DNA of 64,000 bases, taken from NCBI RefSeq assembly GCF_019797745.1, contig NZ_VOSI01000004.1, positions 392,079 through 456,078 of the forward strand. The letters are read 5' to 3'. Both the position numbers and the translations under genes were made by a program. Below, piece by piece: positions 1 to 64,000 of the stretch. Within the stretch, counting starts at the first letter, position 1, and each line of letters starts with the position of its first letter. This DNA comes from Edaphocola aurantiacus. GTDB lineage: Bacteria > Bacteroidota > Bacteroidia > Chitinophagales > Chitinophagaceae. The notes under the pieces were generated by a model. That model did no database searches and had not been told where the DNA came from. It was given only the letters and a program-made list of their open reading frames with translations.

Positions 1-1950
1 GATCTGCCGGGTACCTACAGCCTTTATCCTAAAAGCGCTGATGAGTATGTGGCCTATGAAACCCTCATTAATCCTTCAGGAGAAGATGTTCCTGATGTTA
101 TTGTTGTAGTGGCCGATGCCACCAATCTCAAACGTAATTTACTGTTCTGTTCGCAGATCATGGACCTGAAAAAGCCTGTTATCCTGGCGCTGACCATGAT
201 GGATATAGCCGGGAAGAAAGGACTTTCTGTCGATGAAAACATTCTTTCCCGCATGCTGGGCATTCCGGTACTGAATGTCAATCCCAGAGAAGGTAAGGGT
301 GTTCGCCCGCTGAAAGAAGCGATCGTACATGCAAAGAGCGGTGTAGGGGTACTGAAAGAACCCTTTATCGCCTTCCCCTCGCTGCAGCCGGGTTTCCTGG
401 AGCAGATCCGTCAGATCACGCAGATCGATAATGATTATGCGGCATTACATATTGCCTGTGCATCGGAGCGGCTGAGCTTCCTGACCGGCACACAACTGGA
501 GTCTATTGAGCAGGCCAAAAAAGAATATCAGTTCTCCAAAGCTAAAGTACAGGCAGCAGAGGTACTGGACCGCTATGCGACTATAGACCAGGTACTGCAA
601 TCTGCAACCCGTACCGATGGTCCGGAAAATAAAACGTCTGTCACTGCACGTTTAGATAAAATATTACTGCATAAAGTCTGGGGTAACCTGATCCTGATGC
701 TGGTACTCATACTATTGTTCCAGAGCATCTTCTGGCTGGCCTCCTATCCTATGGACTGGATCGATTCCGGATTCGGATTGCTCACCGGCTGGCTCAGTGG
801 TGTATTGCCCCAAGCCTGGTGGAGCGACCTGATCATCAACGGCCTTATTGCCGGTATTGGTGGGGTAGTGGTGTTCGTGCCTCAGATCGCCATTCTTTTC
901 GGACTCATTACCATACTGGAAGACAGCGGTTATATGGCCCGTATCAGTTTCCTGACCGATCGCCTGATGCGTTCGGTAGGTATGAACGGCCGTGCGGCTA
1001 TGCCCCTGATCAGCGGACTGGCCTGTGCGATTCCTGCTGTGATGGCCACCCGCATCATTGAAAATAAGAAGGAGCGCCTGATCGCGATCCTGATTACACC
1101 GCTGATGAGCTGTTCGGCCCGCCTGCCGGTATATACTATACTCATCAGCCTGGTGATCCCTAAAACCAATATATTGGGCTTCCTTTCTTTACAGGGACTG
1201 GTCATGATGGGCTTATATCTTTTAGGCTTTGTGATGGCCCTGGTAGTATCCAAGGTGTTAAGTATACTGCTGAAAACCAGCAACGGAAGTATGTTTCTGA
1301 TGGAGCTGCCGCTGTATCGTGCACCGCGTTGGCGTAATGCTTTACAGACTATGGCAGAGAAAGCAATGATCTTTGTAAAAGATGCCGGTAAGGTGATTAT
1401 GGTGATCTCCGTAGTGCTCTGGGCATTGGCCTCATATGGTCCTTCAAAACGAATGGCACCGGTAGAAGCCCGTTATGAAGCGTTCAGGACTGCACAGGGT
1501 GGGGAACTTACAGAGGATCAGAAGATAGAAGAGTCACATGAGAAACTGGAGCACTCTTATGCCGGTATCATGGGTAAAGCCATAGAGCCGGTAATCGAGC
1601 CCCTGGGTTATGACTGGAAGATCGGTATTGCGCTGATCACATCCTTTGCTGCACGTGAGGCCTATGTAGGTACTATTGCTACCTTATACAGTGTGGGTGA
1701 TGCCGATGGAGAGGCGTCTACCTTAAAACAAAAAATGGCACAGGCCCGTCACCGCGACGGTAGTCCGGTATATACACTGGCTGCAGGCAGCTCGCTGCTG
1801 GTCTTCTATGTATTTGCCATGCAGTGTATGAGTACCCTCGCTATTGTGAAGCGGGAGACAAAAAGTTGGAAATGGCCCCTGATTCAGTTCGCATATATGT
1901 CCGGCTTGGCGTACATTTGCGCATTAATTGTTTACCAGGTTTTAAAATAA
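1..1950 (+). CDS. feoB: Ferrous iron transporter FeoB, 5'-truncated by the window
   Basis: Imports Fe(II) across the inner membrane, using an N-terminal G-protein domain and a C-terminal membrane domain. The frame is open from base 1 and its first codons read DLPGTYSL, the G3 region of FeoB, so the real start (with the G1 P-loop) lies upstream. An internal ATG at 49 is not the start. The Gate-type membrane motifs are present (GYMARISFLTDRLMR, SCSARLPVYTILI, AAREAYVGT). The usual NxxD G4 motif reads TMMD here, a possible change in guanine specificity. 649 residues are visible. The next gene follows after 6 bases, so both are probably one transcript. Confidence 0.97.
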   Translation, partial: DLPGTYSLYPKSADEYVAYETLINPSGEDVPDVIVVVADATNLKRNLLFCSQIMDLKKPVILALTMMDIAGKKGLSVDENILSRMLGIPVLNVNPREGKGVRPLKEAIVHAKSGVGVLKEPFIAFPSLQPGFLEQIRQITQIDNDYAALHIACASERLSFLTGTQLESIEQAKKEYQFSKAKVQAAEVLDRYATIDQVLQSATRTDGPENKTSVTARLDKILLHKVWGNLILMLVLILLFQSIFWLASYPMDWIDSGFGLLTGWLSGVLPQAWWSDLIINGLIAGIGGVVVFVPQIAILFGLITILEDSGYMARISFLTDRLMRSVGMNGRAAMPLISGLACAIPAVMATRIIENKKERLIAILITPLMSCSARLPVYTILISLVIPKTNILGFLSLQGLVMMGLYLLGFVMALVVSKVLSILLKTSNGSMFLMELPLYRAPRWRNALQTMAEKAMIFVKDAGKVIMVISVVLWALASYGPSKRMAPVEARYEAFRTAQGGELTEDQKIEESHEKLEHSYAGIMGKAIEPVIEPLGYDWKIGIALITSFAAREAYVGTIATLYSVGDADGEASTLKQKMAQARHRDGSPVYTLAAGSSLLVFYVFAMQCMSTLAIVKRETKSWKWPLIQFAYMSGLAYICALIVYQVLK

Positions 1951-1956
1951 AGATTC

Positions 1957-2337
1957 ATGAACAAATATTTATTGGCCATTATCGGGGTATTCCTGGCTTT
2001 ATGCGGAATGGTATATGCCTTTGATGCCTCTCAACCGGGCAGTTACGACTTCAATGCCTTACTGATTGGTAATGGTGTATTGGCCATCCTTTCTGCCGTA
2101 ACCTATTTTATGGTAACCGGTGCATTGAAGAATGATAATCCCAATGCCTTCATCCGCGCCAAAATGGGCAGCACGATGATGCGTTTTTTCCTTTGTGTGG
2201 TATTATTCATCGGTTACGCATATGTGCATGGTAAGGCTGGTATCAAGCCAACAGTATTCATGTTCCTGGGTATGTACGTGATTTATTCTATTCTCGAGTC
2301 TGCGGTATTATCACAGAAAGGGAAGAAAAAAGCCTAA
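1957..2337 (+). CDS. Small four-helix membrane protein, unknown function
   Basis: A 126-residue protein of which most is hydrophobic. About four membrane helices are visible, at roughly residues 4-23, 35-57, 68-88 and 93-115, with a basic C-terminal tail (KGKKKA). The first helix could be mistaken for a signal peptide, but it is followed by further helices. It lies 6 bases after feoB and 12 before the SprT-like gene, so it is probably co-transcribed with both. No family was recognised. A role as accessory to iron uptake is only suggested by position. Confidence 0.8.
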   Translation: MNKYLLAIIGVFLALCGMVYAFDASQPGSYDFNALLIGNGVLAILSAVTYFMVTGALKNDNPNAFIRAKMGSTMMRFFLCVVLFIGYAYVHGKAGIKPTVFMFLGMYVIYSILESAVLSQKGKKKA

Positions 2338-2349
2338 GATAAAGTCCTG

Positions 2350-2991
2350 ATGAGTGCAGAGAAGTTGAGTTTTGATGCGTTTGGCCGGTATCTGCCACAG
2401 GGCACTTTAGATAAGGTAAAGCCCTGGTTTCAGCAATATACCATAAAACTGATCATCACCCGTGAGCGCAAGACCGTACTGGGCAATTACCGTCAGCCGG
2501 TAAAAACAGCCCCTTTCCACCGGGTTACCGTTAATGGTAACCTTAATCCGTATTCATTCCTGATCACCTTATTGCATGAGCTGGCCCACCTGGAAGCCTT
2601 CGTGCGCTACCATAACCGCATAGCTCCGCATGGTAAAGAGTGGCAGGATATTTTCCGCAATATTTTATCCGGCTACCTGGGGCAGGGTATCTTTCCGGCA
2701 GCACTGGAGCAGGCGATCAAAGCATCGTTGCAGGGGCTCAAAGCCTCATCCTGTGCCGATCCTTCCTTATACAAAGCCCTTTCGCTATACGACGAGCCGG
2801 GCACCGATGGCCTGGTCTGGGTAGAACAATTGCCTGCCAATGCACAATTTGTAACCAAAGAGGGCAGGGTATACCAGCTGCTGCACAAACGTCGCACACG
2901 CTATCTCTGCCGTGATCTGCAGACCCAGAGAGATTATCTCTTTGCTGGAGTAGTGCAGGTCAAGCCGCTGGAGCGGGAAAGTAGCAATTAA
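2350..2991 (+). CDS. SprT-like zinc-binding protein
   Basis: A 213-residue protein with the SprT-type metalloprotease signature. HELAHLEAF at about residues 77-85 supplies two zinc ligands and the catalytic Glu, and HGKEWQDIF about 17 residues further on supplies the third ligand, as in SprT/Spartan families. The C-terminal half carries scattered aromatic and basic residues but only two Cys, so the zinc ribbon of classical SprT is not complete. The substrate is unknown; related proteins cleave proteins on DNA. It is the last gene of the feoB run, followed at once by the rpsF promoter. Confidence 0.85.
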   Translation: MSAEKLSFDAFGRYLPQGTLDKVKPWFQQYTIKLIITRERKTVLGNYRQPVKTAPFHRVTVNGNLNPYSFLITLLHELAHLEAFVRYHNRIAPHGKEWQDIFRNILSGYLGQGIFPAALEQAIKASLQGLKASSCADPSLYKALSLYDEPGTDGLVWVEQLPANAQFVTKEGRVYQLLHKRRTRYLCRDLQTQRDYLFAGVVQVKPLERESSN

Positions 2992-2993
2992 AA

Positions 2994-3025
2994 TTTGTCA
3001 ATTTAGAAATAAATAAATACCTTTG
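2994..3025 (+). promoter_or_regulatory. Promoter of rpsF-rpsR-rplI
   Basis: TTTG at 2994-2997 and TACCTTTG at 3018-3025, separated by 20 bases, match the Bacteroidota consensus TTTG-N19-TAnnTTTG. Transcription would start near 3032, giving a leader of about 90 bases. Confidence 0.85.
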
Positions 3026-3038
3026 CAGTCCGAAAAAA

Positions 3039-3087
3039 TAAGGGCCACCTTTTAGACGTACTAAAAGATGTCCATTTGCAGCCCTTA
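3039..3087 (+). promoter_or_regulatory. Structured leader of the rpsF mRNA, candidate r-protein autoregulatory element
   Basis: Two nested perfect 7-bp stems are visible. TAAGGGC at 3039-3045 pairs with GCCCTTA at 3081-3087, and CTTTTAG at 3049-3055 pairs with CTAAAAG at 3061-3067 around the loop ACGTA. They are separated by an asymmetric internal loop (3 bases left, 13 right). S6:S18 is known to bind its own mRNA leader in many bacteria; that this structure is that element is inference. Confidence 0.5.
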
Positions 3088-3123
3088 GGCATAATCGGTT
3101 AATCTTATTAAAAAACATTTTTT

Positions 3124-3465
3124 ATGGCAACATCAAACATTCAGAACTATGAGTTGATGATCATCTTCACTCCGATCTTATCCGAGGAAGATTTCAAAGC
3201 TGCTCAGAAAAAGTTCACTTCTATCATTTCAGAAAATGGTGGTGAAATGGTTCACGAAAACCCATGGGGTCTGCGTTCTTTAGCTTACCCTATCCAAAAG
3301 AAAACTACAGGTTTATACACAGTAGTTGAGTACACTGCACCAACAGACGTTAACGCTAAAATTGAAGTTCAATTGAACCGTGACGAGACTGTAATGCGTT
3401 ACATGCTGACTCACCTGGATAAATTCGCTGTAGAGTATAACACTCGTAAACGTAACAAAGCTTAA
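3124..3465 (+). CDS. rpsF: 30S ribosomal protein S6
   Basis: A 113-residue S6, which binds the central domain of 16S rRNA with S18 in the small subunit platform. Recognised by NYELMIIF near the N-terminus and GLRSLAYPIQKKTTGLY in the middle, the conserved S6 strand pattern. It is the first gene of rpsF-rpsR-rplI, the usual order. Codon use shifts to the Ala/Lys/Arg codons typical of highly expressed genes. The N-terminus is a little longer than E. coli S6 (MATSNIQ before NYEL). Expression is probably controlled through the structured leader at 3039-3087. Confidence 0.98.
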   Translation: MATSNIQNYELMIIFTPILSEEDFKAAQKKFTSIISENGGEMVHENPWGLRSLAYPIQKKTTGLYTVVEYTAPTDVNAKIEVQLNRDETVMRYMLTHLDKFAVEYNTRKRNKA

Positions 3466-3522
3466 TCCGGGCCCGTTACATTATTCGTAAACTAATTTTC
3501 ATTCAACCACAATTTTATTAAA

Positions 3523-3789
3523 ATGGCTAGAAATAACGATATTAAATACTTGAGCAGTACTCGTATCGAGAACCGTCAAAAAAAATACTGCCGTTTCAAA
3601 AAATTAGGTATCAAATATATTGATTATAAAGATGCTGAATTTTTGAAAAAATTCTTAAACGAGCAAGGTAAAATGTTACCTCGTCGTATCACCGGTACTT
3701 CCCTGAAATACCAACGTAAATTAGGCCATGCAATTAAAAAAGCACGCCAAATGGCAATTCTGCCTTATGTTACTGACTTATTAAAGTAA
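3523..3789 (+). CDS. rpsR: 30S ribosomal protein S18
   Basis: An 88-residue S18, partner of S6 on the 30S platform. The family core [18 protein letters not shown] and the signature [20 protein letters not shown] are intact. Only one Cys remains (CRFKK), so this is the zinc-independent form. It lies 57 bases after rpsF and 15 before rplI in the same transcript. Confidence 0.98.
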
Positions 3790-3804
3790 TAAAAATTTTA
3801 AACA

Positions 3805-4248
3805 ATGAAAGTAATCTTAATAAAAGAAGTAGATAATTTAGGTGGTGCGCACGAAATCGTTGACGTTCGTCCGGGATACGCTCGTAACTTCCTGATTCCT
3901 CAGAAATACGCTATTGAAGCTTCTGCATCTAACCTGAAAATCCAGGAAGAGCGTCAAAAGCAACTTGCTAAAAAAGAAGAAAAATTACTGGCTAACATTG
4001 CGAGCGTTAAAGCTGCTCTGGAAACTCCGGTAAAACTGACTGCTAAGATCGGTGAAAATGGTAAAATCTTCGGATCTGTTACCTCTATCCAACTGGCACG
4101 TGCTATCCGTGAGCAAAAGCAATATGAAATCGACCGTCGTCGTATTTCTATCTTAGACGAAATTAAAGAAGCTGGTTCTTACAAAGCACAAATCGACTTT
4201 GGTAAAGATCACCTGGTTGAATTAACTTTCGACGTAGTAGCAGAGTAA
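3805..4248 (+). CDS. rplI: 50S ribosomal protein L9
   Basis: A 147-residue L9, the elongated protein near the L1 stalk. The N-terminal domain carries LGGAHEIVDVRPGYARNFLIP, the L9 signature. A long Lys/Glu/Ala-rich helix follows at about 50-80, then the C-terminal rRNA-binding domain with GKIFGSVTS. It is the last gene of the operon, with two strong terminators downstream. Confidence 0.98.
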   Translation: MKVILIKEVDNLGGAHEIVDVRPGYARNFLIPQKYAIEASASNLKIQEERQKQLAKKEEKLLANIASVKAALETPVKLTAKIGENGKIFGSVTSIQLARAIREQKQYEIDRRRISILDEIKEAGSYKAQIDFGKDHLVELTFDVVAE

Positions 4249-4268
4249 TTCTTGCACAATATATTTTG

Positions 4269-4301
4269 AAAACAGGCTCGCTTTGCGGGCCTGTTTTTTT
4301 T
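4269..4301 (+). terminator. Terminator of the rpsF operon
   Basis: AACAGGC at 4271-4277 pairs with GCCTGTT at 4289-4295, preceded by an A tract and followed by Ts, 20 bases after rplI. The A/T symmetry allows function on both strands. Confidence 0.9.
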
Positions 4302-4370
4302 ATGCGTTAAACGCGAAACTATGCTATGTTCTGATGTAAGCTGAAATAGGCGGAACGCGAAAAATGTTTT

Positions 4371-4402
4371 AAAAATCCCTTGCTGTACAGCAAGGGATTT
4401 TT
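4371..4402. terminator. Second hairpin terminator in the rplI-miaB gap
   Basis: A perfect 15-base inverted repeat at 4371-4385 and 4388-4402 (AAAAATCCCTTGCTG and its complement) has a 2-base centre. The rest of the 387-base gap (4249-4635) holds no gene. Bases 4403-4583 show nothing recognisable, and the miaB promoter follows. Confidence 0.75.
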
Positions 4403-4583
4403 ATATGATAATAGACCTTGTTTTACTACTTAACCAGTTTTCGCGTAGCCATAAGTTGGTTATCTGCCGTCATGACCTGTAGTAATATTGTTTAATAGAT
4501 TATTGCTATTTACAAGCTGAAAACATGATATGCTTAAGATGAATCTTCTATCTTACATCTTAACCTAAATTTTTGCTGCTATT

Positions 4584-4616
4584 TTGTCAGTTAATTGTCT
4601 GGATTGTGTAATTTTG
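4584..4616 (+). promoter_or_regulatory. Promoter of miaB
   Basis: TTG at 4584-4586 and TAATTTTG at 4609-4616 are 22 bases apart, and the ATG is at 4636. The predicted leader is only about 13 bases long. Confidence 0.7.
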
Positions 4617-4635
4617 TAGCTTATATTTTTGAACA

Positions 4636-6057
4636 ATGTTAGAAACGCATAATAAGACAATGGATGAGGCTCGCCAGGGCGAGGCTTACGGGGGACAGCT
4701 GGAAGCTGAAAAGAAGTTTGAGAAGCATTTCTATATCGAAAGTTATGGATGCGCCATGAATTTTAATGATAGTGAAATCGTTGCCTCTATCCTGAACGAA
4801 CACGGGTTCGGAGCAACAAAAATCATAGAAGATGCTAACCTGGTGCTGGTTAATACCTGTTCTATCCGCGAGAAAGCAGAGCAGACGGTACGTAACCGCC
4901 TGGTCCATTTCAAAGGATTAAAAAAGAACCGTCCGGATATGCTGGTGGGCGTGCTGGGCTGTATGGCCGAGCGCCTGAAAGCTAAGCTGCTGGAAGAAGA
5001 AAAACTGGTAGACCTGGTAATCGGACCGGATGCTTATCGTACCCTGCCTAACCTGATCGCAGAAGCGGAAACAGGTCAGAAAGGAGTAAACGTACTGTTG
5101 AGCCGTGAAGAAACCTATGCCGATATTGCACCGATCCGTCTGGATAGCAATGGCGTAAGTTCATTTGTGAGCATTATGCGTGGCTGTAACAATATGTGTA
5201 CTTTCTGTGTAGTGCCATTTACCCGTGGCCGCGAGCGCAGCCGTGATCCGCAATCTATCCTGCGCGAAGTGCAGGACCTGGTAGACAGAGGGTATAAAGA
5301 AGTAACCCTGCTGGGACAGAATGTGGACAGCTATTACCATACCAATGATGATGGTTCTGAGGTCGTTAACTTTGCCCGCCTGCTCGAGCTGGTGGCACTG
5401 GTATCGCCTAAACTGCGGGTACGTTTCAGTACCTCGCATCCTAAAGATATTACGGATGAGGTATTGTTTACTATGAAGAAGTATGACAATATCTGTAACA
5501 ATATCCACCTGCCGGTGCAGAGTGGTTCTACGCGCGTATTGCAGCTGATGAACCGTACCTATACCAAAGAGTGGTACCTGAAAAAAGTAGATCGCATCCG
5601 TGAGATCATCCCGGATTGTGCAATCACCTGTGATATCATCTGCGGCTTCTGTACCGAAACAGAAGAAGATCACCAGGAGACTCTGGAAGTAATGGCATAC
5701 AGCAATTACGACCTGTCTTATATGTATATCTATTCCGAAAGACCAGGTACACTGGCCGCACGCCGTTATGCAGATGACGTGCCGGATGAGGTGAAGAGCC
5801 GTCGCCTGGATGAAGTTATTGCCCTGCAACGTAAAATGAGTGCAGCAATCTTTAAACGCGATATCGGTAAAACATACGAGGTGCTGATCGAGAATACCAG
5901 TAAACGTAGCGAAGAGCATTGGTCCGGGCGCAACAGCCAGAGCCGTGTGATCGTATTCCCTAAGGGAGACTATAATTTACAAAAAGGCGATTATGCAACT
6001 GTCAAAGTTACCGATGCGACCAGCGGCACACTGATTGGTGAAATTGTTGCTGTATAG
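4636..6057 (+). CDS. miaB: tRNA-2-methylthio-N6-dimethylallyladenosine synthase
   Basis: Radical SAM methylthiotransferase that adds the 2-methylthio group to i6A37 of tRNAs reading UNN codons. The three Cys of the N-terminal auxiliary 4Fe-4S cluster are at 39 (YGCAMN), 75 (NTCSIR) and 109 (LGCMAE). The radical SAM cluster is CNNMCTFC at 184-191. A C-terminal TRAM domain follows. The length (473) is normal apart from about 25 extra polar residues before HFYIESYGC, so a later start is possible, but no good alternative ATG lies near the domain. The sigma-54 activator gene starts 19 bases downstream, a pairing I recall from other Bacteroidota. Confidence 0.97.
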
Positions 6058-6076
6058 TATCCTAAACTAACCCATT

Positions 6077-7396
6077 ATGGATTTACAATCGATTAAGAAT
6101 AGATTTGGCATTATAGGTAATGATCCCACATTGAACTATGCACTGCAGGTAGCGGCTCAGGTAGCCAACACCGATCTGAGCGTACTCATTATGGGAGAGA
6201 GTGGTGTAGGTAAAGAGATATTTTCGCAGATCATACATAACCTGTCTTCCCGCAAGCATAATCCCTTTATTGCGGTCAACTGCGGTGCGATCCCGGAAGG
6301 CACGATTGACTCAGAACTGTTCGGACACGAAAAAGGTTCGTTCACCTCTGCCAGCGATCAGCGTAAGGGTTATTTTGAATCCGTAAACGGTGGTACCATT
6401 TTCCTGGATGAGATCGGGGAGATGCCCCTGGGTACACAGGCGCGCCTGCTGCGTATGCTGGAGACCGGCGAGTTTATCCGCGTAGGTTCCTCCAAAGTAC
6501 TGAAAGCAGATGTACGTGTAGTTGCGGCAACGAATAAAGATTTGCTGAAGCTGACACAGGAAGGTAAGTTCCGGGAGGATCTGTATTATCGTCTTAATAC
6601 TGTTCCGATCCGCGTTCCGGCATTACGGGAGCGCAGAGAGGATGTATACCTGCTGTTCCGCAAATTTGTGATCGATTTTGCAGAGCGCTATAAAACCACT
6701 CCGATACAGTTAGATGATGAAGCACGCCACACACTGATGTCCTACCCATGGCCGGGCAATGTGCGTGAGCTGAAAAATATGGCAGAGCAGATCTCTGTAC
6801 TCTCTACCGATAAATTAGTAACGGCAGACAGGCTGAACAATTTCCTGCCAAAGGCTGCACAGGGCAGCAATATGCCCATGCTGGCCGCTCCTGCAGAGTC
6901 TGCACCCATGAAGTCTTTTACGGCTTCTGAAAGCGCGGGAACCACAGAGCGGGAGATCTTGTATAAGCTCTTCTTCGACCTGAAAAAAGACTCTAACGAT
7001 ATCAAACAATTATTGTTTGAACTGTTACAGCAGCAGAATAGCGGTGGTGGCATGACGAGTAGCATGACCAAAGTAAATAATGCACCAATGTCCGGAGATG
7101 GATTCTCCATGCCGAATTACAGCAGCCAGAATGCAGGACCTATCGTTACCCCGGAGCCTAATAACTATGTAAACTATCCTCAGAATTCCGGATCACCGGT
7201 GATCCTCAGCGGTCCCGACAGCCTGGATCATCATGAAGAGGTAGAGGAGTCGCTCTCTCTGATCGATAAAGAAAGAGAGCTGATTACCAAAGCACTGCAG
7301 AAGCATAAAGGCAAGCGTAAGGATGCGGCTCATGAACTGGGCATCTCGGAAAGGACTTTATACCGTAAGATCAAAGAATACGATATTGACGAATAA
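6077..7396 (+). CDS. Sigma-54-dependent Fis-family activator without a receiver domain
   Basis: A 439-residue AAA+ enhancer-binding protein. The ATPase domain starts almost at residue 1: Walker A GESGVGKE at about 40-47, Walker B FLDEIGEM, and sensor region ATNKDLLKL with FREDLYYRLN and PWPGNVREL. The sigma-54-contacting loop reads GSFTSA instead of the canonical GAFTGA, keeping the key Phe-Thr. A low-complexity Ser/Asn/Pro linker (about 260-385) precedes a C-terminal Fis-type helix-turn-helix (KDAAHELGISERTLYRKI). No receiver or PAS domain is present, so its input is unknown. Probably co-transcribed with miaB. Confidence 0.95.
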   Translation: MDLQSIKNRFGIIGNDPTLNYALQVAAQVANTDLSVLIMGESGVGKEIFSQIIHNLSSRKHNPFIAVNCGAIPEGTIDSELFGHEKGSFTSASDQRKGYFESVNGGTIFLDEIGEMPLGTQARLLRMLETGEFIRVGSSKVLKADVRVVAATNKDLLKLTQEGKFREDLYYRLNTVPIRVPALRERREDVYLLFRKFVIDFAERYKTTPIQLDDEARHTLMSYPWPGNVRELKNMAEQISVLSTDKLVTADRLNNFLPKAAQGSNMPMLAAPAESAPMKSFTASESAGTTEREILYKLFFDLKKDSNDIKQLLFELLQQQNSGGGMTSSMTKVNNAPMSGDGFSMPNYSSQNAGPIVTPEPNNYVNYPQNSGSPVILSGPDSLDHHEEVEESLSLIDKERELITKALQKHKGKRKDAAHELGISERTLYRKIKEYDIDE

Positions 7397-7420
7397 GTAC
7401 GGAACAGAAGGTAAAATGCA

Positions 7421-7468
7421 GTAAATAAACACAGCTGAAAATAGCTGGCCTGTTTATTTACTTTTATT
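7421..7468. terminator. Terminator after the sigma-54 activator gene
   Basis: A long hairpin: GTAAATAAACA at 7421-7431 pairs with TGTTTATTTAC at 7451-7461, with an inner CAGCT/AGCTG pair and a T-rich run after it. Confidence 0.85.
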
Positions 7469-7534
7469 TTTAATTTTTACTTTCTAACTTAGACTTTCTT
7501 TATACCTCTGTAAAAACTTTAAAACACTAAACTT

Positions 7535-8401
7535 ATGCGCTGGAGAGGAGAACGCGAAAGCGATAATGTAGAAGATCAACGCGGGATGAGCGGCGGTGGC
7601 CGCATTGCGATCGGTGGTGGTATCGGTACCATCCTTATCGTAGTGATCGGATTGCTGATGGGCAAAAGCCCGACCAACATCTTCAGTGATGTGATGCAGA
7701 ATAATAGTCAGAGCTCTTCGTATGAACAGACGACGACGGCCAATCCGGCAGATGATTCCACTGCACAGATGATCAAAGTCGTACTGGCCAGTACAGAAGA
7801 TGTCTGGAGCGAGATCTTCAGACAAGCAGGGGCAAGTTACCAGGCACCTAAATTACGCATGTTTACCGGTGCTACACAAACTGCCTGTGGACAAGGACAA
7901 CAAGCGATGGGACCATTTTATTGTCCTGCTGATACTAAGGTCTATATTGACCTGAGTTTCTGTGATGAGTTAAGAACAAAATTTAATGCACCCGGCAACT
8001 TTGCAGTAGCTTATGTAATTGCGCATGAAGTCGGACATCATATTCAGAACCTGATGGGCACCTCCGAAAAGGTACAGCAGTTAAGAGGTCGTGTGAGCGA
8101 AGCCGAATACAACCGCTACTCTGTAGCACTGGAGTTGCAGGCCGATTTCTATGCCGGTGTATGGGCTTACCATGCACAACGTATGCGCAATATCCTGGAG
8201 CCGGGCGATCTGGAAGCTGCACTGAAAGCAGCTAATGCCATCGGTGATGATAAGCTGCAGCAGGAGGCTCAGGGCTATGTAGTACCCGATGCCTTTACAC
8301 ACGGTACCTCCGATCAGCGCATGTTCTGGTTTAAGAAAGGATTCCAGACCGGAGACCTGAACCAGGGCAATACCTTTAAGGCACTGGGGCTGGCCAGCTA
8401 A
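7535..8401 (+). CDS. YpfJ-type neutral zinc metallopeptidase
   Basis: A 288-residue protein of the putative neutral zinc metallopeptidase family (E. coli YpfJ). An Arg-rich N-terminus (MRWRGERESDNVEDQRG) precedes one membrane helix at about 24-43. Next is a polar linker, then the catalytic domain with HEVGHH at 164-169 and a downstream LELQADFYAGVWA motif that supplies the next zinc ligand. The C-terminal DAFTHGTSDQRMFWFKKGF is also typical. It is expected to be membrane-anchored with the peptidase outside; the substrate is unknown. It stands alone behind a terminator. Confidence 0.93.
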   Translation: MRWRGERESDNVEDQRGMSGGGRIAIGGGIGTILIVVIGLLMGKSPTNIFSDVMQNNSQSSSYEQTTTANPADDSTAQMIKVVLASTEDVWSEIFRQAGASYQAPKLRMFTGATQTACGQGQQAMGPFYCPADTKVYIDLSFCDELRTKFNAPGNFAVAYVIAHEVGHHIQNLMGTSEKVQQLRGRVSEAEYNRYSVALELQADFYAGVWAYHAQRMRNILEPGDLEAALKAANAIGDDKLQQEAQGYVVPDAFTHGTSDQRMFWFKKGFQTGDLNQGNTFKALGLAS

Positions 8402-8442
8402 GCCATCCATCTTTAGTATTATTATTTAAAATATTACCGACA

Positions 8443-9351
8443 TTGTCTATTATAGTTAAAGACCTGACCCGCCATTATGGCGAACAGGTGGCTGTCAATC
8501 ATATCTCATTTGAAATAGGAAAGGGAAGTATCGTAGGATTCCTGGGGCCGAATGGCGCCGGAAAATCAACTACAATGAAGATGCTGACGACCTATGTTCC
8601 GCCCACCTCCGGGACGGCTGCAGTCTGCGGTTTTGATATTGTGAAAAATGTGCAGGAAGTGCGTCGTCACGTCGGCTACCTGCCAGAGAGCAATCCCCTG
8701 TATTATGATATGTATGTACGCGAGTACCTGCACTTTGCAGCAGGCGTACACCAGCTCAGCAATAAGAAAAGCAGGGTAGATGCCATGATCGATATGACTG
8801 GCTTGGGCAAGGAAGTCAATAAAAAGCTGGGACAATTATCTAAAGGATATAAGCAAAGGGTTGGACTGGCACAAGCAATGATCCATAACCCAGATGTACT
8901 GATCCTGGATGAGCCGACCAGTGGTCTGGACCCTAATCAGCTGGCCGATATCCGTGACCTGATCGTACAGATCGGACAGGAAAAAACAGTACTCTTATCT
9001 ACGCATATCATGCAGGAAGTAGAGGCCATGTGTAGCCGGGTAATCATCATCAATGACGGCAAGATCGTTGCAGATGATGCTATCGGTACCATACAGGCAC
9101 ACCAGAGTAACAAGAATACACTCATTGTTCAGTTTGATAAACCGGTTACAGCAGCAGCTTTACAGCAGTTACAGCAACTGGAGTCTGCGAAACAGCTGGA
9201 GGGTAACCGTTGGGCCTTACAGACCGCACAACCCGATCAGCTACGTAAATCGCTGATGCAATGGGCGGTAGAAAAAGATTATATCATCGAGTCTTTACAG
9301 ACCGAATCGCGTAGCCTGGAAGAAATCTTCCGTACGCTGACCAAGAAATAA
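8443..9351 (+). CDS. gldA: GldA-type ABC transporter ATP-binding protein, TTG start
   Basis: A 302-residue ABC ATPase closely resembling GldA, the ATPase of the GldAFG complex linked to gliding and to growth of Bacteroidota. Walker A GPNGAGKST, signature LSKGYKQRVGLAQAM, Walker B LILDEPTSGLDP and switch His in STHIMQEVEAMCSRV are all intact. The segment GYLPESNPLYYDMYVREYLHF is GldA-like. The frame opens with TTG at 8443 giving (M)SIIVKDLTRHYG; no ATG fits the conserved N-terminus. No permease gene is adjacent, as usual for gldA. The HipA-like gene follows after 4 bases. Confidence 0.88.
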   Translation: MSIIVKDLTRHYGEQVAVNHISFEIGKGSIVGFLGPNGAGKSTTMKMLTTYVPPTSGTAAVCGFDIVKNVQEVRRHVGYLPESNPLYYDMYVREYLHFAAGVHQLSNKKSRVDAMIDMTGLGKEVNKKLGQLSKGYKQRVGLAQAMIHNPDVLILDEPTSGLDPNQLADIRDLIVQIGQEKTVLLSTHIMQEVEAMCSRVIIINDGKIVADDAIGTIQAHQSNKNTLIVQFDKPVTAAALQQLQQLESAKQLEGNRWALQTAQPDQLRKSLMQWAVEKDYIIESLQTESRSLEEIFRTLTKK

Positions 9352-9355
9352 AATC

Positions 9356-10144
9356 ATGATCAATCCCATTCGACATATAAACGTTATCCGCTACATCAGT
9401 CCGCTGCGCGAGGGAGGTTCTTTACCCGCCATTGCAGAGGGCGATGACGGATTCCTGTATGTATTGAAATTCCGTGGGGCAGGGCAAGGACTCAAAGCAC
9501 TGATCGCTGACTTTATCGGTGGAGAGCTGGCCCGTGCATTAGGACTGCATATGCCGGAAATGGTATTTGCCCACCTGGCAGAAGGCTTTGGCCGAACCGA
9601 ACCGGATGAGGAGATACAAGACCTGCTCAAAGCCAGTACCGGCCTCAATCTGGGCGTACACTTCCTCAGTGGTGCATTGACCTTCGATCCCGAAGTACAT
9701 GATCTGGATGCCCGTACAGCCTCTAAAATCGTATGGCTCGATGCCTTACTGATGAATATTGACCGCACGGCCCGCAATACCAATATGCTGGTCTGGAATA
9801 AAGAAATCTGGCTGATCGATCATGGAGCAGCATTATACTTCCACCATAACTGGGACAGCCGCGAAAATCTTGCGCAAAGCCCGTTTGCGATGATCAAGGA
9901 GCATGTATTGCTGCCTAAAGCTACCGGACTGGAAGCGGTGGCGGCTGAAGGTGTACAAACAATTACACCGGAACTGCTGCGTGCAATCATTAATGCCATT
10001 CCGGAAGAATGGCTGCAGTTATCAGAACCGGAACTCAGCCTGGAAGAGATCAAAGAAGGATACCTCAACTTTTTAACGCAGCGCGTGCTGCACAGTGATA
10101 AATTTGTAAAACAAGCGCTGGATGCAAGATTGGCTCTTATATGA
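9356..10144 (+). CDS. HipA-like kinase-fold protein
   Basis: A 262-residue protein of the stand-alone HipA-like kinase type (kinase core without the HipA N-subdomain 1). Visible active-site elements are a possible ATP-binding Lys in VLKF (38), the catalytic loop NIDRTARNTNM with Asp136 and Asn143, and the metal-binding Asp155 in LIDHG. The Gly-rich GAGQGLKALIADFIGGELAR resembles the equivalent loop in this family. The substrate is unknown; HipA kinases phosphorylate proteins such as GltX. The last 23 bases overlap the DUF3037 gene, which implies coupled translation. It follows gldA by 4 bases. Confidence 0.85.
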   Translation: MINPIRHINVIRYISPLREGGSLPAIAEGDDGFLYVLKFRGAGQGLKALIADFIGGELARALGLHMPEMVFAHLAEGFGRTEPDEEIQDLLKASTGLNLGVHFLSGALTFDPEVHDLDARTASKIVWLDALLMNIDRTARNTNMLVWNKEIWLIDHGAALYFHHNWDSRENLAQSPFAMIKEHVLLPKATGLEAVAAEGVQTITPELLRAIINAIPEEWLQLSEPELSLEEIKEGYLNFLTQRVLHSDKFVKQALDARLALI

Positions 10145-10508
10145 GTATGCCGTAATCCGTATTGTTCCACGTGTAGAACGGGAAGAATTCATGAATGCAG
10201 GCATACTGCTGTATTGTAAACAGAAAAATCTGCTGATCTGCAAAACCTACCTGGATGGGGTACGGTTACAGGCATTGCATGCACATATAGACCTGGACCT
10301 CATTGCAGCGCATCTTAAAGGATTTGAGCGCATTACTTCCGGCGATAAAGCCTGTCGTTCGCCTATTGCCCGCCTGGGTAAGGCCGAGCGTTTCCGCTGG
10401 CTGAGCGCTACGCGCAGCACTATTGTACAATGCTCTTCCATACACCCGGGCTATGCCCAGGATGTAGAGGCTGCAGCAGAAAAACTACTGCAGCAATTAG
10501 TCTGCTGA
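10122..10508 (+). CDS. DUF3037 family protein, partner of the HipA-like kinase
   Basis: A 128-residue soluble protein with the DUF3037 pattern: YEYAVIRIVPRVEREEFMNAGILLYC at the start, then a middle with SPIARLGKAERFRWL. The function is unknown. From recollection of other genomes, DUF3037 genes are commonly next to HipA-like kinase genes. Here the start overlaps the kinase gene by 23 bases in another frame. The end overlaps the convergent OsmC gene by 12 bases. An antitoxin or regulatory-subunit role is inference. Confidence 0.85.
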   Translation: MQDWLLYEYAVIRIVPRVEREEFMNAGILLYCKQKNLLICKTYLDGVRLQALHAHIDLDLIAAHLKGFERITSGDKACRSPIARLGKAERFRWLSATRSTIVQCSSIHPGYAQDVEAAAEKLLQQLVC

Positions 10509-10925
10509 GATATGCAGATCGTAGGTGATCGTAGCTCCGCCTGCTCTTAAAGTAAAGGCTACCGAACAATATTTGTCAAGAGACAGATCAATGGCGCGTT
10601 TTACAGAAGGCTCAATCGCCGGATCTCCCTTCATTGTAAAGCGCATATGGATCGTCTGCCATAAAGCAGGCTCCTTATCTTTTTCCCTTTCTCCATCTAC
10701 AGTTACGACATAATCCTCGACAGATATTTTCATTTTATTCAGGATCATCAGTACATCAATACTGGCACAGCCTGCCAGGGCATTCAGCAATAACATCATG
10801 GGGCTGCTGCCACTGTTGTTGCCGCCCAGTTCCGGGCGAATGTCCATACGGGTAACGATTCCCTGGTCATCTGTTGTAGCAAATCCGTAAGGTGCTGCTG
10901 CTATGGTAAGTTTGGTTTGTGGCAT
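10497..10925 (-). CDS. OsmC/Ohr-family peroxiredoxin-like protein
   Basis: A 142-residue OsmC-fold protein; the family reduces organic hydroperoxides with two Cys. Both are present: Cys53 in the helix LNALAGCASIDVL and Cys120 in LDKYCSVAFTL. I prefer the ATG at 10925 (MPQTKLTIAA), because the nine extra residues from the upstream ATG at 10952 lie outside the fold. It is transcribed against the DUF3037 gene and overlaps it by 12 bases at the 3' end. Confidence 0.92.
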   Translation of the reverse strand: MPQTKLTIAAAPYGFATTDDQGIVTRMDIRPELGGNNSGSSPMMLLLNALAGCASIDVLMILNKMKISVEDYVVTVDGEREKDKEPALWQTIHMRFTMKGDPAIEPSVKRAIDLSLDKYCSVAFTLRAGGATITYDLHISAD

Positions 10926-11009
10926 AAAAGGAGTATTAGAGTGCAGTAGCAAAATAGAAAATTTTATGGAAAAAAATCAGGATTGTGTTTATTAAGTAAA
11001 TACGATCTT

Positions 11010-11867
11010 ATGAATACGCACATCCCTCCCGCCACCGGATACCTGGATATCCTCTTTGCTCATCGCAACAAACAATATGGTGCTTATGAGCTGCGTAACA
11101 ATTATAACCGCCGTATGATCAAAGCCGGATTGATGGCTATGACTATAGTAGGCCTGCTGGCGCTATTAGCCGCAAAAGACAAAACGGACGATGCGGAATT
11201 AACCATTACGGGTAAATCTCCTGTAGTAACAGATACGACTGTTGTTCAAATTAATGAATTTGACTTACCTGAAAAGGAAATCGGAAAGCCTATTGGTCAC
11301 ACCGGGCGCACTGCAAAGACGGCTGATTTTGCAGTCCCCGTTATCGTAAAAAATCAGGCAGCAGATAAACCGATTACACAAATGCCCGATAAAGATGCGC
11401 TGGCCGGACCGGTCGATAATCCCGGGTTGGCCAATGGTACCGCCATTGCTATGGACAATAGCCTGTCTGATGGGCCGGCCGGTGACCTGCTCAGTCGTAA
11501 GGGCGACCCGAAAGATACTGCTGTGGCCACAGGACCGGTAGTGATGGAGGATAAGGTAAGGGATATGGCCGATGAAATGCCAGAGTTTCCCGGTGGTATG
11601 CAGGCCTGGAAAAAATACCTGGCCGATAACCTTCGATACCCACAGGCAGCACGTGTAGATGAAATAGAAGGTACGGTATACGTAAATTTTGTGGTGGCTA
11701 AAGACGGCAGTATTTCCCGGGTTAAGGTTGCCAGAGGTATAGGCGGTGGTTGCAGTGAAGAGGCGGTAAGGGTACTGGAAAATGCACCCCGCTGGAAAGC
11801 CGGCAAACAAAAGGGAACTGCCGTGAATGTAAAGATGACCATACCCATCCGCTTCGCATTCAGATAA
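11010..11867 (+). CDS. tonB: TonB energy transducer
   Basis: A 285-residue inner membrane protein that passes proton-motive force to TonB-dependent outer membrane receptors. The N-terminus has the Bacteroidota hallmark FAHRNKQYGAYELRNNYNRRM followed by one membrane helix. A periplasmic linker follows, then the C-terminal TonB domain with FPGGMQAWKKYLADNLRYP, EGTVYVNFVV and the final MTIPIRFAF. I choose ATG 11010 (MNTHIPPATG) rather than 10983, because the N-terminal motif then sits at the usual distance. No exbB/exbD is adjacent. Confidence 0.93.
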   Translation: MNTHIPPATGYLDILFAHRNKQYGAYELRNNYNRRMIKAGLMAMTIVGLLALLAAKDKTDDAELTITGKSPVVTDTTVVQINEFDLPEKEIGKPIGHTGRTAKTADFAVPVIVKNQAADKPITQMPDKDALAGPVDNPGLANGTAIAMDNSLSDGPAGDLLSRKGDPKDTAVATGPVVMEDKVRDMADEMPEFPGGMQAWKKYLADNLRYPQAARVDEIEGTVYVNFVVAKDGSISRVKVARGIGGGCSEEAVRVLENAPRWKAGKQKGTAVNVKMTIPIRFAFR

Positions 11868-11886
11868 TGATTTTCTCATCTGTTAT

Positions 11887-11920
11887 ACGCCCTACCGGTC
11901 TCGTTCCGGCGGGCGTTTTT
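11887..11920 (+). terminator. Terminator of tonB
   Basis: ACGCCC...CCGG and CCGG...GGGCGT pair around a TCTCGTT loop and are followed by five Ts, 20 bases after tonB. The rest of the 246-base gap to 12114 shows no gene. Confidence 0.85.
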
Positions 11921-12113
11921 CAGGAAGAGATTTAACATAAATATGGATATAAAAAGGGGGTTGTGCGTACTGATTTTCTTAACTTTACATGATTTTATCA
12001 GGGAGTTTTCCCGTCCTTTACAGACCCTCTGTCCGAGTGTTGTTTTAATTTAAGCCTGGGTATAGTAGAGCATTGGGATTTTCCTGTTTGCATTCATCTA
12101 ATAAACTCAGATT

Positions 12114-13382
12114 ATGAGAATAGTCATTGTTGGTGGTGGTTTTGCCGGTATGAACCTGGCCAAATCTCTTGCCGGTAAATCCGGTATAGAAGCCGTTCTT
12201 GTCGATACAAATAACTATAACTTCTTTCCACCCCTTATCTACCAGGTTGCCACAGCCTTTATCGAACCTTCCAATATTAGTTATCCTTTCCGCAGGATGT
12301 TCCAGGAAAAAGATAATATCCGTTTTTTCAATGGTAATCTGAAACAGATACATGCTGCCGAAAAGTATATAGAAACAGATAATGGTAACCTGACTTACGA
12401 TTACCTCGTACTGGCTATGGGTACAGAGACCAACTTCTTTGGTATGGAACGCGTGCAGGAAAAAGCCATGCCGCTGAAAAATATCAATGATGCCCTGAAA
12501 ATACGCAATACACTACTGCTTCATCTGGAATGTGCCTGTCGTACTACCGATCCTGAAGAGCGCCGTAAACTCATGACCATCGTGATCGCCGGAGGTGGAC
12601 CTACCGGTGTAGAAGTAGCCGGAATGCTGGCCGAAATGGAAGGTCATGTCAAAGAAAAAGATTATCCCGAGCTGAACGGTATCCATACCCGCATTGTACT
12701 GATCGATGCCGGTCCGAATCTACTGGGGCCTATGACCCAGAAATCGCAGCAGGAAGCATACGACCAGCTCACCCGCCTGGGTGTAGAGATCAAGCTTTCG
12801 GTAGCCGTACAGGATTATAAAGACGATCATGTATACCTGGCTAATGGAGAGACGATTGAAACCTACAGCCTGATCTGGGTTTCGGGTGTTATTGCCAAAG
12901 AAGCACCGGGCTTGCCGGCCGGGAGTGTCGGACGTGGCAGGAGGATACTAGTTGATGAATACAACCGCGTGCAGGGAATGGATAATATATTCGCTATTGG
13001 CGATATCTGTTATCAGACCAATAATGCCGCATTCCCGAACGGACTTCCGCAGCTGGCCCAACCGGCCATACAGCAGGGACAATTACTGGCTAAGAATTTT
13101 GTGAACCTGCAACAGGGTAATGCCCTGAAAGCCTTTGCCTATAAGGATAAGGGAAGTATGGCTATCATTTCTAAATTCAAAGCGGTAGTAGATCTGCCGA
13201 AGAGCTTTATGAAAGGTTTTATCGCCTGGATGGCCTGGTTGCTGATACACATTATGCCTATTGCCGGTTTCCGCAATAAGGTAAAACTATTCTTCAGCTG
13301 GATGTGGAGCTTTATTACAAATGATCCTACCATACGTCTGATTATCCGTTCAGATAAGCGTAACGGGGATATACATAACTAA
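12114..13382 (+). CDS. ndh: Type II NADH dehydrogenase
   Basis: A 422-residue FAD flavoprotein that passes electrons from NADH to quinone at the inner membrane without pumping protons. The FAD dinucleotide fold starts at residue 2 (RIVIVGGGFAGMNLA) and the NADH fold follows at about 154 (IVIAGGGPTGVEVAGMLAEM). NIFAIGDIC is the second FAD motif, and QPAIQQGQ is conserved in the family. A hydrophobic C-terminal stretch (AWMAWLLIHIMPIAGF) supports membrane attachment. It stands alone; the next gene is convergent. Confidence 0.93.
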   Translation: MRIVIVGGGFAGMNLAKSLAGKSGIEAVLVDTNNYNFFPPLIYQVATAFIEPSNISYPFRRMFQEKDNIRFFNGNLKQIHAAEKYIETDNGNLTYDYLVLAMGTETNFFGMERVQEKAMPLKNINDALKIRNTLLLHLECACRTTDPEERRKLMTIVIAGGGPTGVEVAGMLAEMEGHVKEKDYPELNGIHTRIVLIDAGPNLLGPMTQKSQQEAYDQLTRLGVEIKLSVAVQDYKDDHVYLANGETIETYSLIWVSGVIAKEAPGLPAGSVGRGRRILVDEYNRVQGMDNIFAIGDICYQTNNAAFPNGLPQLAQPAIQQGQLLAKNFVNLQQGNALKAFAYKDKGSMAIISKFKAVVDLPKSFMKGFIAWMAWLLIHIMPIAGFRNKVKLFFSWMWSFITNDPTIRLIIRSDKRNGDIHN

Positions 13383-13407
13383 ATTTTTGGGGAAAGGGCA
13401 GGGGGGC

Positions 13408-14712
13408 TTAGGCTCTCCTGTCCCGGAACCGTACCGGTTTTCTGGAGCCGTTAGGAAACTGCATCTGCATCATCTGTTCCAGGCTGCACCATTCTATCTG
13501 TGGTAAAACCCTTAATGCGGACTGTAACTGCTGCTTCAGACTATTATGATCCACAGCATCCGGATCGGCGCTGTGTAAGTGTAATACCAGCATATCCTGC
13601 GCATATTCATCCTGCGTAATCTCGATCACATATTCTGAAATGAAAGCCATCCGGTGTAATACCTCTGCCACCATAGGAGGGTAGAGAGAGGTGCCCTTAT
13701 ATTTGATCATTTGTTTTTTGCGGCCAACAACCGGTCCCAGGCGCATCGTTGTGCGGCCGCAGGCACAGGTTTCATAATAGCCCTCACAAAGATCGCCGGT
13801 CTGGTAGCGCAGTAAAGGCATGCCTTCTACGCCCAGTGTGGTGATCGTTACTTCACCGGCCGTGCCCGGTGTTACTGGATGACCATTCTCATCCAATAGT
13901 TCCACGTACAACAATTCCGGTTGCAGGTGTCCGCCCTGATGAGCAGTACATTCTGTAAAAGCAGTCTGCATTTCTGTTGCCGCATAAGTACCGAATAATT
14001 CCAGGTTCCAGCCCTCCTGTATCCTTTGGGCCAGTACACTTGGGTTCAGGTCTTTATCCCTTACAGCCTCACCAATGGCCAGCACTTTACGGGGGCTGAG
14101 GGTATGCAGTTCTGTTTGGGTGGACGCAATATATTCTTTTAGTTTAACCAGAAATGAAGGTACCGCTACCAGTACCGAAGGCTGCAATCGTTGCATCACT
14201 TCCAGCTGCATCTGTGGCAGGCCAGGTCCGGTGCGGATAACCGCAGTACCCAGCTGCTGTGCCCCTTTATAGTATGCCATACCGGCCATAAACTGTTTGT
14301 CCAGGGTCAGCATCAGTTGCAGGCTGTCCTCGCTGTTCAGCTCCATCAGTTGCAGCGAACAGTATTCATTATAGGCCAGTCGCTCGAGATCAGCAGCAGT
14401 AAGCGCAATGGTCACCGGCTGCCCAAGTGTACCGGATGTAGCCGTATATTCAGCAATAGCCGATCGGGGCACACAAAGGAAATCCCAGTTGTGCGCCTGT
14501 ATATCTTCCTTACCGGTAAGGGGTAGCTTACGGAAAGACTCTATGGAATTGATCTCAGTGAGATCAGTTCCATGAGCGGCAAATAATCTTTGATAAAACG
14601 GAGAGTGGCTATTGAGGTATTGCAACAGCGCTTGTATGCGCTGCAGCTGAAATGCCTCAATAGCTGCGGGCTGCGCCCGGTCTAAAGGTGTATGTCCGTA
14701 AGGTTTATTCAT
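13408..14712 (-). CDS. Adenylate-forming enzyme of the phenylacetate-CoA ligase family
   Basis: A 434-residue AMP-binding enzyme of the PaaK-like branch. The nucleotide loop [14 protein letters not shown] (about 109-122), [12 protein letters not shown], and the hinge region [24 protein letters not shown] followed by [11 protein letters not shown] are all present. The substrate acid is unknown. It starts with ATG inside the end of prfB (8-base overlap, 14705-14712), so the two are translationally linked. It may be a family member other than true phenylacetate-CoA ligase, because no phenylacetate catabolic gene is nearby. Confidence 0.88.
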
Positions 14713-15787
14713 TGCCGGTCATCAGGTATGCCTTAATGAATCCGTCCAGTTCTCCATCCATAACAGGTTGCACATTACCCACCTCATAATCGGTACGATG
14801 GTCTTTGATCATCTTATACGGGTGGAATACATAGGAGCGGATCTGAGAACCCCATTCAATTTTCTTTTTATTGGCATTGGCGGCATCCCTGATCGCATTG
14901 CGTTTCTGCAATTCGATTTCGTACAGGCGGCTTCTCAGCATCTGCATAGCCAGTTCGCGGTTGCCCAGCTGGCTTCTGTCCTGCTGACATACCACAACAA
15001 TACCTGTAGGAATGTGGGTCAGTTGTACCTTGGTTTCCACCTTGTTTACATTCTGTCCACCGGCGCCACCACTACGGGAGGTTTCCATTTTGATATCAGC
15101 CGGGTTGATCTCAATATTGATCGTATCATCTACCAGCGGATAGACATTTACAGATACGAAAGACGTATGTCTGCGGGCATTACTGTCGAATGGCGAAATA
15201 CGTACCAGTCGGTGTACACCGCTTTCCCCCTTCAGTAATCCGAAAGCGAATTCACCTTCGAGCTGCAGGGTACAGGTTTTAATACCGGCCCCATCGCCCC
15301 ATTGCCAGTCAATCTCAGACACGGTCCAGCCTTGTTTCTGTGCATACATGCGGTACATACGTGCCAGCATTTCGGCCCAGTCCTGGCTTTCCGTTCCGCC
15401 CGCACCGGCATTGATCTGCAGCATAGCGGTCAGTTCATCTTCCGGTTCGTTCAGGGTAGATTTGAATTCTGCTTCATCCAGGGCGGTAATAGCTGCTTCA
15501 TAGGCTACTTTTACTTCCTCTTCAGTAGCTTCATTTTCTTTCCAGAAGTCAAAAAGTACCGCAAAGTCCTCTACAGAGGTATGTACATTATTAAAAAGTT
15601 CGATCCAGTATTTATTGATCTTGATTTCCTTCATGACACCGGTAGCACGTGTATCATCATCCCAGAAGCCAGGTGCGAGGGACAGCTGAAAATCGCTGTC
15701 AGCCTTGGCTGTGCGGTCTTCAACCTTTAAAAACTGCTTCAGATGCGCCACACGGTCCCGCATTACTTTTAATTGTTCTATCGTCAT
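14705..15787 (-). CDS. prfB: Peptide chain release factor 2, no programmed frameshift
   Basis: Class I release factor reading UGA and UAA. The catalytic GGQ lies in [17 protein letters not shown] and the stop-codon-reading SPF tripeptide in [13 protein letters not shown]. The 360-residue reading frame is continuous from ATG 15787. Where many prfB genes have an in-frame UGA and a +1 shift (after about codon 25), this gene reads [11 protein letters not shown] without a stop, so the autoregulatory frameshift is absent. The adenylate-forming gene overlaps its end by 8 bases. Confidence 0.98.
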
Positions 15788-15819
15788 GTTTCCGGAAATT
15801 CAAAAAATTGTGAGTAGCG

Positions 15820-15827
15820 CAAAGATA
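15820..15827 (-). promoter_or_regulatory. -7 element of prfB
   Basis: The minus strand reads TATCTTTG, about 33 bases before the prfB ATG. No clear TTTG box was found upstream. Confidence 0.45.
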
Positions 15828-15844
15828 AAAAAAATGCAGAAACC

Positions 15845-16288
15845 TCAGGGTTTCCACATTTCAATATGGGGAAGATCATCTTCCAGGTACGTTTCGCCCG
15901 TGGCGATAAACCCGTAAGATTCATAAAATGTCTGCAGGTAACACTGTGCGCTGATCCGGACGGAGGTCGTATCCCATTCCTCTTTGAGGAAGTCCAGTGC
16001 CTTCTGTACCAGGATGCGGCCATAGCCATGTGCCCTTGCCGAAGGTTTGGTGAGGACCCTGCCGATGCAGCATTCCTCATAGCTTACCCCGGGACGCATA
16101 ATACGGCAGTAGGCCAGTACACTACCCTCATCATCGCTCAGGAAAATGTGCATCGCTTCAAAATCCTTATCGTCCAGGTCCTGGTAATAGGTCTTTTGTT
16201 CCACGATAAACACTTCATTGCGTACCTGTAATATTTTGTATAACTCCTCTTTACTTAATGCTGCAAAGGTTTTTGCCTGCCAGATCAT
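15845..16288 (-). CDS. elaA: ElaA-type GNAT N-acetyltransferase
   Basis: A 147-residue acetyltransferase of the ElaA branch. The N-terminus reads LYKILQVRNEVFIVEQKTYYQDLDDKD, the ElaA hallmark. The acetyl-CoA loop is IGRVLTKPSARAHGYGRILVQKA, and the C-terminal YESYGFIATGETYLEDDLPHIEM is conserved. The natural substrate is unknown. Its ATG overlaps the stop of the Nudix gene by 4 bases (ATGA), so the two form an operon. Confidence 0.93.
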   Translation of the reverse strand: MIWQAKTFAALSKEELYKILQVRNEVFIVEQKTYYQDLDDKDFEAMHIFLSDDEGSVLAYCRIMRPGVSYEECCIGRVLTKPSARAHGYGRILVQKALDFLKEEWDTTSVRISAQCYLQTFYESYGFIATGETYLEDDLPHIEMWKP

Positions 16289-16920
16289 ACCAGCACCTCC
16301 GCTGTTTTTAAGACATCCTTAATGCCATTGAAAGATAATTTCAGGTATTCGGGCAGTTTTGCTACCGGCACCCACTTGGCTTCCACGATATTTTCTTCCG
16401 CCTGGGGCACAAGCGTATAAGCCTCTTTTACCGTCATATGGTACCAGTAGGTTGTTTTGAGAATATCTTTCTTCTTTTCTGTATAGATATGGTAGGTAGT
16501 ACCGATGATATCGGCCAGTTGTACCTGTGGCAGCCCGGTTTCTTCTATAACTTCGCGAACAGCACAGTCGGCAATGTCCTCACCTTCGTCCAGTTTGCCT
16601 TTAGGCAGATCCCATTTGCCCCTTCTGTAGATCATCAGTACATTACCTTCTCCGGTGCGTACAACACCACCAGCGGCGATAATCGGGGTGAAATAACTGT
16701 TCAGTTCTCTTTGTATCGTCTCTACATCAATATCTTCAATAATCACGCCGGTAGCCATCGGGTTTTCCAGGTGCTTTTTAGCCAGCCTGAAGTTGCGGTG
16801 AAAGGCCCCGATGAAAAGATCATATCCTTTGCTCAGCGGATGCTCCGTACGGTACTGCTCTGCAGAGTTGGTAAGGATCAGGGGTTTATCGTTGATATAG
16901 ATTTTTTGAGTAAAGTGCAT
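16285..16920 (-). CDS. Nudix hydrolase
   Basis: A 211-residue protein with a perfect Nudix box, GKLDEGEDIADCAVREVIEETGL (given here as spacing GX5EX7REVIEETGL). Such enzymes cleave nucleoside diphosphates linked to another group; the substrate cannot be told. About 95 residues precede the Nudix fold and form an extra domain. I choose ATG 16920 (MHFTQKIYI), since the upstream ATG at 16947 adds only 9 residues and runs into the divergent pyrE promoter. Operon with elaA. Confidence 0.93.
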   Translation of the reverse strand: MHFTQKIYINDKPLILTNSAEQYRTEHPLSKGYDLFIGAFHRNFRLAKKHLENPMATGVIIEDIDVETIQRELNSYFTPIIAAGGVVRTGEGNVLMIYRRGKWDLPKGKLDEGEDIADCAVREVIEETGLPQVQLADIIGTTYHIYTEKKKDILKTTYWYHMTVKEAYTLVPQAEENIVEAKWVPVAKLPEYLKLSFNGIKDVLKTAEVLV

Positions 16921-16966
16921 ATAGCGAAGGTAAGCGGAAATATTCAAAAAATTCGGTTAATTGATG

Positions 16967-16974
16967 TAAGTTTG
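16967..16974 (+). promoter_or_regulatory. -7 element of pyrE, very short leader
   Basis: TAAGTTTG lies only 5 bases before the pyrE ATG at 16980. The expected start site is at or next to the ATG, so the mRNA may be leaderless or nearly so. No good TTTG box was found at the usual distance. Confidence 0.5.
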
Positions 16975-16979
16975 CCGTC

Positions 16980-17609
16980 ATGAGTAATGCTACTATTTTC
17001 GCCGAAAAATTATTACAAATCAAGGCTTTGAAACTGAATGCAGACGAGCCATTTACCTGGGCTTCCGGCTGGAAGTCGCCAGTGTATTGCGATAACCGCA
17101 AGCTGTTATCTTTTCCTCATGTAAGAGATTATGTAAAGAGCGAGCTGGCCAACCTGATCCTGGAGAAGTTTGGTGATGCAGAATCTATCGCAGGCGTGGC
17201 CACAGCGGGTATCCCGCATGGCGCACTGGCTGCCGATCTGCTGCGCTTACCATTTATCTATGTTCGTTCCAAGCCGAAAGGACATGGTCTGGGCAACCAG
17301 ATTGAGGGTGTACTGGAACCGGGTCAGAAAGTAGTGGTAGTAGAAGACCTGATCTCTACCGGTAAAAGCAGTCTGGAAGCAGTAGAAGCTATCCGTCAGG
17401 CTGGCGGTGAGGTGATCGGACTGGTCGCACTGTTTACTTATGGTTTTGCAGCAGCAGATATCGCCTTCAGCGAGGCTGGCGTACCATTCCATACCATCAG
17501 CAATTATAACGCGCTGGTAGAGGTGGGTATGAAGCAAAACATCATCACTGAATCACAACTGAGTCAGTTGATGGAATGGAGAGAAAGCCCATCTACCTGG
17601 AAACAATAA
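16980..17609 (+). CDS. pyrE: Orotate phosphoribosyltransferase
   Basis: Converts orotate and PRPP to OMP in pyrimidine synthesis. The PRPP motif VVVVEDLISTGKSSLEAV is intact, as are YVRSKPKGHGLGNQIEG (catalytic loop with Lys and His) and VATAGIPHGALAAD. 209 residues is the normal length. It is divergent from the Nudix gene with 59 bases between the starts. The transglutaminase-like gene begins 10 bases after its stop. Confidence 0.98.
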   Translation: MSNATIFAEKLLQIKALKLNADEPFTWASGWKSPVYCDNRKLLSFPHVRDYVKSELANLILEKFGDAESIAGVATAGIPHGALAADLLRLPFIYVRSKPKGHGLGNQIEGVLEPGQKVVVVEDLISTGKSSLEAVEAIRQAGGEVIGLVALFTYGFAAADIAFSEAGVPFHTISNYNALVEVGMKQNIITESQLSQLMEWRESPSTWKQ

Positions 17610-17619
17610 TTCAGGCCAG

Positions 17620-18192
17620 ATGGAATTCAATTTTCCCATTACCGCAAATGATCCCCTTTCTGCAGCTTTTCTGCAGAAAGGTATACATAATTTCAGCAAT
17701 GCCTTACAGTATGTAAGGCATTTGCCTTATGGTAGAAACCCGGATAAAACCAGGTTGGAAAGTGTATTGGAAGAAGGCCGTGGTACCTGCAGTACCAAGC
17801 ATGCGCTCCTCTTTCAGCTGGCTCATGCACACAACCAGGGCAATGTGCTGCTCTGTATGGGCATCTTCCGGATGAACGGACAGAATACGCCGCGTGTAGC
17901 GGCCACCCTGGCTGCTCATAACCTCGACTATATTCCCGAGGCGCATAACTACCTTTCTGTGGAGGGTACCATAGTCGATTGTACCCATGCCCATTCCCAG
18001 CCCGAAGATTTTCTGCCAGACCTTCTTGTCGAAACGACCATCTTACCTGAACAGATTACAGCATACAAGGTGCAATATCACCGCAATTACCTGCAGCAAT
18101 GGTTACAGGAGCATCCGGAAATACCTTATACGCTTGAGGAGCTCTGGACGATCCGGGAGCAGTGCATTCAAGATCTGTCCGTAAAGGGATAA
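17620..18192 (+). CDS. Putative transglutaminase-like protein
   Basis: A 190-residue soluble protein. I see a possible transglutaminase/protease-fold triad: Cys in GRGTCSTKHALLFQLA (about 64), His in YIPEAHNYLSVEG (about 109), and Asp in TIVDCTHAH (about 120), in the correct order and spacing for the superfamily. There is no signal peptide. It probably shares a transcript with pyrE (10-base gap), but a link to pyrimidine synthesis is not evident. The family call is from motif pattern only. Confidence 0.6.
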   Translation: MEFNFPITANDPLSAAFLQKGIHNFSNALQYVRHLPYGRNPDKTRLESVLEEGRGTCSTKHALLFQLAHAHNQGNVLLCMGIFRMNGQNTPRVAATLAAHNLDYIPEAHNYLSVEGTIVDCTHAHSQPEDFLPDLLVETTILPEQITAYKVQYHRNYLQQWLQEHPEIPYTLEELWTIREQCIQDLSVKG

Positions 18193-18202
18193 TAAGCCAT
18201 TT

Positions 18203-18472
18203 TTAGGCTGCAATCTTATTCAGTCGGTTCAGTATAGCCAGGCGGATATTGCGTGGTGCCAGCTGGCTGATATTGATCTTATTTCCGTTTTTAGCCACCG
18301 CGATCAGCAACAGCTGTATTTCCTGTTCGGCTATAGCCAGCATCTGGCTGTAGCTCAGCATATCATTACTGAATTCACTGATAACTTTCGCCATCAATTC
18401 CTGGTACAGGCTGGTATCTGTTGTATTAAGGCTGATGGTATTGTTGCGGGCAACTGTCTGATAAGTATTCAT
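18203..18472 (-). CDS. Small hypothetical protein
   Basis: An 89-residue predicted cytosolic, largely helical protein (MNTYQTVARNNTISLN...). The ATG at 18472 is preferred; the frame also allows one 13 codons upstream at 18511. The C-terminus is basic (RNIRLAILNRLNKIAA). No family was recognised. It is convergent with the transglutaminase-like gene, with only 10 bases between the stops and no visible terminator. Confidence 0.6.
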   Translation of the reverse strand: MNTYQTVARNNTISLNTTDTSLYQELMAKVISEFSNDMLSYSQMLAIAEQEIQLLLIAVAKNGNKINISQLAPRNIRLAILNRLNKIAA

Positions 18473-18570
18473 AATTCGCTTTGTTTTAATGTTGATATTG
18501 CAAAGGAACAAAGCGACTACGCCAGGATATGTCGTACTAAACAGGTTGCTGTAAAATAATACAGCGATAA

Positions 18571-18601
18571 TTTGACTTTAGGTATAAAAAATCTATATTT
18601 A
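18571..18601 (+). promoter_or_regulatory. Promoter of the MaoC-like gene
   Basis: TTTG at 18571-18574 and TATATTTA at 18594-18601 are 19 bases apart, one mismatch from consensus, with the ATG at 18633. Confidence 0.7.
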
Positions 18602-18632
18602 GATTATTATTATACACTAAACCAGTAAGACT

Positions 18633-19046
18633 ATGTTTAAAGTAGGCGACCAATTCAAACAGAAATTCAGCTACACACAGGAAGAAGTGGACATGTATGC
18701 AAGCGTCAGTAAAGACACCAACCCCCTGCATATCGATGAGCAGGCCGGCAAAGACAGTATTTTCGGACAGCGTATTATACACGGATTTTTAGGAGCCAGT
18801 ATCTTTACCCGTATATTCGGTACCTTATGGTATGCTGACGGTACGGTGTACATGGGACAAAGTATGAAATGGCTGCGCCCGATGTTTACCGATAAGGAAT
18901 ACGAAGGCGTGATCACGGTAAAAGAAATCTTTCCGGAGAAGAACCGTGCCACTTATGTATGTGAAGTATTCGAGGTGGAAAGCGGCGCACAGACTATTTC
19001 CGGCGAAGCAACATTAATGAACAAGAAACAGTATGTCTGGGAGTAA
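18633..19046 (+). CDS. MaoC-type (R)-specific enoyl-CoA hydratase
   Basis: A 137-residue single hot-dog protein. The hydratase motif is clear: SKDTNPLHID at about 29-38 (catalytic Asp and His) and RIIHGFLGAS at about 50-59. Such proteins hydrate trans-2-enoyl-CoA to the (R)-3-hydroxy form. No PHA synthase or other fatty-acid gene is adjacent, so the pathway is open. The last 14 bases overlap a short lipoprotein frame starting at 19033. Confidence 0.9.
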   Translation: MFKVGDQFKQKFSYTQEEVDMYASVSKDTNPLHIDEQAGKDSIFGQRIIHGFLGASIFTRIFGTLWYADGTVYMGQSMKWLRPMFTDKEYEGVITVKEIFPEKNRATYVCEVFEVESGAQTISGEATLMNKKQYVWE

Positions 19047-19164
19047 AATAGTCCTGATATGCTTATTATGTATACTGATGGGATGTGCTGATAACAGTGC
19101 ATCCCATCAGTATATTCATAAATTCAGTGACTGGCGACAATTTTATCCGATAGATTTTTTATGA
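19033..19164 (+). CDS. Very small lipoprotein (43 residues)
   Basis: An ATG at 19033 inside the end of the MaoC-like gene opens a 43-codon frame. The start is MSGSKIVLICLLCILMGC, a short charged N-terminus, a hydrophobic core, and a lipobox LMGC at 15-18. The mature part (ADNSASHQYIHKFSDWRQF...) is only about 26 residues long. Its TGA overlaps the ATG of the next gene (ATGA at 19161-19164). Overlap at both ends and a plausible signal peptide argue for a real gene. It is too short for usual gene calling. The function is unknown. Confidence 0.55.
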   Translation: MSGSKIVLICLLCILMGCADNSASHQYIHKFSDWRQFYPIDFL

Positions 19165-19748
19165 AACCACCTGTGATTTTTACAGAGAAATTCGGGGAGC
19201 AGCTTAGGATTGTAATCAAGCCCCGGATAGAGGGAATTATCTATTTTTCGACCTGCCTGATTGCATGCCTCTATATTTTTGTGGCGTATTGCTGTATCAG
19301 GGATATACAGCACGGAAAGTATGTCTGGTTCAACCTGATATCAATGCTGATCTTTATCTATGTCGGGCTAAGGTATGCCGGCAGCCTGTTCTACAGAGAG
19401 ATACTGATCGTAACTACAGAGCAGCTGTATATTGGCTATAGATCCTTATTACAGAAGAGGAAGTCCACACACCGTATATGTGACATCGCTTATATGTCCG
19501 CTACCGAAGATAATGGCAAGGAACATAGCCAGGCTTATGAGCAGTTATACGGGATTAGTGCGATGAAGCTGGAGCGTGATTTACTCAACAGTGAAGGACG
19601 TATCCGCTTTTTTGACCGGGGCCGTGCGGTGCGGTTCGGCATTGGGTTAAGTCCGGATCAGACCGTGCAGCTGATCAATCTGCTACAGGGTTACAGTGAT
19701 AATGATCTGAGTGCTGCTGATATAGATGAGCAACTGGGGATTGTCTAA
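19161..19748 (+). CDS. Hypothetical membrane protein with a possible PH-like domain
   Basis: A 195-residue protein. Two membrane helices lie at about 25-46 and 55-75, separated by a short basic loop. The remaining 120 residues are soluble and mostly strand-like with a C-terminal helix (SPDQTVQLINLLQGY), which fits the layout of bacterial PH-domain membrane proteins; this is inference from topology. Its ATG overlaps the stop of the small lipoprotein, so both are probably translated together. Confidence 0.75.
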   Translation: MKPPVIFTEKFGEQLRIVIKPRIEGIIYFSTCLIACLYIFVAYCCIRDIQHGKYVWFNLISMLIFIYVGLRYAGSLFYREILIVTTEQLYIGYRSLLQKRKSTHRICDIAYMSATEDNGKEHSQAYEQLYGISAMKLERDLLNSEGRIRFFDRGRAVRFGIGLSPDQTVQLINLLQGYSDNDLSAADIDEQLGIV

Positions 19749-19779
19749 GATTGTTCTCTTTGCGGTATACATTTTTATG

Positions 19780-19806
19780 AAGTCTGTCTGTTGGCAGACT
19801 CTTTTT
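19780..19806 (+). terminator. Terminator of the 19161 gene
   Basis: AGTCTG at 19781-19786 pairs with CAGACT at 19795-19800 and is followed by CTTTTT. Confidence 0.75.
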
Positions 19807-19837
19807 ATGTGGTAAAGAGAGTAGGGAAGCGCTATAA

Positions 19838-19870
19838 AAGAAAATAGCCGTTCTGCAATCAGAACGGCTA
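19838..19870 (-). terminator. Terminator of rpsL-rpsG
   Basis: A perfect 11-bp stem (19845-19855 with 19860-19870, TAGCCGTTCTG) with a 4-base loop. On the minus strand it is followed by TTTTCTTTT. It lies about 20 bases after the rpsG stop and shows the transcript ends there. Confidence 0.9.
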
Positions 19871-19891
19871 ATATTTCCGAAAAATTTTAAG

Positions 19892-20359
19892 TTAAACTTT
19901 AAAGTGAGCGAATGCTTTGTTCGCTTCTGCCATACGGTGAGTATCTTCTTTTCTTTTGAAAGCAGCACCTTCACCTTTAGAAGCTGCAACGATTTCGTTA
20001 GCTAATTTATCAGCCATTGTTTTACCGTTACGCTCGCGGCTGAAACGGATTAACCATTTCATAGACAGGGAGATCTTACGATCAGGGCGAACTTCAGAAG
20101 GAATCTGGAAAGTAGCACCACCGATACGGCGGCTACGAACCTCAACTGCTGGAGTTACATTTTGTAATGCTTTTTTCCAAATTTCGTAACCTTCTTCACC
20201 AGTGATTTTAGATACTTTTTCCATTGCATCATAGAAAATAGTGAATGCAGTAGTTTTTTTACCTTCCCACATTAAAGTGTTTACGAAACGGGTAACTAAT
20301 TTATCATTAAACTTTGGATCTGGAGCCAAAGGTAATTTCTTCGCTTGTTGTTTTCTCAT
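19892..20359 (-). CDS. rpsG: 30S ribosomal protein S7
   Basis: A 155-residue S7, the 16S 3'-major-domain assembly starter at the E site. Recognised by [17 protein letters not shown] at the start, [26 protein letters not shown], and the C-terminal [18 protein letters not shown]. It follows rpsL by 80 bases. A terminator closes the transcript right after it, so fusA is not part of this operon. Confidence 0.98.
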
Positions 20360-20439
20360 TTTTTTAATTTTTACATTTATTACAGGCTGTTACTTCAAGA
20401 CTAAAAATAAACTTTACTCAGCTGCAATAATTAATTTAA

Positions 20440-20820
20440 TTATTTTTTTGCTTTTTCTTTTTTCGTACCGTATTTAGAACGAGATTGTTTACGATCTTTA
20501 ACACCGGCAGTATCCAATGCACCACGTACGATGTGATAACGCACACCTGGTAAATCTTTTACACGACCACCACGGATCAATACGATAGAGTGTTCTTGCA
20601 GGTTGTGACCTTCACCCGGGATATAAGCAATAACCTCAATTTTATTAGTCAAACGAACTTTTGCTACTTTACGTAACGCAGAGTTTGGTTTTTTAGGAGT
20701 TGTAGTATATACACGCGTACATACACCACGGCGTTGTGGACAATCATCCAGAGCCGGAGATTTTGATTTTGCTTTAATTACTGTACGTCCTTTACGAACT
20801 AATTGTTGAATAGTTGGCAT
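20440..20820 (-). CDS. rpsL: 30S ribosomal protein S12
   Basis: A 126-residue S12, a decoding-centre protein. [20 protein letters not shown] and [18 protein letters not shown] are canonical. Lys is present at both classical streptomycin-resistance positions (PKKPNSA, and [11 protein letters not shown]), so the sequence predicts sensitivity at this locus. The C-terminus is Lys-rich. It is the first gene of the rpsL-rpsG pair, driven by a consensus promoter at 20844-20874. Confidence 0.98.
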
Positions 20821-20843
20821 TCTCTTTAAAATTTTTCGGACTG

Positions 20844-20874
20844 CAAAGGTACTGATTCTTTTTTATTTACCAAA
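20844..20874 (-). promoter_or_regulatory. Promoter of rpsL-rpsG
   Basis: The minus strand reads TTTG (20871-20874), 19 bases, TACCTTTG (20844-20851), an exact consensus. The 20 bases from the -7 box onward are identical to those at the rpsF promoter. Confidence 0.9.
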
Positions 20875-20943
20875 CAAAATTATATAAAACTTTTTTGAAT
20901 TTTACACACTTTGTGGATTACTCGCGATCCGAATAAGTTATAA

Positions 20944-21930
20944 TTAATAATATTTTTTTTCTTTTAAATACTCATTTACATAGTCTGCTACGCCTTCTTC
21001 CAAAGTATAAAACGGTGCCGCGTATCCGCTCTCCTTCAGCTTCTGCATAGTTGCTTCTGTAAAATACTGGTATTTATCCCTGATATCTTCGGGGGTATCT
21101 ATGTACTCGATTCTTTCAGGAAGGTGCAAGGTAGTGAAAATTGCGCGAACTAAATCATTAAATGTTCGGGCTTTACCGCTTCCCAGGTTGTAAATACCAC
21201 TTTTAGGCTGGTTTTCCATCAGCCACACACATACTTTGACCACATCTTTTACATATACGAAGTCACGCATCTGACCTCCGTCACTGTATTCCTCTTTATG
21301 GGAGCGAAACAACTTCACAACACCCTCATTCTTTTCGATCTGGTTCATGGCATGCATGATCACAGAGGCCATGCGGCCTTTGTGGTATTCATTAGGGCCA
21401 TATACATTAAAGAACTTGAGCCCGGCCCAGAAGGGTGGTGCACCGTGCTGCTCCAATGCCCATATATCAAATTTCTGTTTGGATACACCGTAAGGGTTCA
21501 GGGGTTGCAGCTGCGGAATATCGGCTTCATTATCTTCATAACCCAGGTCTCCGTCGCCATAGGTCGCCGCAGAAGAGGCATATACCATAGGAATGCCATT
21601 TTCTGTACAATACTCCCACATATCCTTAGAGTAACGGACATTCAGCTTTTTGAAGATCTCTACATCAAACTCGGTCGTATCAGTACGCGCACCGAGGTGA
21701 AATACAAAATCTACTCTGCCCGGATGTTCTTCCAGCCAGTCGAAGAATTGCTCCCGGTGTACTTTGGCCATGTATTTTTTATCCAGGAGGTTATTGGTCT
21801 TGGCCTTTATCGAAAAATCGTCTACCAATACCAGTTGCTCATAGCCCAGTTGATTAAGGTAACCCGTAAGCACACTGCCGATAAAACCGGCGGCTCCTGT
21901 TACAACAATCGTGGCGTCTTTAGGTATCAT
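20944..21930 (-). CDS. hldD: ADP-L-glycero-D-manno-heptose 6-epimerase
   Basis: A 328-residue short-chain dehydrogenase-type epimerase that makes the heptose used in lipopolysaccharide inner core. The NADP fold GAAGFIGSVL, active-site YGVSK (in NPYGVSKQKFD), FFNVYGPNEYHKGRMASV and GGQMRDFVYVKDV are typical of the family. I choose ATG 21930 (MIPKDATIVVTG), because the upstream ATG at 21960 lies before the promoter's -7 box. No other LPS gene is next to it; waaA is at 57633. Confidence 0.94.
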   Translation of the reverse strand: MIPKDATIVVTGAAGFIGSVLTGYLNQLGYEQLVLVDDFSIKAKTNNLLDKKYMAKVHREQFFDWLEEHPGRVDFVFHLGARTDTTEFDVEIFKKLNVRYSKDMWEYCTENGIPMVYASSAATYGDGDLGYEDNEADIPQLQPLNPYGVSKQKFDIWALEQHGAPPFWAGLKFFNVYGPNEYHKGRMASVIMHAMNQIEKNEGVVKLFRSHKEEYSDGGQMRDFVYVKDVVKVCVWLMENQPKSGIYNLGSGKARTFNDLVRAIFTTLHLPERIEYIDTPEDIRDKYQYFTEATMQKLKESGYAAPFYTLEEGVADYVNEYLKEKKYY

Positions 21931-21948
21931 ACTTTTAAATCCTTTTGG

Positions 21949-21981
21949 CAAAAGTATCAATTAAATAGGTTGAGCATCAAA
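21949..21981 (-). promoter_or_regulatory. Promoter of hldD
   Basis: The minus strand reads TTTG (21978-21981), 21 bases, TACTTTTG (21949-21956). It fixes the hldD start downstream at 21930. Confidence 0.75.
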
Positions 21982-22018
21982 TTATTTATATTTTTAGTCG
22001 GACAATCAATATTTTTTC

Positions 22019-24427
22019 ATGAACTGTAGTAAAATGCTGTTCCTGTGCCTGATGTGCTGCTGCACCTGGGTTATACCAGGGATGGCACAAACGGCCTTAT
22101 TTGTAGATAGTGCTGCATCTGGTAATAATACCGGGCAGTCCTGGGTTAATGCTTATACTAAACTGAGCGATGCACTGCAAAGCGCTAATGCCGGCTCTGG
22201 CGAATACCGGATATTTGTTGCCCGTGGCACTTATTATCCTACAGGTATACAAAGTGACACCAGTCGTGTGGCCTCTTTTATGCTGAAAAGGGCTAATATT
22301 AAATTATATGGAGGTTATGATGCGGCAACCGGCAATCGTAACATAGGGTTGTATAAAAGTCGTATGGATGGTAATATCGGGTCAGCGATTACAGACACCG
22401 ATAATGTGTACCATGTAGTGGTGTTGGGTGATTTTAACACCAATGACAGCGTGGTTATAGACGGATTTACCATAGAAGGTGGAAACGCGAATAAAAATAC
22501 AGTACACTACATTAATGGTACCGAAATATGGAATTATTATGGAGGAGGGATATATGCAAAATCCAAAAACTTTACGGAACCCCGGCACACCCTGAGCAAC
22601 TGTGAGATTAGTAATAATGCAGCCACCGGCTGGGGTAGTGCACTCTATTTAGGTGGTGCGCTTATTCTTAACCGCTGCAAAATTGCCGGAAATAAAGGAC
22701 ATACTGCTACTGTTATTGAGCAGGTACCCGAAATCTATAATGGTCTGAGAATGTATAATACCATCGTCTCCGGTAATTCTTGCTTTTGGCATACGATCGG
22801 CATGGCATCTGCTACGTTTCAAAACTACATTGTCAACTCTACAATAGCGGATAATGAACATAATGAAGTCTATGCTTCTGCCGGTGGCAGCCATTTCCGT
22901 AACTCCATACTATGGAAATATGGAGAAGGCTCCTCTCTGTATGGGCCTATAAGCGTAATAAACTCTTTGTATGTGGGCGGATCTACGGTATATCCTTATC
23001 CCGTTGTCAACAGCTTGTTTGAGCCACCATTGTTTGTGGATCCGGTGCCCTATACCGGGCCCACTACAGCAGGTGACTATCACCTTACCCTTTGCAGTCC
23101 GGCAATCAATAAAGGTGATAACACATTCCTGCCTGCGGCATTTAATAAAGATTTCGAAGGCAATAGCCGCATTCAGTATAATATAATAGATATGGGTGCT
23201 TACGAGGTATCGGAGTATTACGCCCAGCTCAATTATGTGTACCCTAATAGTATTGCCTGTGCAGGAGACAGTGTTTATGGCCTGCAGCCCTCTATTGTAC
23301 AACCCGGGCAGGCAGCCCATGTTACCTGGTATCGTACCGGTCCCTATATTGGCTTAAACCAGACTTCTGGCATAGGAAATATACCTTCCTTTGTAGCTTT
23401 CAATCCCACTACCAGTAATCTTGTGGATACTTTTTATGTTATGGCAACAGACTCTTCCGGAGCGCATTTGTGTACAAAGACCTGGAAGGTGACTATAAGA
23501 GGGAGGATGCAGCCGGGTTTTGCGCCTCAGGAGTCTTTATGCCTGGGCAGCTCCCTTACCTTAAATGCAGGTACCGCTGCAGGATATATGTGGAGTACCG
23601 GGGACACTATACAGAGTGTTCCGGTTAATGCTGCAGGAACATATTGGGTGCACTCCACCAGCACTGCAGGCTGCTCCCAATGGGATACGGTAGAGGTTAT
23701 TGCCCACGCCTTGCCAGTTGTCGATCTGGGTGCAGACCAGACCATATGTGAGGGTACAGATACTTTATTGCTGGATGCAGGCAATCCGGGTGCAGACTAT
23801 GTCTGGAGCAGTGGTGATACCAGCCAGAGCATTGCGGTGCTAAATAGTGGCGTATACTGGGTAAAGGTTACAGACAGTAATGGCTGTGTCTCTGGCGATA
23901 CTGCCATACACACGATTATAACAGTGCCGTTTATTGACAGTATACACGTTTCCGGTACAGCACCGGCATATACTTTTACGGCCGGTACTACAGTAGGCGG
24001 GGCTGATTACTGGTGGGATTTCGGAGATGGGTTTACCGATACTGCAGTGTTTACCGTAAATCATACCTACGTCACCAGCGGTCAGTATACCCTTCGTCTG
24101 GTGACTTCCAATTTCTGTGGTGCAGATACCCTGGAGAAAAAAATCGTAGTGCCGAGTTTGGGTGTTGCCTCATCTGGGCATATGAAAGAGATAAAAGTTT
24201 ACCCTAATCCGGTTCAGAAACTATTGATCATCGAGCATGGAAAGCAATCTATAGTAAGTGCTCTCAGTATGTATACACTTTCGGGGCAGGAGGTACATCC
24301 GCAACGGCAGGATCAACAGGGTAAAATAATACTTGATGTTGCGCCTCTACCTGCAGGAATGTACTTGTTAAGACTTGTACTGCAAGACGGAAACAGCGCC
24401 AGCTTTCCGGTACAAGTTATCCGCTAA
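22019..24427 (+). CDS. Secreted beta-helix/PKD protein with a T9SS type A sorting domain
   Basis: An 802-residue cell-surface or secreted protein. A signal peptide rich in Cys/Leu/Met ends at about GMAQ (24). Residues about 25-400 have the repeat pattern of a right-handed parallel beta-helix (NIDGF-like turns, YHLTLCSPAINKGDNT, IDMGAYE, a pectate-lyase/choice-of-anchor type end). Ig/PKD-like repeats follow, including SLTLNAGTAAGYMWSTGDT and YWWDFGDGFTDTAVFTVNHTY. The last about 80 residues (KVYPNPVQKLLI...LPAGMYLLRL) are a T9SS type A sorting tag. The role could be adhesion or glycan contact; no catalytic residues were identified. Confidence 0.88.
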   Translation: MNCSKMLFLCLMCCCTWVIPGMAQTALFVDSAASGNNTGQSWVNAYTKLSDALQSANAGSGEYRIFVARGTYYPTGIQSDTSRVASFMLKRANIKLYGGYDAATGNRNIGLYKSRMDGNIGSAITDTDNVYHVVVLGDFNTNDSVVIDGFTIEGGNANKNTVHYINGTEIWNYYGGGIYAKSKNFTEPRHTLSNCEISNNAATGWGSALYLGGALILNRCKIAGNKGHTATVIEQVPEIYNGLRMYNTIVSGNSCFWHTIGMASATFQNYIVNSTIADNEHNEVYASAGGSHFRNSILWKYGEGSSLYGPISVINSLYVGGSTVYPYPVVNSLFEPPLFVDPVPYTGPTTAGDYHLTLCSPAINKGDNTFLPAAFNKDFEGNSRIQYNIIDMGAYEVSEYYAQLNYVYPNSIACAGDSVYGLQPSIVQPGQAAHVTWYRTGPYIGLNQTSGIGNIPSFVAFNPTTSNLVDTFYVMATDSSGAHLCTKTWKVTIRGRMQPGFAPQESLCLGSSLTLNAGTAAGYMWSTGDTIQSVPVNAAGTYWVHSTSTAGCSQWDTVEVIAHALPVVDLGADQTICEGTDTLLLDAGNPGADYVWSSGDTSQSIAVLNSGVYWVKVTDSNGCVSGDTAIHTIITVPFIDSIHVSGTAPAYTFTAGTTVGGADYWWDFGDGFTDTAVFTVNHTYVTSGQYTLRLVTSNFCGADTLEKKIVVPSLGVASSGHMKEIKVYPNPVQKLLIIEHGKQSIVSALSMYTLSGQEVHPQRQDQQGKIILDVAPLPAGMYLLRLVLQDGNSASFPVQVIR

Positions 24428-24444
24428 GCTTAATGATATAGGCA

Positions 24445-24490
24445 TAAACAAGAAAAAGGTTAAGCAATTGCTTAACCTTTTTCTTGTTTA
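24445..24490. terminator. Perfect 46-base palindromic bidirectional terminator
   Basis: Bases 24445-24490 are a perfect palindrome centred at 24467/24468, with AAGAAAAAGG-type arms that give T tracts on both strands. It separates two convergent genes. Confidence 0.9.
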
Positions 24491-24501
24491 ATTTTTTCTT
24501 A

Positions 24502-24837
24502 TTAGTGCTTTGCAGCGGCTTCATGATGCTCAGCAGCAGCCTCGTGGTGCGTGCTGTCTTTAGCTTCATGAGTTTCTGCAGCATGTGCTGCAGCAGTATC
24601 GTGTGTCGCTTCATGACCGGTCGCTTCGTGGCTTGTTGCCTCATGAGCAGCGCCTTCGTGACCTGCAGCACCGTGAGTGGCTTCTGTACCATGACCACCG
24701 CCATGACCTTCTTCAGAATGACTCATTGCCTTTACAAAGTTCATTGTACCCAGGATAAGGCCGACAATGATTAAGGCAAACATCATTGCTGCTTTTGAAG
24801 AGATAAGCGGTTTTTCTTCGTGTGTTGAATGTGACAT
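24502..24837 (-). CDS. His-rich single-span membrane protein
   Basis: A 111-residue protein. A short polar N-terminus (MSHSTHEEKPLISSKAA) precedes one membrane helix at about 17-36. A tail of about 70 residues is made almost only of His, Ala, Glu, Thr and Gly in loose repeats (HEATSHEATGHEATH-like). The composition suggests metal binding or a proton/ion buffer, but no family is recognised. It lies 69 bases after sucA on the same strand and may be on the same transcript. The palindromic terminator follows. Confidence 0.8.
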   Translation of the reverse strand: MSHSTHEEKPLISSKAAMMFALIIVGLILGTMNFVKAMSHSEEGHGGGHGTEATHGAAGHEGAAHEATSHEATGHEATHDTAAAHAAETHEAKDSTHHEAAAEHHEAAAKH

Positions 24838-24906
24838 ATTTATTTAATGAATTAGGAGTCTTACGTGACGCAAAAATATAAATTATTCTTGTTTTGTTAA
24901 ACTATT

Positions 24907-27663
24907 TTAGAATGAAAATGCTTGGTCTACCAGCATTTGTTGTTCCTGTGCATGTAATTTGGCAAATCCGGTTGCTGTAGCAGCGCTGGCCTTACGGGTC
25001 AGGTAGCCCAGGTTGATCGGTTTGTTGATATTCATTTTCAGGAAGGATGCAGCGCCCATGTTTTTAGGCTCTTCCTGTACCCACAGCCATTGCGCACCAC
25101 TGTATTTCTGATACAGGGCATTCAGTTGCTCTTGAGGTAAAGGATGGATCTGCTCCAGGCGTACAACCGCAACATCAGTTCTGTTTTCTGCCAGTTGCTT
25201 TTCACTCAGGTCAAAATAGATTTTACCGCTACACAGTAATACACGTTTTACTTTGGACACATCTTCGATATTCGGATCGTCGATCACCTCTTTGAAACCA
25301 CCGGTAGTGAAATCTGTAACAAGAGAGTAAGAACGTACGTGACGCAGGTTTGCTTTTGGTGCAAAGTTTACTACCGGCTTACGGAATGGTAAGGCCAGCT
25401 GACGACGCAGCATATGGAAGTAGTTAGCAGCAGTAGTAATATTAGTTACATAAATATTATTTTCTGCGCTCATTTGCAGGAAGCGTTCCAGGCGGGCAGA
25501 GGAGTGCTCCGGACCACCACCTTCGTAACCATGTGGTAATAACATTACCAGGCCATTCTGTGTCTGCCATTTTTGTTCTGCACTGGTCAGGTACTGGTCA
25601 ATGATGATCTGTGCACCATTGGCAAAGTCTCCGTACTGTGCTTCCCATAATACCAGGTTAGAAGGGTTAGCCATAGCATAACCATAATCGAAGCCTAATA
25701 CAGCATATTCACTCAGCAAAGAGTTATAGATAAAGAATTTACCCTGATCGTCAGACAACTGCGCCAGACGGTTATATTCTTCATTTGTTTTTTCATCTCT
25801 TAAAGTAGCATGGCGGTGAGAGAACGTTCCACGTTTCACATCTTCACCACTCAGACGCACATCATAACCTTCTTTCAGTAAAGTTGCAAAGGCCAGTAAC
25901 TCGCCGGTTGCCCAGTCGATCTTCTGACTTTCGTCAAACAGCTTCACTTTATCAGTCAGTAATTTCTGTACTTTACGCAGCGGGTTGAAGCTTTCCGGCC
26001 ATTTCATCAGTTTCTGGAACAGTTCGGTAACTACTTCAGTGCTTACAGCAGTGTCAGGAGATTTTACGAAATCTTCTTCCTGGCCCTTGCGCAGTTCCTG
26101 CCATGCCAGTTCCGGCTTCTGGTAGGTATACGGCATCGGGTTTTGCTTGTTTTCATCCAGGCGTGCCTGCATTTCATCCCAGAATACTTTCTCCATATCT
26201 TTCGCCAGGTTTTGTGCCTCAGGCGTACCATGGGTCATCAGGTATTCTGTATAGATTTCTCTCGGATTTTTATGTTTTTCGATCAGCGCATAGAAGCTAG
26301 GCTGCGTGAATTTTGGTTCATCTCCCTCATTGTGACCGTGTTTACGGTAACATACCATATCAATGAATACATCTGCATTGAACTTCTGGCGGTATTGCGC
26401 TGCGAAGATACAAGCCTTCACTACAGCTTCCGGATCATCACCGTTTACATGCAGTACCGGAGCATGCACCATAGCCGCAAGGCTGGTACAGTAGATAGAA
26501 GAACGGGCATCATCGAAATCGGTAGTAAAGCCGATCTGGTTGTTGATCACAAAGTGAATGGTACCGCCAACAGCATAACCTTTCAGTTTGCTCATTTGCA
26601 GTAATTCATAAATAATACCCTGACCGGCAACGGCAGCATCACCATGAATCAGGATCGGTAATACTTTGCTGTAATCAGAGTTATAAACCGCATCAGACTT
26701 GGCACGGGCAAAACCGGCAACAACCGGGTCTACTGTTTCCAGGTGAGAAGGGTTAGGTAATAATTGCAGATTCAGGTCTTTCTCATTAGCCGTTTTCACG
26801 ATAGAGCGGAAGCCCAGGTGATATTTCACATCACCACTGCCCATAGTCATATCGGCAGGCATAGTACCTTCGAACTCAGAGAAAAGCTGATCGTATGTTT
26901 TGCGCAGGATATTAGCCAGTACATTCAGACGACCACGGTGTGCCATACCGAAAATAACTTCCTGTACACCTTCATCAGCAGCAGCAGTCAGCATCGCATC
27001 CAGACCAGGAATCATGCTTTCACCGCCTTCCAGACCGAATCTTTTCTGTCCGATGAATTTAGTATTCAGGAATTTTTCGAAGATTACACCATAATTCAGT
27101 TTGTGCAGAATGCGTTTCTTCTGCTCAAACGTAAATTCTTCCTGCATGAAAGCCTCGAAATGTGCTTCCACCCAGTTATAAGTATCGGTATTGTTGATAT
27201 AAGTATATTGAATACCAACAGAACCGGCGTAAATTTTACTTAATTTTTGATAAATATCTTTCAGTTTCGCTTTACCCAGACCGATAAAAGTACCGGAAAC
27301 GAATTCTGTTTCCAGATCCGCATCGCTCAGTCCGAAATCGCTCAACGCCAGTTTAGCCTTACGATCCACACGTGGGCGGATAGGGTTGGTATCAGCAATC
27401 AGATGCGCTCTTTTACGGAAAGAACGGATCATATCGTATACGGCAAACTCTTTAGTGAGCTGGTCGTTGCTTAGGGTCACACCGCCGCCGATACTTGCAG
27501 TAGCTTTGGCGTCTGTCGCACCGTTTTTGGAGATAGCAAAATCAAAGCCTTCGAAAAACTTTTTATACTCCGGGTCAACGGTTTCCGGGTTTTTCAGGTA
27601 ATCATTGTACAAAGACTCGATAAAAGCCGGATGCGAATTGGTGACAAAAGAAAAATCTTTCAT
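24907..27663 (-). CDS. sucA: 2-oxoglutarate dehydrogenase E1 component
   Basis: The thiamine-diphosphate decarboxylase subunit of the 2-oxoglutarate dehydrogenase complex in the TCA cycle. The 918-residue length is right. The N-terminal segment HPAFIESLYNDYLKNPETVDPEYKKFF is the family's E2-docking region. The ThDP fold contains GMAHRGRLNVL and HGDAAVAGQGIIYE, and GHNEGDEPKFTQP is present. The C-terminal half carries the transketolase-type domain (MLLPHGYEGGGPEHSSARLERFLQ). sucB is not adjacent, so the complex is encoded at separate loci. Promoter at 27748-27780. Confidence 0.98.
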   Translation of the reverse strand: MKDFSFVTNSHPAFIESLYNDYLKNPETVDPEYKKFFEGFDFAISKNGATDAKATASIGGGVTLSNDQLTKEFAVYDMIRSFRKRAHLIADTNPIRPRVDRKAKLALSDFGLSDADLETEFVSGTFIGLGKAKLKDIYQKLSKIYAGSVGIQYTYINNTDTYNWVEAHFEAFMQEEFTFEQKKRILHKLNYGVIFEKFLNTKFIGQKRFGLEGGESMIPGLDAMLTAAADEGVQEVIFGMAHRGRLNVLANILRKTYDQLFSEFEGTMPADMTMGSGDVKYHLGFRSIVKTANEKDLNLQLLPNPSHLETVDPVVAGFARAKSDAVYNSDYSKVLPILIHGDAAVAGQGIIYELLQMSKLKGYAVGGTIHFVINNQIGFTTDFDDARSSIYCTSLAAMVHAPVLHVNGDDPEAVVKACIFAAQYRQKFNADVFIDMVCYRKHGHNEGDEPKFTQPSFYALIEKHKNPREIYTEYLMTHGTPEAQNLAKDMEKVFWDEMQARLDENKQNPMPYTYQKPELAWQELRKGQEEDFVKSPDTAVSTEVVTELFQKLMKWPESFNPLRKVQKLLTDKVKLFDESQKIDWATGELLAFATLLKEGYDVRLSGEDVKRGTFSHRHATLRDEKTNEEYNRLAQLSDDQGKFFIYNSLLSEYAVLGFDYGYAMANPSNLVLWEAQYGDFANGAQIIIDQYLTSAEQKWQTQNGLVMLLPHGYEGGGPEHSSARLERFLQMSAENNIYVTNITTAANYFHMLRRQLALPFRKPVVNFAPKANLRHVRSYSLVTDFTTGGFKEVIDDPNIEDVSKVKRVLLCSGKIYFDLSEKQLAENRTDVAVVRLEQIHPLPQEQLNALYQKYSGAQWLWVQEEPKNMGAASFLKMNINKPINLGYLTRKASAATATGFAKLHAQEQQMLVDQAFSF

Positions 27664-27747
27664 TTTTTCTTAGAAGAATTTGGATATTTTCAAAAAATAA
27701 AAACACTACAAAAAGGACCGTTTTGCAACAGCCTTTTTTCTGACGCA

Positions 27748-27780
27748 CAAATATAAAACAAACAAAAATGAAATGCCCAA
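27748..27780 (-). promoter_or_regulatory. Promoter of sucA
   Basis: The minus strand reads TTG (27778-27780), 22 bases, TATATTTG (27748-27755). The leader to the ATG at 27663 is about 75 bases. The remaining bases up to 27910 show no gene. Confidence 0.7.
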
Positions 27781-27910
27781 TAAATTGTGGAAAATCAGAT
27801 TTTATCCCCCTTTTTTAATCAATATTTATGGATTTGACCGAAATTTAGGCATATTGAGAAATGTTTCGGGTATTTTGCACGTTAATTAGCCACAAGGAAC
27901 CGGCTCGCCA

Positions 27911-30900
27911 TTGAGAAGCATCCATACATATTATTTCCTGCTCCTGGTCATATTGCTGCATCCCTTATGTGGCAATGCCCAGACACCCATGCTCCAGGGC
28001 AACCGGGTGCAACGGAATATACTGCTCAATAAGGATACCCTGCAGATAGATACACTAAGTATTGCCATGGGCAGCTTGGTACTGGAAAGTGTATCTCCGG
28101 AATTATACCAGGTAGACTATACACATAACCGGCTCATCTGGAAATCGGGCAGCCCCCGTCCCACAGATAGTATACAGATCAGTTACCGCAGATTACCCCT
28201 GTCTTTCGACCAGGTATACAGCCACAAAAGAGCCAGCCTTATAGATAGTAATATAGCTATGGGGGGGATCGGCTACCGTTACGATGGTGCTACGGCAAAT
28301 GCCGGCAGCAATAATTTCGTCAATTTCAACGCCATTGACTATAGCGGGAACTATGGCCGTAGCCTTTCTGTAGGGAATAACCAGGACGTGGTACTTAACT
28401 CCCAGTTCAACCTGCAACTGAATGGCTATATCCTGGATAGTGTACGGATAGAAGCGGCCATTACGGATAATAATATCCCTTTTCAGCCCGAGGGTAACAC
28501 TCAGCGCCTGCAGGAGTTTGATAAAATGTATGTGACCTTCGAAAAGGGCAGGCATAAACTGACCGCCGGAGACTATAATATGGAGCGGCCGGCCAGCTAT
28601 TTTCTCAATTACAACAAAAGGGTACAAGGCCTGGCTTATGAGGGGACTGTACTGAAAACAAATAAGGTACAGAACAGGATTACCCTCAATGGCTCCATGG
28701 CCAAAGGGCAGTTTACCCGAAATGTTTTTCAGGGTGTAGAGGGCAACCAGGGGCCTTATAAATTGCAGGGCGATAACGGGGAGCAATATTTTATTGTACT
28801 GGCCGGTACCGAAAGAGTATTTATAGATGGGGAGCTGATGACCCGTGGAGAAGACAAGGATTATGTGATAAATTACAATACAGCAGAGGTTACCTTTATG
28901 CCGCGTAGACTGATCACCAAAGACCGCCGTATACAGGTAGATTTTGAATACCAGGCACGCAATTACCTGAACACTTTACTGTTTGTGTCAGACGAGCTGA
29001 AAGTAGGCTCCCGATGGACGTTCCGCTTTAATGCCTATTCCAACCAGGATGCCCGGAACCAGAGTTTTGTACAGTCGCTTACGGCCGATCAGAAAGCCTT
29101 TCTGGGCACGATCGGCGATAATATAGATCAGGCGTATTATACCACAGAAGCACTGGACACCTTTGCGGCCAATAAAATCCTGTACCGCAAGACAGATACT
29201 ACGGTGAACAGTGTACTGTATCCCGGGGTATATGTATATACCACTAATCCGAATGATGTGGTGTACAGCCTGGGCTTTAGCTATGTTGGAGAAAACCAGG
29301 GGAATTATGTTATTTCCAGCCTGAATACCAATGGTCGCTCTTATACCTGGGTAGCCCCGCTCAATGGTATTCCGCAGGGAAATTATGAGCCCAAGATCCT
29401 GTTGGTCACTCCAAAGAAGCAACAGGTATTTACCGGCGCGGCAGATTACCGGATCGATAGTTTTAAGACCATCAGCGCAGAGTGGGTTTCCAGCAATTAT
29501 TCGCCAAACACCTTCTCCAGCCTGAATAATAGTGAGCATTGGGGTAGTGCCGGAAAAATCTGGTATGAAGAAGCCCGATTCCTGGGCAAGGATAGCCTGC
29601 AGCATAAACCCTGGAAGTGGCAGAACAAGGTCAGTTACGAGTTTGTAGATGCCCGCTTTATGGCCATTGCTCCGTACCGGAATGTAGAGTTTGGCCGTGA
29701 CTGGAACATTACTGCTACGGAGGCCCGTGCCGATGAGCACCTGGCTACAGTATCGACCAATATTGCGCATACAAAGAAGGGCAACCTCGGTTATGATTTT
29801 ACGATATATAAGAGGGGAGAGGCATACCTGGCCAACAGGCATCAGCTCAATTTCTTGTACCAGGCCAAACGCCTGCGTGCAGGAGTACAGGGTAGTGTCA
29901 TGAACAGTCGCTCCCTGACCGAAAGCAGTTTATTTATCCGGCCCAATTTTTATACAGAATGGTACACCTCCGCGCGTAAAGGCTCCCTGCTGGGCTTCCG
30001 GTTTGAGAAAGAGTATAATGAACTTAAAAACAGGGCTGCCGATACTTTATTATGGAATGCCTACCATTTCGATATATCCAGGCTGTACTTCAAAACCAGT
30101 GAGTCCCGTCCGGTACAGCTAAATTTAGGCTACGCCTTCCGCAGGGATATGGCACCGCTCGCTGCCGGTTTTGCACCGGGTAATAAAGGCCATACCGTAG
30201 AGGCGGGTGTAACGGTGCGTAACTGGAAAAAACAGCAGTTAAGCTTTACCGGATCTTATCGCTTGTTGCAGATCGACAATAGCCAATGGTCCAAAGAAAC
30301 CGAGGGCTCTACCTTACTGGGCAGGATCAATTACACCGGAATTATTGCCAAAGGATTGCTGGTGCCGGGACTGGTATATGATTTCGGGACCGGGCAGGAA
30401 CAAAAGCGGCAGTTTACCTATGTAGAGGTTGCGGCAGGGCAGGGTACTTATATGTGGATCGACTATAACGGAGATGGGGTGCAGCAGTCCAATGAGTTTG
30501 AACTGGCCGTTTATAATGATCAGAAACGATTTATACGGGTGATCACACCAACCAATGATTATGTAAAAGTGAATTTCAGTAACCTGAACTTCAGCCTGCA
30601 GGTCAGTCCGGATAATATGTGGCGGTCTTTGAAGAGCCGGAATACAGCGCAGCGCTTCGTTTCCCGCTTCAGCGACCAATTTTCGGTGCAGGTCAATAAC
30701 CGTATATTATACAGTGAAGGACTGCGCTCGTTTAATCCTTTTGCAGGAGGCTTCAGTGATACCGGTATCATAGCTGCAGCGACCAGTCTGAACAATACTA
30801 TTTTCTTCAATAGAAGCAGCGCCCATTGGGGACTGGATTATACCACTACTTATAACAGCAATAAATCTTTGCTGACCTACGGGCTTGAAGGACAGTCACT

Positions 30901-31423
30901 GCTGCGCCATAATGAAAAGCTGCGCTGGGTATGGAATAAGAATTACACTTTTATGTGTGCTGTCACACATGGCTCCAGGGCATTTTCCTCTCCGCTGGAT
31001 GATGGCAGAAGTTATGCACTCCGCTTCAAAGGCGTTGAACCTTCATTATTATTTTTATACAACAGTCGTATGAGAATATCTACTGCTTATAAACTGGAGC
31101 ATCGTCAGAACGGAGCCGCATATGGAGGCCAATTTGCCCGCATACAGAATATTTCAGTGGATAGCCGCCTGAGTTTTCCTTCTTCGGGAAACATACAGGC
31201 AAGGGCAGCCTATAGTTATATTGATTTTAATGGCGCTCCCAATACCGCTCTGAGCTTTGCGATGCTGGAGACCCTGTCCAAGGGGGCAAACTGGCTCTGG
31301 TACCTTAACTGGACCACCCGTATCAATAAAAGCATAGAATTCTCGTTGGAGTATGATGGCCGCAAACCTGGCACCAATAAGGCAATCCACACCGGTACCA
31401 TGAGCTTAAGGGCGATATTGTAA
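27911..31423 (+). CDS. Large outer membrane beta-barrel protein of unknown function, TTG start
   Basis: A 1170-residue exported protein. A TTG at 27911 opens the frame with (M)RSIHTYYFLLLVILLHPLCGNAQ, a signal peptide cut after NAQ; no ATG precedes the hydrophobic core. The body alternates polar and aromatic residues in many short strands, with repeated turns such as GDYNMERPASYFLNYNKRVQG and WIDYNGDGVQQSNEFELA. This fits an outer membrane barrel with large loops or a periplasmic domain at residues 25-380. No plug, TonB box or C-terminal sorting tag was seen. I believe similar long proteins are conserved in Bacteroidota, but the role is unknown. It stands alone. Confidence 0.8.
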   Translation: MRSIHTYYFLLLVILLHPLCGNAQTPMLQGNRVQRNILLNKDTLQIDTLSIAMGSLVLESVSPELYQVDYTHNRLIWKSGSPRPTDSIQISYRRLPLSFDQVYSHKRASLIDSNIAMGGIGYRYDGATANAGSNNFVNFNAIDYSGNYGRSLSVGNNQDVVLNSQFNLQLNGYILDSVRIEAAITDNNIPFQPEGNTQRLQEFDKMYVTFEKGRHKLTAGDYNMERPASYFLNYNKRVQGLAYEGTVLKTNKVQNRITLNGSMAKGQFTRNVFQGVEGNQGPYKLQGDNGEQYFIVLAGTERVFIDGELMTRGEDKDYVINYNTAEVTFMPRRLITKDRRIQVDFEYQARNYLNTLLFVSDELKVGSRWTFRFNAYSNQDARNQSFVQSLTADQKAFLGTIGDNIDQAYYTTEALDTFAANKILYRKTDTTVNSVLYPGVYVYTTNPNDVVYSLGFSYVGENQGNYVISSLNTNGRSYTWVAPLNGIPQGNYEPKILLVTPKKQQVFTGAADYRIDSFKTISAEWVSSNYSPNTFSSLNNSEHWGSAGKIWYEEARFLGKDSLQHKPWKWQNKVSYEFVDARFMAIAPYRNVEFGRDWNITATEARADEHLATVSTNIAHTKKGNLGYDFTIYKRGEAYLANRHQLNFLYQAKRLRAGVQGSVMNSRSLTESSLFIRPNFYTEWYTSARKGSLLGFRFEKEYNELKNRAADTLLWNAYHFDISRLYFKTSESRPVQLNLGYAFRRDMAPLAAGFAPGNKGHTVEAGVTVRNWKKQQLSFTGSYRLLQIDNSQWSKETEGSTLLGRINYTGIIAKGLLVPGLVYDFGTGQEQKRQFTYVEVAAGQGTYMWIDYNGDGVQQSNEFELAVYNDQKRFIRVITPTNDYVKVNFSNLNFSLQVSPDNMWRSLKSRNTAQRFVSRFSDQFSVQVNNRILYSEGLRSFNPFAGGFSDTGIIAAATSLNNTIFFNRSSAHWGLDYTTTYNSNKSLLTYGLEGQSLLRHNEKLRWVWNKNYTFMCAVTHGSRAFSSPLDDGRSYALRFKGVEPSLLFLYNSRMRISTAYKLEHRQNGAAYGGQFARIQNISVDSRLSFPSSGNIQARAAYSYIDFNGAPNTALSFAMLETLSKGANWLWYLNWTTRINKSIEFSLEYDGRKPGTNKAIHTGTMSLRAIL

Positions 31424-31446
31424 GGTCGTTTCAGGAAATTTATTTA

Positions 31447-31496
31447 TCATAAAAAGAGCGGGTCACATCAATTGATGTGACCCGCTCTTTTTATGA
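31447..31496. terminator. Perfect 50-base palindromic bidirectional terminator
   Basis: Bases 31447-31496 are a perfect palindrome centred at 31471/31472, with a GC-rich middle (GAGCGGGTCACATC) and A/T tracts at both ends. It separates convergent genes. Confidence 0.92.
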
Positions 31497-31508
31497 AGAT
31501 GTTTGATC

Positions 31509-32687
31509 TTACAGTTTCTCAATAACGATTGCCGTAGCACCGCCACCGCCGTTACAGATACCGGCAACACCGATTTTACCGTTGTTCTGAGCCAGTACAT
31601 TGATCAGGGTAACCACAACGCGGGAACCGCTGGAACCCAGAGGGTGACCCAGTGCAACTGCACCACCGTTCACATTCACCTGCTCAGGTTTCAGTTTCAG
31701 GATTTCGCAGTTAGCCAGACCTACTACGCTGAATGCTTCGTTCAGTTCGAAGAAGTCTACATCTTCGATCTTCAGACCAGCTTTAGTCAGGGCAACAGGT
31801 ACAGCTTTAGCAGGAGAAGTAGTGAACCACTCAGGAGCTTGTTCAGCATCAGCATAACCACGGATTACCGCCAGAGGGGTCAGACCCAGTTCTGCTGCTT
31901 TTTCTCTGCTCATCAATACCAGTGCAGAAGCACCGTCATTCATGGTAGACGCATTAGCTGCAGTAACAGAACCGCCTTTTACGAAAGCAGAGTTCAGTTG
32001 CGGGATTTTATCAAATTTTACGTTGAATGGTTCTTCATCTTTAGCGAAGATGATCGGATCACCTTTACGCTGAGGAATCTCAACCGGAACGATTTCGTTC
32101 TCGAATTTACCATCATTTACAGAAGCCTGGCTGCGCTTGTAGCTTTCGATAGCGAAAGCATCCTGAGCTTCACGGCTGATGTTCATTTCAGCAGCAGTGT
32201 TCTCAGCAGCGTTACCCATTGCATAGTTATGGTACACATCAGTCAGACCGTCTTTAGCCAGACCGTCAACCATAGTAGCATTACCATATTTATTTCCCCA
32301 ACGCAGGTTAGGGCTGTAGAATGGTACATTGCTCATGCTTTCCATACCACCGGCAACTACCACTTCAGCATCGCCCAGCATAATAGCCTGAGCCGCCATA
32401 GTGATCGCTTTCATACCGCTGGCACATACTTTATTTACAGTAGTACAGTTTACCTCGTCTTTAAGACCGGCAAATTTAGCCGCCTGACGGGCAGGAGCCT
32501 GACCCAGGTTAGCCTGCATCACACAACCCATTACTACATCAGTTACTGTAGTAGGGTCCATGTTGATTTTAGCCAGGGCACCTTTAATGGCAATTGCACC
32601 CAGTTGAGTCGCAGAGAAATCTTTTAAAGAACCACCCCAGCTACCCATTGGCGTACGTACTGCCGATACTATTACAACTTCTTTCAT
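31509..32687 (-). CDS. Acetyl-CoA C-acetyltransferase (thiolase)
   Basis: A 392-residue thiolase. The nucleophile is Cys88 (NKVCASGMKA), the active-site His is His348 (VALGHPLGSSGSR) and the second Cys is Cys378 (GICNGGGGA). MESMSNVPF and NEAFSVV are also typical. It condenses two acetyl-CoA or cleaves acetoacetyl-CoA; longer substrates cannot be excluded. No 3-hydroxyacyl-CoA dehydrogenase is adjacent. Codon bias is strong (few rare codons), suggesting high expression. Confidence 0.96.
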   Translation of the reverse strand: MKEVVIVSAVRTPMGSWGGSLKDFSATQLGAIAIKGALAKINMDPTTVTDVVMGCVMQANLGQAPARQAAKFAGLKDEVNCTTVNKVCASGMKAITMAAQAIMLGDAEVVVAGGMESMSNVPFYSPNLRWGNKYGNATMVDGLAKDGLTDVYHNYAMGNAAENTAAEMNISREAQDAFAIESYKRSQASVNDGKFENEIVPVEIPQRKGDPIIFAKDEEPFNVKFDKIPQLNSAFVKGGSVTAANASTMNDGASALVLMSREKAAELGLTPLAVIRGYADAEQAPEWFTTSPAKAVPVALTKAGLKIEDVDFFELNEAFSVVGLANCEILKLKPEQVNVNGGAVALGHPLGSSGSRVVVTLINVLAQNNGKIGVAGICNGGGGATAIVIEKL

Positions 32688-32716
32688 TTTATGAATATTT
32701 AATTTTTTTAACGACG

Positions 32717-32724
32717 CAAATTTA
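32717..32724 (-). promoter_or_regulatory. -7 element of the thiolase gene
   Basis: The minus strand reads TAAATTTG, 30 bases before the ATG. No convincing TTTG box was found at 19-22 bases. Confidence 0.5.
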
Positions 32725-32811
32725 AGATTTTAATCACATAAAAAATCATAAACTTAACAATCCGCCAATGAGATATATATTCATTATAGTAATGAGTTAT
32801 GGTGCAATAGA

Positions 32812-33102
32812 CTATTCGTATTGTTTCAGCCGCTGACGCAGCGTCAGCATCTGCCGGTTCAGTTGCTCCATTTTATCCAGCAGATGCACGATGGCTTCAA
32901 TGCCTTCGATATTAATGCCCAGGTCATTATGCAGGCGGGTTATGCGTTCCAGTTCATTGAGGCGGTTCATATCCAGGTAGTCTTCCTGCTCAATGGTGAT
33001 GATTTCGATTAGTTCATACCGGTATAGTTCTGTAATAAAGCCCTGATCCAGATCATGAAGACTGCAATATCGGCTCACCAGTATCAGATTATCTTGCTGC
33101 AT
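32812..33102 (-). CDS. cbpM: CbpM-type modulator of the J-protein CbpA
   Basis: A 96-residue, MerR-like small protein. The segment LILVSRYCSLHDLDQGFITELYRYELIEI and the acidic stretch before NELERITRLHNDLGINIEGIEAIVHLLDKME match CbpM, which binds the J-domain of CbpA and blocks its stimulation of Hsp70. The C-terminus is a helix with QRLKQYE. It starts 3 bases after the cbpA stop, so the two are translated together, as in E. coli. Confidence 0.85.
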   Translation of the reverse strand: MQQDNLILVSRYCSLHDLDQGFITELYRYELIEIITIEQEDYLDMNRLNELERITRLHNDLGINIEGIEAIVHLLDKMEQLNRQMLTLRQRLKQYE

Positions 33103-33105
33103 ATC

Positions 33106-34005
33106 TTATGATTTTTGAAGTTCAGATAATTGTTTGAATAAAGCCTTTTGCGCTTCGGTAAGGCCCGTGGGCACAAGCACATTGTAGCTTACATATAAAT
33201 CTCCGAAATGGCCTTCTGATTTATACACCGGCATGCCCTTTCCTTTCAGGCGGGCTTTACTGCCGTTCTGGGTTTCTGGTTTTATCTTCAACTTTACCTG
33301 CCCGTCCAGTGTACCCACAGAAACCTCGCCACCTAATACTGCGGTATACAGATCAATGTCTACCGTCAGGTGCAGATCATTGCCGGAGCGTTTAAAGAGG
33401 GTATCATTCTCTATATGAATAGTCAGGTACAGATCACCGGCCGGACCGCCATTGGCCCCTGCCTGACCGTAACCGGCCAGTTTTATTTTCTGTCCGTCCT
33501 CTATGCCTGCCGGGATAGTAATGCGCACATTTTTGCCGTTTACGGTGAAGGTCTGTTTGTGTGTATGGTAAGTGTCAGACAGTTTCAGGTTCATCTCACC
33601 CGAGATGTCTCCGCCACGAAAGCGGGCCTGTCTTCTGCCGGACTGTTGTGCACCGAAAAAAGCCTCAAAGAAATCGGAATGATCTCCGCCACCAAAATTA
33701 CCCCAATCGCCATAGGCCTCCTCGCCGGATGCCTGACTCTGCCGGCTCTGCGATTGCCGGGCCTGCTCAAACTGTTCGGCATGCTTCCAGTCTTTACCAT
33801 ACTGATCATATTTCTTCCGGCTTTCGGGGTCGCTCAGTACCTCCTGTGCCTCATTGATCTGCTGGAACTTCTGCTGCGCGTCCTTGTCGTCCGGGTTCAG
33901 GTCCGGATGGTATTTACGCGCCAGTTTGCGGTATGCTTTTTTAATATCCTCTGAGCTGGCCTCTTTGTTCAGGCCCAGGACTTTGTAGTAATCAATAAAC
34001 TCCAT
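33106..34005 (-). CDS. cbpA: CbpA-type DnaJ co-chaperone
   Basis: A 299-residue J-protein. The J-domain at 1-70 contains HPD at 33-35 (KYHPDLNP). A Ser/Gln/Gly-rich linker (about 80-130) follows, then two DnaJ C-terminal beta-domains with [18 protein letters not shown] and [22 protein letters not shown]. There is no zinc-finger domain, which defines the CbpA class. It delivers substrates to Hsp70 and can bind DNA. It is divergent from the GrpE-like and Hsp70-like genes, with 193 bases between the start codons, so it may serve that Hsp70. Confidence 0.95.
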
Positions 34006-34198
34006 ATGGGTAAGTATTAAAGATCAGAGATAGGGTCATGTCGGGACATGGCAAATAAAGATACGCAAAGCAGGAGTAACGCGAAAGGGCTGTAATGTTA
34101 AAACATTGTATATTATTAAGGCAGATCATGCATAATTACCAGCCGGATAGCGGAAATAAAATGATTTTTTTCTTAATTTGCTGCAAATGCCATAAAAC

Positions 34199-34504
34199 AT
34201 GCAACAGGATATACAGCTGATCAACCAGGTATTCGAGATCGGCCAGAAGATAGAGCAGGAGCAGCTGGCTGCAAAATTCGAGCGCAATTTCAATAAAATC
34301 TATACCCTTTTTGAAGAAGAGGGGCTGCATTGTATAAATCCTCTGGGGGAAAAATACTCTGAAAGCCGAACCGATTGTGAGGCCAGCATTGTAGGCGCGG
34401 GTGGCCGCAATATGAAAATTACTAAAGTCATTAAACCGATTGTCTACCGGCAACAGCAGGGACAGATGGTCCTGATACAAAAAGGAATTGTGATCGTAGA
34501 ATAG
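34199..34504 (+). CDS. GrpE-head-like protein, putative nucleotide exchange factor
   Basis: A 101-residue protein. A short helix (about 1-35, ending FERNFNKIYTLFEEE) is followed by a beta-rich half that resembles the wing (head) domain of GrpE: GLHCINPLGEKYSESRTDCEAS compares with the GrpE pattern of Gly, then P-x-GE-x-F/Y, then HEA. A later VIKPIVYRQQQGQMVLIQKGIVIVE compares with V-x-x-GY...x-x-x-V. The long dimerising coiled coil of normal GrpE is missing. It sits 43 bases before the Hsp70-like gene. The similarity is weak and read by eye only. Confidence 0.6.
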   Translation: MQQDIQLINQVFEIGQKIEQEQLAAKFERNFNKIYTLFEEEGLHCINPLGEKYSESRTDCEASIVGAGGRNMKITKVIKPIVYRQQQGQMVLIQKGIVIVE

Positions 34505-34547
34505 GCTGTGCACCTGTTTTAAGCATTCAGACAAATCAAACATCAAC

Positions 34548-37115
34548 ATGAAATCAATTAATTTTGGAATAGACCTGGGCACAACCAATTCCCTGATCAC
34601 GAAATATGAAAACGGAAAGGTTACGATTTTTAAAAACCCGGTCGGCCATAAAGATACACTGGCCTCAGTCGTGGCATTTCGCCCCGATCGTACGCTGGTA
34701 GGAGATAAAGCAAGGGAGTTACTGACCAAAGATCCGATCAATATATTTGCCAACTTCAAACGCCGTATGGGTACAGACGACAAGTTTTATGTCGTAAGCC
34801 TGGACGAAAATGTGACCCCGATAGAATTATCGACACTGGTACTGAAAGAACTCAAGCAATTTATATACTCCGGAGAGCAGGCAGAAGCGGCCGTGATTAC
34901 CATTCCGGCAAGTTTTGATACCATGCAGAGCAACGCCACCAAAAAGGCAGGCATGGCTGCTGGTTTTGAAGAAGTGGTACTGCTGCAGGAGCCTATAGCC
35001 GCGAGCCTTGCCTACTTCAACAGCCGTGAGTTAGCGGATGATAAAGAAGGCTACTGGCTGGTATATGATCTGGGTGGCGGCACATTTGATATTGCCCTGA
35101 TGCGCATACACGAAGGCGAAATGAAAGTTGTAGATCATGAAGGGAATAATTTCCTTGGTGGCGCGGATTTCGACTTCGGAATTATTGAGCAGATCATTGT
35201 ACCCTATATCAATGAGCATTTTGAGATAGAAAACTTCGAGCAGGAATTAAGGTCCCGCAATGGGCGCTATGAATCCCTGTTTTATGAGCTGATCTATAAA
35301 TCGGAAGAAGCTAAAAAGGAACTGTCACACCAGGGGCAGACCACTATTGAGTTTGACCTGTCGCATGAAGGAACACGGCACAATGTAGCCGTTCCGGTAA
35401 GCCGTGCTCAGTTTGAAGATACTATAAACCTGCGGGTGCAGGAAACACTGAAAATGTTGCTGGACATCCTGCATCGTAACAAGGTACAGGCCGGCGATAT
35501 TGAAGAGATACTGATGGTTGGTGGCAGTACATACATTCCTTTTGTACGGCAGCAACTGCAGGCTGCAACCGGTATTGCGGTTAATTCAGCGATAGACCCT
35601 ACCACGGCCGTAGCCATAGGCGCAGCATACTATGCCGCCAATAAATATTACCAGCCTAAAAATAATAATATAGTACTGGGCCAGAATGTAGATGACCTGC
35701 TCAACAGCCTGACAACAGGAGAGGATGGTGTGGATGAGGCATATAGTGACTGGGAGCCGGCTGCGGTACAATTAAAAGTATCTTACAGCAAGATGAGCAA
35801 GGATGTGGAGGAAGTGCTCATCATTAAAGCAGAAGGAGCGCTGGATAGCAAGAGCTACCGCATTATCCGCAGCGATGGTGGTTTTGATACCGGTTTTGTA
35901 CCCCTGCGGTCTAAGTTTACCGAATTCCTGCCCTTGCTGCCCAATATCAATAATACCTTTTACCTGAGGGTGTATGACGAAGATCAGAATGAGATCCGCT
36001 CTGCAATGGAAGAGATCAGCATTACCCACGGGCAGTTCAATATTTCCGGGCAGCCATTGCCTCAGGATATCTGTATAGAGGTCGATGACAAGGATAATCA
36101 TACCACAAAGCTGGAACTGATTTTTGAGAAGAACAGCATCCTGCCGCAGAAAAGAACCTTATATCGCGAAATCTCCAAAACCATCAAACAGGGATCGGAG
36201 GAGCAACTGATCATCAATATTATGGAGGGCGATCGTTTTGCCCGCCCCTTATCTAACCTGGTTATTGCCTGCATTGTGATCTCGGGTAAGGACCTGAGTT
36301 CTGACCTGATCAAAGGTTCGGATATAGAATTGCATATTTCCATGTCCGATAACCGGGAGCTGCATACCGAAGTGTTCCTGGTGATGACCCAGCAGGAATT
36401 TAAAAATGTATTCTCCATGTCGGAGAAGCAGGTGAATGTAGACCGGCTTAAAGAGCAGTATATCGATCTGGAAAACGAGATACGCAACAGCATTAAAATG
36501 TTTAGTACAGACGAAAATGATGTATGGGCTATACAGGCCAATGATTTTCTGAAAGAACTGGCACAGAATAAGGCAGAGCTGTTTAAGCTGCAGGAATCGG
36601 ATCGTACCGATGCCAAATACGTGATCGCAGAAATGCTGAACCGTATCTCCAAAGCATATGATAAGCTGGGTGGTGAAGACCGCCTGGAACGCCTGAGGTA
36701 TGAATACTTTGAAGCCAAAGAATTCTGCGAGAACCATATGGCCATGGTTGATTTCCGTAAAGAAGAACTGGTACAGAAATTCCAGAAACTGATTGCCGGA
36801 GAGCATCATGTACTCATCAGCCGCAATCCTTCCATATTAGAAAAAGCCACCGAAAAGATCAATGATCTGGGCTGGGATATCCATTGGAATACCCTCAGCT
36901 ACCTGATCTCCCGTTATGAAGGGTTTAAAGGGCTGTCACCGGATCAGTTTACCAATTATTCCGGGGTGCAGGCCATTATCAAGTCTGCAGATGCAGCCTT
37001 GCAGGGAGAGAAGTACTACGAGTTCAGGCAACATGTGTATAATATCACACACCTGCTGGTACATAATGATTACAAGGTTAAAAACGAAGACTTTAAAGGT
37101 ACCGGAATCGGATAG
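34548..37115 (+). CDS. Divergent Hsp70-family chaperone with an extra domain
   Basis: An 855-residue protein, against about 640 for DnaK. The ATPase domain (about 1-370) is canonical: GIDLGTTNS at 7-15, LGGGTFD at 175-181, GGSTYIP at 325-331. The DnaK interdomain linker (DVLLLDVTP) is absent. Instead, about 140 residues (380-520) form a beta-rich domain with many Asp/Asn. A degenerate substrate-binding beta domain follows at about 523-620 (EKNSILPQKRTLYREISKTI, INIMEGDR), then about 235 helical residues. It follows the GrpE-like gene and precedes the membrane protein gene by 5 bases. Not the housekeeping DnaK. Confidence 0.93.
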   Translation: MKSINFGIDLGTTNSLITKYENGKVTIFKNPVGHKDTLASVVAFRPDRTLVGDKARELLTKDPINIFANFKRRMGTDDKFYVVSLDENVTPIELSTLVLKELKQFIYSGEQAEAAVITIPASFDTMQSNATKKAGMAAGFEEVVLLQEPIAASLAYFNSRELADDKEGYWLVYDLGGGTFDIALMRIHEGEMKVVDHEGNNFLGGADFDFGIIEQIIVPYINEHFEIENFEQELRSRNGRYESLFYELIYKSEEAKKELSHQGQTTIEFDLSHEGTRHNVAVPVSRAQFEDTINLRVQETLKMLLDILHRNKVQAGDIEEILMVGGSTYIPFVRQQLQAATGIAVNSAIDPTTAVAIGAAYYAANKYYQPKNNNIVLGQNVDDLLNSLTTGEDGVDEAYSDWEPAAVQLKVSYSKMSKDVEEVLIIKAEGALDSKSYRIIRSDGGFDTGFVPLRSKFTEFLPLLPNINNTFYLRVYDEDQNEIRSAMEEISITHGQFNISGQPLPQDICIEVDDKDNHTTKLELIFEKNSILPQKRTLYREISKTIKQGSEEQLIINIMEGDRFARPLSNLVIACIVISGKDLSSDLIKGSDIELHISMSDNRELHTEVFLVMTQQEFKNVFSMSEKQVNVDRLKEQYIDLENEIRNSIKMFSTDENDVWAIQANDFLKELAQNKAELFKLQESDRTDAKYVIAEMLNRISKAYDKLGGEDRLERLRYEYFEAKEFCENHMAMVDFRKEELVQKFQKLIAGEHHVLISRNPSILEKATEKINDLGWDIHWNTLSYLISRYEGFKGLSPDQFTNYSGVQAIIKSADAALQGEKYYEFRQHVYNITHLLVHNDYKVKNEDFKGTGIG

Positions 37116-37120
37116 CATAT

Positions 37121-38614
37121 ATGCAGTATAAATCACCCATACGTTTTTTTGAATATTGCCATATTGAAATCTCAGACCCGGAAGCCCTTAATGGTTCCCG
37201 GGCCAAAAAGCAGATTGCCGCTGAATTTAATATGGAGCCATCCGGTATCATCCGGCTGGACGAAATAGATTACAACAAGCAAGATATTCTCAGTTGCCTG
37301 GAATCGCCCAATATGATTGTGCAGCTTGCTTTTCACCAGAAGATATGGGCGCATAAAAGCCTGCTGCATTTTCTGGAGTCAGGCATTGTTGAGGAACAGT
37401 TTGCAGCCGATATTGATACCGTAAAAGAAGATATACCCTTTGTCGGGTTCTGCTCGCCGTACTTTGCTCCACAGTTTAATAAAGAGATGAAGCAGCGCCT
37501 GGCAAAAGATGACTTTGATGCCGCCGCTGACTGGATTGTGTATTGCCAGATGATCCTGCTGGGAGATGGGGAGACAGCCTTTGCCAGTACCACCAGCTAT
37601 CTTGAGCAGGCTATACGCCTGTTCCGGAACCTTAATAAAACGACCTTTCAGAACAGAAGGGACGAAGTGGCCGCATGGACGAAAGACTGGGCCCGTTTTA
37701 TCAACTGGTTGCCGGATAATCTCTACAGCCAGAAAGATGATCTGGCGATGGTACTGATCAATTTCTGTGTGGAAATACAGAATGCTGATGAGCATACCTG
37801 CTTCCTGATCAGCAAGCAAATGATACAGCTGGATTATGTAGATCCGTCTAATGCGAGGCTGATCCGGGAAAACCATGAAATATATGCCGAAAAAGTAGCG
37901 GGTACCGCTCTTAATCCCGAGGGAAAGAAACGGGCAGCTCCTCAGAAGAAATCAAAACCAAATTATATCTGGATCATCCTGATCTGCGTCATCGCTTTTG
38001 TCCGGATAATGGATAAAGGTTGTAATAATAATGGTGGTCGAGACAATACTCAGCTGGTCATGAGCGATGAGCAGCTCGATGCCTGGGGGGCTAAGATGTT
38101 TTTCGATAATGCGAGGAATACCGGCATGTCCGACAGCCGATCCGGGATGTTGCAAACGATGGACAGTGCGATGCAGACCCTGCCCGTATACTTCAGCTTC
38201 TTTCAGTCTGTAGATAGTACTCTGGAAACCTCCCTGGATATTAAAAATAAGACAGATAGTACCATATACCTGTATTTCCTCGAGCCAGACGATACTAAGC
38301 TGGATATTACCCTGGCACCGGGAGAGACCATGCGCTTAAGGAAAGGAGGCCTGTCCGGAATTGATTTTATGGTGAATGCCAGCAATGAACTGAAACTGTC
38401 CACACTGGATAGTATGGAGTGTTTTTACCTTAATGTCAAAGGAGATAAGGAACTGAACGCCCTGTATTCCGATACTGCGGCCACTTATCTTGCCGATAGT
38501 GATTATAAACGACGCGTGCGCCTGAATATTACTACCCGTAACGGGCGCTTTTATGCCAGCTCACCCGACAAGCTGGATGTATACCGGGATGTTATCAGAA
38601 TAGGCGGATATTGA
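37121..38614 (+). CDS. Single-span membrane protein linked to the Hsp70-like gene, unknown family
   Basis: A 497-residue protein. The N-terminal about 280 residues are soluble, mostly helical and rich in Asp, Glu, Trp and Tyr. A positively charged stretch (GKKRAAPQKKSKP, 268-280) precedes one membrane helix at about 282-297, which predicts the N-terminus in the cytosol. The remaining about 200 residues would be periplasmic, with a beta-rich pattern (TLETSLDIKNKTDSTIYLYFLEPDD). No J-domain HPD is present. It starts 5 bases after the Hsp70-like stop. It may anchor or feed that chaperone at the membrane (inference). Confidence 0.8.
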   Translation: MQYKSPIRFFEYCHIEISDPEALNGSRAKKQIAAEFNMEPSGIIRLDEIDYNKQDILSCLESPNMIVQLAFHQKIWAHKSLLHFLESGIVEEQFAADIDTVKEDIPFVGFCSPYFAPQFNKEMKQRLAKDDFDAAADWIVYCQMILLGDGETAFASTTSYLEQAIRLFRNLNKTTFQNRRDEVAAWTKDWARFINWLPDNLYSQKDDLAMVLINFCVEIQNADEHTCFLISKQMIQLDYVDPSNARLIRENHEIYAEKVAGTALNPEGKKRAAPQKKSKPNYIWIILICVIAFVRIMDKGCNNNGGRDNTQLVMSDEQLDAWGAKMFFDNARNTGMSDSRSGMLQTMDSAMQTLPVYFSFFQSVDSTLETSLDIKNKTDSTIYLYFLEPDDTKLDITLAPGETMRLRKGGLSGIDFMVNASNELKLSTLDSMECFYLNVKGDKELNALYSDTAATYLADSDYKRRVRLNITTRNGRFYASSPDKLDVYRDVIRIGGY

Positions 38615-38626
38615 CACCTATAATGC

Positions 38627-38660
38627 AAAGAAGCGGGCTGTATATACAGCCCGCTTCTTT
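38627..38660. terminator. Perfect 34-base palindromic terminator
   Basis: Bases 38627-38660 (AAAGAAGCGGGCTGTATA and its complement) form a perfect palindrome flanked by A/T tracts, between the convergent membrane-protein and ferredoxin genes. Confidence 0.9.
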
Positions 38661-38680
38661 TATAAAAAGATATTCAGGAA

Positions 38681-39028
38681 TTAAAGGTGCATTTTTTCCT
38701 TCTTCTCCAGTAATTGTTCTACCGTTTCTACATACATCTCATCCGGTACACAACAATCTACAGGGCAAACTGCAGCACACTGAGGCTCTTCGTGGAAGCC
38801 CTGGCATTCGGTACATTTATCAGGAGAGATATAGTATACATCAACAGCAATAGGATCATGTGGCGTGTTGGCCTCGGTAACCGAACCATCCATGAGGGTA
38901 TAAGCGCCGTTCACACCTGTACCATCTGCCATTTTCCATTCTATGCCACCTTCATATATTGCATTATTAGGACATTCCGGTTCACAAGCACCGCAGTTGA
39001 TACACTCGTCCGTAATTTTTATAGCCAT
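38681..39028 (-). CDS. Two-cluster 4Fe-4S ferredoxin
   Basis: A 115-residue ferredoxin. Two cluster-binding motifs are seen: [12 protein letters not shown] at about 9-20 and [22 protein letters not shown] at about 72-93. A spacing insert of about 50 residues separates the two halves, and an extra loop (GFHEEPQ) lies inside the second motif, as in the longer FdxA-type proteins. It carries electrons for cytosolic enzymes; the partner is unknown. It is divergent from the acyl-CoA reductase gene (67 bases). Confidence 0.93.
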
Positions 39029-39057
39029 TTTAAGTAATTATTTATTTATTTTGACTG

Positions 39058-39090
39058 CAAAATTACAATTTCCTCGGCATAAATTCCAAA
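39058..39090 (-). promoter_or_regulatory. Promoter of the ferredoxin gene
   Basis: The minus strand reads TTTG (39087-39090), 21 bases, TAATTTTG (39058-39065), about 30 bases before the ATG at 39028. Confidence 0.75.
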
Positions 39091-39095
39091 CCGTT

Positions 39096-40121
39096 ATGAT
39101 ACTTTTAGAAAACAGGATCGCTTTGATGACTCAATTAGGCACATATTTCATGCAACCTTCAGCCGAACTGGAGGACATTATAGACAGTGCCCACAGAGCA
39201 AACGGATGGTTTACACCCGAATTTTGCCACCTGGCTATCCACAATATTGCCACTTCCTTCCTGGATGAAAAAGCGCTCCGCAACTGGATCGCGCAATATC
39301 CTGCATTACCGGAGGAACGCCCGGAACCGAAAATGGTGGGTATCGTAATGGCGGGTAATATACCCCTGGTCGGCTTTCATGATTTCCTTTGCGGATTCAT
39401 TTCCGGCCACAACCTGAAACTGAAATTATCTTCCAAAGATACGGTACTCTGGAATCATATTATAGCCAAACTTACCGAATGGGAGCCTGCAGTTGCAGAT
39501 ACAGTAACCGTTTCTGAAATGCTGAAAGGCTGTGATGCCTATATCGCAACCGGCAGTGATAACTCATCCCGTTATTTTGAATACTACTTCCAGAAATACC
39601 CGCATATCATCCGTAAAAACAGGACTTCTGTAGCCATTCTTGACGGCACAGAATCCGCAACGGAACTGAAGCAATTGTCAGATGACATTAATATGTTCTT
39701 CGGACTGGGCTGCCGCAATGTAACCCAGGTATATATACCTAAAGACTATCAGTTTGAGCCTTTACTGCAATCATTCAATACCTATATTGCCCATGGCGAT
39801 CATAATAAGTTTAGGAACAATTATGACTTCCAGCTGGCCCTGTATCTGCTGAACAAGCAGTATTACATGTCCAATGGGCATATACTGATGGTCGAAAACC
39901 CTGCCCCATTTGCCCCGATCAGTGTAGTACACTATACACATTATGAGGATAAACAGGAGCTGATCGATCGCCTGCAGCAGGATGATCATATTCAGTGTAT
40001 TACCGTGAAAGAGAGGTCTGAAGAACCCGGCAAATGCTATGCCTTCGGTGCCAACCAGAATCCATCCCTGACAGACTATGCAGATGGGGTAGACACCATG
40101 GATTTCTTACAGAATCTGTAA
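39096..40121 (+). CDS. LuxC-like acyl-CoA reductase
   Basis: A 341-residue protein of the acyl-CoA reductase group (aldehyde-dehydrogenase fold, LuxC-like). The segments VGIVMAGNIPLVGFHDFLCGFISGHNLKLKLSSKDT and INMFFGLGCRNVTQVYIP (with the candidate active-site Cys in GLGCRN) are present, as is YATGSDNSSRYFEYYF. The start at ATG 39096 (MILLENRIALM) is used; the open frame extends further upstream, but that part overlaps the divergent ferredoxin gene on the other strand. The product (aldehyde or alcohol) and pathway are unknown. Confidence 0.88.
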   Translation: MILLENRIALMTQLGTYFMQPSAELEDIIDSAHRANGWFTPEFCHLAIHNIATSFLDEKALRNWIAQYPALPEERPEPKMVGIVMAGNIPLVGFHDFLCGFISGHNLKLKLSSKDTVLWNHIIAKLTEWEPAVADTVTVSEMLKGCDAYIATGSDNSSRYFEYYFQKYPHIIRKNRTSVAILDGTESATELKQLSDDINMFFGLGCRNVTQVYIPKDYQFEPLLQSFNTYIAHGDHNKFRNNYDFQLALYLLNKQYYMSNGHILMVENPAPFAPISVVHYTHYEDKQELIDRLQQDDHIQCITVKERSEEPGKCYAFGANQNPSLTDYADGVDTMDFLQNL

Positions 40122-40181
40122 TGTATTCTTAAATTTCTTATAAAAAACGATTGCTTAGCGACAACATTTTCTACTAAAAAT

Positions 40182-40189
40182 TAAATTTG
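40182..40189 (+). promoter_or_regulatory. -7 element of htrA
   Basis: TAAATTTG lies 31 bases before the ATG at 40221. The upstream TTTG box is not clear. Confidence 0.5.
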
Positions 40190-40220
40190 TTTCAACCAAT
40201 AAAAATTAGCTTTTAGTACA

Positions 40221-41735
40221 ATGAAAAAGTTAGCAATCCCTATTGTGGCTGCTGCCGTTTGTACGTCAGTGGCTACTGCCTGGGCCTACGATAAGCTCCA
40301 GGACCAGCAGCAATCCAAATCACCAGTTGTAAACCAGCAAACCACCGGCGATGCCAATCTGCACTATGCCAGTAACAGCGGACCTGTCGTCGGGCAGCCG
40401 GTCGACTTTACTGCTGCCGCAGAGCAATCTGTAAAGTCGGTAGTACATATCAGAACCACCAAGCAGGGTAAAACCGTTATGGCCAGAGATCCTTTTGATT
40501 TCTGGGGCGATGGCGGTATGCAGCAGTTCAAAATGCCGGATGCCAAGGGTGGCGGTTCTGGTGTTATTATATCGGAAGATGGGTATATCCTCACCAATAA
40601 CCACGTAGTCTCCGGTGCAGATGAAGTGCAGGTGACATTCAATAATCGTAATACACAAACCGCTAAAGTAATCGGTACCGATCCGGAAACCGATCTGGCT
40701 ATACTAAAGATCGAGGGTAAGGGCTTTCCTGCCATTACCTTTGGTAATTCGGATGAGATAAAGCTGGGCCAGTGGGTGCTGGCCGTAGGTTATCCGCTCA
40801 ATCTTGATGCAACGGTGACAGCCGGTATTGTCAGTGCCAAAGGCCGTTCTATCGGCATCAACCAGCGCCAGTCCCGGAGTGCAATCGAATCCTTTATACA
40901 GACCGATGCGGCCGTGAACCCCGGCAACAGCGGCGGAGCATTAGTCAATACACAAGGTCAGCTGATCGGTATTAATTCTGCCATTGCTTCCCCAACAGGT
41001 ACCTATGCCGGTTATTCCTACGCTATTCCATCCAACCTGGCCCGTAAGATTGCCAGTGACCTGATCAAGTTCGGTAGTGTACAAAGAGGTTTCCTGGGGG
41101 TATCTCTGGGCGATCTGAACAATATGACCGAAGCACAGGCTAAAGAGCTGGGTATTACCAAAAGCGACTATGATAATGCCAATGGCGTATATGTAGGCGA
41201 TGTGGTAGAAGGCAGCGGGGCAGCACAGGCCGGTATTAAAAAAGGAGACTTCATTACCGCTATTAACGGAACACCGGTAAACAGCAGCAGTGTGCTTACA
41301 GAACAGGTAGCCCGTTATAATCCCGGAGACCGTGTACAGGTCGATTACCGCAGAAATGGTAAATCGTACAAAACCCAGGCTGAACTTAAGTCGGGTAAAG
41401 GTGCTCTGGCCAAAGCCTTATCCAGCGGTACGTCCTACGATGATCTCGGTGCCAGCTTCAAAGCATTATCGAAACAGGATGCAGCCCGTATGGGCATCAG
41501 TGGCGGTATTTTGGTAGATGCTGTTTCAGATGGTGCACTGAAGAATTTTACAGGAATCAAGAAAGGCTTCGTCATTACTTCTGTAAATGGTCAGAAAGTC
41601 ACTACACTGGAAGAATTTCAGTCAGCCCTGTCTGCTGATGATATGATACAATTAGGTGGTGTTTATCCCGGAAGCGGCGGTACATACTACTACAGTTTCA
41701 ATAATATCGGTAAACCGCAAAAAAGTATAGACTAA
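40221..41735 (+). CDS. htrA: HtrA/DegP-type periplasmic serine protease
   Basis: A 504-residue Do-type protease and chaperone for misfolded envelope proteins. A signal or anchor segment lies at 1-22. The catalytic triad is His128 (TNNHVVSG), Asp158 (ETDLAIL) and Ser237 (NPGNSGGAL). Two PDZ domains follow at about 285-385 (RGFLGVSLGDLN, NGVYVGDVVEGSGAAQAGIKKGDFI) and about 400-500. The N-terminal region is Gln/Asn/Ser-rich. It is a single gene. A hairpin with a T tract follows at 41764-41819. Confidence 0.96.
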   Translation: MKKLAIPIVAAAVCTSVATAWAYDKLQDQQQSKSPVVNQQTTGDANLHYASNSGPVVGQPVDFTAAAEQSVKSVVHIRTTKQGKTVMARDPFDFWGDGGMQQFKMPDAKGGGSGVIISEDGYILTNNHVVSGADEVQVTFNNRNTQTAKVIGTDPETDLAILKIEGKGFPAITFGNSDEIKLGQWVLAVGYPLNLDATVTAGIVSAKGRSIGINQRQSRSAIESFIQTDAAVNPGNSGGALVNTQGQLIGINSAIASPTGTYAGYSYAIPSNLARKIASDLIKFGSVQRGFLGVSLGDLNNMTEAQAKELGITKSDYDNANGVYVGDVVEGSGAAQAGIKKGDFITAINGTPVNSSSVLTEQVARYNPGDRVQVDYRRNGKSYKTQAELKSGKGALAKALSSGTSYDDLGASFKALSKQDAARMGISGGILVDAVSDGALKNFTGIKKGFVITSVNGQKVTTLEEFQSALSADDMIQLGGVYPGSGGTYYYSFNNIGKPQKSID

Positions 41736-41763
41736 AAAACGGGTAGCCGTATAGGATAAAAAC

Positions 41764-41819
41764 ATATTTGAGTTAGTTTTGAATTGTCAACAATGCTTAA
41801 TTAACTCAAATATTTTTTT
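41764..41819 (+). terminator. Hairpin with T tract directly before the dioxygenase ATG
   Basis: A perfect 12-bp inverted repeat, ATATTTGAGTTA at 41764-41775 and TAACTCAAATAT at 41802-41813, is followed by Ts up to the ATG at 41820. It can end the htrA transcript. The -7 box of the next gene overlaps its left arm. Confidence 0.65.
41774..41781 (+). promoter_or_regulatory. -7 element of the intradiol dioxygenase gene
   Basis: TAGTTTTG is embedded in the hairpin region. Transcription would begin near 41788, so the new mRNA lacks the hairpin's left arm. Confidence 0.45.
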
Positions 41820-42821
41820 ATGAACAGGAAAGAATTTTTAAGAGCTTCCGGATTAGCGGGCCTCGGCCTTTCACTGCCCTTTGCAAAAGCCTTTGCCGGC
41901 AGCGCTGATGAGAACAATACCCTTGCTTCCTGTACCCTTATTCCGACAGAAACGGCGGGCCCTTTTCCATTGGATCTTACAGCAAACACAACTTTCTTCC
42001 GCAGCGATTTAACAGAAAGTCAACAGGGTACACCGCTCCAGGTAAAGCTCAGGATCCTGGGCGTAAATAATTGTGAGCCGATGAAGAATGTGCGGGTAAA
42101 TATCTGGCACTGTAATAAAGACGGCCTGTATTCCGGTTATGATAACAGCAACAATGCCGGACAAGCGGGGCTTACGTACCTGAGGGGGTACCAGATGACC
42201 GATGCGGATGGCTATGTGAATTTTACGACCATATTCCCCGGCTGGTATAATGGCCGTATCTGTCATATCCACTTCCAGGTATATGTGAGCAGCAACTATG
42301 CAGCGATCTCCCAGTTTACCTTTGATATTGCGACCAAAAACCAGATTTACGCCAATAACTCATCTGTGTATACCAAGGGCTCCGATCCGATGAGCCTGGC
42401 CTCTGACAATATATTTTCTGACGGATACCAGTACCAGATGTGTACATTGACGCCCAACAGCAGCGGCTACCAGGCCTACCTGGAAGTGGCAGTGCAGGGC
42501 AGCGGTACAACAGGTATCGGTAATATAGATAAAGAAACCGCTAAGAATATGCAATTGGGACAAAACTATCCTAATCCGCATTCCGGTACCACTACCGTTC
42601 CTTTCTCACTGACACAGACTTCCAAAGCAGATTTACTCATCTTTGATCTGATGGGCCGCCAGGTAGCACATATCGATTGTGGTCGTCTGAATGCCGGAGA
42701 TCATGAGCGCAGTATTTCCCTGAGCGATCTGGGTCTGGCCCATGCCAACTATGCTTATCAGCTGAATGTAGAGAATGAGAACGGAAGATATACCGATGTA
42801 AAGATCATGACGTACCGTTAA
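41820..42821 (+). CDS. Exported intradiol ring-cleavage dioxygenase with a T9SS sorting domain
   Basis: A 333-residue protein. The N-terminus MNRKEFLRASGLAGLGLSLPFAKAFA has an RK pair before a hydrophobic stretch, like a weak Tat signal. The middle (about 35-235) has the intradiol dioxygenase fold with all four iron ligands: a Tyr in LYSGYD, a Tyr in FPGWYNGR, and both His in CHIHF. TETAGPFPLD matches the family start. The last 75 residues (MQLGQNYPNPHSGTTTVPF...) are a T9SS type A sorting tag. The enzyme should act on the surface or outside the cell on catechol-like compounds. Confidence 0.9.
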   Translation: MNRKEFLRASGLAGLGLSLPFAKAFAGSADENNTLASCTLIPTETAGPFPLDLTANTTFFRSDLTESQQGTPLQVKLRILGVNNCEPMKNVRVNIWHCNKDGLYSGYDNSNNAGQAGLTYLRGYQMTDADGYVNFTTIFPGWYNGRICHIHFQVYVSSNYAAISQFTFDIATKNQIYANNSSVYTKGSDPMSLASDNIFSDGYQYQMCTLTPNSSGYQAYLEVAVQGSGTTGIGNIDKETAKNMQLGQNYPNPHSGTTTVPFSLTQTSKADLLIFDLMGRQVAHIDCGRLNAGDHERSISLSDLGLAHANYAYQLNVENENGRYTDVKIMTYR

Positions 42822-42925
42822 GTACGATACCGGCTATCGTAGCTATACATAAAAAATTTACTGAGTATCCGCTTAAAGGAAACAAAGTCTAGCGTTATGA
42901 TTTAAGTAGCTTATATATCTATTGC

Positions 42926-43303
42926 TACCTTTTGCCTTGATGCAAAAGGTACCGCCAAAAAATCAAGGCTGTATACATCCCTGGCTAAAAATCAATGTGT
43001 CGGCCGGTCGCAAACCAGAACGCTGCGCTCAGACAGTGGTTTGCAACTCTATCGACCGAGCCAATGATTTTATGAACGCCGGATTTATAAGGCCTTTCGA
43101 GCGATCTGTACGGTACAGATCGCTTGTTGTTTTCATCACAGCGATAGCCATTTTGGAGTGGAGATGCGATCGTTGAGCACCGAACGGATCACACGTCAAG
43201 CTCAAACGATCAATGCACGAAATGGTGCAAAATGGCGGTGCTATGCAATCGCCTTGATGAAAACAAAGGCATTTTTGGTCCTTTTGTTGCCGGACAAAAG
43301 GAC
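42926..43303. repeat. 378-base non-coding palindromic element, candidate dispersed repeat or structured RNA
   Basis: Fills most of the 519-base gene-free gap 42822-43340. It contains, in order: a 10-bp hairpin at 42926-42951 (TACCTTTTGC and complement); a nested stem with arms 42988-42994/43065-43071 and 43006-43017/43037-43057; a 12-bp hairpin at 43100-43124; a nested stem with arms 43129-43138/43255-43264, 43148-43155/43228-43235 and 43168-43178/43200-43211; and a 10-bp hairpin at 43278-43303. The end hairpins share CCTTTTG. The one 84-codon frame inside it (42922-43176) is not protein-like. A weak hairpin after the preceding gene lies at 42823-42841. Confidence 0.7.
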
Positions 43304-43340
43304 GAATAAAAGTTATCTACATGCGGATAGTCAGTAAAAA

Positions 43341-44120
43341 TTATTGTTCCTGTAAGAAAGCGACGCAACGCTGTAATACAACTGCAGGTTGCTCCTTATG
43401 CGGTGTATGCTTAGCCCCGGGTATGAGCAAGGTCTCTACTGGTCCGGATACCTGCTCCCGTATACGCTGTACCTGCATCGGGCTGCCGTATTCATCCTCT
43501 TCGCCCTGTAACACGAGGGTAGGGCAGGAAATATGATGCAGGGCCTCTTCTATATTCCAGTCCCTGAAATCCGGTCGCAACCAGGTATCTGCCCAGGCAT
43601 GGAATACCGGATCGGTATTGCCTCCATGGTATTTGGCCAGTTTCTGGGGTAATGCAGTGGTGTTGTATTGTTTCACCGCCTCCATTATACCGTTCAGGGT
43701 AATGTCTTCCACAAAAATATGCGCCCCTTCGGTAATAATGGCTTGTATCCGCTGCGGATACTTTGCCGCAGCTAGCAGGGCTATACTGCCACCATCGCTA
43801 TGGCCGAATAATACAGCCTTGTCCAGGCCACAGGTGTCCATAAAATCAATCAGGGTATCAGCCTCCCGGTGCATATAATCCAGCTCCCGGTACTGAGTAC
43901 TGAATGCCTGCGACTGTCCGTATCCCTGACGGTCGTAGAGGTATACCGTTTGCCCGGTCAGTGCAGCCACCTGCTGTGGAAAATCGCGCCAGAGGCGGAT
44001 GCAGCCCAGCGAATCATGCAGGAAGATTATGGGCAGCCCATTGCCTTCCTGCATAGCCATATGTATACGGATGCCCTTAACCAGGACATCCTGCTCCTGT
44101 AAAGGAGAAAATTGATCCAT
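43341..44120 (-). CDS. Alpha/beta hydrolase
   Basis: A 259-residue alpha/beta-hydrolase without signal peptide. The nucleophile elbow GHSDGGS (Ser at about 107), an acid in GEEDEYG and a His in GAKHTPHKE form the triad, and the oxyanion region is FLHDSLGC. YDRQGYGQS is typical of the lipase/hydrolase group. The substrate is unknown. It follows the leucyl aminopeptidase gene by 1 base on the same strand, so they are co-transcribed. Confidence 0.9.
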   Translation of the reverse strand: MDQFSPLQEQDVLVKGIRIHMAMQEGNGLPIIFLHDSLGCIRLWRDFPQQVAALTGQTVYLYDRQGYGQSQAFSTQYRELDYMHREADTLIDFMDTCGLDKAVLFGHSDGGSIALLAAAKYPQRIQAIITEGAHIFVEDITLNGIMEAVKQYNTTALPQKLAKYHGGNTDPVFHAWADTWLRPDFRDWNIEEALHHISCPTLVLQGEEDEYGSPMQVQRIREQVSGPVETLLIPGAKHTPHKEQPAVVLQRCVAFLQEQ

Positions 44121-44121
44121 C

Positions 44122-45549
44122 TTATTTACCGAAATTTATGAGGAAATCGATCATCAGGCGCACACCCATAGCCACACCGCCGGTAGGGCGGTAATCCTTG
44201 CCGGAGATATGATGCGATACGCCAGCTATATCGAAGTGCATCCACGGGAAATCGGTGAAATGCTCCAGGAATTTACCCGCAGTGATCGCGCCGCCAACCG
44301 GTCCGCCGATATTTTTCAGATCCGCGATATCCGATTTAATCATATTGCCATATTCCTCCCATAAAGGCAGTTCGACTACTTTCTCAAACTGGTTCAGTCC
44401 GCAGGTCCTGATCTTATCTTTAGTCGCCGGGCTGGCCGTTCCCATAGCGCAGATGGCCACATCGCCAAATGCATTGGCCGCAGCACCGGTCAGGGTTGCA
44501 AAGTCCAGTACCAGTTCCGGTCTGAATTTTTTAGCATAATGCAGCGCATCGGCCAGTACCAGACGGCCTTCAGCATCGGTATTCAGTACTTCCACAGTAG
44601 TACCATCATACATGGTAATCACATCGCCGGGTACATAAGCATTCTCGCCCGGACGGTTTTCCGTAGCCGGCACCAGTCCGATTACATGCAAGGGCAGGTC
44701 CAGCATAGCCACAGCATACATAATACCTGCTACAACTGCCGCACCGCTCATGTCGCTTTTCATACGATCCATAGAGTTCGGCGTCGGTTTCAGGCTCAAT
44801 CCGCCCGTATCATATACGATACCTTTACCCACCAGTACAATCGGCGCTTTGTTGATAAACTTCTGCGGACGATGCTCCATAATGGTAAAGGTCGGAGGCA
44901 GTACGCTACCGGCATTTACCGCCAGTATACCACCCATCTTCATTTGTTCGATCTTTGCTTTGCCCAGTACCTGTACTTTAAAACCACCGGTTTTGCCCAT
45001 ATTCTGCAGCTCTTTACCCAATTGCTCAGCAGTCAGGTATTGCAGCGGTTCATTAATCAGGTCTCTGGCACGACATACTGCATCTACAATGGTTTGCAGC
45101 TCGTTCAGTTCCTTAACAGTAATGCTCTGGGTAGAGAAAAACAGGTCCTGCAGGCTGTGGGTCAGCTTCTTAGCAGTGGATTTGTATTTCAGGAACTGGT
45201 AGTTCGCCAGGGATAAACCCTCTGCCAGTAAGTAGGCAGCACGTTTATTTCCTGATAAATTATGGATATGGATATCGGTCAGTTTTTGCTGATTCAGCAG
45301 GGTACACAGGCTGGCGCCCTGTTTGCGGATCAGTTCGGCAGTCTGCCACTCTTCCGGTTTGGCTGTAAGCATAACCAGGTATACATGGTGGGTATATTGG
45401 TTAACCGAGCAGATTTTTACTTCATTTTTGAACTGCTGTGTTACATAAGCCTGTTCTTCTTTGCTCAAACCTGTGTCTGTCAGCGAGGTTTTGGCATCTA
45501 TAATATATACGATATTGCCTTTCGGCGCTTTTTGAATTTTAAAAAACAT
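44122..45549 (-). CDS. pepA: Leucyl aminopeptidase (M17)
   Basis: A 475-residue M17 cytosol aminopeptidase, which removes N-terminal residues from peptides with two metal ions. The metal and active-site residues are intact: VGKGIVYDTGG at 240-250 (Lys242, Asp247), MKSDMSGAA at 263-271 and NTDAEGRL at 323-330. The C-terminal PWMHFDIAG and TGGVAMGVRLM are typical. The N-terminal domain is slightly short. Its consensus promoter is at 45567-45597. Confidence 0.96.
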   Translation of the reverse strand: MFFKIQKAPKGNIVYIIDAKTSLTDTGLSKEEQAYVTQQFKNEVKICSVNQYTHHVYLVMLTAKPEEWQTAELIRKQGASLCTLLNQQKLTDIHIHNLSGNKRAAYLLAEGLSLANYQFLKYKSTAKKLTHSLQDLFFSTQSITVKELNELQTIVDAVCRARDLINEPLQYLTAEQLGKELQNMGKTGGFKVQVLGKAKIEQMKMGGILAVNAGSVLPPTFTIMEHRPQKFINKAPIVLVGKGIVYDTGGLSLKPTPNSMDRMKSDMSGAAVVAGIMYAVAMLDLPLHVIGLVPATENRPGENAYVPGDVITMYDGTTVEVLNTDAEGRLVLADALHYAKKFRPELVLDFATLTGAAANAFGDVAICAMGTASPATKDKIRTCGLNQFEKVVELPLWEEYGNMIKSDIADLKNIGGPVGGAITAGKFLEHFTDFPWMHFDIAGVSHHISGKDYRPTGGVAMGVRLMIDFLINFGK

Positions 45550-45566
45550 ACTCTTGAAAATTTGGT

Positions 45567-45597
45567 CAAAGGTAAAGATTATTGTGTTTCACGTCAA
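45567..45597 (-). promoter_or_regulatory. Promoter of pepA
   Basis: The minus strand reads TTG (45595-45597), 20 bases, TACCTTTG (45567-45574), a full match to the Bacteroidota consensus; the leader is about 12 bases. Confidence 0.8.
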
Positions 45598-45678
45598 GTG
45601 CTTATGTGCATTTGGCCTGTATGAAAGCTTCTTGATAGCACTATAGTTTATTGCAATAGCCATCAACATATATTTTCG

Positions 45679-45686
45679 TAATTTTG
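45679..45686 (+). promoter_or_regulatory. -7 element of mnmA
   Basis: TAATTTTG lies 31 bases before the ATG at 45718. A TTG at 45651-45653 is 25 bases away, longer than usual. Confidence 0.55.
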
Positions 45687-45717
45687 CAGGTTCAAATTCA
45701 TTTATCAAAAAGCAGTC

Positions 45718-46827
45718 ATGAGTAAAAAAGGCAGAGTGTTAGTGGCCATGAGTGGTGGGATCGACAGCACGGTATCAGCATTAATGCTTCATCATCAGGG
45801 ATATGAGGTAGTAGGAATCACTATGAAAACCTGGGACTATGATAGTTCCGGCGGAAGTAAGAAGGAGACCGGCTGCTGTAATATCGACTCCTTTAATGAT
45901 GCTCGCCAGGCTGCGGTGCATCACGGCTTTCCGCATTATATCTTGGATATCCGGGAGGAATTCGGCGGTGCAGTGATTCAGAATTTTGTAGATGAATATA
46001 TTGCCGGGCGCACGCCTAATCCGTGTGTATTGTGTAATACACATATCAAATGGTCTGCTTTACTGAAGCGTGCCAATGCCCTGGATTGTGAGTTTATCGC
46101 AACAGGACACTATGTAAAAGTGCGTGAAGAGAACGAACGTTTCGTGCTCTCCAAAGCCCGCGACCTGACCAAAGATCAGAGCTATGTGCTCTGGGGACTG
46201 GAGCAGGACTGCCTGAGCCGCAGCATCTACCCGCTGGGTGATTACCTCAAAACAGAGGTGCGCCAGCTGGCCGCTGATATGGGCTATATAGAACTGTCTA
46301 AAAAAGCAGAAAGCTATGAGATCTGCTTCGTACCGGACAATGACTACCGCGGGTTCCTGAAACGTAATGTAGACGGACTGGAAGCAGCTGTGTCCGGAGG
46401 TAATTTTGTAGACAAAACAGGTAAAATACTGGGCAAACATAAAGGTTATCCATTCTATACCATCGGCCAGCGTAAAGGTCTGGATATAGCCCTGGGTAAA
46501 CCTGCTTTCGTAACACAGATCATTCCGGAAACCAATACGGTAGTACTGGGTGACTCTGTAGACCTGGAACAGAACGAAATGATTGTACAAGGACTTAATT
46601 ATGTAAAATATGCCGGCATATCTGAAGGTATGGAAGCGGATACTAAAATCCGTTACAAAACGGCACCAAGCCTGAGCAATCTGTATAATGAAGAAAACGG
46701 TAATATCCGTGTGTCATTCTATGATACGGTAAGTGGTATTGCACCGGGCCAGTCAGCTGTTTTTTATGAAGGAGATGATGTAATCGCAGGAGGGATCATC
46801 CGTTCCGGAAATATTTCCCTGAAATAG
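45718..46827 (+). CDS. mnmA: tRNA-specific 2-thiouridylase
   Basis: Makes 2-thiouridine at position 34 of Lys, Glu and Gln tRNAs. The ATP pyrophosphatase loop SGGIDS is at 12-17. The catalytic pair is Cys106 (VLCNTHIKW) and Cys203 (YEICFVPDNDYR). GHYVKVR, KDQSYVLWGL and the C-terminal FTIGQRKGL region (here YTIGQRKGLDIAL) are standard. 369 residues is the normal length. Together with miaB it is a second anticodon-loop tRNA-sulfur enzyme in the window. Confidence 0.98.
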   Translation: MSKKGRVLVAMSGGIDSTVSALMLHHQGYEVVGITMKTWDYDSSGGSKKETGCCNIDSFNDARQAAVHHGFPHYILDIREEFGGAVIQNFVDEYIAGRTPNPCVLCNTHIKWSALLKRANALDCEFIATGHYVKVREENERFVLSKARDLTKDQSYVLWGLEQDCLSRSIYPLGDYLKTEVRQLAADMGYIELSKKAESYEICFVPDNDYRGFLKRNVDGLEAAVSGGNFVDKTGKILGKHKGYPFYTIGQRKGLDIALGKPAFVTQIIPETNTVVLGDSVDLEQNEMIVQGLNYVKYAGISEGMEADTKIRYKTAPSLSNLYNEENGNIRVSFYDTVSGIAPGQSAVFYEGDDVIAGGIIRSGNISLK

Positions 46828-46839
46828 TTCATAATAAAA

Positions 46840-46847
46840 TATTTTTG
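46840..46847 (+). promoter_or_regulatory. -7 element of the 46884 lipoprotein gene
   Basis: TATTTTTG lies 36 bases before the ATG at 46884. The upstream box is not clear. Confidence 0.4.
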
Positions 46848-46883
46848 ATTTATCTTAGTCCCGGTTTTTAACAGATTTCAATA

Positions 46884-47612
46884 ATGCGCAATATATTTAA
46901 AGTAGTAGCAACGCTTACCGCCGGTTCTGTGTTCATGTTAGCTTCCTGTAAAAAGGAAACTGAAGCCCCATACGATAATACAAACTATTTTCCCCTGCAA
47001 ACCGGAAAATACATCCTTTACGATGTGGATTCTATTGTACATGATGACTTCAATGAAACATCTGTTTCATATCACTCACAGATGCGTTACGATGTGGTAG
47101 ACAGCTTCAAGGACAACCAGGGCCGTCTGAGCTATACGATTAATGTAATGTGGCGCAAGAATTCAAGCCTGGAATTTGTACCGAGCGATGTAATACAGGT
47201 AACCAAAACCGCTACAGGACTGGAATGGGTACAAGGTAATGTACGACTACTGAAAATGATCTTCCCGGTTGCAGAAGGTGCTAACTGGAATGGTAACTCT
47301 GCCGTATCTACATTGGATCCTCAGCTGGATGAATACATGGTAGATAAGTACGGATGGAATTATAAGTATGCCAACTTAGGAGCTACATATGATCCGGGTA
47401 ATAATCCGTTTTATAATACCGTTACAGTAAATGAAGTAGATGAGAAAACGAATGAGGCTGTAGGAGATAATTATGCAGACCGTAATTATTCGCAGGCAGT
47501 ATATGCTTATGGCAAAGGCCTGATCTACAAAGAGCGCATCTTCTGGACTTATCAGCCTAATAAATACAAAAAAGGCTATGAAGTAGTGATGCGTGCAGTA
47601 GAGCAAAACTAG
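46884..47612 (+). CDS. Hypothetical lipoprotein
   Basis: A 242-residue exported protein. The signal peptide MRNIFKVVATLTAGSVFMLASC ends in a lipobox (LASC, Cys22), followed by KKETEAP. The mature part has a beta-rich pattern with many aromatic residues (NYFPLQTGKYILYDVDSIVHDD). I believe it resembles lipoproteins found widely in Bacteroidota, but no family name can be supported. It is convergent with the CxxC protein gene, with a hairpin terminator at 47634-47667 between them. Confidence 0.85.
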   Translation: MRNIFKVVATLTAGSVFMLASCKKETEAPYDNTNYFPLQTGKYILYDVDSIVHDDFNETSVSYHSQMRYDVVDSFKDNQGRLSYTINVMWRKNSSLEFVPSDVIQVTKTATGLEWVQGNVRLLKMIFPVAEGANWNGNSAVSTLDPQLDEYMVDKYGWNYKYANLGATYDPGNNPFYNTVTVNEVDEKTNEAVGDNYADRNYSQAVYAYGKGLIYKERIFWTYQPNKYKKGYEVVMRAVEQN

Positions 47613-47633
47613 AACTCGATTTTATAAGATACA

Positions 47634-47667
47634 AAGAGGGATTTACGATACAACGTAGATCCCTCTT
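47634..47667. terminator. Hairpin terminator between convergent genes
   Basis: AAGAGGGAT at 47634-47642 pairs with ATCCCTCTT at 47659-47667, with an inner TACG/CGTA pair; A- and T-rich runs flank it. Confidence 0.85.
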
Positions 47668-47673
47668 ATTTTA

Positions 47674-49062
47674 TTAAAGTACTTTCTTAATATATATTCT
47701 ATCAGACTCGGCAAATACCAGCATATTGTAATTGTAGTCACAGATAACGGGCGCTACCATTGCCGGATTAATAGGAAAACAAGCAGTATCCTTTATCAGG
47801 TGCATATCCTTACGGTTATAGAGTGCCAGGTGATATTGACTGTCCCGGTTGTCTGCATATAAAACCCGGATGACCTGCTGGCTTACTTTAAAGTCTGCTA
47901 TGTACATTTCAGGTTTTTCAAAAAGAGTACTGCTTTTATTGTTTTCAGGAACCAGGTGCAAATCGTATACCGTTTCCGGTTTCAGCATATTATATATTTT
48001 ACCTTCAAGCGGCAGCATACAATAGTTTTTGTCATACAAGGCTATCGAGTGGTTTAGCCCCTCCTGATAATGCTTTGGAGGGAGGGTAAGAGGCAGTAAG
48101 CTGCTTGTCTGGTACCAATTACCATGTTGCTGTAAAGTGCAGAGGTATTTTCTGCCTGTCTGTTGCCGGTTACCATGTCCGATTGCACTATATAATATAC
48201 CCTTGTATTGATGGAGACCAGGCAAGTAATAGTAATTACTGTCTGTTGCATGCAGCCGTACAGGTAATGCACTGGTACTGATATGGCTACCGTTTTTAGT
48301 GAATTTAGTAATGGAATGAAAATAATTAACTACGATATCATTATAGATTTTAATATTGCTGTCGACGTATTTATGTTTGGAAAGGACAAAAATAGTATCT
48401 CCCTCATACCAGAAGTCCTCAATTTCATTCTTTTTGGGTACACCCAATTCGGTCAGGGCTTCTATTTCTTTTTTGTAAGTATATAGCCCGCGGAATATAT
48501 CGTAAGCCAGGCTATTGATTGAGTCTGTACATTCCAGCATTATCCGGTTTCGGGTCAGTAAGTGATATGCATAAATGCGCATACGCACACGGTCCTGCAT
48601 CCAGAGTGTAAAGCCTTCGCTCTTCACTCGACGTGGGTTGATGTCCAGACTGTCGGCATTTATGTTGAGCAGCGGTTGAGACAGGGTATTAAAAATGACA
48701 GCTTCGTTTTGTGTAAACTGTTTCAGCGGCATCATTAACCTATGCTCCCCGTCATCCTGCAACAAGGCAATAGAAGAATAGCCGGCCGGTGCCCACTGTC
48801 CATACATGCTGTCTGACCAGATATAGTGGAATCCATATTGGCTCAGGTAAAAGTTATCGCTAATATAGGCTGAATCCTTACGCAGGTTTTGTGACAGGAT
48901 TATGTTATTACTGATGTGTGGCTGCAGATAATCTATATAACTCATATTGCGGCTGCAGGAAGCACAATCGTTAATGTTGAAGGCGATGAATATATTATTC
49001 TGTGCCGGTAGCTGCCCGCAGCAAAGTAAACACAGCAACAGGAAAGGGTAGGCGATTTTCAT
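47674..49062 (-). CDS. Secreted CxxC protein with a propeller-like body
   Basis: A 462-residue exported protein. The signal peptide ends at LPAQ (about 21). Just after it comes FIAFNINDCASCSRNM with a CxxC pair (about 33-36), which resembles a thioredoxin-like start, though the rest of that fold is not obvious. The remaining about 400 residues show repeating strand blocks with Tyr/Asp turns (YLPGLHQYKGILYSAIGHG, DYNYNMLVFAESDRIYIK), as in a beta-propeller. A small Cys-containing secreted protein gene lies 69 bases upstream on the same strand, so they are probably one transcript. No family was recognised. Confidence 0.75.
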   Translation of the reverse strand: MKIAYPFLLLCLLCCGQLPAQNNIFIAFNINDCASCSRNMSYIDYLQPHISNNIILSQNLRKDSAYISDNFYLSQYGFHYIWSDSMYGQWAPAGYSSIALLQDDGEHRLMMPLKQFTQNEAVIFNTLSQPLLNINADSLDINPRRVKSEGFTLWMQDRVRMRIYAYHLLTRNRIMLECTDSINSLAYDIFRGLYTYKKEIEALTELGVPKKNEIEDFWYEGDTIFVLSKHKYVDSNIKIYNDIVVNYFHSITKFTKNGSHISTSALPVRLHATDSNYYYLPGLHQYKGILYSAIGHGNRQQTGRKYLCTLQQHGNWYQTSSLLPLTLPPKHYQEGLNHSIALYDKNYCMLPLEGKIYNMLKPETVYDLHLVPENNKSSTLFEKPEMYIADFKVSQQVIRVLYADNRDSQYHLALYNRKDMHLIKDTACFPINPAMVAPVICDYNYNMLVFAESDRIYIKKVL

Positions 49063-49131
49063 AAATAGGGGTTAAAGAACGATCGCTGTTTATGATAAAC
49101 AGCGATCGGGTTTGATAATGATACTATTAAT

Positions 49132-49476
49132 TTAATGCGCAACAGCAGATACAGGTTCGACCGTGAATGAAGAACCTTCATTAAAGCCTTGCTGCTGGCT
49201 TTTCCTGTTGTTTTCATTAATTGCATCATCATGCTCTGAATAGATAATGTATTCCGTCCATCCACCTTTACCATCAACATTATAAATTTTATACTTTGTC
49301 CCACTCTGGAATTGCTGGCATCCATTATTGAAATCAGAGAAACATGGAGCCATTCCGCTACAATAGAGAGCAGACCCCATAACATAAGCATTTCCCATTT
49401 CTACATAGGCGAATGTAGCATGGGCAGTCAGGGTGGCTATAATAAAGCTTGATACTGTAAAAATCCTTTTAATCAT
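49132..49476 (-). CDS. Small secreted Cys-containing protein
   Basis: A 114-residue protein. A signal peptide (MIKRIFTVSSFIIATLTAHATFA) is followed by about 90 residues. Three Cys lie close together in ALYCSGMAPCFSDFNNGCQQF (about 39-53), and the C-terminal half is Glu/Asn/Gln-rich. It resembles, in design only, the short exported peptides encoded beside propeller proteins in Bacteroides (the NVEALA type). It precedes the CxxC protein gene. The 222-base region 49477-49698 upstream shows no gene, and no clear promoter was read there. Confidence 0.7.
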   Translation of the reverse strand: MIKRIFTVSSFIIATLTAHATFAYVEMGNAYVMGSALYCSGMAPCFSDFNNGCQQFQSGTKYKIYNVDGKGGWTEYIIYSEHDDAINENNRKSQQQGFNEGSSFTVEPVSAVAH

Positions 49477-49698
49477 AGGTGTTATATTTTAAATGTGCAG
49501 TATGAAATTATTTCTTTTCCTCCCATATTTCTTTGTATTTAATGTTATTTGAGCGTTAATATATGTATTGTTTTAATATGATATTGATTTGTTGAACACT
49601 ACATATTAACAGCAGATTATTTCGTAAATTGTTACCATGCCGATGCAAGGAATGTCTGCTTTTTTTGTTTCTTTTGCCGGAATAAATCACTTGTGTAT

Positions 49699-50154
49699 AT
49701 GAACAACATCTTTGATGCAAACGTTGTACAGTCTTATCTCGATCGTTTGCAGACCTTAAAACCGGAAACACAGCCTAAATGGGGCAAAATGAATGCGCCA
49801 CAGGTACTGGCTCATCTGAATGTAGCTTATGAAATGATCTTTGAACCGGAAAAACACCCGGCTCCTAAGGGTTTACGTAAACTGATGCTGAAATGGCTGG
49901 TGAAGTCGATGGTGACCAGTCCGAAACCCTATAAAGAGGGTATGCCTACGGCTCCCAGCTTTATCATTACCGATAGCCGTGATTTTGAGCGGGAAAAAGT
50001 GCGCCTGACCGGGTTTATGCACCAGGTACAACAATTGGGTGCTGCTCATTTTGAAGGTAAGGAATCGCACTCCTTTGGCAAACTGAGTTCCGGACAATGG
50101 AATATAATGCTGGCCAAACACCTGGACCATCATTTTAACCAGTTTGGTATTTAA
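49699..50154 (+). CDS. DUF1569 family protein
   Basis: A 151-residue protein. The segment WGKMNAPQVLAHLNVAYEMIF and the C-terminal LSSGQWNIMLAKHLDHHFNQFGI fit DUF1569, a DinB-like four-helix metal-binding fold with His ligands (HLN, HLDHH). The function is unknown. I use ATG 49699 (MNNIFDAN); the open frame includes a GTG two codons earlier at 49693. The AraC gene follows 73 bases later. Confidence 0.85.
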   Translation: MNNIFDANVVQSYLDRLQTLKPETQPKWGKMNAPQVLAHLNVAYEMIFEPEKHPAPKGLRKLMLKWLVKSMVTSPKPYKEGMPTAPSFIITDSRDFEREKVRLTGFMHQVQQLGAAHFEGKESHSFGKLSSGQWNIMLAKHLDHHFNQFGI

Positions 50155-50227
50155 TTGTACATACAGCATACAGAGCTACTCCCACATCTCTGCTTTTTAT
50201 TCATAATAAAAGCCCGGTTACATCATT

Positions 50228-51058
50228 ATGCAGGAAAAACTAAGGATATTCAAATTAACCCCCGAAGAGGCTTTACGTATAGAGCAGGGGAGTAATAATC
50301 CGCATTTTCATAGCTATGAAGAACTGATTATAGGAGTAAAGGGGCATCTGACCCATTTTATCGACTTCCGGTCGGTGGAGCTGGATGCCCCTTTTGTAAG
50401 CTTTATTGCCAAAGGCAAGCTACATAAGGTACAGTCCCGTGCTATAGACGGGGAACTGGAGTTCTGGGTATTGCGCTTTCGCAGCGAGTTTATCCCGGAA
50501 TTGATATTTCACTTATATGCCTTCTACCACGATAGTGCCAATATTATTTTACCCAAAGATTTCTGTTTCGAACGCATGGCCAAACTCTGTGAGATCATGC
50601 ATGATGAGACCCTGGCATCCGCACCGGATGAAACCGTGCTGCGCTACCTGCTGAGTGCCCTTTTCGCGATGATGGAAGCGGAGCGCCGCAAACAGGACCT
50701 CGAGCACAATACAATTGTACAGACCCAGAATGAAACCTTTAAGCAATTCCTGCAACTGCTGGAGGATAACTATAAGCGGCCGCTTGGTGTAAATTATTAT
50801 GCCGAAATGCTCTTTATGAGCACCAAAAACCTCAACCTCATAGCCCGAAACATAATGCAGCAAAGCATTTCAGAGATCATTGAGACCCGTAAACTGACCG
50901 AAGCAAAGCATTTGCTGGTGAGTACAGATAAAACGGTATCTGAAATCGGTTTTGACCTGGGTTATAAAGAGAAGTCTTATTTTACCAATGTTTTCAAGAA
51001 GAAAAGCGGCATGACGCCGACAGAGTTCAGGGAAGAAATGAGAAAGATCGCTTCCTGA
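50228..51058 (+). CDS. AraC-family transcriptional regulator
   Basis: A 276-residue regulator. The N-terminal about 160 residues form a cupin-like sensing domain (FHSYEELIIGVKGHLTHFIDF). The C-terminal about 100 residues carry two helix-turn-helix units: YYAEMLFMSTKNLNLIARNIM and KTVSEIGFDLGYKEKSYFTNVFKKKSGMTPTEFR, the AraC signature. The inducer and targets are unknown. The yceI gene 98 bases downstream on the same strand is a likely neighbour target. Confidence 0.95.
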   Translation: MQEKLRIFKLTPEEALRIEQGSNNPHFHSYEELIIGVKGHLTHFIDFRSVELDAPFVSFIAKGKLHKVQSRAIDGELEFWVLRFRSEFIPELIFHLYAFYHDSANIILPKDFCFERMAKLCEIMHDETLASAPDETVLRYLLSALFAMMEAERRKQDLEHNTIVQTQNETFKQFLQLLEDNYKRPLGVNYYAEMLFMSTKNLNLIARNIMQQSISEIIETRKLTEAKHLLVSTDKTVSEIGFDLGYKEKSYFTNVFKKKSGMTPTEFREEMRKIAS

Positions 51059-51156
51059 TTTTACAACACTTTGTCTCAAAAGTGTAACCAGCGCATATGT
51101 TTTGTGTCGGATCTTTGCATTGTAAATCAAACGTAAATATCTAAACAAAAAATATT

Positions 51157-51687
51157 ATGGCAAACGTAAAATGGGCTCTGGACCCAACACACAGCGAACT
51201 GTTATTCAAAGTAAAACACCTGATGATCACTAATGTGAAAGGTGAATTCCGCACATTCAGTGCTGCAATCGATGGTGAAGATTTTACCAGCGCTCCGGTT
51301 ACAGTGAAAATCGATACGGAATCTGTATTTACCAACAACAACGATCGTGATGGTCACCTGAAAAGTCCTGATTTCTTCGATGCAGCACAATACCCTTCAA
51401 TTACCTTTACCAGCAAATCGTTCAAGAAAGTTGATGACGATGAGTATACCCTTACCGGTGATCTGACCATCAAAGATATTACCAAAGAAGTAAGCTTAGA
51501 GGTTACTTATGGTGGTGTGAACAAAGATCCATGGGGTAATCAGAAAGCAGGTTTCTCTGTGAAAGGTAAAATCAACCGTACCGATTTCGGTCTGACCTGG
51601 AACGCTGCACTGGAAACCGGTGGTGTACTGGTGAGCGAAGAGGTGAAAATCGACGCAGAAGTACAGTTTGTACAGCAACCCGCTTAA
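51157..51687 (+). CDS. YceI family protein, cytosolic form
   Basis: A 176-residue lipocalin-like YceI protein, whose family binds long isoprenoid chains. The WALDPTHSELLFKVKHLMITNVKGEF start and FFDAAQYPSITFTSKSF, GDLTIKDITKEVSL and FGLTWN motifs are diagnostic. There is no signal peptide, unlike E. coli YceI, so it should act in the cytosol. It may be regulated by the AraC protein upstream (inference). Confidence 0.95.
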   Translation: MANVKWALDPTHSELLFKVKHLMITNVKGEFRTFSAAIDGEDFTSAPVTVKIDTESVFTNNNDRDGHLKSPDFFDAAQYPSITFTSKSFKKVDDDEYTLTGDLTIKDITKEVSLEVTYGGVNKDPWGNQKAGFSVKGKINRTDFGLTWNAALETGGVLVSEEVKIDAEVQFVQQPA

Positions 51688-51709
51688 AATAATTATCCTT
51701 TATACCCCT

Positions 51710-51809
51710 CGCTCTGCGCGGCACTGAATGAAACAGTGCCAGGATCAGCAATGATTGTCCACTAGTTTACCGGTTGATCCCGTGCAGAGCGATGTCTAAG
51801 GGACATCGC
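51710..51809 (+). promoter_or_regulatory. Branched structured element between yceI and the dioxygenase gene
   Basis: P1 pairs 51710-51717 with 51784-51791 (CGCTCTGC). Inside it are a 7-bp hairpin at 51720-51740 (GGCACTG/CAGTGCC) and the pair 51742-51747 with 51775-51780 (GGATCA/TGATCC), a three-way junction. A further hairpin, GCGATGTC at 51789-51796 with GACATCGC at 51802-51809, shares bases 51789-51791 with P1, so the two compete. A T run follows. Confidence 0.5.
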
Positions 51810-51812
51810 TCC

Positions 51813-51820
51813 TATTTTTG
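51813..51820 (+). promoter_or_regulatory. -7 element of the dioxygenase gene
   Basis: TATTTTTG follows the hairpin; transcription would start about 7 bases before the ATG at 51833. The usual -33 box position is occupied by the hairpin. Confidence 0.45.
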
Positions 51821-51832
51821 TAACTGATTATC

Positions 51833-52717
51833 ATGAACAGAAAGCATTTTTTAAGAACTATGGCACTTTTACCCCTGGCAGGTGTAGCGACTAAATTAGG
51901 CGCCCTGCAGACGATGACGGATACCTTTACCCCTACAGACAAAATGCCTGTTTTGTTTTTAGGACACGGTAGTCCGATGAATGCAATTGAGGAGAACGAA
52001 TTTGTACAGGGATTCCGCAATGCGGCTAAAGGTATACCCAAGCCTAAAGCGATCATTTGCATCTCTGCACACTGGGAAACAAAAGGAACCATGGTGACTG
52101 CTATGGAAATGCCCAGGACAATTCATGATTTCGGAGGTTTTCCGAAAGAGCTCTTTGCTGTGGAATACCCTGCAAAAGGCAGCCCGGAACTGGCCCGCAT
52201 GACCAGGGACCTGCTTACCGGAACAGATGTGCACCTCGATGACCGATGGGGACTGGATCACGGTGCCTGGAGTGTGATCAAACATATGTATCCCGATGCA
52301 GATGTACCGGTCATACAGATGAGTATTGACTATACCGCAAGCCCGGAAAGACATTATGAAATAGCCCGCCAACTGGCTGCATTGCGTAGGAAAGGTGTGC
52401 TCATCATTGGTAGTGGCAATATGGTACACAACCTTGGTGCAGTAGACTGGCAGAACTTTGATAAAGATAATTATGCCTATGACTGGGCCCTGGAAGCCAA
52501 CGGTAAAATGAAAGATTTTATCCTGGATGGTAACCATAAAGCACTGGTCGAATTCCGTAAGCAAGGCCGTGCATTTGACATGGCCATACCATCTCCCGAG
52601 CATTACTTACCATTGATCTATATCCTGGCTTTGCAGGAACAAAACGAAGCTACTGATCTGTTTAATGATAAGGCTGTGGCTGGCTCACTGACCATGACTT
52701 CTGTGAAAATATCCTGA
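51833..52717 (+). CDS. ygiD: YgiD-type extradiol dioxygenase (4,5-DOPA dioxygenase family)
   Basis: A 294-residue class III extradiol dioxygenase. The metal ligands and active-site His are visible in FLGHGSPMNAI, ISAHWETKG, GLDHGAWSVIKHMYP and IPSPEHYLPLIY. Compared with E. coli YgiD it has about 35 extra N-terminal residues (MNRKHFLRTMALLPLAGVATK...), an RK pair plus a hydrophobic run that could be an export signal. That start resembles the one of the intradiol dioxygenase at 41820. The physiological substrate is unknown. Confidence 0.92.
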   Translation: MNRKHFLRTMALLPLAGVATKLGALQTMTDTFTPTDKMPVLFLGHGSPMNAIEENEFVQGFRNAAKGIPKPKAIICISAHWETKGTMVTAMEMPRTIHDFGGFPKELFAVEYPAKGSPELARMTRDLLTGTDVHLDDRWGLDHGAWSVIKHMYPDADVPVIQMSIDYTASPERHYEIARQLAALRRKGVLIIGSGNMVHNLGAVDWQNFDKDNYAYDWALEANGKMKDFILDGNHKALVEFRKQGRAFDMAIPSPEHYLPLIYILALQEQNEATDLFNDKAVAGSLTMTSVKIS

Positions 52718-52798
52718 TGGAGATTAATGTCAATTTATAACATATAATCTTTTGGATAAGTCTCTTTAAGCCTATAGGGAAAATCGTTTTAATGCATT

Positions 52799-52806
52799 TA
52801 TCTTTG
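52799..52806 (+). promoter_or_regulatory. -7 element of the MFS transporter gene
   Basis: TATCTTTG lies 17 bases before the ATG at 52824. No convincing upstream box was found. Confidence 0.5.
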
Positions 52807-52823
52807 CTCAAAATCAAAGATCT

Positions 52824-54104
52824 ATGCAAAAAAACAAGAAGAATGCTGCAATCGGGTTTATTTTTATCACCTTACTCATCGATATCATCGGATGGGGCAT
52901 TATTATTCCGGTTATTCCTAAATTACTGGAAGAAATGCTGCATGTTGATGCCAGCGGTGCGGCTACCTATGGTGGCTGGCTGACCTTTGCCTATGCACTG
53001 ACGCAGTTTGTATTTGCTCCTGTTGTGGGCAACCTGAGTGATAAATTCGGACGCAGACCCGTTATTTTACTTTCCTTAGTGGGCTTCTCGCTCGACTACG
53101 TATTCCTTTATTTCGCACCAACTTTTGCCTGGCTGATGGTCGGTCGTGTACTGGCCGGTATTACCGGTGCCAGTGTAACCACTGCCAGTGCCTATATTGC
53201 CGATATCAGTACGGAAAAAGATCGTGCCAAGAACTTTGGTCTGATCGGGGCTGCTTTTGGTTTAGGATTTATTATCGGACCATTATTAGGCGGACTGTTG
53301 GGTAGCCTGGGACCTAAAGTGCCTTTTATGGCCGCTGCTATTTTATGCCTGATCAATTTCCTGTATGGCTTCTTCATCCTGCCGGAGTCTCTGAGACCCG
53401 AGCTGCGTCGTCCTTTCGACTGGAAGAGAGCAAACCCTATCGGTTCCCTGCTGAGCCTGAAAAAGTATCCCGAACTGTTATGGCTCATTATTTCCCTTAC
53501 CCTGGTATATGTAGGTTCTCATGCCGTACAAAGCAACTGGAGCTATTTTACCATGTTTAGATTCGGCTGGACCGAAAAAACCATTGGTATTTCCCTTGGT
53601 GTAATGGGTGTGCTGGTGGGTCTGGTACAAGGGGTACTGATCCGCTGGATCAATCCGAAGCTGGGTAATGAAAAAAGCATTTACATGGGGCTGGGACTGT
53701 ATACCATAGGTATGTTCCTCTTCGCTTGGGCTACACAAAGCTGGATGATGTACGCTTTCCTGATCCCGTATTGCCTGGGTGGTATTGCAGGACCGGCATT
53801 GCAATCGGTGATTACCTCGAAAGTACCGGCCAATGAGCAGGGAGAGCTGCAGGGCGCACTGACCAGCCTGATGAGCGCTACTTCTATCATCGGGCCGCCG
53901 TTGATGACCAATACTTTTTACTTCTTTACGCATAAAAAAGCACCGGTATATTTCCCGGGGGCTTCATTTGTGCTGGGTGGTTTGCTGATGGGACTGAGTG
54001 CCCTGCTGGCATACTACACCTTTACCCGTGGTCGCCTGTTTCACTATAACCGCCAGCTGGCCAAGAGAGAAGAAGACAAAAAGAATAGTTCCACAACCGT
54101 ATAA
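52824..54104 (+). CDS. TCR/Tet-type MFS efflux transporter
   Basis: A 426-residue 12-helix major facilitator of the Tet(A)-like branch. The first helix carries [20 protein letters not shown], and the loop 2-3 motif is [29 protein letters not shown] and the matching second-half helices are present. Whether it exports tetracycline or another compound cannot be told from sequence; no TetR gene is adjacent. It is likely read with the nucleoid-associated gene that follows 20 bases later. Confidence 0.92.
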
Positions 54105-54124
54105 TAAACACAGAGGATTGATAT

Positions 54125-55141
54125 ATGTTACAAATCGCTTTACATAAGGTAGGTAATAAGACGAATGATGAAGGATATTTTCTATCGGACGGACTGCTGC
54201 ACCTGGAGGAGGAGATAGATGCTTTATTGCAGACCTATTTCTTATCTCCCTTTAAATTCGATACCCTTTACGAATTTTATCATGAAACGCAGTTGTCGCT
54301 GAACGAGATCTATACTTATGCACAACAGATATTTGAAGCACCGGAAACCCTGCATGAGCAATCAAGGGCCATTGCCAAGCATTTGTACCAGAAGAGTATT
54401 CACCCCAAGGTAAAGGGTGGGGAACTGTATGTGGTGTACTTCCCTGACTATGTTTTCCAGGGTGAGGAAGTGCCGGCAATAGGCATTTTTAAATCAGAAA
54501 ATAAAGATGTATTCCTGAAGGTGCATCCGAAAAATGATAACTTCTCTATCGAGAAACAAGAAGGTGTAAACATTAATAAACTGGATAAAGGAAGCCTGAT
54601 TATTAAGCGCCCGCAGGATGAGCATCCTATTGTGGCCGTTGTCGATAACCTGAACAAATCTACCGAAGCACAGTATTGGTTTGACGAGTTCCTGAAAGTG
54701 CAGCAACAGCAGAATGAGTATTTTCATACCTCACAAACCCTGTCTATGTACAAGAATTTTGTGATGGAGGATCTGCCACAGGCCTTTGATGTGTCTAAAG
54801 CCGACCAGGCCGATCTGCTGAACCGCTCCGTGCAATACTTTAAGGAGCATGAATCTTTCAGCATGGATGAGTTTGAACAGGAGGTAATGGCACAACCCGA
54901 CATCATAGACCGCTTTGCGCAATATAAGCAGGGCTATGAGCAGCAGTATGAAGTGCAGGTAGAAAATGAATTTGATATTTCTGCAGCAGCCCTGAAAAAG
55001 CAGGCCCGTAATTTTAAAAGTGTGATCAAACTGGATAAGAATTTTCATATTTACATTCACGGTGACCGCAGTCAGATCGAGCAGGGGATTGATGAAGAAG
55101 GACGTAAATACTACAAGATCTTCTACGATGTAGAGCAATAA
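54125..55141 (+). CDS. Nucleoid-associated protein (NdpA/YejK-like family)
   Basis: A 338-residue soluble protein with the pattern of the nucleoid-associated NA37 family: early L-H-K-V-G-N, EIDALLQTYFLSPFKFD, the middle GGELYVVYFPDYVFQGEEVPAIGIFKSENK and a C-terminal KNFHIYIHGDRSQIEQGID. Members bind the nucleoid; the exact role is not known. It is closed by a hairpin terminator at 55141-55171. Confidence 0.85.
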   Translation: MLQIALHKVGNKTNDEGYFLSDGLLHLEEEIDALLQTYFLSPFKFDTLYEFYHETQLSLNEIYTYAQQIFEAPETLHEQSRAIAKHLYQKSIHPKVKGGELYVVYFPDYVFQGEEVPAIGIFKSENKDVFLKVHPKNDNFSIEKQEGVNINKLDKGSLIIKRPQDEHPIVAVVDNLNKSTEAQYWFDEFLKVQQQQNEYFHTSQTLSMYKNFVMEDLPQAFDVSKADQADLLNRSVQYFKEHESFSMDEFEQEVMAQPDIIDRFAQYKQGYEQQYEVQVENEFDISAAALKKQARNFKSVIKLDKNFHIYIHGDRSQIEQGIDEEGRKYYKIFYDVEQ

Positions 55142-55171
55142 AAAAGGAGCATTACAAATGCTCCTTTTTTT
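55141..55171 (+). terminator. Terminator of the nucleoid-associated gene
   Basis: AAAAAGGAGCATT at 55141-55153 pairs with its complement at 55157-55169 around ACA, followed by Ts. Confidence 0.9.
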
Positions 55172-55253
55172 ATGAATGCACACTAAGAAATAATAACAGT
55201 CATACGTCTATATATAGTGATATATATTCCTTGTCAACCCTTATTTACCTTTT

Positions 55254-55880
55254 ATGAAAAAACTGATACTGACCTCTTTTGCCTTTACCGGCCTCACCCT
55301 GCTGGCCTGGATTATTGGTGCGACTTCCTGTGCCCGCAATACTTATAATGTACTGATCAAAAACCTTAATTCGTATCCTGTGCGGTATGTTGAAGATAAC
55401 GTGTCCGGTTTTTCTACCCGGGAGGTCATCCAGGAGTCTGATACGATCAGCTACCAGCAGTTAGGGATCAATACCCAAATAGAAACCCACAAATTCCTGA
55501 CCGGGATCAATCAGTTGCACCTGGGCAATCAGGCCCTGGCCTTTAAACCGGGCCCACCAAGATATAATTTCCTGGAGCAGATCCGGTCCTTTCATATCTA
55601 TACCCTGAATGATTATAATGCCGGTTACCATGCCGGTGACGAGATCAGTGCCATCTGCGACTTCATGGATGAGGATAGCCGTAACTGGCTTAATGCTGCG
55701 GCGTACAATACCGTGTTGCAATCGATGAATATCGCGCAGGAGTATTTCGTGCCGTCCGTATTCTGCCGGTTAAAGCAGGGACCTTCCGTGTCCGGCAGTC
55801 CGCAGCAGTTCGTAACAGAGCTGACGACTACAGACGGTGTTGTATTCAGAGACACAACTTATACATTCCGCATTAATTAA
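55254..55880 (+). CDS. Hypothetical lipoprotein
   Basis: A 208-residue exported protein. The N-terminus MKKLILTSFAFTGLTLLAWIIGATSC ends in a possible lipobox (ATSC, Cys26) followed by ARNTYNV. The mature part contains DYNAGYHAGDEISAICDF and ends with FRDTTYTFRIN, a beta-sandwich-like pattern. No family is recognised with confidence. It precedes the barrel gene by 11 bases, so they probably act together in the envelope. Confidence 0.75.
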   Translation: MKKLILTSFAFTGLTLLAWIIGATSCARNTYNVLIKNLNSYPVRYVEDNVSGFSTREVIQESDTISYQQLGINTQIETHKFLTGINQLHLGNQALAFKPGPPRYNFLEQIRSFHIYTLNDYNAGYHAGDEISAICDFMDEDSRNWLNAAAYNTVLQSMNIAQEYFVPSVFCRLKQGPSVSGSPQQFVTELTTTDGVVFRDTTYTFRIN

Positions 55881-55891
55881 ACCAGACTACC

Positions 55892-56680
55892 ATGAATATA
55901 AAGAACATTATCTGCTGTCTGATCCTTTCAGGCATTGCAGCACCGGGCATCAATGCATCGGCACAGAAAAAGAAAGCAACCTTTCGCTTTTTTGCAGAAG
56001 GCGCCTGGCAACAGCAAATCAATGGCGTGGATATACAAGGTGCTAAAAGAGGACTGATCAGCCTGCCGGCAAAAAGTAATCTGGGCTTATCACTGAATGC
56101 AACCGGGGAGAAAAACGGATTTTATCTGCGGCTGGGGCTGGGTATACTGCAACAGCCCTCAGCTTTTACGGTAACTGATCCTGAGCAACGAACAGTCCTG
56201 TATCGCTCAGATTTTACCAATTATTATACTACAATAAAGGTAGGGGCAGGCATTATTGCCAAACGTTGGCAGAACGGCAGCCGTCTGGGCCTGGAATTGA
56301 ACTATACCGCCCTCTCTTCCAACAACATCAAAACGGATGTTGTGCTGGTGAAGCAAGCCTATATGCTTAGCGGGCAACCAGCTGAAGATATAAGAGCGTA
56401 TATCGATTATGATTACGGTGGTACAGAGCCTATAGATATAGGCGGTATTTTATCGCTCTTCAGTGTAACGCCGGTCTACGAAAGCCGTCCGCTGTTTGGC
56501 CGCTCGGCAATAAGGGTAGGCCTGGATATTTCTACCAAAGTAGGGGCAAACCGTTATGGCAGTACCAATGCGGCTCAGGTAGCCATTTTTAAAGGAGGCG
56601 GAGATCGGACCATTATAGCGGAAGAAAAATATTTCGACCAACATTTAACTATTGGCTTACTTTTAGGACTCACTTTTTAA
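55892..56680 (+). CDS. Predicted outer membrane beta-barrel protein
   Basis: A 262-residue exported protein. The signal peptide ends at ASAQ (about 24). The mature protein consists of alternating strands (FRFFAEGAWQQQI, FYLRLGLGILQQ, NYYTTIKVGAGIIAKRW, SRLGLELNYTALS), ending LTIGLLLGLTF with a terminal Phe as in outer membrane barrels. The function is unknown. It is co-transcribed with the lipoprotein gene upstream. Confidence 0.75.
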   Translation: MNIKNIICCLILSGIAAPGINASAQKKKATFRFFAEGAWQQQINGVDIQGAKRGLISLPAKSNLGLSLNATGEKNGFYLRLGLGILQQPSAFTVTDPEQRTVLYRSDFTNYYTTIKVGAGIIAKRWQNGSRLGLELNYTALSSNNIKTDVVLVKQAYMLSGQPAEDIRAYIDYDYGGTEPIDIGGILSLFSVTPVYESRPLFGRSAIRVGLDISTKVGANRYGSTNAAQVAIFKGGGDRTIIAEEKYFDQHLTIGLLLGLTF

Positions 56681-56689
56681 GAAGATTTT

Positions 56690-56697
56690 TATATTTG
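56690..56697 (+). promoter_or_regulatory. -7 element of the acidic repeat protein gene
   Basis: TATATTTG lies 19 bases before the ATG at 56717 and supports that start over the TTG at 56711. Confidence 0.5.
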
Positions 56698-56716
56698 TAG
56701 CTATACTACATTGAGC

Positions 56717-57652
56717 ATGGAACGGATACACAACTTATTGCGGAAAATACAGGATGTTTATTACCAGAAGGGAGATAAGCAAGTCATAGATATAGACCTT
56801 ATGCTGGATTATACCAGGGTATTATATGCCGATCTGCTGGAATGGCGTAAAGCTACAGAAGATACTGCTGTTACTGCCCCGGAATGGCCTGCAGAGCCGG
56901 TTATGGCTGCTCCGACTTCTGAAGAACAAACAGTTGTGCAGGATGCTGAACCAACAGCACCTGAACCGACACCCGTAACCGAACCCATTCCTGTTGTGAC
57001 CACTACAGCGCCGGAGGTTATTCCTCATGAGCCGGAACAAGCTGAAGAACCGGAAGCTGAAATGCCGGTGGCAGAAGAGACTGCTGAAGCAGAAACTGAA
57101 GTTGCCGTTGCTGAAACTCCGGAGGAAGTAGCACCGCATGTAGTTGATGAAGTAGCAGAGATTGCCACCGAAGAGCCCGTATTGCCAGAAGAGGAAGAGC
57201 CGGTAGCTGAAGTACAGACCATGCCGGAAGCGGAAGAAGAAGCTTTAAAGCCTGTGCTGGAACATATGGATGAACCGATCCAGTCTGAAATACACCTGGA
57301 GCTGCCTGTTACCGCTGAGGAGCAGGATCTGGAGCCGGTAATATTAGCGGAGCCCGAAGGGGAACGAAAATCAGCACCGGAACATAATACTACATCCGGA
57401 TATTTGTTTCAGAAATCATTTAAAGATGTACGCTCTTTTATCGGGATCAATGATAAGTACCAGTTTATGAATGAACTGTTTTCGAATAATAAAGCAGCTT
57501 ACGAGACAACCCTGGATAAGATAAACTTCTGCAGTACGCTCAATGAAGCAGAACAATGGATTTCCAATGAAGCGCGCGGACAATATAACTGGTCGGAAGA
57601 AGATGAAACTTATCAGTCCTTACTGACCACCGTTAAAAAATATTTTGCGTAG
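56717..57652 (+). CDS. Acidic Pro/Glu/Val-rich protein with a conserved C-terminal domain
   Basis: A 311-residue cytosolic protein. Residues about 1-45 form a helical N-terminus (MERIHNLLRKIQDVYYQKGDKQVIDIDLMLDYTRVLYADLLEWRK). Residues about 50-225 are a low-complexity stretch of Glu, Pro, Val, Ala and Thr (for example PEPTPVTEPIPVV, EEVAPHVVDEVAEIATEEP). The last about 85 residues (FQKSFKDVRSFIGINDKYQFMNELFSNN...NEAEQWISNEARGQYNW) form a compact domain I have seen in many Bacteroidota proteins of unknown role. The gene's end overlaps waaA by 20 bases (convergent). Confidence 0.8.
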   Translation: MERIHNLLRKIQDVYYQKGDKQVIDIDLMLDYTRVLYADLLEWRKATEDTAVTAPEWPAEPVMAAPTSEEQTVVQDAEPTAPEPTPVTEPIPVVTTTAPEVIPHEPEQAEEPEAEMPVAEETAEAETEVAVAETPEEVAPHVVDEVAEIATEEPVLPEEEEPVAEVQTMPEAEEEALKPVLEHMDEPIQSEIHLELPVTAEEQDLEPVILAEPEGERKSAPEHNTTSGYLFQKSFKDVRSFIGINDKYQFMNELFSNNKAAYETTLDKINFCSTLNEAEQWISNEARGQYNWSEEDETYQSLLTTVKKYFA

Positions 57653-58892
57653 CTAAGTATTGCATAATACGCAGTGTTGCACCTTTGTGTTTCAGGACAT
57701 ATGTTAATGATGCCTGTGATGCAAAGGTGTATTTTTGTGTATTGTCCTGCCATTCACGGAGTTGTGCAGCCAGTTCCTCAGCATCTGTACATGATTGTGC
57801 CGCCTGGCAATCGATCAGGTCCAGCGCCTCCTGGTAGCGATCATAATTAGGCCCCCAGCATAATGCCTTGCCATATACTGCTGCTTCGATACTATTGTGA
57901 ATGCCCGTTTTATTGAAGCCACCACCAATCCAAACATAATCTGCATAACGGTATAGATAGGCTAGTAGTCCTATTCTGTTGACGATCAGTACACGACTTG
58001 ATGCAAAGCGTTCTGGCTGATCGTACAGGCAGCTTTGTGAACCGAACAGGTCCTGTATCTGTCTGATATGCACCTCGTCAATTTCATGCGGTGCCATCAC
58101 TAACTTGGTACCTTCGGGAAGAGTACCCAATGTTTTTGCCAATAGTTGCTCATCGGCTGCCCAGGTACTACCAGCTACGATCAACTGATCATTGCCTTTA
58201 AATGTAGCGATCCCCTCTATATCCTTTTGTTCGGCAGCAATAGCCATTGCCCGGTCCAGGCGGGTATCTCCCACAAGCGTACAATCGTGCACCCCAATGG
58301 TATCCAGTAACTGTACCGATAATTCGGTTTGTACAAAGAGGTGGTCGAAATAGCCCAGCATCTTACGGTGCAATTGTCCATACCATTTAAAGAAAGCATG
58401 TCTTTGCTGAAAAATAGTAGAGATAATGATCGTGTGTATCTTCTGGTTATGTAGCTGGCGCAGGTAATGATACCAGAACTCATACTTTACAAATACCGCC
58501 AGTTGTGGCGCCACAGCTTTTACGAATTTCCGGGCATTGCCCGGCGTATCCAGGGGGAGGTAATAAATATAATCAGCCCCATTATAATTTTTGCGCACTT
58601 CATATCCGGAAGGCGAAAAGAAAGTCAGAACAAGGCAATAGTTAGGGTAGGAGGCTCTCAGCTGCTCCAGCAGTGGCCTGCCCTGTTCGAACTCGCCCAG
58701 GCTGGCACAGTGCATCCATATACGTTTGCGCTGTTCTGCCTGCATGTCTTTCTGAATGCGCGATAGTAAACCTTTCCGTCCCTGCACAAAAAGCCGGGCC
58801 TTATTTTGAAATAAAGCCATGACCGCCGCCGCAGCAGCATACAGTTGAATAGAAAGATTATATAGAAACAGCTGCAGGAAAAACATTAGCAA
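57633..58892 (-). CDS. waaA: 3-deoxy-D-manno-octulosonic acid (Kdo) transferase
   Basis: Adds Kdo to lipid A precursors at the inner membrane. The 419-residue length and motifs fit: an N-terminal anchor helix (FFLQLFLYNLSIQLYAAAAAVMALF), WMHCASLGEFEQGRPLLEQLR, LVLTFFSPSGYEV, VFVKYEFWYHYLRQLH and GDTRLDRA. It is followed downstream by the convergent acidic repeat protein gene. Its start overlaps the metallo-hydrolase gene by 7 bases, so both are translated together. Confidence 0.95.
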   Translation of the reverse strand: MLMFFLQLFLYNLSIQLYAAAAAVMALFQNKARLFVQGRKGLLSRIQKDMQAEQRKRIWMHCASLGEFEQGRPLLEQLRASYPNYCLVLTFFSPSGYEVRKNYNGADYIYYLPLDTPGNARKFVKAVAPQLAVFVKYEFWYHYLRQLHNQKIHTIIISTIFQQRHAFFKWYGQLHRKMLGYFDHLFVQTELSVQLLDTIGVHDCTLVGDTRLDRAMAIAAEQKDIEGIATFKGNDQLIVAGSTWAADEQLLAKTLGTLPEGTKLVMAPHEIDEVHIRQIQDLFGSQSCLYDQPERFASSRVLIVNRIGLLAYLYRYADYVWIGGGFNKTGIHNSIEAAVYGKALCWGPNYDRYQEALDLIDCQAAQSCTDAEELAAQLREWQDNTQKYTFASQASLTYVLKHKGATLRIMQYLATQNIF

Positions 58893-59647
58893 GTTAACTT
58901 CAGTCCGTCATAGGCCAGGAATATTCCTTGTGGGAGCGATGTATTAATCTCATCATGCAGGCCTAACTGATGGCTGATATGGGTAAAATAAGTTTGTTCG
59001 GCCCCGATCTCCTGAGCAATGTCAATAGCCTCGTTCAGGGTGAAATGAGAAATATGCTTTTCATGACGAAGAGCATTTAAGACCAGGATTTTTGTCCCGC
59101 GGATCTTATCCATCTCTTCAGGAGCAATATAATTGGCATCTGTAATATAAGTAAAGTCACCAATACGGTAACCAAATACTTCCAGTTTATAATGCAGCAC
59201 CTTAATCGTACGGAAATCCATACTGCCTACAGTAAAGTCCTGTCCGGTCAGGGAGTGGATAGCCAGCTGCGGCAAGCCAGGGTACTGGATATTGCTGAAG
59301 GCATATTGAAACTCTCTTCTTAATATCTCTTCCGTATCCGGATTTGCAAATATGTCAATGTCTTTCTGGGTCCAGTAGTTATAGGCCCGTACATCATCCA
59401 GTCCGGCTACATGATCCTTATGGCCATGCGTAAATACAATACCGTCCAGGGTTTCTACTTTGGCCCGCAACATCTGGTAGCGGAAGTCCGGCCCGCTATC
59501 GATGACCACACTGGTATCTTCATTTTGCAGCCAGACCGCCGATCGTAACCGGTTGTCTTTCGGGTTGGCAGAGGTACATACCTCGCAACCACAGCCGATC
59601 ATGGGAACACCCTGAGACGTTCCGGTGCCAAGAAAAGTAATATTCAC
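58886..59647 (-). CDS. PhnP-like metallo-beta-lactamase-fold hydrolase
   Basis: A 253-residue metallo-hydrolase. The di-metal motif is HGHKDH at 74-79 and the Cys cluster IGCGCEVCTSANP at about 17-29 is that of PhnP-like phosphodiesterases. DSGPDFRYQML and the C-terminal THISHQLG supply further ligands. PhnP itself acts on cyclic phosphodiesters; here no phn genes are near, so the substrate is unknown. It overlaps waaA by 7 bases and forms an operon with the 59664 gene. Confidence 0.9.
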   Translation of the reverse strand: MNITFLGTGTSQGVPMIGCGCEVCTSANPKDNRLRSAVWLQNEDTSVVIDSGPDFRYQMLRAKVETLDGIVFTHGHKDHVAGLDDVRAYNYWTQKDIDIFANPDTEEILRREFQYAFSNIQYPGLPQLAIHSLTGQDFTVGSMDFRTIKVLHYKLEVFGYRIGDFTYITDANYIAPEEMDKIRGTKILVLNALRHEKHISHFTLNEAIDIAQEIGAEQTYFTHISHQLGLHDEINTSLPQGIFLAYDGLKLTC

Positions 59648-59663
59648 AGAAAAGGTTTGAGTG

Positions 59664-59972
59664 TTAAAGATTTAGTTCAGATTGTACCGATCCGTTATCG
59701 TCTCCCTGCTGGCGCTGACCCAGTTGTGCATACCATTTTTGCATTTCACCGCTCAGGCTGTCCTCGTCCAGTTTAATATCAGGCAGGATCTCAATCAGTG
59801 CATTGATGCGTCCTTCTGTATTTAAGAATTTATTGATCACCACCACTTTTTTGTGCTCCAGGATGCAGTAACCAGATGAAAAAGTACCTTTCTCATACCG
59901 CACAATGTACTTAGCTTCATCAAAAAGCTGTTCCATTTTTTTTAGGGTGTTTGGTGTATATTTGAAACTCAT
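59664..59972 (-). CDS. Small conserved-looking hypothetical protein
   Basis: A 102-residue soluble protein. Residues 1-75 (MSFKYTPNTLKKMEQLFDEAKYIVRYEKGTFSSGYCILEHKKVVVINKFLNTEGRINALIEIL) look like a compact alpha/beta fold with FSSGYC and HKKVVVIN, a pattern I believe recurs in Bacteroidota. The tail is Gln/Ser-rich. No function can be given. It lies 16 bases before the metallo-hydrolase gene in the same direction, so it is probably the first gene of that operon. Only 8 bases separate its ATG from that of the divergent barrel gene. Confidence 0.8.
   Translation of the reverse strand: MSFKYTPNTLKKMEQLFDEAKYIVRYEKGTFSSGYCILEHKKVVVINKFLNTEGRINALIEILPDIKLDEDSLSGEMQKWYAQLGQRQQGDDNGSVQSELNL
59957..59964 (+). 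promoter_or_regulatory. -7 element of the 59981 barrel gene inside the divergent gene
   Basis: TATATTTG on the plus strand falls within the first codons of the minus-strand gene at 59664-59972; the predicted start is near 59971. Confidence 0.5.
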
Positions 59973-59980
59973 ATAGATAT

Positions 59981-60679
59981 ATGCCTATGATCAGAAATAT
60001 GTTCAGAATATTATCGGATAAAGGTAGTAAAGTTATCTTAATTGTACTGTTTTCTTTGGTTAATATGCCATCGGCCAGCGCGCAATATGATTATGATAAT
60101 GCCCGCCCTGTGGGCGGACTGCTCGCCGGAGCCAACTTTACCCAGGTAGATGGCGATGGGTATAAAGGGTATAACAAGATTAGTCCTGCCGGTGGAGGTA
60201 TCCTGTATTTGCCGGTGCGTAATGCCGGACTTCCGGTCGAGGGTACCCTGGCCTGGAGCATGGAAGTGCTGTATGCCGGAAAAGGAGCATTCGGTTCCGG
60301 TAGTGGTATCGCTACCAATGTGCAACAGCAGAAAATCTCCTTGATCTATGCAGAGATTCCCTTACAGCTTAATTACTGGCGCGGGCCGCGCAAGAGTATA
60401 TATGGTGCCGGTTTTGCACTGGGCTACCTTGGAGCCTCCGAAGAGGAGATCAGTACCGTAAGCGGACAGGTATACAATTTTCCTTTCCGTAAGCTGGATA
60501 TGAGCTTCCTCGCTACCGCTAATTTTCATATCGGCTATGGCTTTTTTGTCTCGCCCAGGTTTCAGTATTCCCTGGCATCTATCCGTAAACCGAATGCCGC
60601 ACTGAGCAGTTTCGGCAGGGAGGAGCAGTTTAATAATGTGTGGAGTGTAAAGCTGATGTATTTGTTTAATGTACGTTAA
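59981..60679 (+). CDS. PorT-like outer membrane beta-barrel protein
   Basis: A 232-residue exported barrel. The signal region runs to ASAQ (about 35), long because of 14 polar residues at the N-terminus; starts at 59987 or 59999 are also possible. The mature part follows the outer membrane beta-barrel family pattern (VGGLLAGANFTQVDGDGYKGYNK, FPVEGTLAWSMEVLY-like strands, IPLQLNYWRG, GFFVSPRFQYSL, last strand SVKLMYLFNVR). The role is unknown. Confidence 0.85.
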   Translation: MPMIRNMFRILSDKGSKVILIVLFSLVNMPSASAQYDYDNARPVGGLLAGANFTQVDGDGYKGYNKISPAGGGILYLPVRNAGLPVEGTLAWSMEVLYAGKGAFGSGSGIATNVQQQKISLIYAEIPLQLNYWRGPRKSIYGAGFALGYLGASEEEISTVSGQVYNFPFRKLDMSFLATANFHIGYGFFVSPRFQYSLASIRKPNAALSSFGREEQFNNVWSVKLMYLFNVR

Positions 60680-60844
60680 AAATAATTGCCGCTCAATAGG
60701 GATGCACCGTTAAAGACATCCTAAAATCGCGTCCGGCCGACTTTTGTAGTCATCGGCTTCGTTATTTTGCCTTTGTAAATGAATGACATGCCTGCTTTAT
60801 GCACCATGTAGTAAACAAACAAAAACAAACAAAATAGCAATTTT

Positions 60845-61480
60845 ATGAAGAAGATGATTTTATCAGTAGCAGCGCTGGCCGCTGTTGCGACGACGACAAA
60901 TGCACAATCAGTTAGATTCGGAGTTAAAGGAGGTGCAAACTTTTCTAACTCTATGCTGGAAAATAAAACTTCAGGCGTTACATCTCCATTCGGTGTAGGT
61001 GGTTATGCCGGTGGATTGGTAGAGTTCTCCTTCAAGAAACCAAGCGATAAATTCAAACTGCAATTAGAGGCGAACTACGATTTTTACAACCTGAGAACAA
61101 AAGCTACGGTGAACAATGCAACTGTAGTATCTATTAACCGTTTCCATTCTATCAGCGTACCGCTGGAAGCAAAATATTTTATTACACCTTCTTTCAGCGT
61201 ATTTGCAGGACCTACTTTTAACTTCAACCTGGCCTCTAATACTAACCTGAAAACAGGTTCTACCCAGGGCGATAAAGTAGAGACCAGCGATAACCTGAAT
61301 CCATTCCAGATTGGCGGTGTGGTAGGAGCAAACTATTATATCGTAAAAGGTTTCTTTGTGGAAGCAAGATATAACTACATCGCTCCAAGACCATATGACC
61401 GTGTATTCGGTGCTAACGATCTGGGTGCAACAAATAATATCCAGGTTGGTATCGGATATAAATTTGACAGAAGCAAGTAA
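60845..61480 (+). CDS. PorT-like outer membrane beta-barrel protein
   Basis: A 211-residue exported barrel. The signal peptide MKKMILSVAALAAVATTTNAQ is cut after NAQ. The strands VRFGVKGGANFSNSMLENK, FKLQLEANYDFYNL, SISVPLEAKYFITPSFSVFAGPTFNFNLA and the last NIQVGIGYKFDRSK follow the outer membrane beta-barrel family. Ala/Lys/Thr codon choice suggests strong expression. Transcription probably starts from TTTG at 60743-60746 with TGCCTTTG at 60768-60775. A hairpin terminator follows. Confidence 0.88.
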   Translation: MKKMILSVAALAAVATTTNAQSVRFGVKGGANFSNSMLENKTSGVTSPFGVGGYAGGLVEFSFKKPSDKFKLQLEANYDFYNLRTKATVNNATVVSINRFHSISVPLEAKYFITPSFSVFAGPTFNFNLASNTNLKTGSTQGDKVETSDNLNPFQIGGVVGANYYIVKGFFVEARYNYIAPRPYDRVFGANDLGATNNIQVGIGYKFDRSK

Positions 61481-61498
61481 TTTATACAATTAAAACAT

Positions 61499-61540
61499 TA
61501 CAAAAGCGGGTCGCATTCTTATATGCGGCCCGCTTTTGTA
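61499..61540 (+). terminator. Terminator of the 60845 barrel gene
   Basis: ACAAAAGCGGG plus GCAT pair with ATGC plus CCCGCTTTTGT, with one G-T position, around a short loop, then T-rich sequence. Confidence 0.85.
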
Positions 61541-61612
61541 ATAAGATGATTATATCATATTTATTGATGCCTGCTTAAGAATAAACTAACGTTTTACTGC
61601 AGATCATTAGTC

Positions 61613-61620
61613 TACATTTG
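61613..61620 (+). promoter_or_regulatory. -7 element of the aldo/keto reductase gene
   Basis: TACATTTG overlaps an upstream ATG at 61618, so the true start must be the later ATG at 61651. Confidence 0.55.
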
Positions 61621-61650
61621 TATCTTCAACAAAACAATAATCAAAGCAAT

Positions 61651-62640
61651 ATGGAATATCGTAAAATGGGTAATACCGGCCTGGACCTGAGTGTATTATC
61701 ATTCGGTTCATGGGTTACTTTCCACAAACAGATTGATGATGGTATCTCTGACCGGCTGATGAGCATTGCTTATGAGAACGGGGTTAACTTTTTTGATAAT
61801 GCAGAAGTGTACGCGCTGGGCGAATCAGAAAAAATGATGGGCCGTGTATTGAAAACCAAAAACTGGGATCGCACATCCTATGTAGTATCCAGTAAAGTAT
61901 TCTTTGGCTGGAGAGGGAAAGAAAATAAGCCTAACCAGCACGGACTGGGCCGCAAACATATTATGGAAGCCTGTGATGAGGCGCTGAAAAGATTACAGGT
62001 AGATTACCTGGATCTGTATTTCTGTCACCGCCCCGATAAGCATGTACCTATTGAAGAAGTCGTGCGTACGATGAATACATTGATCCAGCAGGGCAAAATC
62101 TTCTACTGGGGTACCAGCGAATGGAGTGGTGTCGAGATCATGGAAGCACATGCTGTTGCACAACGCCTGGGACTGGAAGGCCCTAAGATGGAACAGCCGG
62201 AGTATAACCTCTTCAACCGCAATAAAATGGAGCAGGAGTACCTGCAGATCTTTAAAACGGTAGGCATGGGTACCACCATCTGGAGCCCGCTGGCCTCCGG
62301 TTTACTGACTGGTAAGTATAACGATGGTATACCTGATGGTTCCCGACTGTCTCTTGACGGCTTTGAATGGCTGAAAGACAAATCCATCACCGATCAGAAA
62401 TTACAGGATGTGCGCAATCTGAAAAAAGTAGCGGACGAACTGGGTACCTCACTGGCTACTTTAAGCCTGGCTTGGACTATCGCTAATCCGAATGTGACCA
62501 CAGCTATCATTGGTGCTACCAAAGAATCACAATTGACAGAGAATTTAAAAGCACTGGACATCCTGCCTAAACTGACGGCAGAAGTACTGGGAGAAATTGA
62601 TACCATTATGGGTACCAAACCATTACAGCCAGCTTACTAA
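61651..62640 (+). CDS. Aldo/keto reductase, K+-channel-beta-like
   Basis: A 329-residue NADPH oxidoreductase of the branch near voltage-gated K+ channel beta subunits (MEYRKMGNTGLDLSVLSFGSW). The catalytic tetrad is visible: Asp and Tyr in NFFDNAEVYALGESE, Lys in VVSSKVFFGW, and His in LYFCHRPDKHVP. The NADPH loop IIGATKESQLTENLKAL is near the end. The substrate is unknown. The ATG at 61651 is chosen because the earlier one at 61618 lies inside the promoter. Confidence 0.94.
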   Translation: MEYRKMGNTGLDLSVLSFGSWVTFHKQIDDGISDRLMSIAYENGVNFFDNAEVYALGESEKMMGRVLKTKNWDRTSYVVSSKVFFGWRGKENKPNQHGLGRKHIMEACDEALKRLQVDYLDLYFCHRPDKHVPIEEVVRTMNTLIQQGKIFYWGTSEWSGVEIMEAHAVAQRLGLEGPKMEQPEYNLFNRNKMEQEYLQIFKTVGMGTTIWSPLASGLLTGKYNDGIPDGSRLSLDGFEWLKDKSITDQKLQDVRNLKKVADELGTSLATLSLAWTIANPNVTTAIIGATKESQLTENLKALDILPKLTAEVLGEIDTIMGTKPLQPAY

Positions 62641-62661
62641 TAATTATAGCAAATACATTTC

Positions 62662-62698
62662 ATAACACAGGGTCAGCACTATGCTGACCCTATGTTAT
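62662..62698. terminator. Bidirectional terminator between convergent genes
   Basis: AGGGTCAGCA at 62669-62678 pairs with TGCTGACCCT at 62682-62691; the outer ATAACA/TGTTAT pair lengthens the stem. Confidence 0.85.
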
Positions 62699-63502
62699 TT
62701 ATAAACTTATCTGTTGCTTCTGCAATCGAGGCCGGATGTATTGGGTGTAGATCCAGGCAGAGAATACGGCTATGCAGTAATAAGTAATAAGAGTATTTCC
62801 CTCCCATACTTCTGCAACACTTGTGGGTAAATAGTAAGAATGGGCGTTATAGCCGGGACTGAAATGCACCATATAATTAATGGTAAAATGCAGTCCTATA
62901 GCTACACCCAGATTTTGAAACATTAAATACAGCATACCGAACGCTATGCCAATAAAAATAATATACACTAAAACATAATAATTATATTGACCGTGACAAA
63001 GTGAAAAAACAATTGAACTGATCAAAATAGACCAGTAACGATTAATGCCTTTGTATATAAGCAGAGATAAAATTAAGAACCGGCACAATACTTCCTCCAT
63101 AGCAGCAGGTATGTATATATTAACGATAGCAGGCATATACTTTAGTGGATTGACAAAAGTTTCCCTTATAAGGTTCACATAATGATCCAGATTGCTATCT
63201 GAGAGAAGGAGCATTATCAGCAATGTAAACCCTTCAAAAAATACTATACCTACAATACTTAATGTCAGGGTGCGTAAAGTATATTTGGGTATGAGGGTTA
63301 ACTTGTAGGGTCGCTTAAGCCAGCTTCGCTTTAAGAATACTAATGTAGTCAGGAGCAACATAGGCCCTAATAAGCTTAGATTATATGGAAGCTTATTGAA
63401 AAACATTTGGAGCCACATGAAAGCAAAATAAATCAACACTGCTGAGCATATCTGTATCGATATGCTCAGCAGTGTTTTAAAGGAAGAAGTAAATGAATTC
63501 AT
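62699..63502 (-). CDS. CPBP-family intramembrane protease (Abi-like)
   Basis: A 267-residue protein with about seven membrane helices. The CPBP motifs are visible: EEVLCR (about 136-141, glutamates and Arg) in PAAMEEVLCRFLIL, FSLCHGQYN (about 167-175, His), and GLHFTINY (His). The family includes Rce1-like proteases and bacterial proteins linked to bacteriocin maturation or immunity. A small two-helix membrane protein gene lies 8 bases upstream. This and the next gene are visibly more A+T-rich than the rest, which may mean transfer. Confidence 0.88.
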   Translation of the reverse strand: MNSFTSSFKTLLSISIQICSAVLIYFAFMWLQMFFNKLPYNLSLLGPMLLLTTLVFLKRSWLKRPYKLTLIPKYTLRTLTLSIVGIVFFEGFTLLIMLLLSDSNLDHYVNLIRETFVNPLKYMPAIVNIYIPAAMEEVLCRFLILSLLIYKGINRYWSILISSIVFSLCHGQYNYYVLVYIIFIGIAFGMLYLMFQNLGVAIGLHFTINYMVHFSPGYNAHSYYLPTSVAEVWEGNTLITYYCIAVFSAWIYTQYIRPRLQKQQISL

Positions 63503-63510
63503 TGTTTTAG

Positions 63511-63714
63511 CTATTCTCTGACGATCTGAAAAAAATCCAACAGAACCTTGGACAGATTATATAAAGAGTATAAGCAACAAATTATATAAATTACTATCAG
63601 GCCGAAGGAGCTGAAGCTCTTGTTAGTCCTTGCTTTTTTGACAGATCCAATCACCCCAATTGCTAAAATGATCGTCATTAAAGAATAAATGATTATACTG
63701 ATGTACGGCTTCAT
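63511..63714 (-). CDS. Small two-helix membrane protein
   Basis: A 67-residue protein (MKPYISIIIYSLMTIILAIGVIGSVKKAR...) with membrane helices at about 4-24 and 37-56, separated by a basic, Ser-rich loop. It is not a typical signal peptide. It precedes the CPBP protease gene by 8 bases on the same strand, so they form an operon. A role as partner or as substrate of that protease is possible but not shown. The candidate -7 box is at 63782-63789. Confidence 0.65.
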   Translation of the reverse strand: MKPYISIIIYSLMTIILAIGVIGSVKKARTNKSFSSFGLIVIYIICCLYSLYNLSKVLLDFFQIVRE

Positions 63715-63781
63715 AGGTTTTATCCAGCTATTGTAAATAGCCGTTTGGATTATAGTTCAAGTTTTTTGCTTTAGTTAAGGT

Positions 63782-63789
63782 CAAAACTA
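63782..63789 (-). promoter_or_regulatory. -7 element of the 63511 operon
   Basis: The minus strand reads TAGTTTTG, about 68 bases before the ATG at 63714. No good TTTG box was seen. Confidence 0.4.
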
Positions 63790-63936
63790 AATAGTTGATA
63801 TATAAAATAAGAATATTAGTTAGTACTATGCATTGTCTGTTGAGATATTCATAGTTACCTGCATCGTTGTATTATCGGCATTGCCCTAAGATGTGGTCCA
63901 CGAGCGGATCAAGGACAGTGCTATTAAAAGTGTTGG

Positions 63937-63990
63937 GGGCCGCGCGGGCGGGCGGCCCACCAATTAATATAAAAAAATTTTTTGAAAAAA
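63937..63990. other. GC-rich hairpin followed by an A/T tract at the window end
   Basis: GGGCCGC at 63937-63943 pairs with GCGGCCC at 63952-63958 around an 8-base loop, then AATTAATAT and an A7T6 tract with a second A run at 63971-63990. The 286-base region 63715-64000 holds no gene. The A/T tract may belong to a promoter of a gene beyond the window. Confidence 0.4.
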
Positions 63991-64000
63991 CCAGGGGTTA

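Follow-up and report, generated by a model that had tools for sequence, protein, structure and literature searches.

We analyzed a window of 64,000 nucleotides from the genome of Edaphocola aurantiacus, in which five adjacent reading frames lie where a preliminary description had placed them, including the 193-base divergent gap between the two groups. On the minus strand are a CbpM-type frame (32812-33102; Pfam MerR_2, 87 bits) and a CbpA-type frame (33106-34005; Pfam DnaJ, 97 bits, and DnaJ_C, 157 bits). Across the gap (34006-34198), three co-directional genes on the plus strand, here called the trio, encode a GrpE-head-like protein of 101 aa (34199-34504), a divergent Hsp70 of 855 aa (34548-37115) and a single-span membrane protein of 497 aa (37121-38614). 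DnaK, GrpE and DnaJ are encoded at other sites of the same genome.

The preliminary description had regarded its family calls as firm. This holds for the Hsp70, which scored 229 bits against Pfam Hsp70 (cut-off 20.6), but not for the names CbpA and CbpM. The first of these proteins reached 200.6 bits against the NCBIfam model for curved DNA-binding protein (equivalog cut-off 403). The second reached 28.5 bits against the CbpM model (equivalog cut-off 138), slightly less than its 29.6 bits against HspR (cut-off 105). Because the NCBIfam scores are below the equivalog cut-offs, we use the names CbpA-type and CbpM-type.

Conservation of the trio across Bacteroidota

The co-occurrence and neighborhood of the Hsp70 and membrane protein genes in related genomes had been proposed as a check, and both were found. 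In a set of 79 genomes (E. aurantiacus itself and relatives), matches to the trio Hsp70 at E <= 1e-100 and to the membrane protein at E <= 0.001 fell in an identical 8 genomes. Likewise, among 296 Bacteroidota genomes the profile of the GrpE-like protein and that of the Hsp70 C-terminus (E <= 1e-100) selected the same 6. The trio genes are adjacent in loci L043-L053, with the GrpE-like gene directly 5' of the Hsp70 gene in 11/11, and the flanks are unlike between most loci. Note that L054 (24% identical, 351 aa) was left out of the 12 loci.

Altered layouts were also observed: the membrane-protein gene comes first in L056 and L080, is convergent in L081 and divergent in L082. The diverged membrane protein of L081 scored 40.2 against the family profile (best of 60 shuffles 21.8) and that of L082 scored 28.9 (best of 60 shuffles 22.7) over a match of 37 columns only, compared to 12.4-20.1 for three unrelated neighbor proteins. 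The membrane proteins encoded nearby in genome G347 were unsupported as homologues. The membrane protein is also found apart from its partners. A relative is present in G080 without the GrpE-like protein or trio Hsp70, and G010 carries an extra orphan copy (L057).

By these comparisons, the three genes keep company in several Bacteroidota families, though the membrane-protein gene changes place and strand. Because the trio persists in other families, a chance association is very unlikely. The earlier proposal is supported as regards a dedicated Hsp70 distinct from the housekeeping one, its partner resembling GrpE and the linkage to a membrane protein.

The GrpE-head-like protein and the divergent Hsp70

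The 101-aa protein consists of a short helical segment and a GrpE-type head, and is too small for a long stalk. It reached no Pfam cut-off and had no match to PF01025; the sole PF01025 match in the genome lies on contig C3. Comparison of its family with 29 canonical GrpE sequences (from 29 of 30 loci) using hhalign gave a score of 28.9 (E 3.1e-4, probability 39%), which none of 200 shuffled or reversed controls (maximum 25.1) and none of 62 unrelated sequence windows (maximum 17.9) reached. The likeness to a GrpE head noted earlier is thus upheld at the profile level. Given this likeness and its position before the trio Hsp70, the protein is predicted to be the nucleotide exchange factor of that Hsp70.

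The Hsp70 has the nucleotide-binding domain (NBD; residues 1-366, 34548..35645) and the β-sheet substrate-binding domain (SBD-β; residues 507-623, 36066..36416, by predicted strands) of the superfamily, but scored only 233.6 bits against the DnaK equivalog TIGR02350 (cut-off 822.55 bits). Its predicted structure aligned with DnaK (7krv_B) over 448 residues, model residues 3-625 corresponding to DnaK 2-504. The ATPase signature residues, which we take to be catalytic, are invariant in a 45-row alignment (A5) comprising 42 of 120 listed proteins (556 found), the window Hsp70 and those of two loci.

The preliminary description had stated that the DnaK linker is missing and that an extra domain is present, and both features were seen. 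At the place of the DVLLLDV-type linker of 21 canonical Hsp70s, the trio Hsp70 has ~90 residues of other sequence, which form a β-domain in the predicted structure (residues 407-494, 35766..36029) between the NBD and the substrate-binding domain. SBD-β is followed by a long, predicted all-helical lid region (residues 631-834, 36438..37049) and a conserved C-terminal tail, FKGTGIG (residues 849-855, 37092..37112). The tail is exact in 29 of the 45 trio Hsp70s and varies by one residue in 15 more; in the window Hsp70 it is predicted with pLDDT < 50.

In E. coli, R167 of the NBD contacts the aspartate of the J-domain HPD motif (excerpts of PMC7289447 and PMC13012618). Arginine occupies this site in 21/21 canonical Hsp70s, but in 0/45 trio and 0/9 wider Hsp70s, as counted among proteins caught by motif filters that missed the Hsp70s of L026, L059 and L054 and the second Hsp70 of L058. 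The window Hsp70 has valine at the equivalent codon 144 (34977..34979). In contrast, the GrpE-signature loop is retained: it measures 33 residues in 17/17 DnaK, 23 in 4/4 HscA-type and 27-32 in 45/45 trio proteins (31 in the window Hsp70).

The membrane protein and its N-terminal domain

The 497-aa protein reached no Pfam cut-off. Hydropathy analysis revealed one span (residues 279-301, 37955..38023), ending at C301, which is nearly invariant in alignment A4; a segment was called in 26 of 27 rows, 25 of which have a cysteine close to its end. The sequence KKRAAPQKKSK is on the N-terminal side of the span, and the protein is predicted to be oriented N-in. An all-helical domain (residues 94-258, 37400..37894) would then be cytoplasmic and a β-rich domain (residues 348-493, 38162..38599) extracytoplasmic. 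The latter matched pVHL in Foldseek with a probability of 0.99, but with an E value of 0.02, and is missing from the short forms of L047, L052, L053 and L060, which stop just past the transmembrane segment.

Residues 1-88 (37121..37384) are predicted to form helices at 6-12, 25-37, 53-61, 65-77 and 79-87, and strands at 43-46 and 49-52. In their order, these helices are compatible with a J domain in which a β-hairpin takes the site of the HPD loop. No J domain was among the structural matches listed, which hardly cover residues 1-90. An HPD motif was not seen in the listed N-termini of the window-type sequences, of a Chitinophaga-type group or of the NPYR-type partners of related Hsp70 systems. 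PF00226 had no match in the window membrane protein or in eight proteins that were either relatives or wider partners; the three PF00226 matches in the E. aurantiacus genome are all outside the membrane protein.

We compared the N-terminal profiles with J domains from 26 of 30 loci. The direct test of the window-type N-terminus was negative, as 182/200 shuffled profiles and 57/64 unrelated sequence windows scored equal or higher. Pooling with three Chitinophaga-type sequences gave a score equalled by 41/200 shuffles and 15/64 windows, and pooling with all 43 a weak signal equalled by 9/200 shuffles. Two intermediate families behaved differently. The NPYR-type profile, built on 4 sequences, scored 24.9 against J domains, matched by 0/200 shuffles and 0/64 unrelated windows, and the Chitinophaga-type profile scored 16.9, equalled by 1/200 shuffles and 0/64 windows. 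The window-type N-terminus in turn matched the Chitinophaga type with E 6e-13 and the NPYR type with a score of 18.8 (0/200 shuffles and 0/64 windows as high); the score between the Chitinophaga and NPYR types was equalled by 2/200 shuffles. Whole NPYR-type proteins gave no clear match to the membrane-protein profile (L058, 21.1, best shuffle 20.9; L087, 20.5 and 25.1; L086, 17.5 and 23.1).

There is a substantial, if minor, likelihood that the membrane protein serves as anchor and client adaptor but is evolutionarily unrelated to J domains, in which case the Hsp70 would be driven solely by client binding or by a J protein from another locus. The failed direct test and the weak scores of the pooled profiles favor such an adaptor, whereas the intermediate families, which outscore nearly all controls, and the J-compatible helix order with a hairpin replacing the HPD loop speak against it. 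We infer that residues 1-88, linked to J domains solely through the intermediate families, may constitute an HPD-less J-like domain.

A proposed membrane-tethered Hsp70 machine

We consider it about as likely as not that the trio forms a membrane-tethered Hsp70 machine, with the predicted HPD-less J-like domain as docking site for the Hsp70 and the GrpE-like protein as the factor that frees ADP. Such a machine would likely run without the usual J-protein switch. The substrate domain would open upon ATP binding, and the membrane protein would use its cytoplasmic portion to bring the Hsp70, perhaps via the FKGTGIG tail, to inner-membrane client segments. Either the client or contacts other than HPD would fire hydrolysis, and ADP release promoted by the GrpE-like protein would reset the cycle. 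A bolder version, which we consider rather doubtful, is that bacteria have, in addition to DnaK, HscA and HscC, a fourth type of Hsp70 machine, represented by the trio, in which both halves of an otherwise universal trigger disappeared together: the arginine and linker from the Hsp70, and the HPD from its J partner. A membrane-bound pseudo-J protein would keep the Hsp70 on the inner membrane, possibly gripping FKGTGIG as TPR proteins grip EEVD, and ATP hydrolysis would be fired through the new β-domain at the linker site.

It is improbable that the trio Hsp70 is instead a holdase or regulator akin to Hsp110 or Ssz1 rather than an ATP-cycling chaperone. The lost J-contact arginine, absent canonical linker, extra domain and long helical lid are features we presume to resemble those of these eukaryotic atypical Hsp70s. 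However, the invariant ATPase signature, the retained GrpE-signature loop and the GrpE-like gene, which adjoins the Hsp70 gene in all trio loci listed, argue for a cycling enzyme.

A conflict function, anti-phage or other, comparable to kinase/AAA-Hsp70 cassettes and GTPase-centred Hsp70/GrpE systems, is similarly improbable. Consistent with it, the trio is patchily distributed, and L080 has genes for TerB (28.3 bits, cut-off 24.4) and DUF6804 3' of the trio. In L087, a kinase-AAA Hsp70 cassette adjoins an HsdM gene and also ends in a TerB-like gene (19.8 bits, below cut-off) and DUF6804. Moreover, GTPase-centred conflict systems contain Hsp70 and GrpE in compact, variable gene sets, like the trio, and in some of them a further protein bears TPR repeats or a DnaJ domain (excerpts of PMC7159879). 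As described in these excerpts, they are built on TRAFAC GTPases and GAP1-N2 proteins; neither was noticed among the genes beside the trio, which were not searched by name, and a TRAFAC GTPase was not among the Pfam families listed (25 of 106) for 74 flanking proteins. A PADLOC scan of these 74 of 109 listed flanking proteins yielded single strong matches, e.g. RTasRmuC (1.6e-162), RtcR_PspF2 (4.3e-111), ShosA (5.2e-59), PD-Lambda-2_B (9e-32) and PsyrA (2.1e-28). However, each of 13 PADLOC families was hit by at most one flanking protein, and several matches fit ordinary Pfam genes (RmuC, DNA-processing protein A, sigma-54 activator). The five window proteins had no PADLOC match better than E 0.063, and a single search of IMG/VR using the GrpE-like profile gave no relative.

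The CbpA-type and CbpM-type genes likely belong to a unit separate from the trio. CbpA is directly beside the trio in only 3 of the 8 trio genomes (G000-G002). In G003 and G004 it lies ~6 kb past the gene for the membrane protein, and in G005 and G010 on a different contig; in G035, a full-length match was not found. Conversely, 23/71 genomes without the trio have a CbpA match (E <= 1e-60, not counting split or incomplete matches in G077, G064 and G047), and in L044 and L045 a thiolase gene is immediately 5' of the trio, with no CbpA in between. The earlier view of five genes acting as one unit, with CbpA as the J protein of the trio Hsp70 and CbpM as its inhibitor, draws on adjacency over 193 bases in the window and on adjacency in the closely related L043 and L050. 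It is improbable given this unconserved linkage and an Hsp70 that lacks the arginine and linker targeted by an HPD-type J domain. The CbpA-type and CbpM-type proteins are predicted to serve the housekeeping DnaK.

Compared to known systems, the proposed machine shares with DnaK-DnaJ/CbpA-GrpE the NBD and SBD-β, the GrpE-type head and the ATPase residues. It differs in the lack of the DVLLLDV linker and HPD-contact arginine, the extra predicted β-domain, the 101-aa size of the GrpE-like protein and the membrane-anchored partner. The mitochondrial import motor Pam16/Pam18-mtHsp70-Mge1 likewise combines a membrane-associated Hsp70 with an exchange factor. Pam16 is a J-like protein without HPD, and Pam18 is a second, HPD-bearing J protein that fires the mtHsp70 ATPase; the trio unit has no gene for the latter role. 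E. coli HscC, in excerpts of PMC8215388, resembles the trio Hsp70 in that it is specialised and its gene lies close to those of its membrane-inserted partners, the tail-anchored DjlB and DjlC, implying work at the plasma membrane. J domains are present in DjlB and DjlC, and the GrpE signature is missing from HscC (same excerpts), whereas the trio has a partner without visible HPD, a GrpE-signature loop and a linked GrpE-like gene. Both HscA and HscC are thought, in that source, to need no exchange factor.

The action of the HPD aspartate on the NBD arginine is described as the key switch of Hsp70 chaperones (excerpts of PMC7289447 and PMC13012618). The trio presents a natural, conserved Hsp70 that has ATPase residues and an exchange-factor loop but neither the arginine nor the linker, with a partner lacking a visible HPD, and so raises the question whether an Hsp70 can be fired otherwise. 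If our reading is correct, Bacteroidota would gain a membrane-tethered Hsp70 machine with its own exchange factor.

The three-gene unit and its conservation

All five frames lie exactly where the preliminary description placed them. The Hsp70 (34548-37115, + strand) is an extra one, since DnaK, GrpE and DnaJ are encoded elsewhere in the 3.69 Mb host genome: DnaK on contig C1 (881 bits, versus 231 bits for the window Hsp70 in the same search), and GrpE and DnaJ on contig C3, away from the window. The sections of PMC8215388 consulted distinguish three prokaryotic Hsp70 types (DnaK, HscA and HscC), assign to HscC the tail-anchored partner DjlC and presumably DjlB, and describe HscC as lacking a GrpE signature. 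No account of the present trio was found in the literature searched, and the part of PMC11019930, on DnaK paralogs, that was consulted does not treat it.

Some match to the window Hsp70 was found in 78 of 79 genomes (its own and relatives), but at E <= 1e-100 in only eight (G000-G005, G010 and G035). The membrane protein (37121-38614, + strand) was detected at E <= 0.001 in the same 8 of 79, bearing out the earlier proposal that the two go together. In a second survey, a sample of 296 Bacteroidota was searched with profiles. The GrpE-like profile matched six genomes and the Hsp70 C-terminal profile nine, six of these at E <= 1e-100; both sets of six are G000, G001, G161, G274, G290 and G347. 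The membrane-protein profile likewise matched six: the trio genomes G000, G001 and G290, the trio-less G080 and two weak matches. A diverged membrane-protein relative adjoins the Hsp70 or GrpE-like gene in G161 (profile score 40.2; best of 60 shuffles 21.8) and G274 (28.9, over 37 columns only; best of 60 shuffles 22.7). The adjoining membrane proteins of G347 (12.8 and 15.1 with this profile) are unsupported as relatives.

The GrpE-like gene (34199-34504, + strand in the window) lies directly 5' of Hsp70 in all 11 close loci (L043-L053), and the membrane gene directly 3' in 10 (in L051 a contig end truncates it), L048 being the exception. Edaphocola flava (L043), a member of the Chitinophagaceae, is the nearest named relative among the loci compared, with an Hsp70 99% identical. 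Flanking genes are unlike between most of these loci, being common to L043 and L050 and to L044 and L045. With distance the layout shifts: the membrane protein comes first in L056 and L080, is convergent in L081 and divergent in L082. Because linkage outlasts rearrangement, it looks functional rather than accidental.

The unit consists of three genes: GrpE-like, Hsp70 and membrane protein. The preliminary description had also included the CbpA-type (33106-34005) and CbpM-type (32812-33102) genes, both on the - strand; this was not supported, as CbpA adjoins the trio only in G000-G002 of the eight trio genomes. In G003 and G004 it lies ~6 kb past the membrane-protein gene; in G005 and G010 it is on a different contig from the trio. 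In G035 (91% complete) no full-length CbpA match was found, only a DnaJ-sized frame (E 1.6e-25). At E <= 1e-60 CbpA matched 30 of 79 genomes, 7 of the 8 with the trio and 23 of the 71 without. In the window a thiolase gene follows the 3' end of CbpM; in L044 and L045 this thiolase gene directly adjoins the GrpE-like gene. On this genomic evidence, CbpA and CbpM probably lie outside the unit.

Several loci deserve separate mention. In L048, from a Ferruginibacter MAG, only a 76-residue frame of the membrane gene is left, followed by broken frames; the short pieces (10528-11300) could reflect real decay or an assembly error. In G161 (L081, 8588-11706), genes of the gliding/type IX secretion machinery lie directly beside the trio: GldN and GldM, identified with Pfam, and one judged GldL-like by eye. 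Membrane-protein relatives without an adjoining trio Hsp70 occur in G080 (L084, 8318-9652) and G010 (L057, 9646-10392); G080 has no trio Hsp70 anywhere, and its relative lies near a Vsr endonuclease gene.

Wider Hsp70 cassettes

GTPase-centred conflict systems contain Hsp70 and GrpE, according to the sections of PMC7159879 consulted. The trio may be related to conflict-type cassettes, since TerB or TerB-like proteins with DUF6804 occur both in the trio locus L080 (after the trio, 4905-5655) and at the end of L087, a kinase-AAA Hsp70 cassette (10704-11526; TerB-like protein below cut-off). The two DUF6804 proteins are closely alike by eye.

Larger cassettes were seen in L058 (7143-17198), L085 (3286-10905) and L087 (3914-11526). 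Each combines a helical protein of the NPYR type, an Hsp70 without the HPD-contact arginine and a protein of about 300 aa that has a predicted membrane span and, by eye, a GrpE-head-like C-terminus. The fourth component is a Ser/Thr kinase-AAA+ fusion, recognised with Pfam in L087 and by eye in L058 and L085. L085 and L087 additionally encode a TerB-like protein (below the Pfam cut-off), L087 also DUF6804, and the L087 cassette adjoins HsdM. In a distant Hsp70 system from another family of the phylum (L086, 1975-9037), the Hsp70 is accompanied by a 216-aa GrpE-like protein and a TPR/OmpA-like protein, both so judged by eye, and by a 941-aa protein. The last begins with an NPYR-like sequence, carries a TM segment and has, by eye, zinc-ribbon-like cysteines. 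In G048 (L059, 527-11920), one gene run encodes GrpE, two tandem Hsp70s, and 985-aa, GTPase-like (by eye) and 853-aa proteins, resembling the published GTPase-centred conflict systems.

Domains of the GrpE-like and membrane proteins

A Pfam scan returned no family for the GrpE-like protein. Its profile (18 sequences), compared by HHalign with 29 canonical GrpEs, aligned where their helical part ends and the head begins. None of 200 shuffled or reversed controls and none of 62 unrelated windows reached its score of 28.9 (E 3.1e-4); the confident stretch is 33 columns, with an HHalign probability of only 39%. At 101 residues, the protein has no room for a long GrpE stalk.

The membrane protein has one hydrophobic span (279-301). 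Its lysine/arginine-rich N side predicts an N-in, C-out topology. A cysteine lies near the span end in 25 of 26 rows with a called span (27 rows in the alignment). The part beyond the span varies, being beta-rich in the window protein and missing in several relatives that end just after the span. The predicted structure of residues 1-88 is helix, helix, beta-hairpin, helix, helix, helix, at good confidence (blocks of 88 to 95 pLDDT); in this model the predicted helix order is that of a J domain, with the hairpin where the HPD loop would be. The same N-terminal domain is found in ~820-aa proteins with TPR repeats (P0178-P0180 and P0182), P0178 having a hydrophobic region ahead of the repeats.

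Homology evidence for J-likeness is mixed. Against J domains, window-type N-termini alone were equalled or exceeded by 182 of 200 shuffles and by 57 of the 64 unrelated windows. With three Chitinophaga-type sequences added, 41 of 200 shuffles and 15 of 64 windows scored as high, and with all 43, 9 of 200 shuffles. The window type matched the Chitinophaga-type family (E 6e-13, probability 98%), which scored 16.9 against J domains (as high in 1 of 200 shuffles and 0 of 64 unrelated windows). The NPYR type, defined by partner-protein N-termini of L058, L085, L086 and L087 (starting NNPYR in three and KNLHR in L086), scored 24.9 against J domains, a value reached by 0 of 200 shuffles and 0 of 64 unrelated windows. 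It was matched by the window type (18.8; 0 of 200 shuffles, 0 of 64 windows as high) and the Chitinophaga type (19.1; 2 of 200, 0 of 64). Whole NPYR-type proteins did not score clearly over shuffles against the membrane-protein profile, and no HPD motif was seen in the inspected N-termini of the three types. On balance we lean slightly towards a degenerate J domain at the membrane-protein N-terminus.

Proposed mechanism

The analysis bears out that the genes are linked, how their products are built from domains (in part on predicted models) and that the canonical trigger residues have been lost. We propose that the cytoplasmic side of the membrane protein would dock Hsp70 at the inner membrane, and that Hsp70 would grip segments that membrane or exported clients expose. 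Hydrolysis would be fired both by the client and through contacts outside the HPD-arginine pair, perhaps via the extra beta domain at the linker position, and the GrpE-like protein would free ADP.
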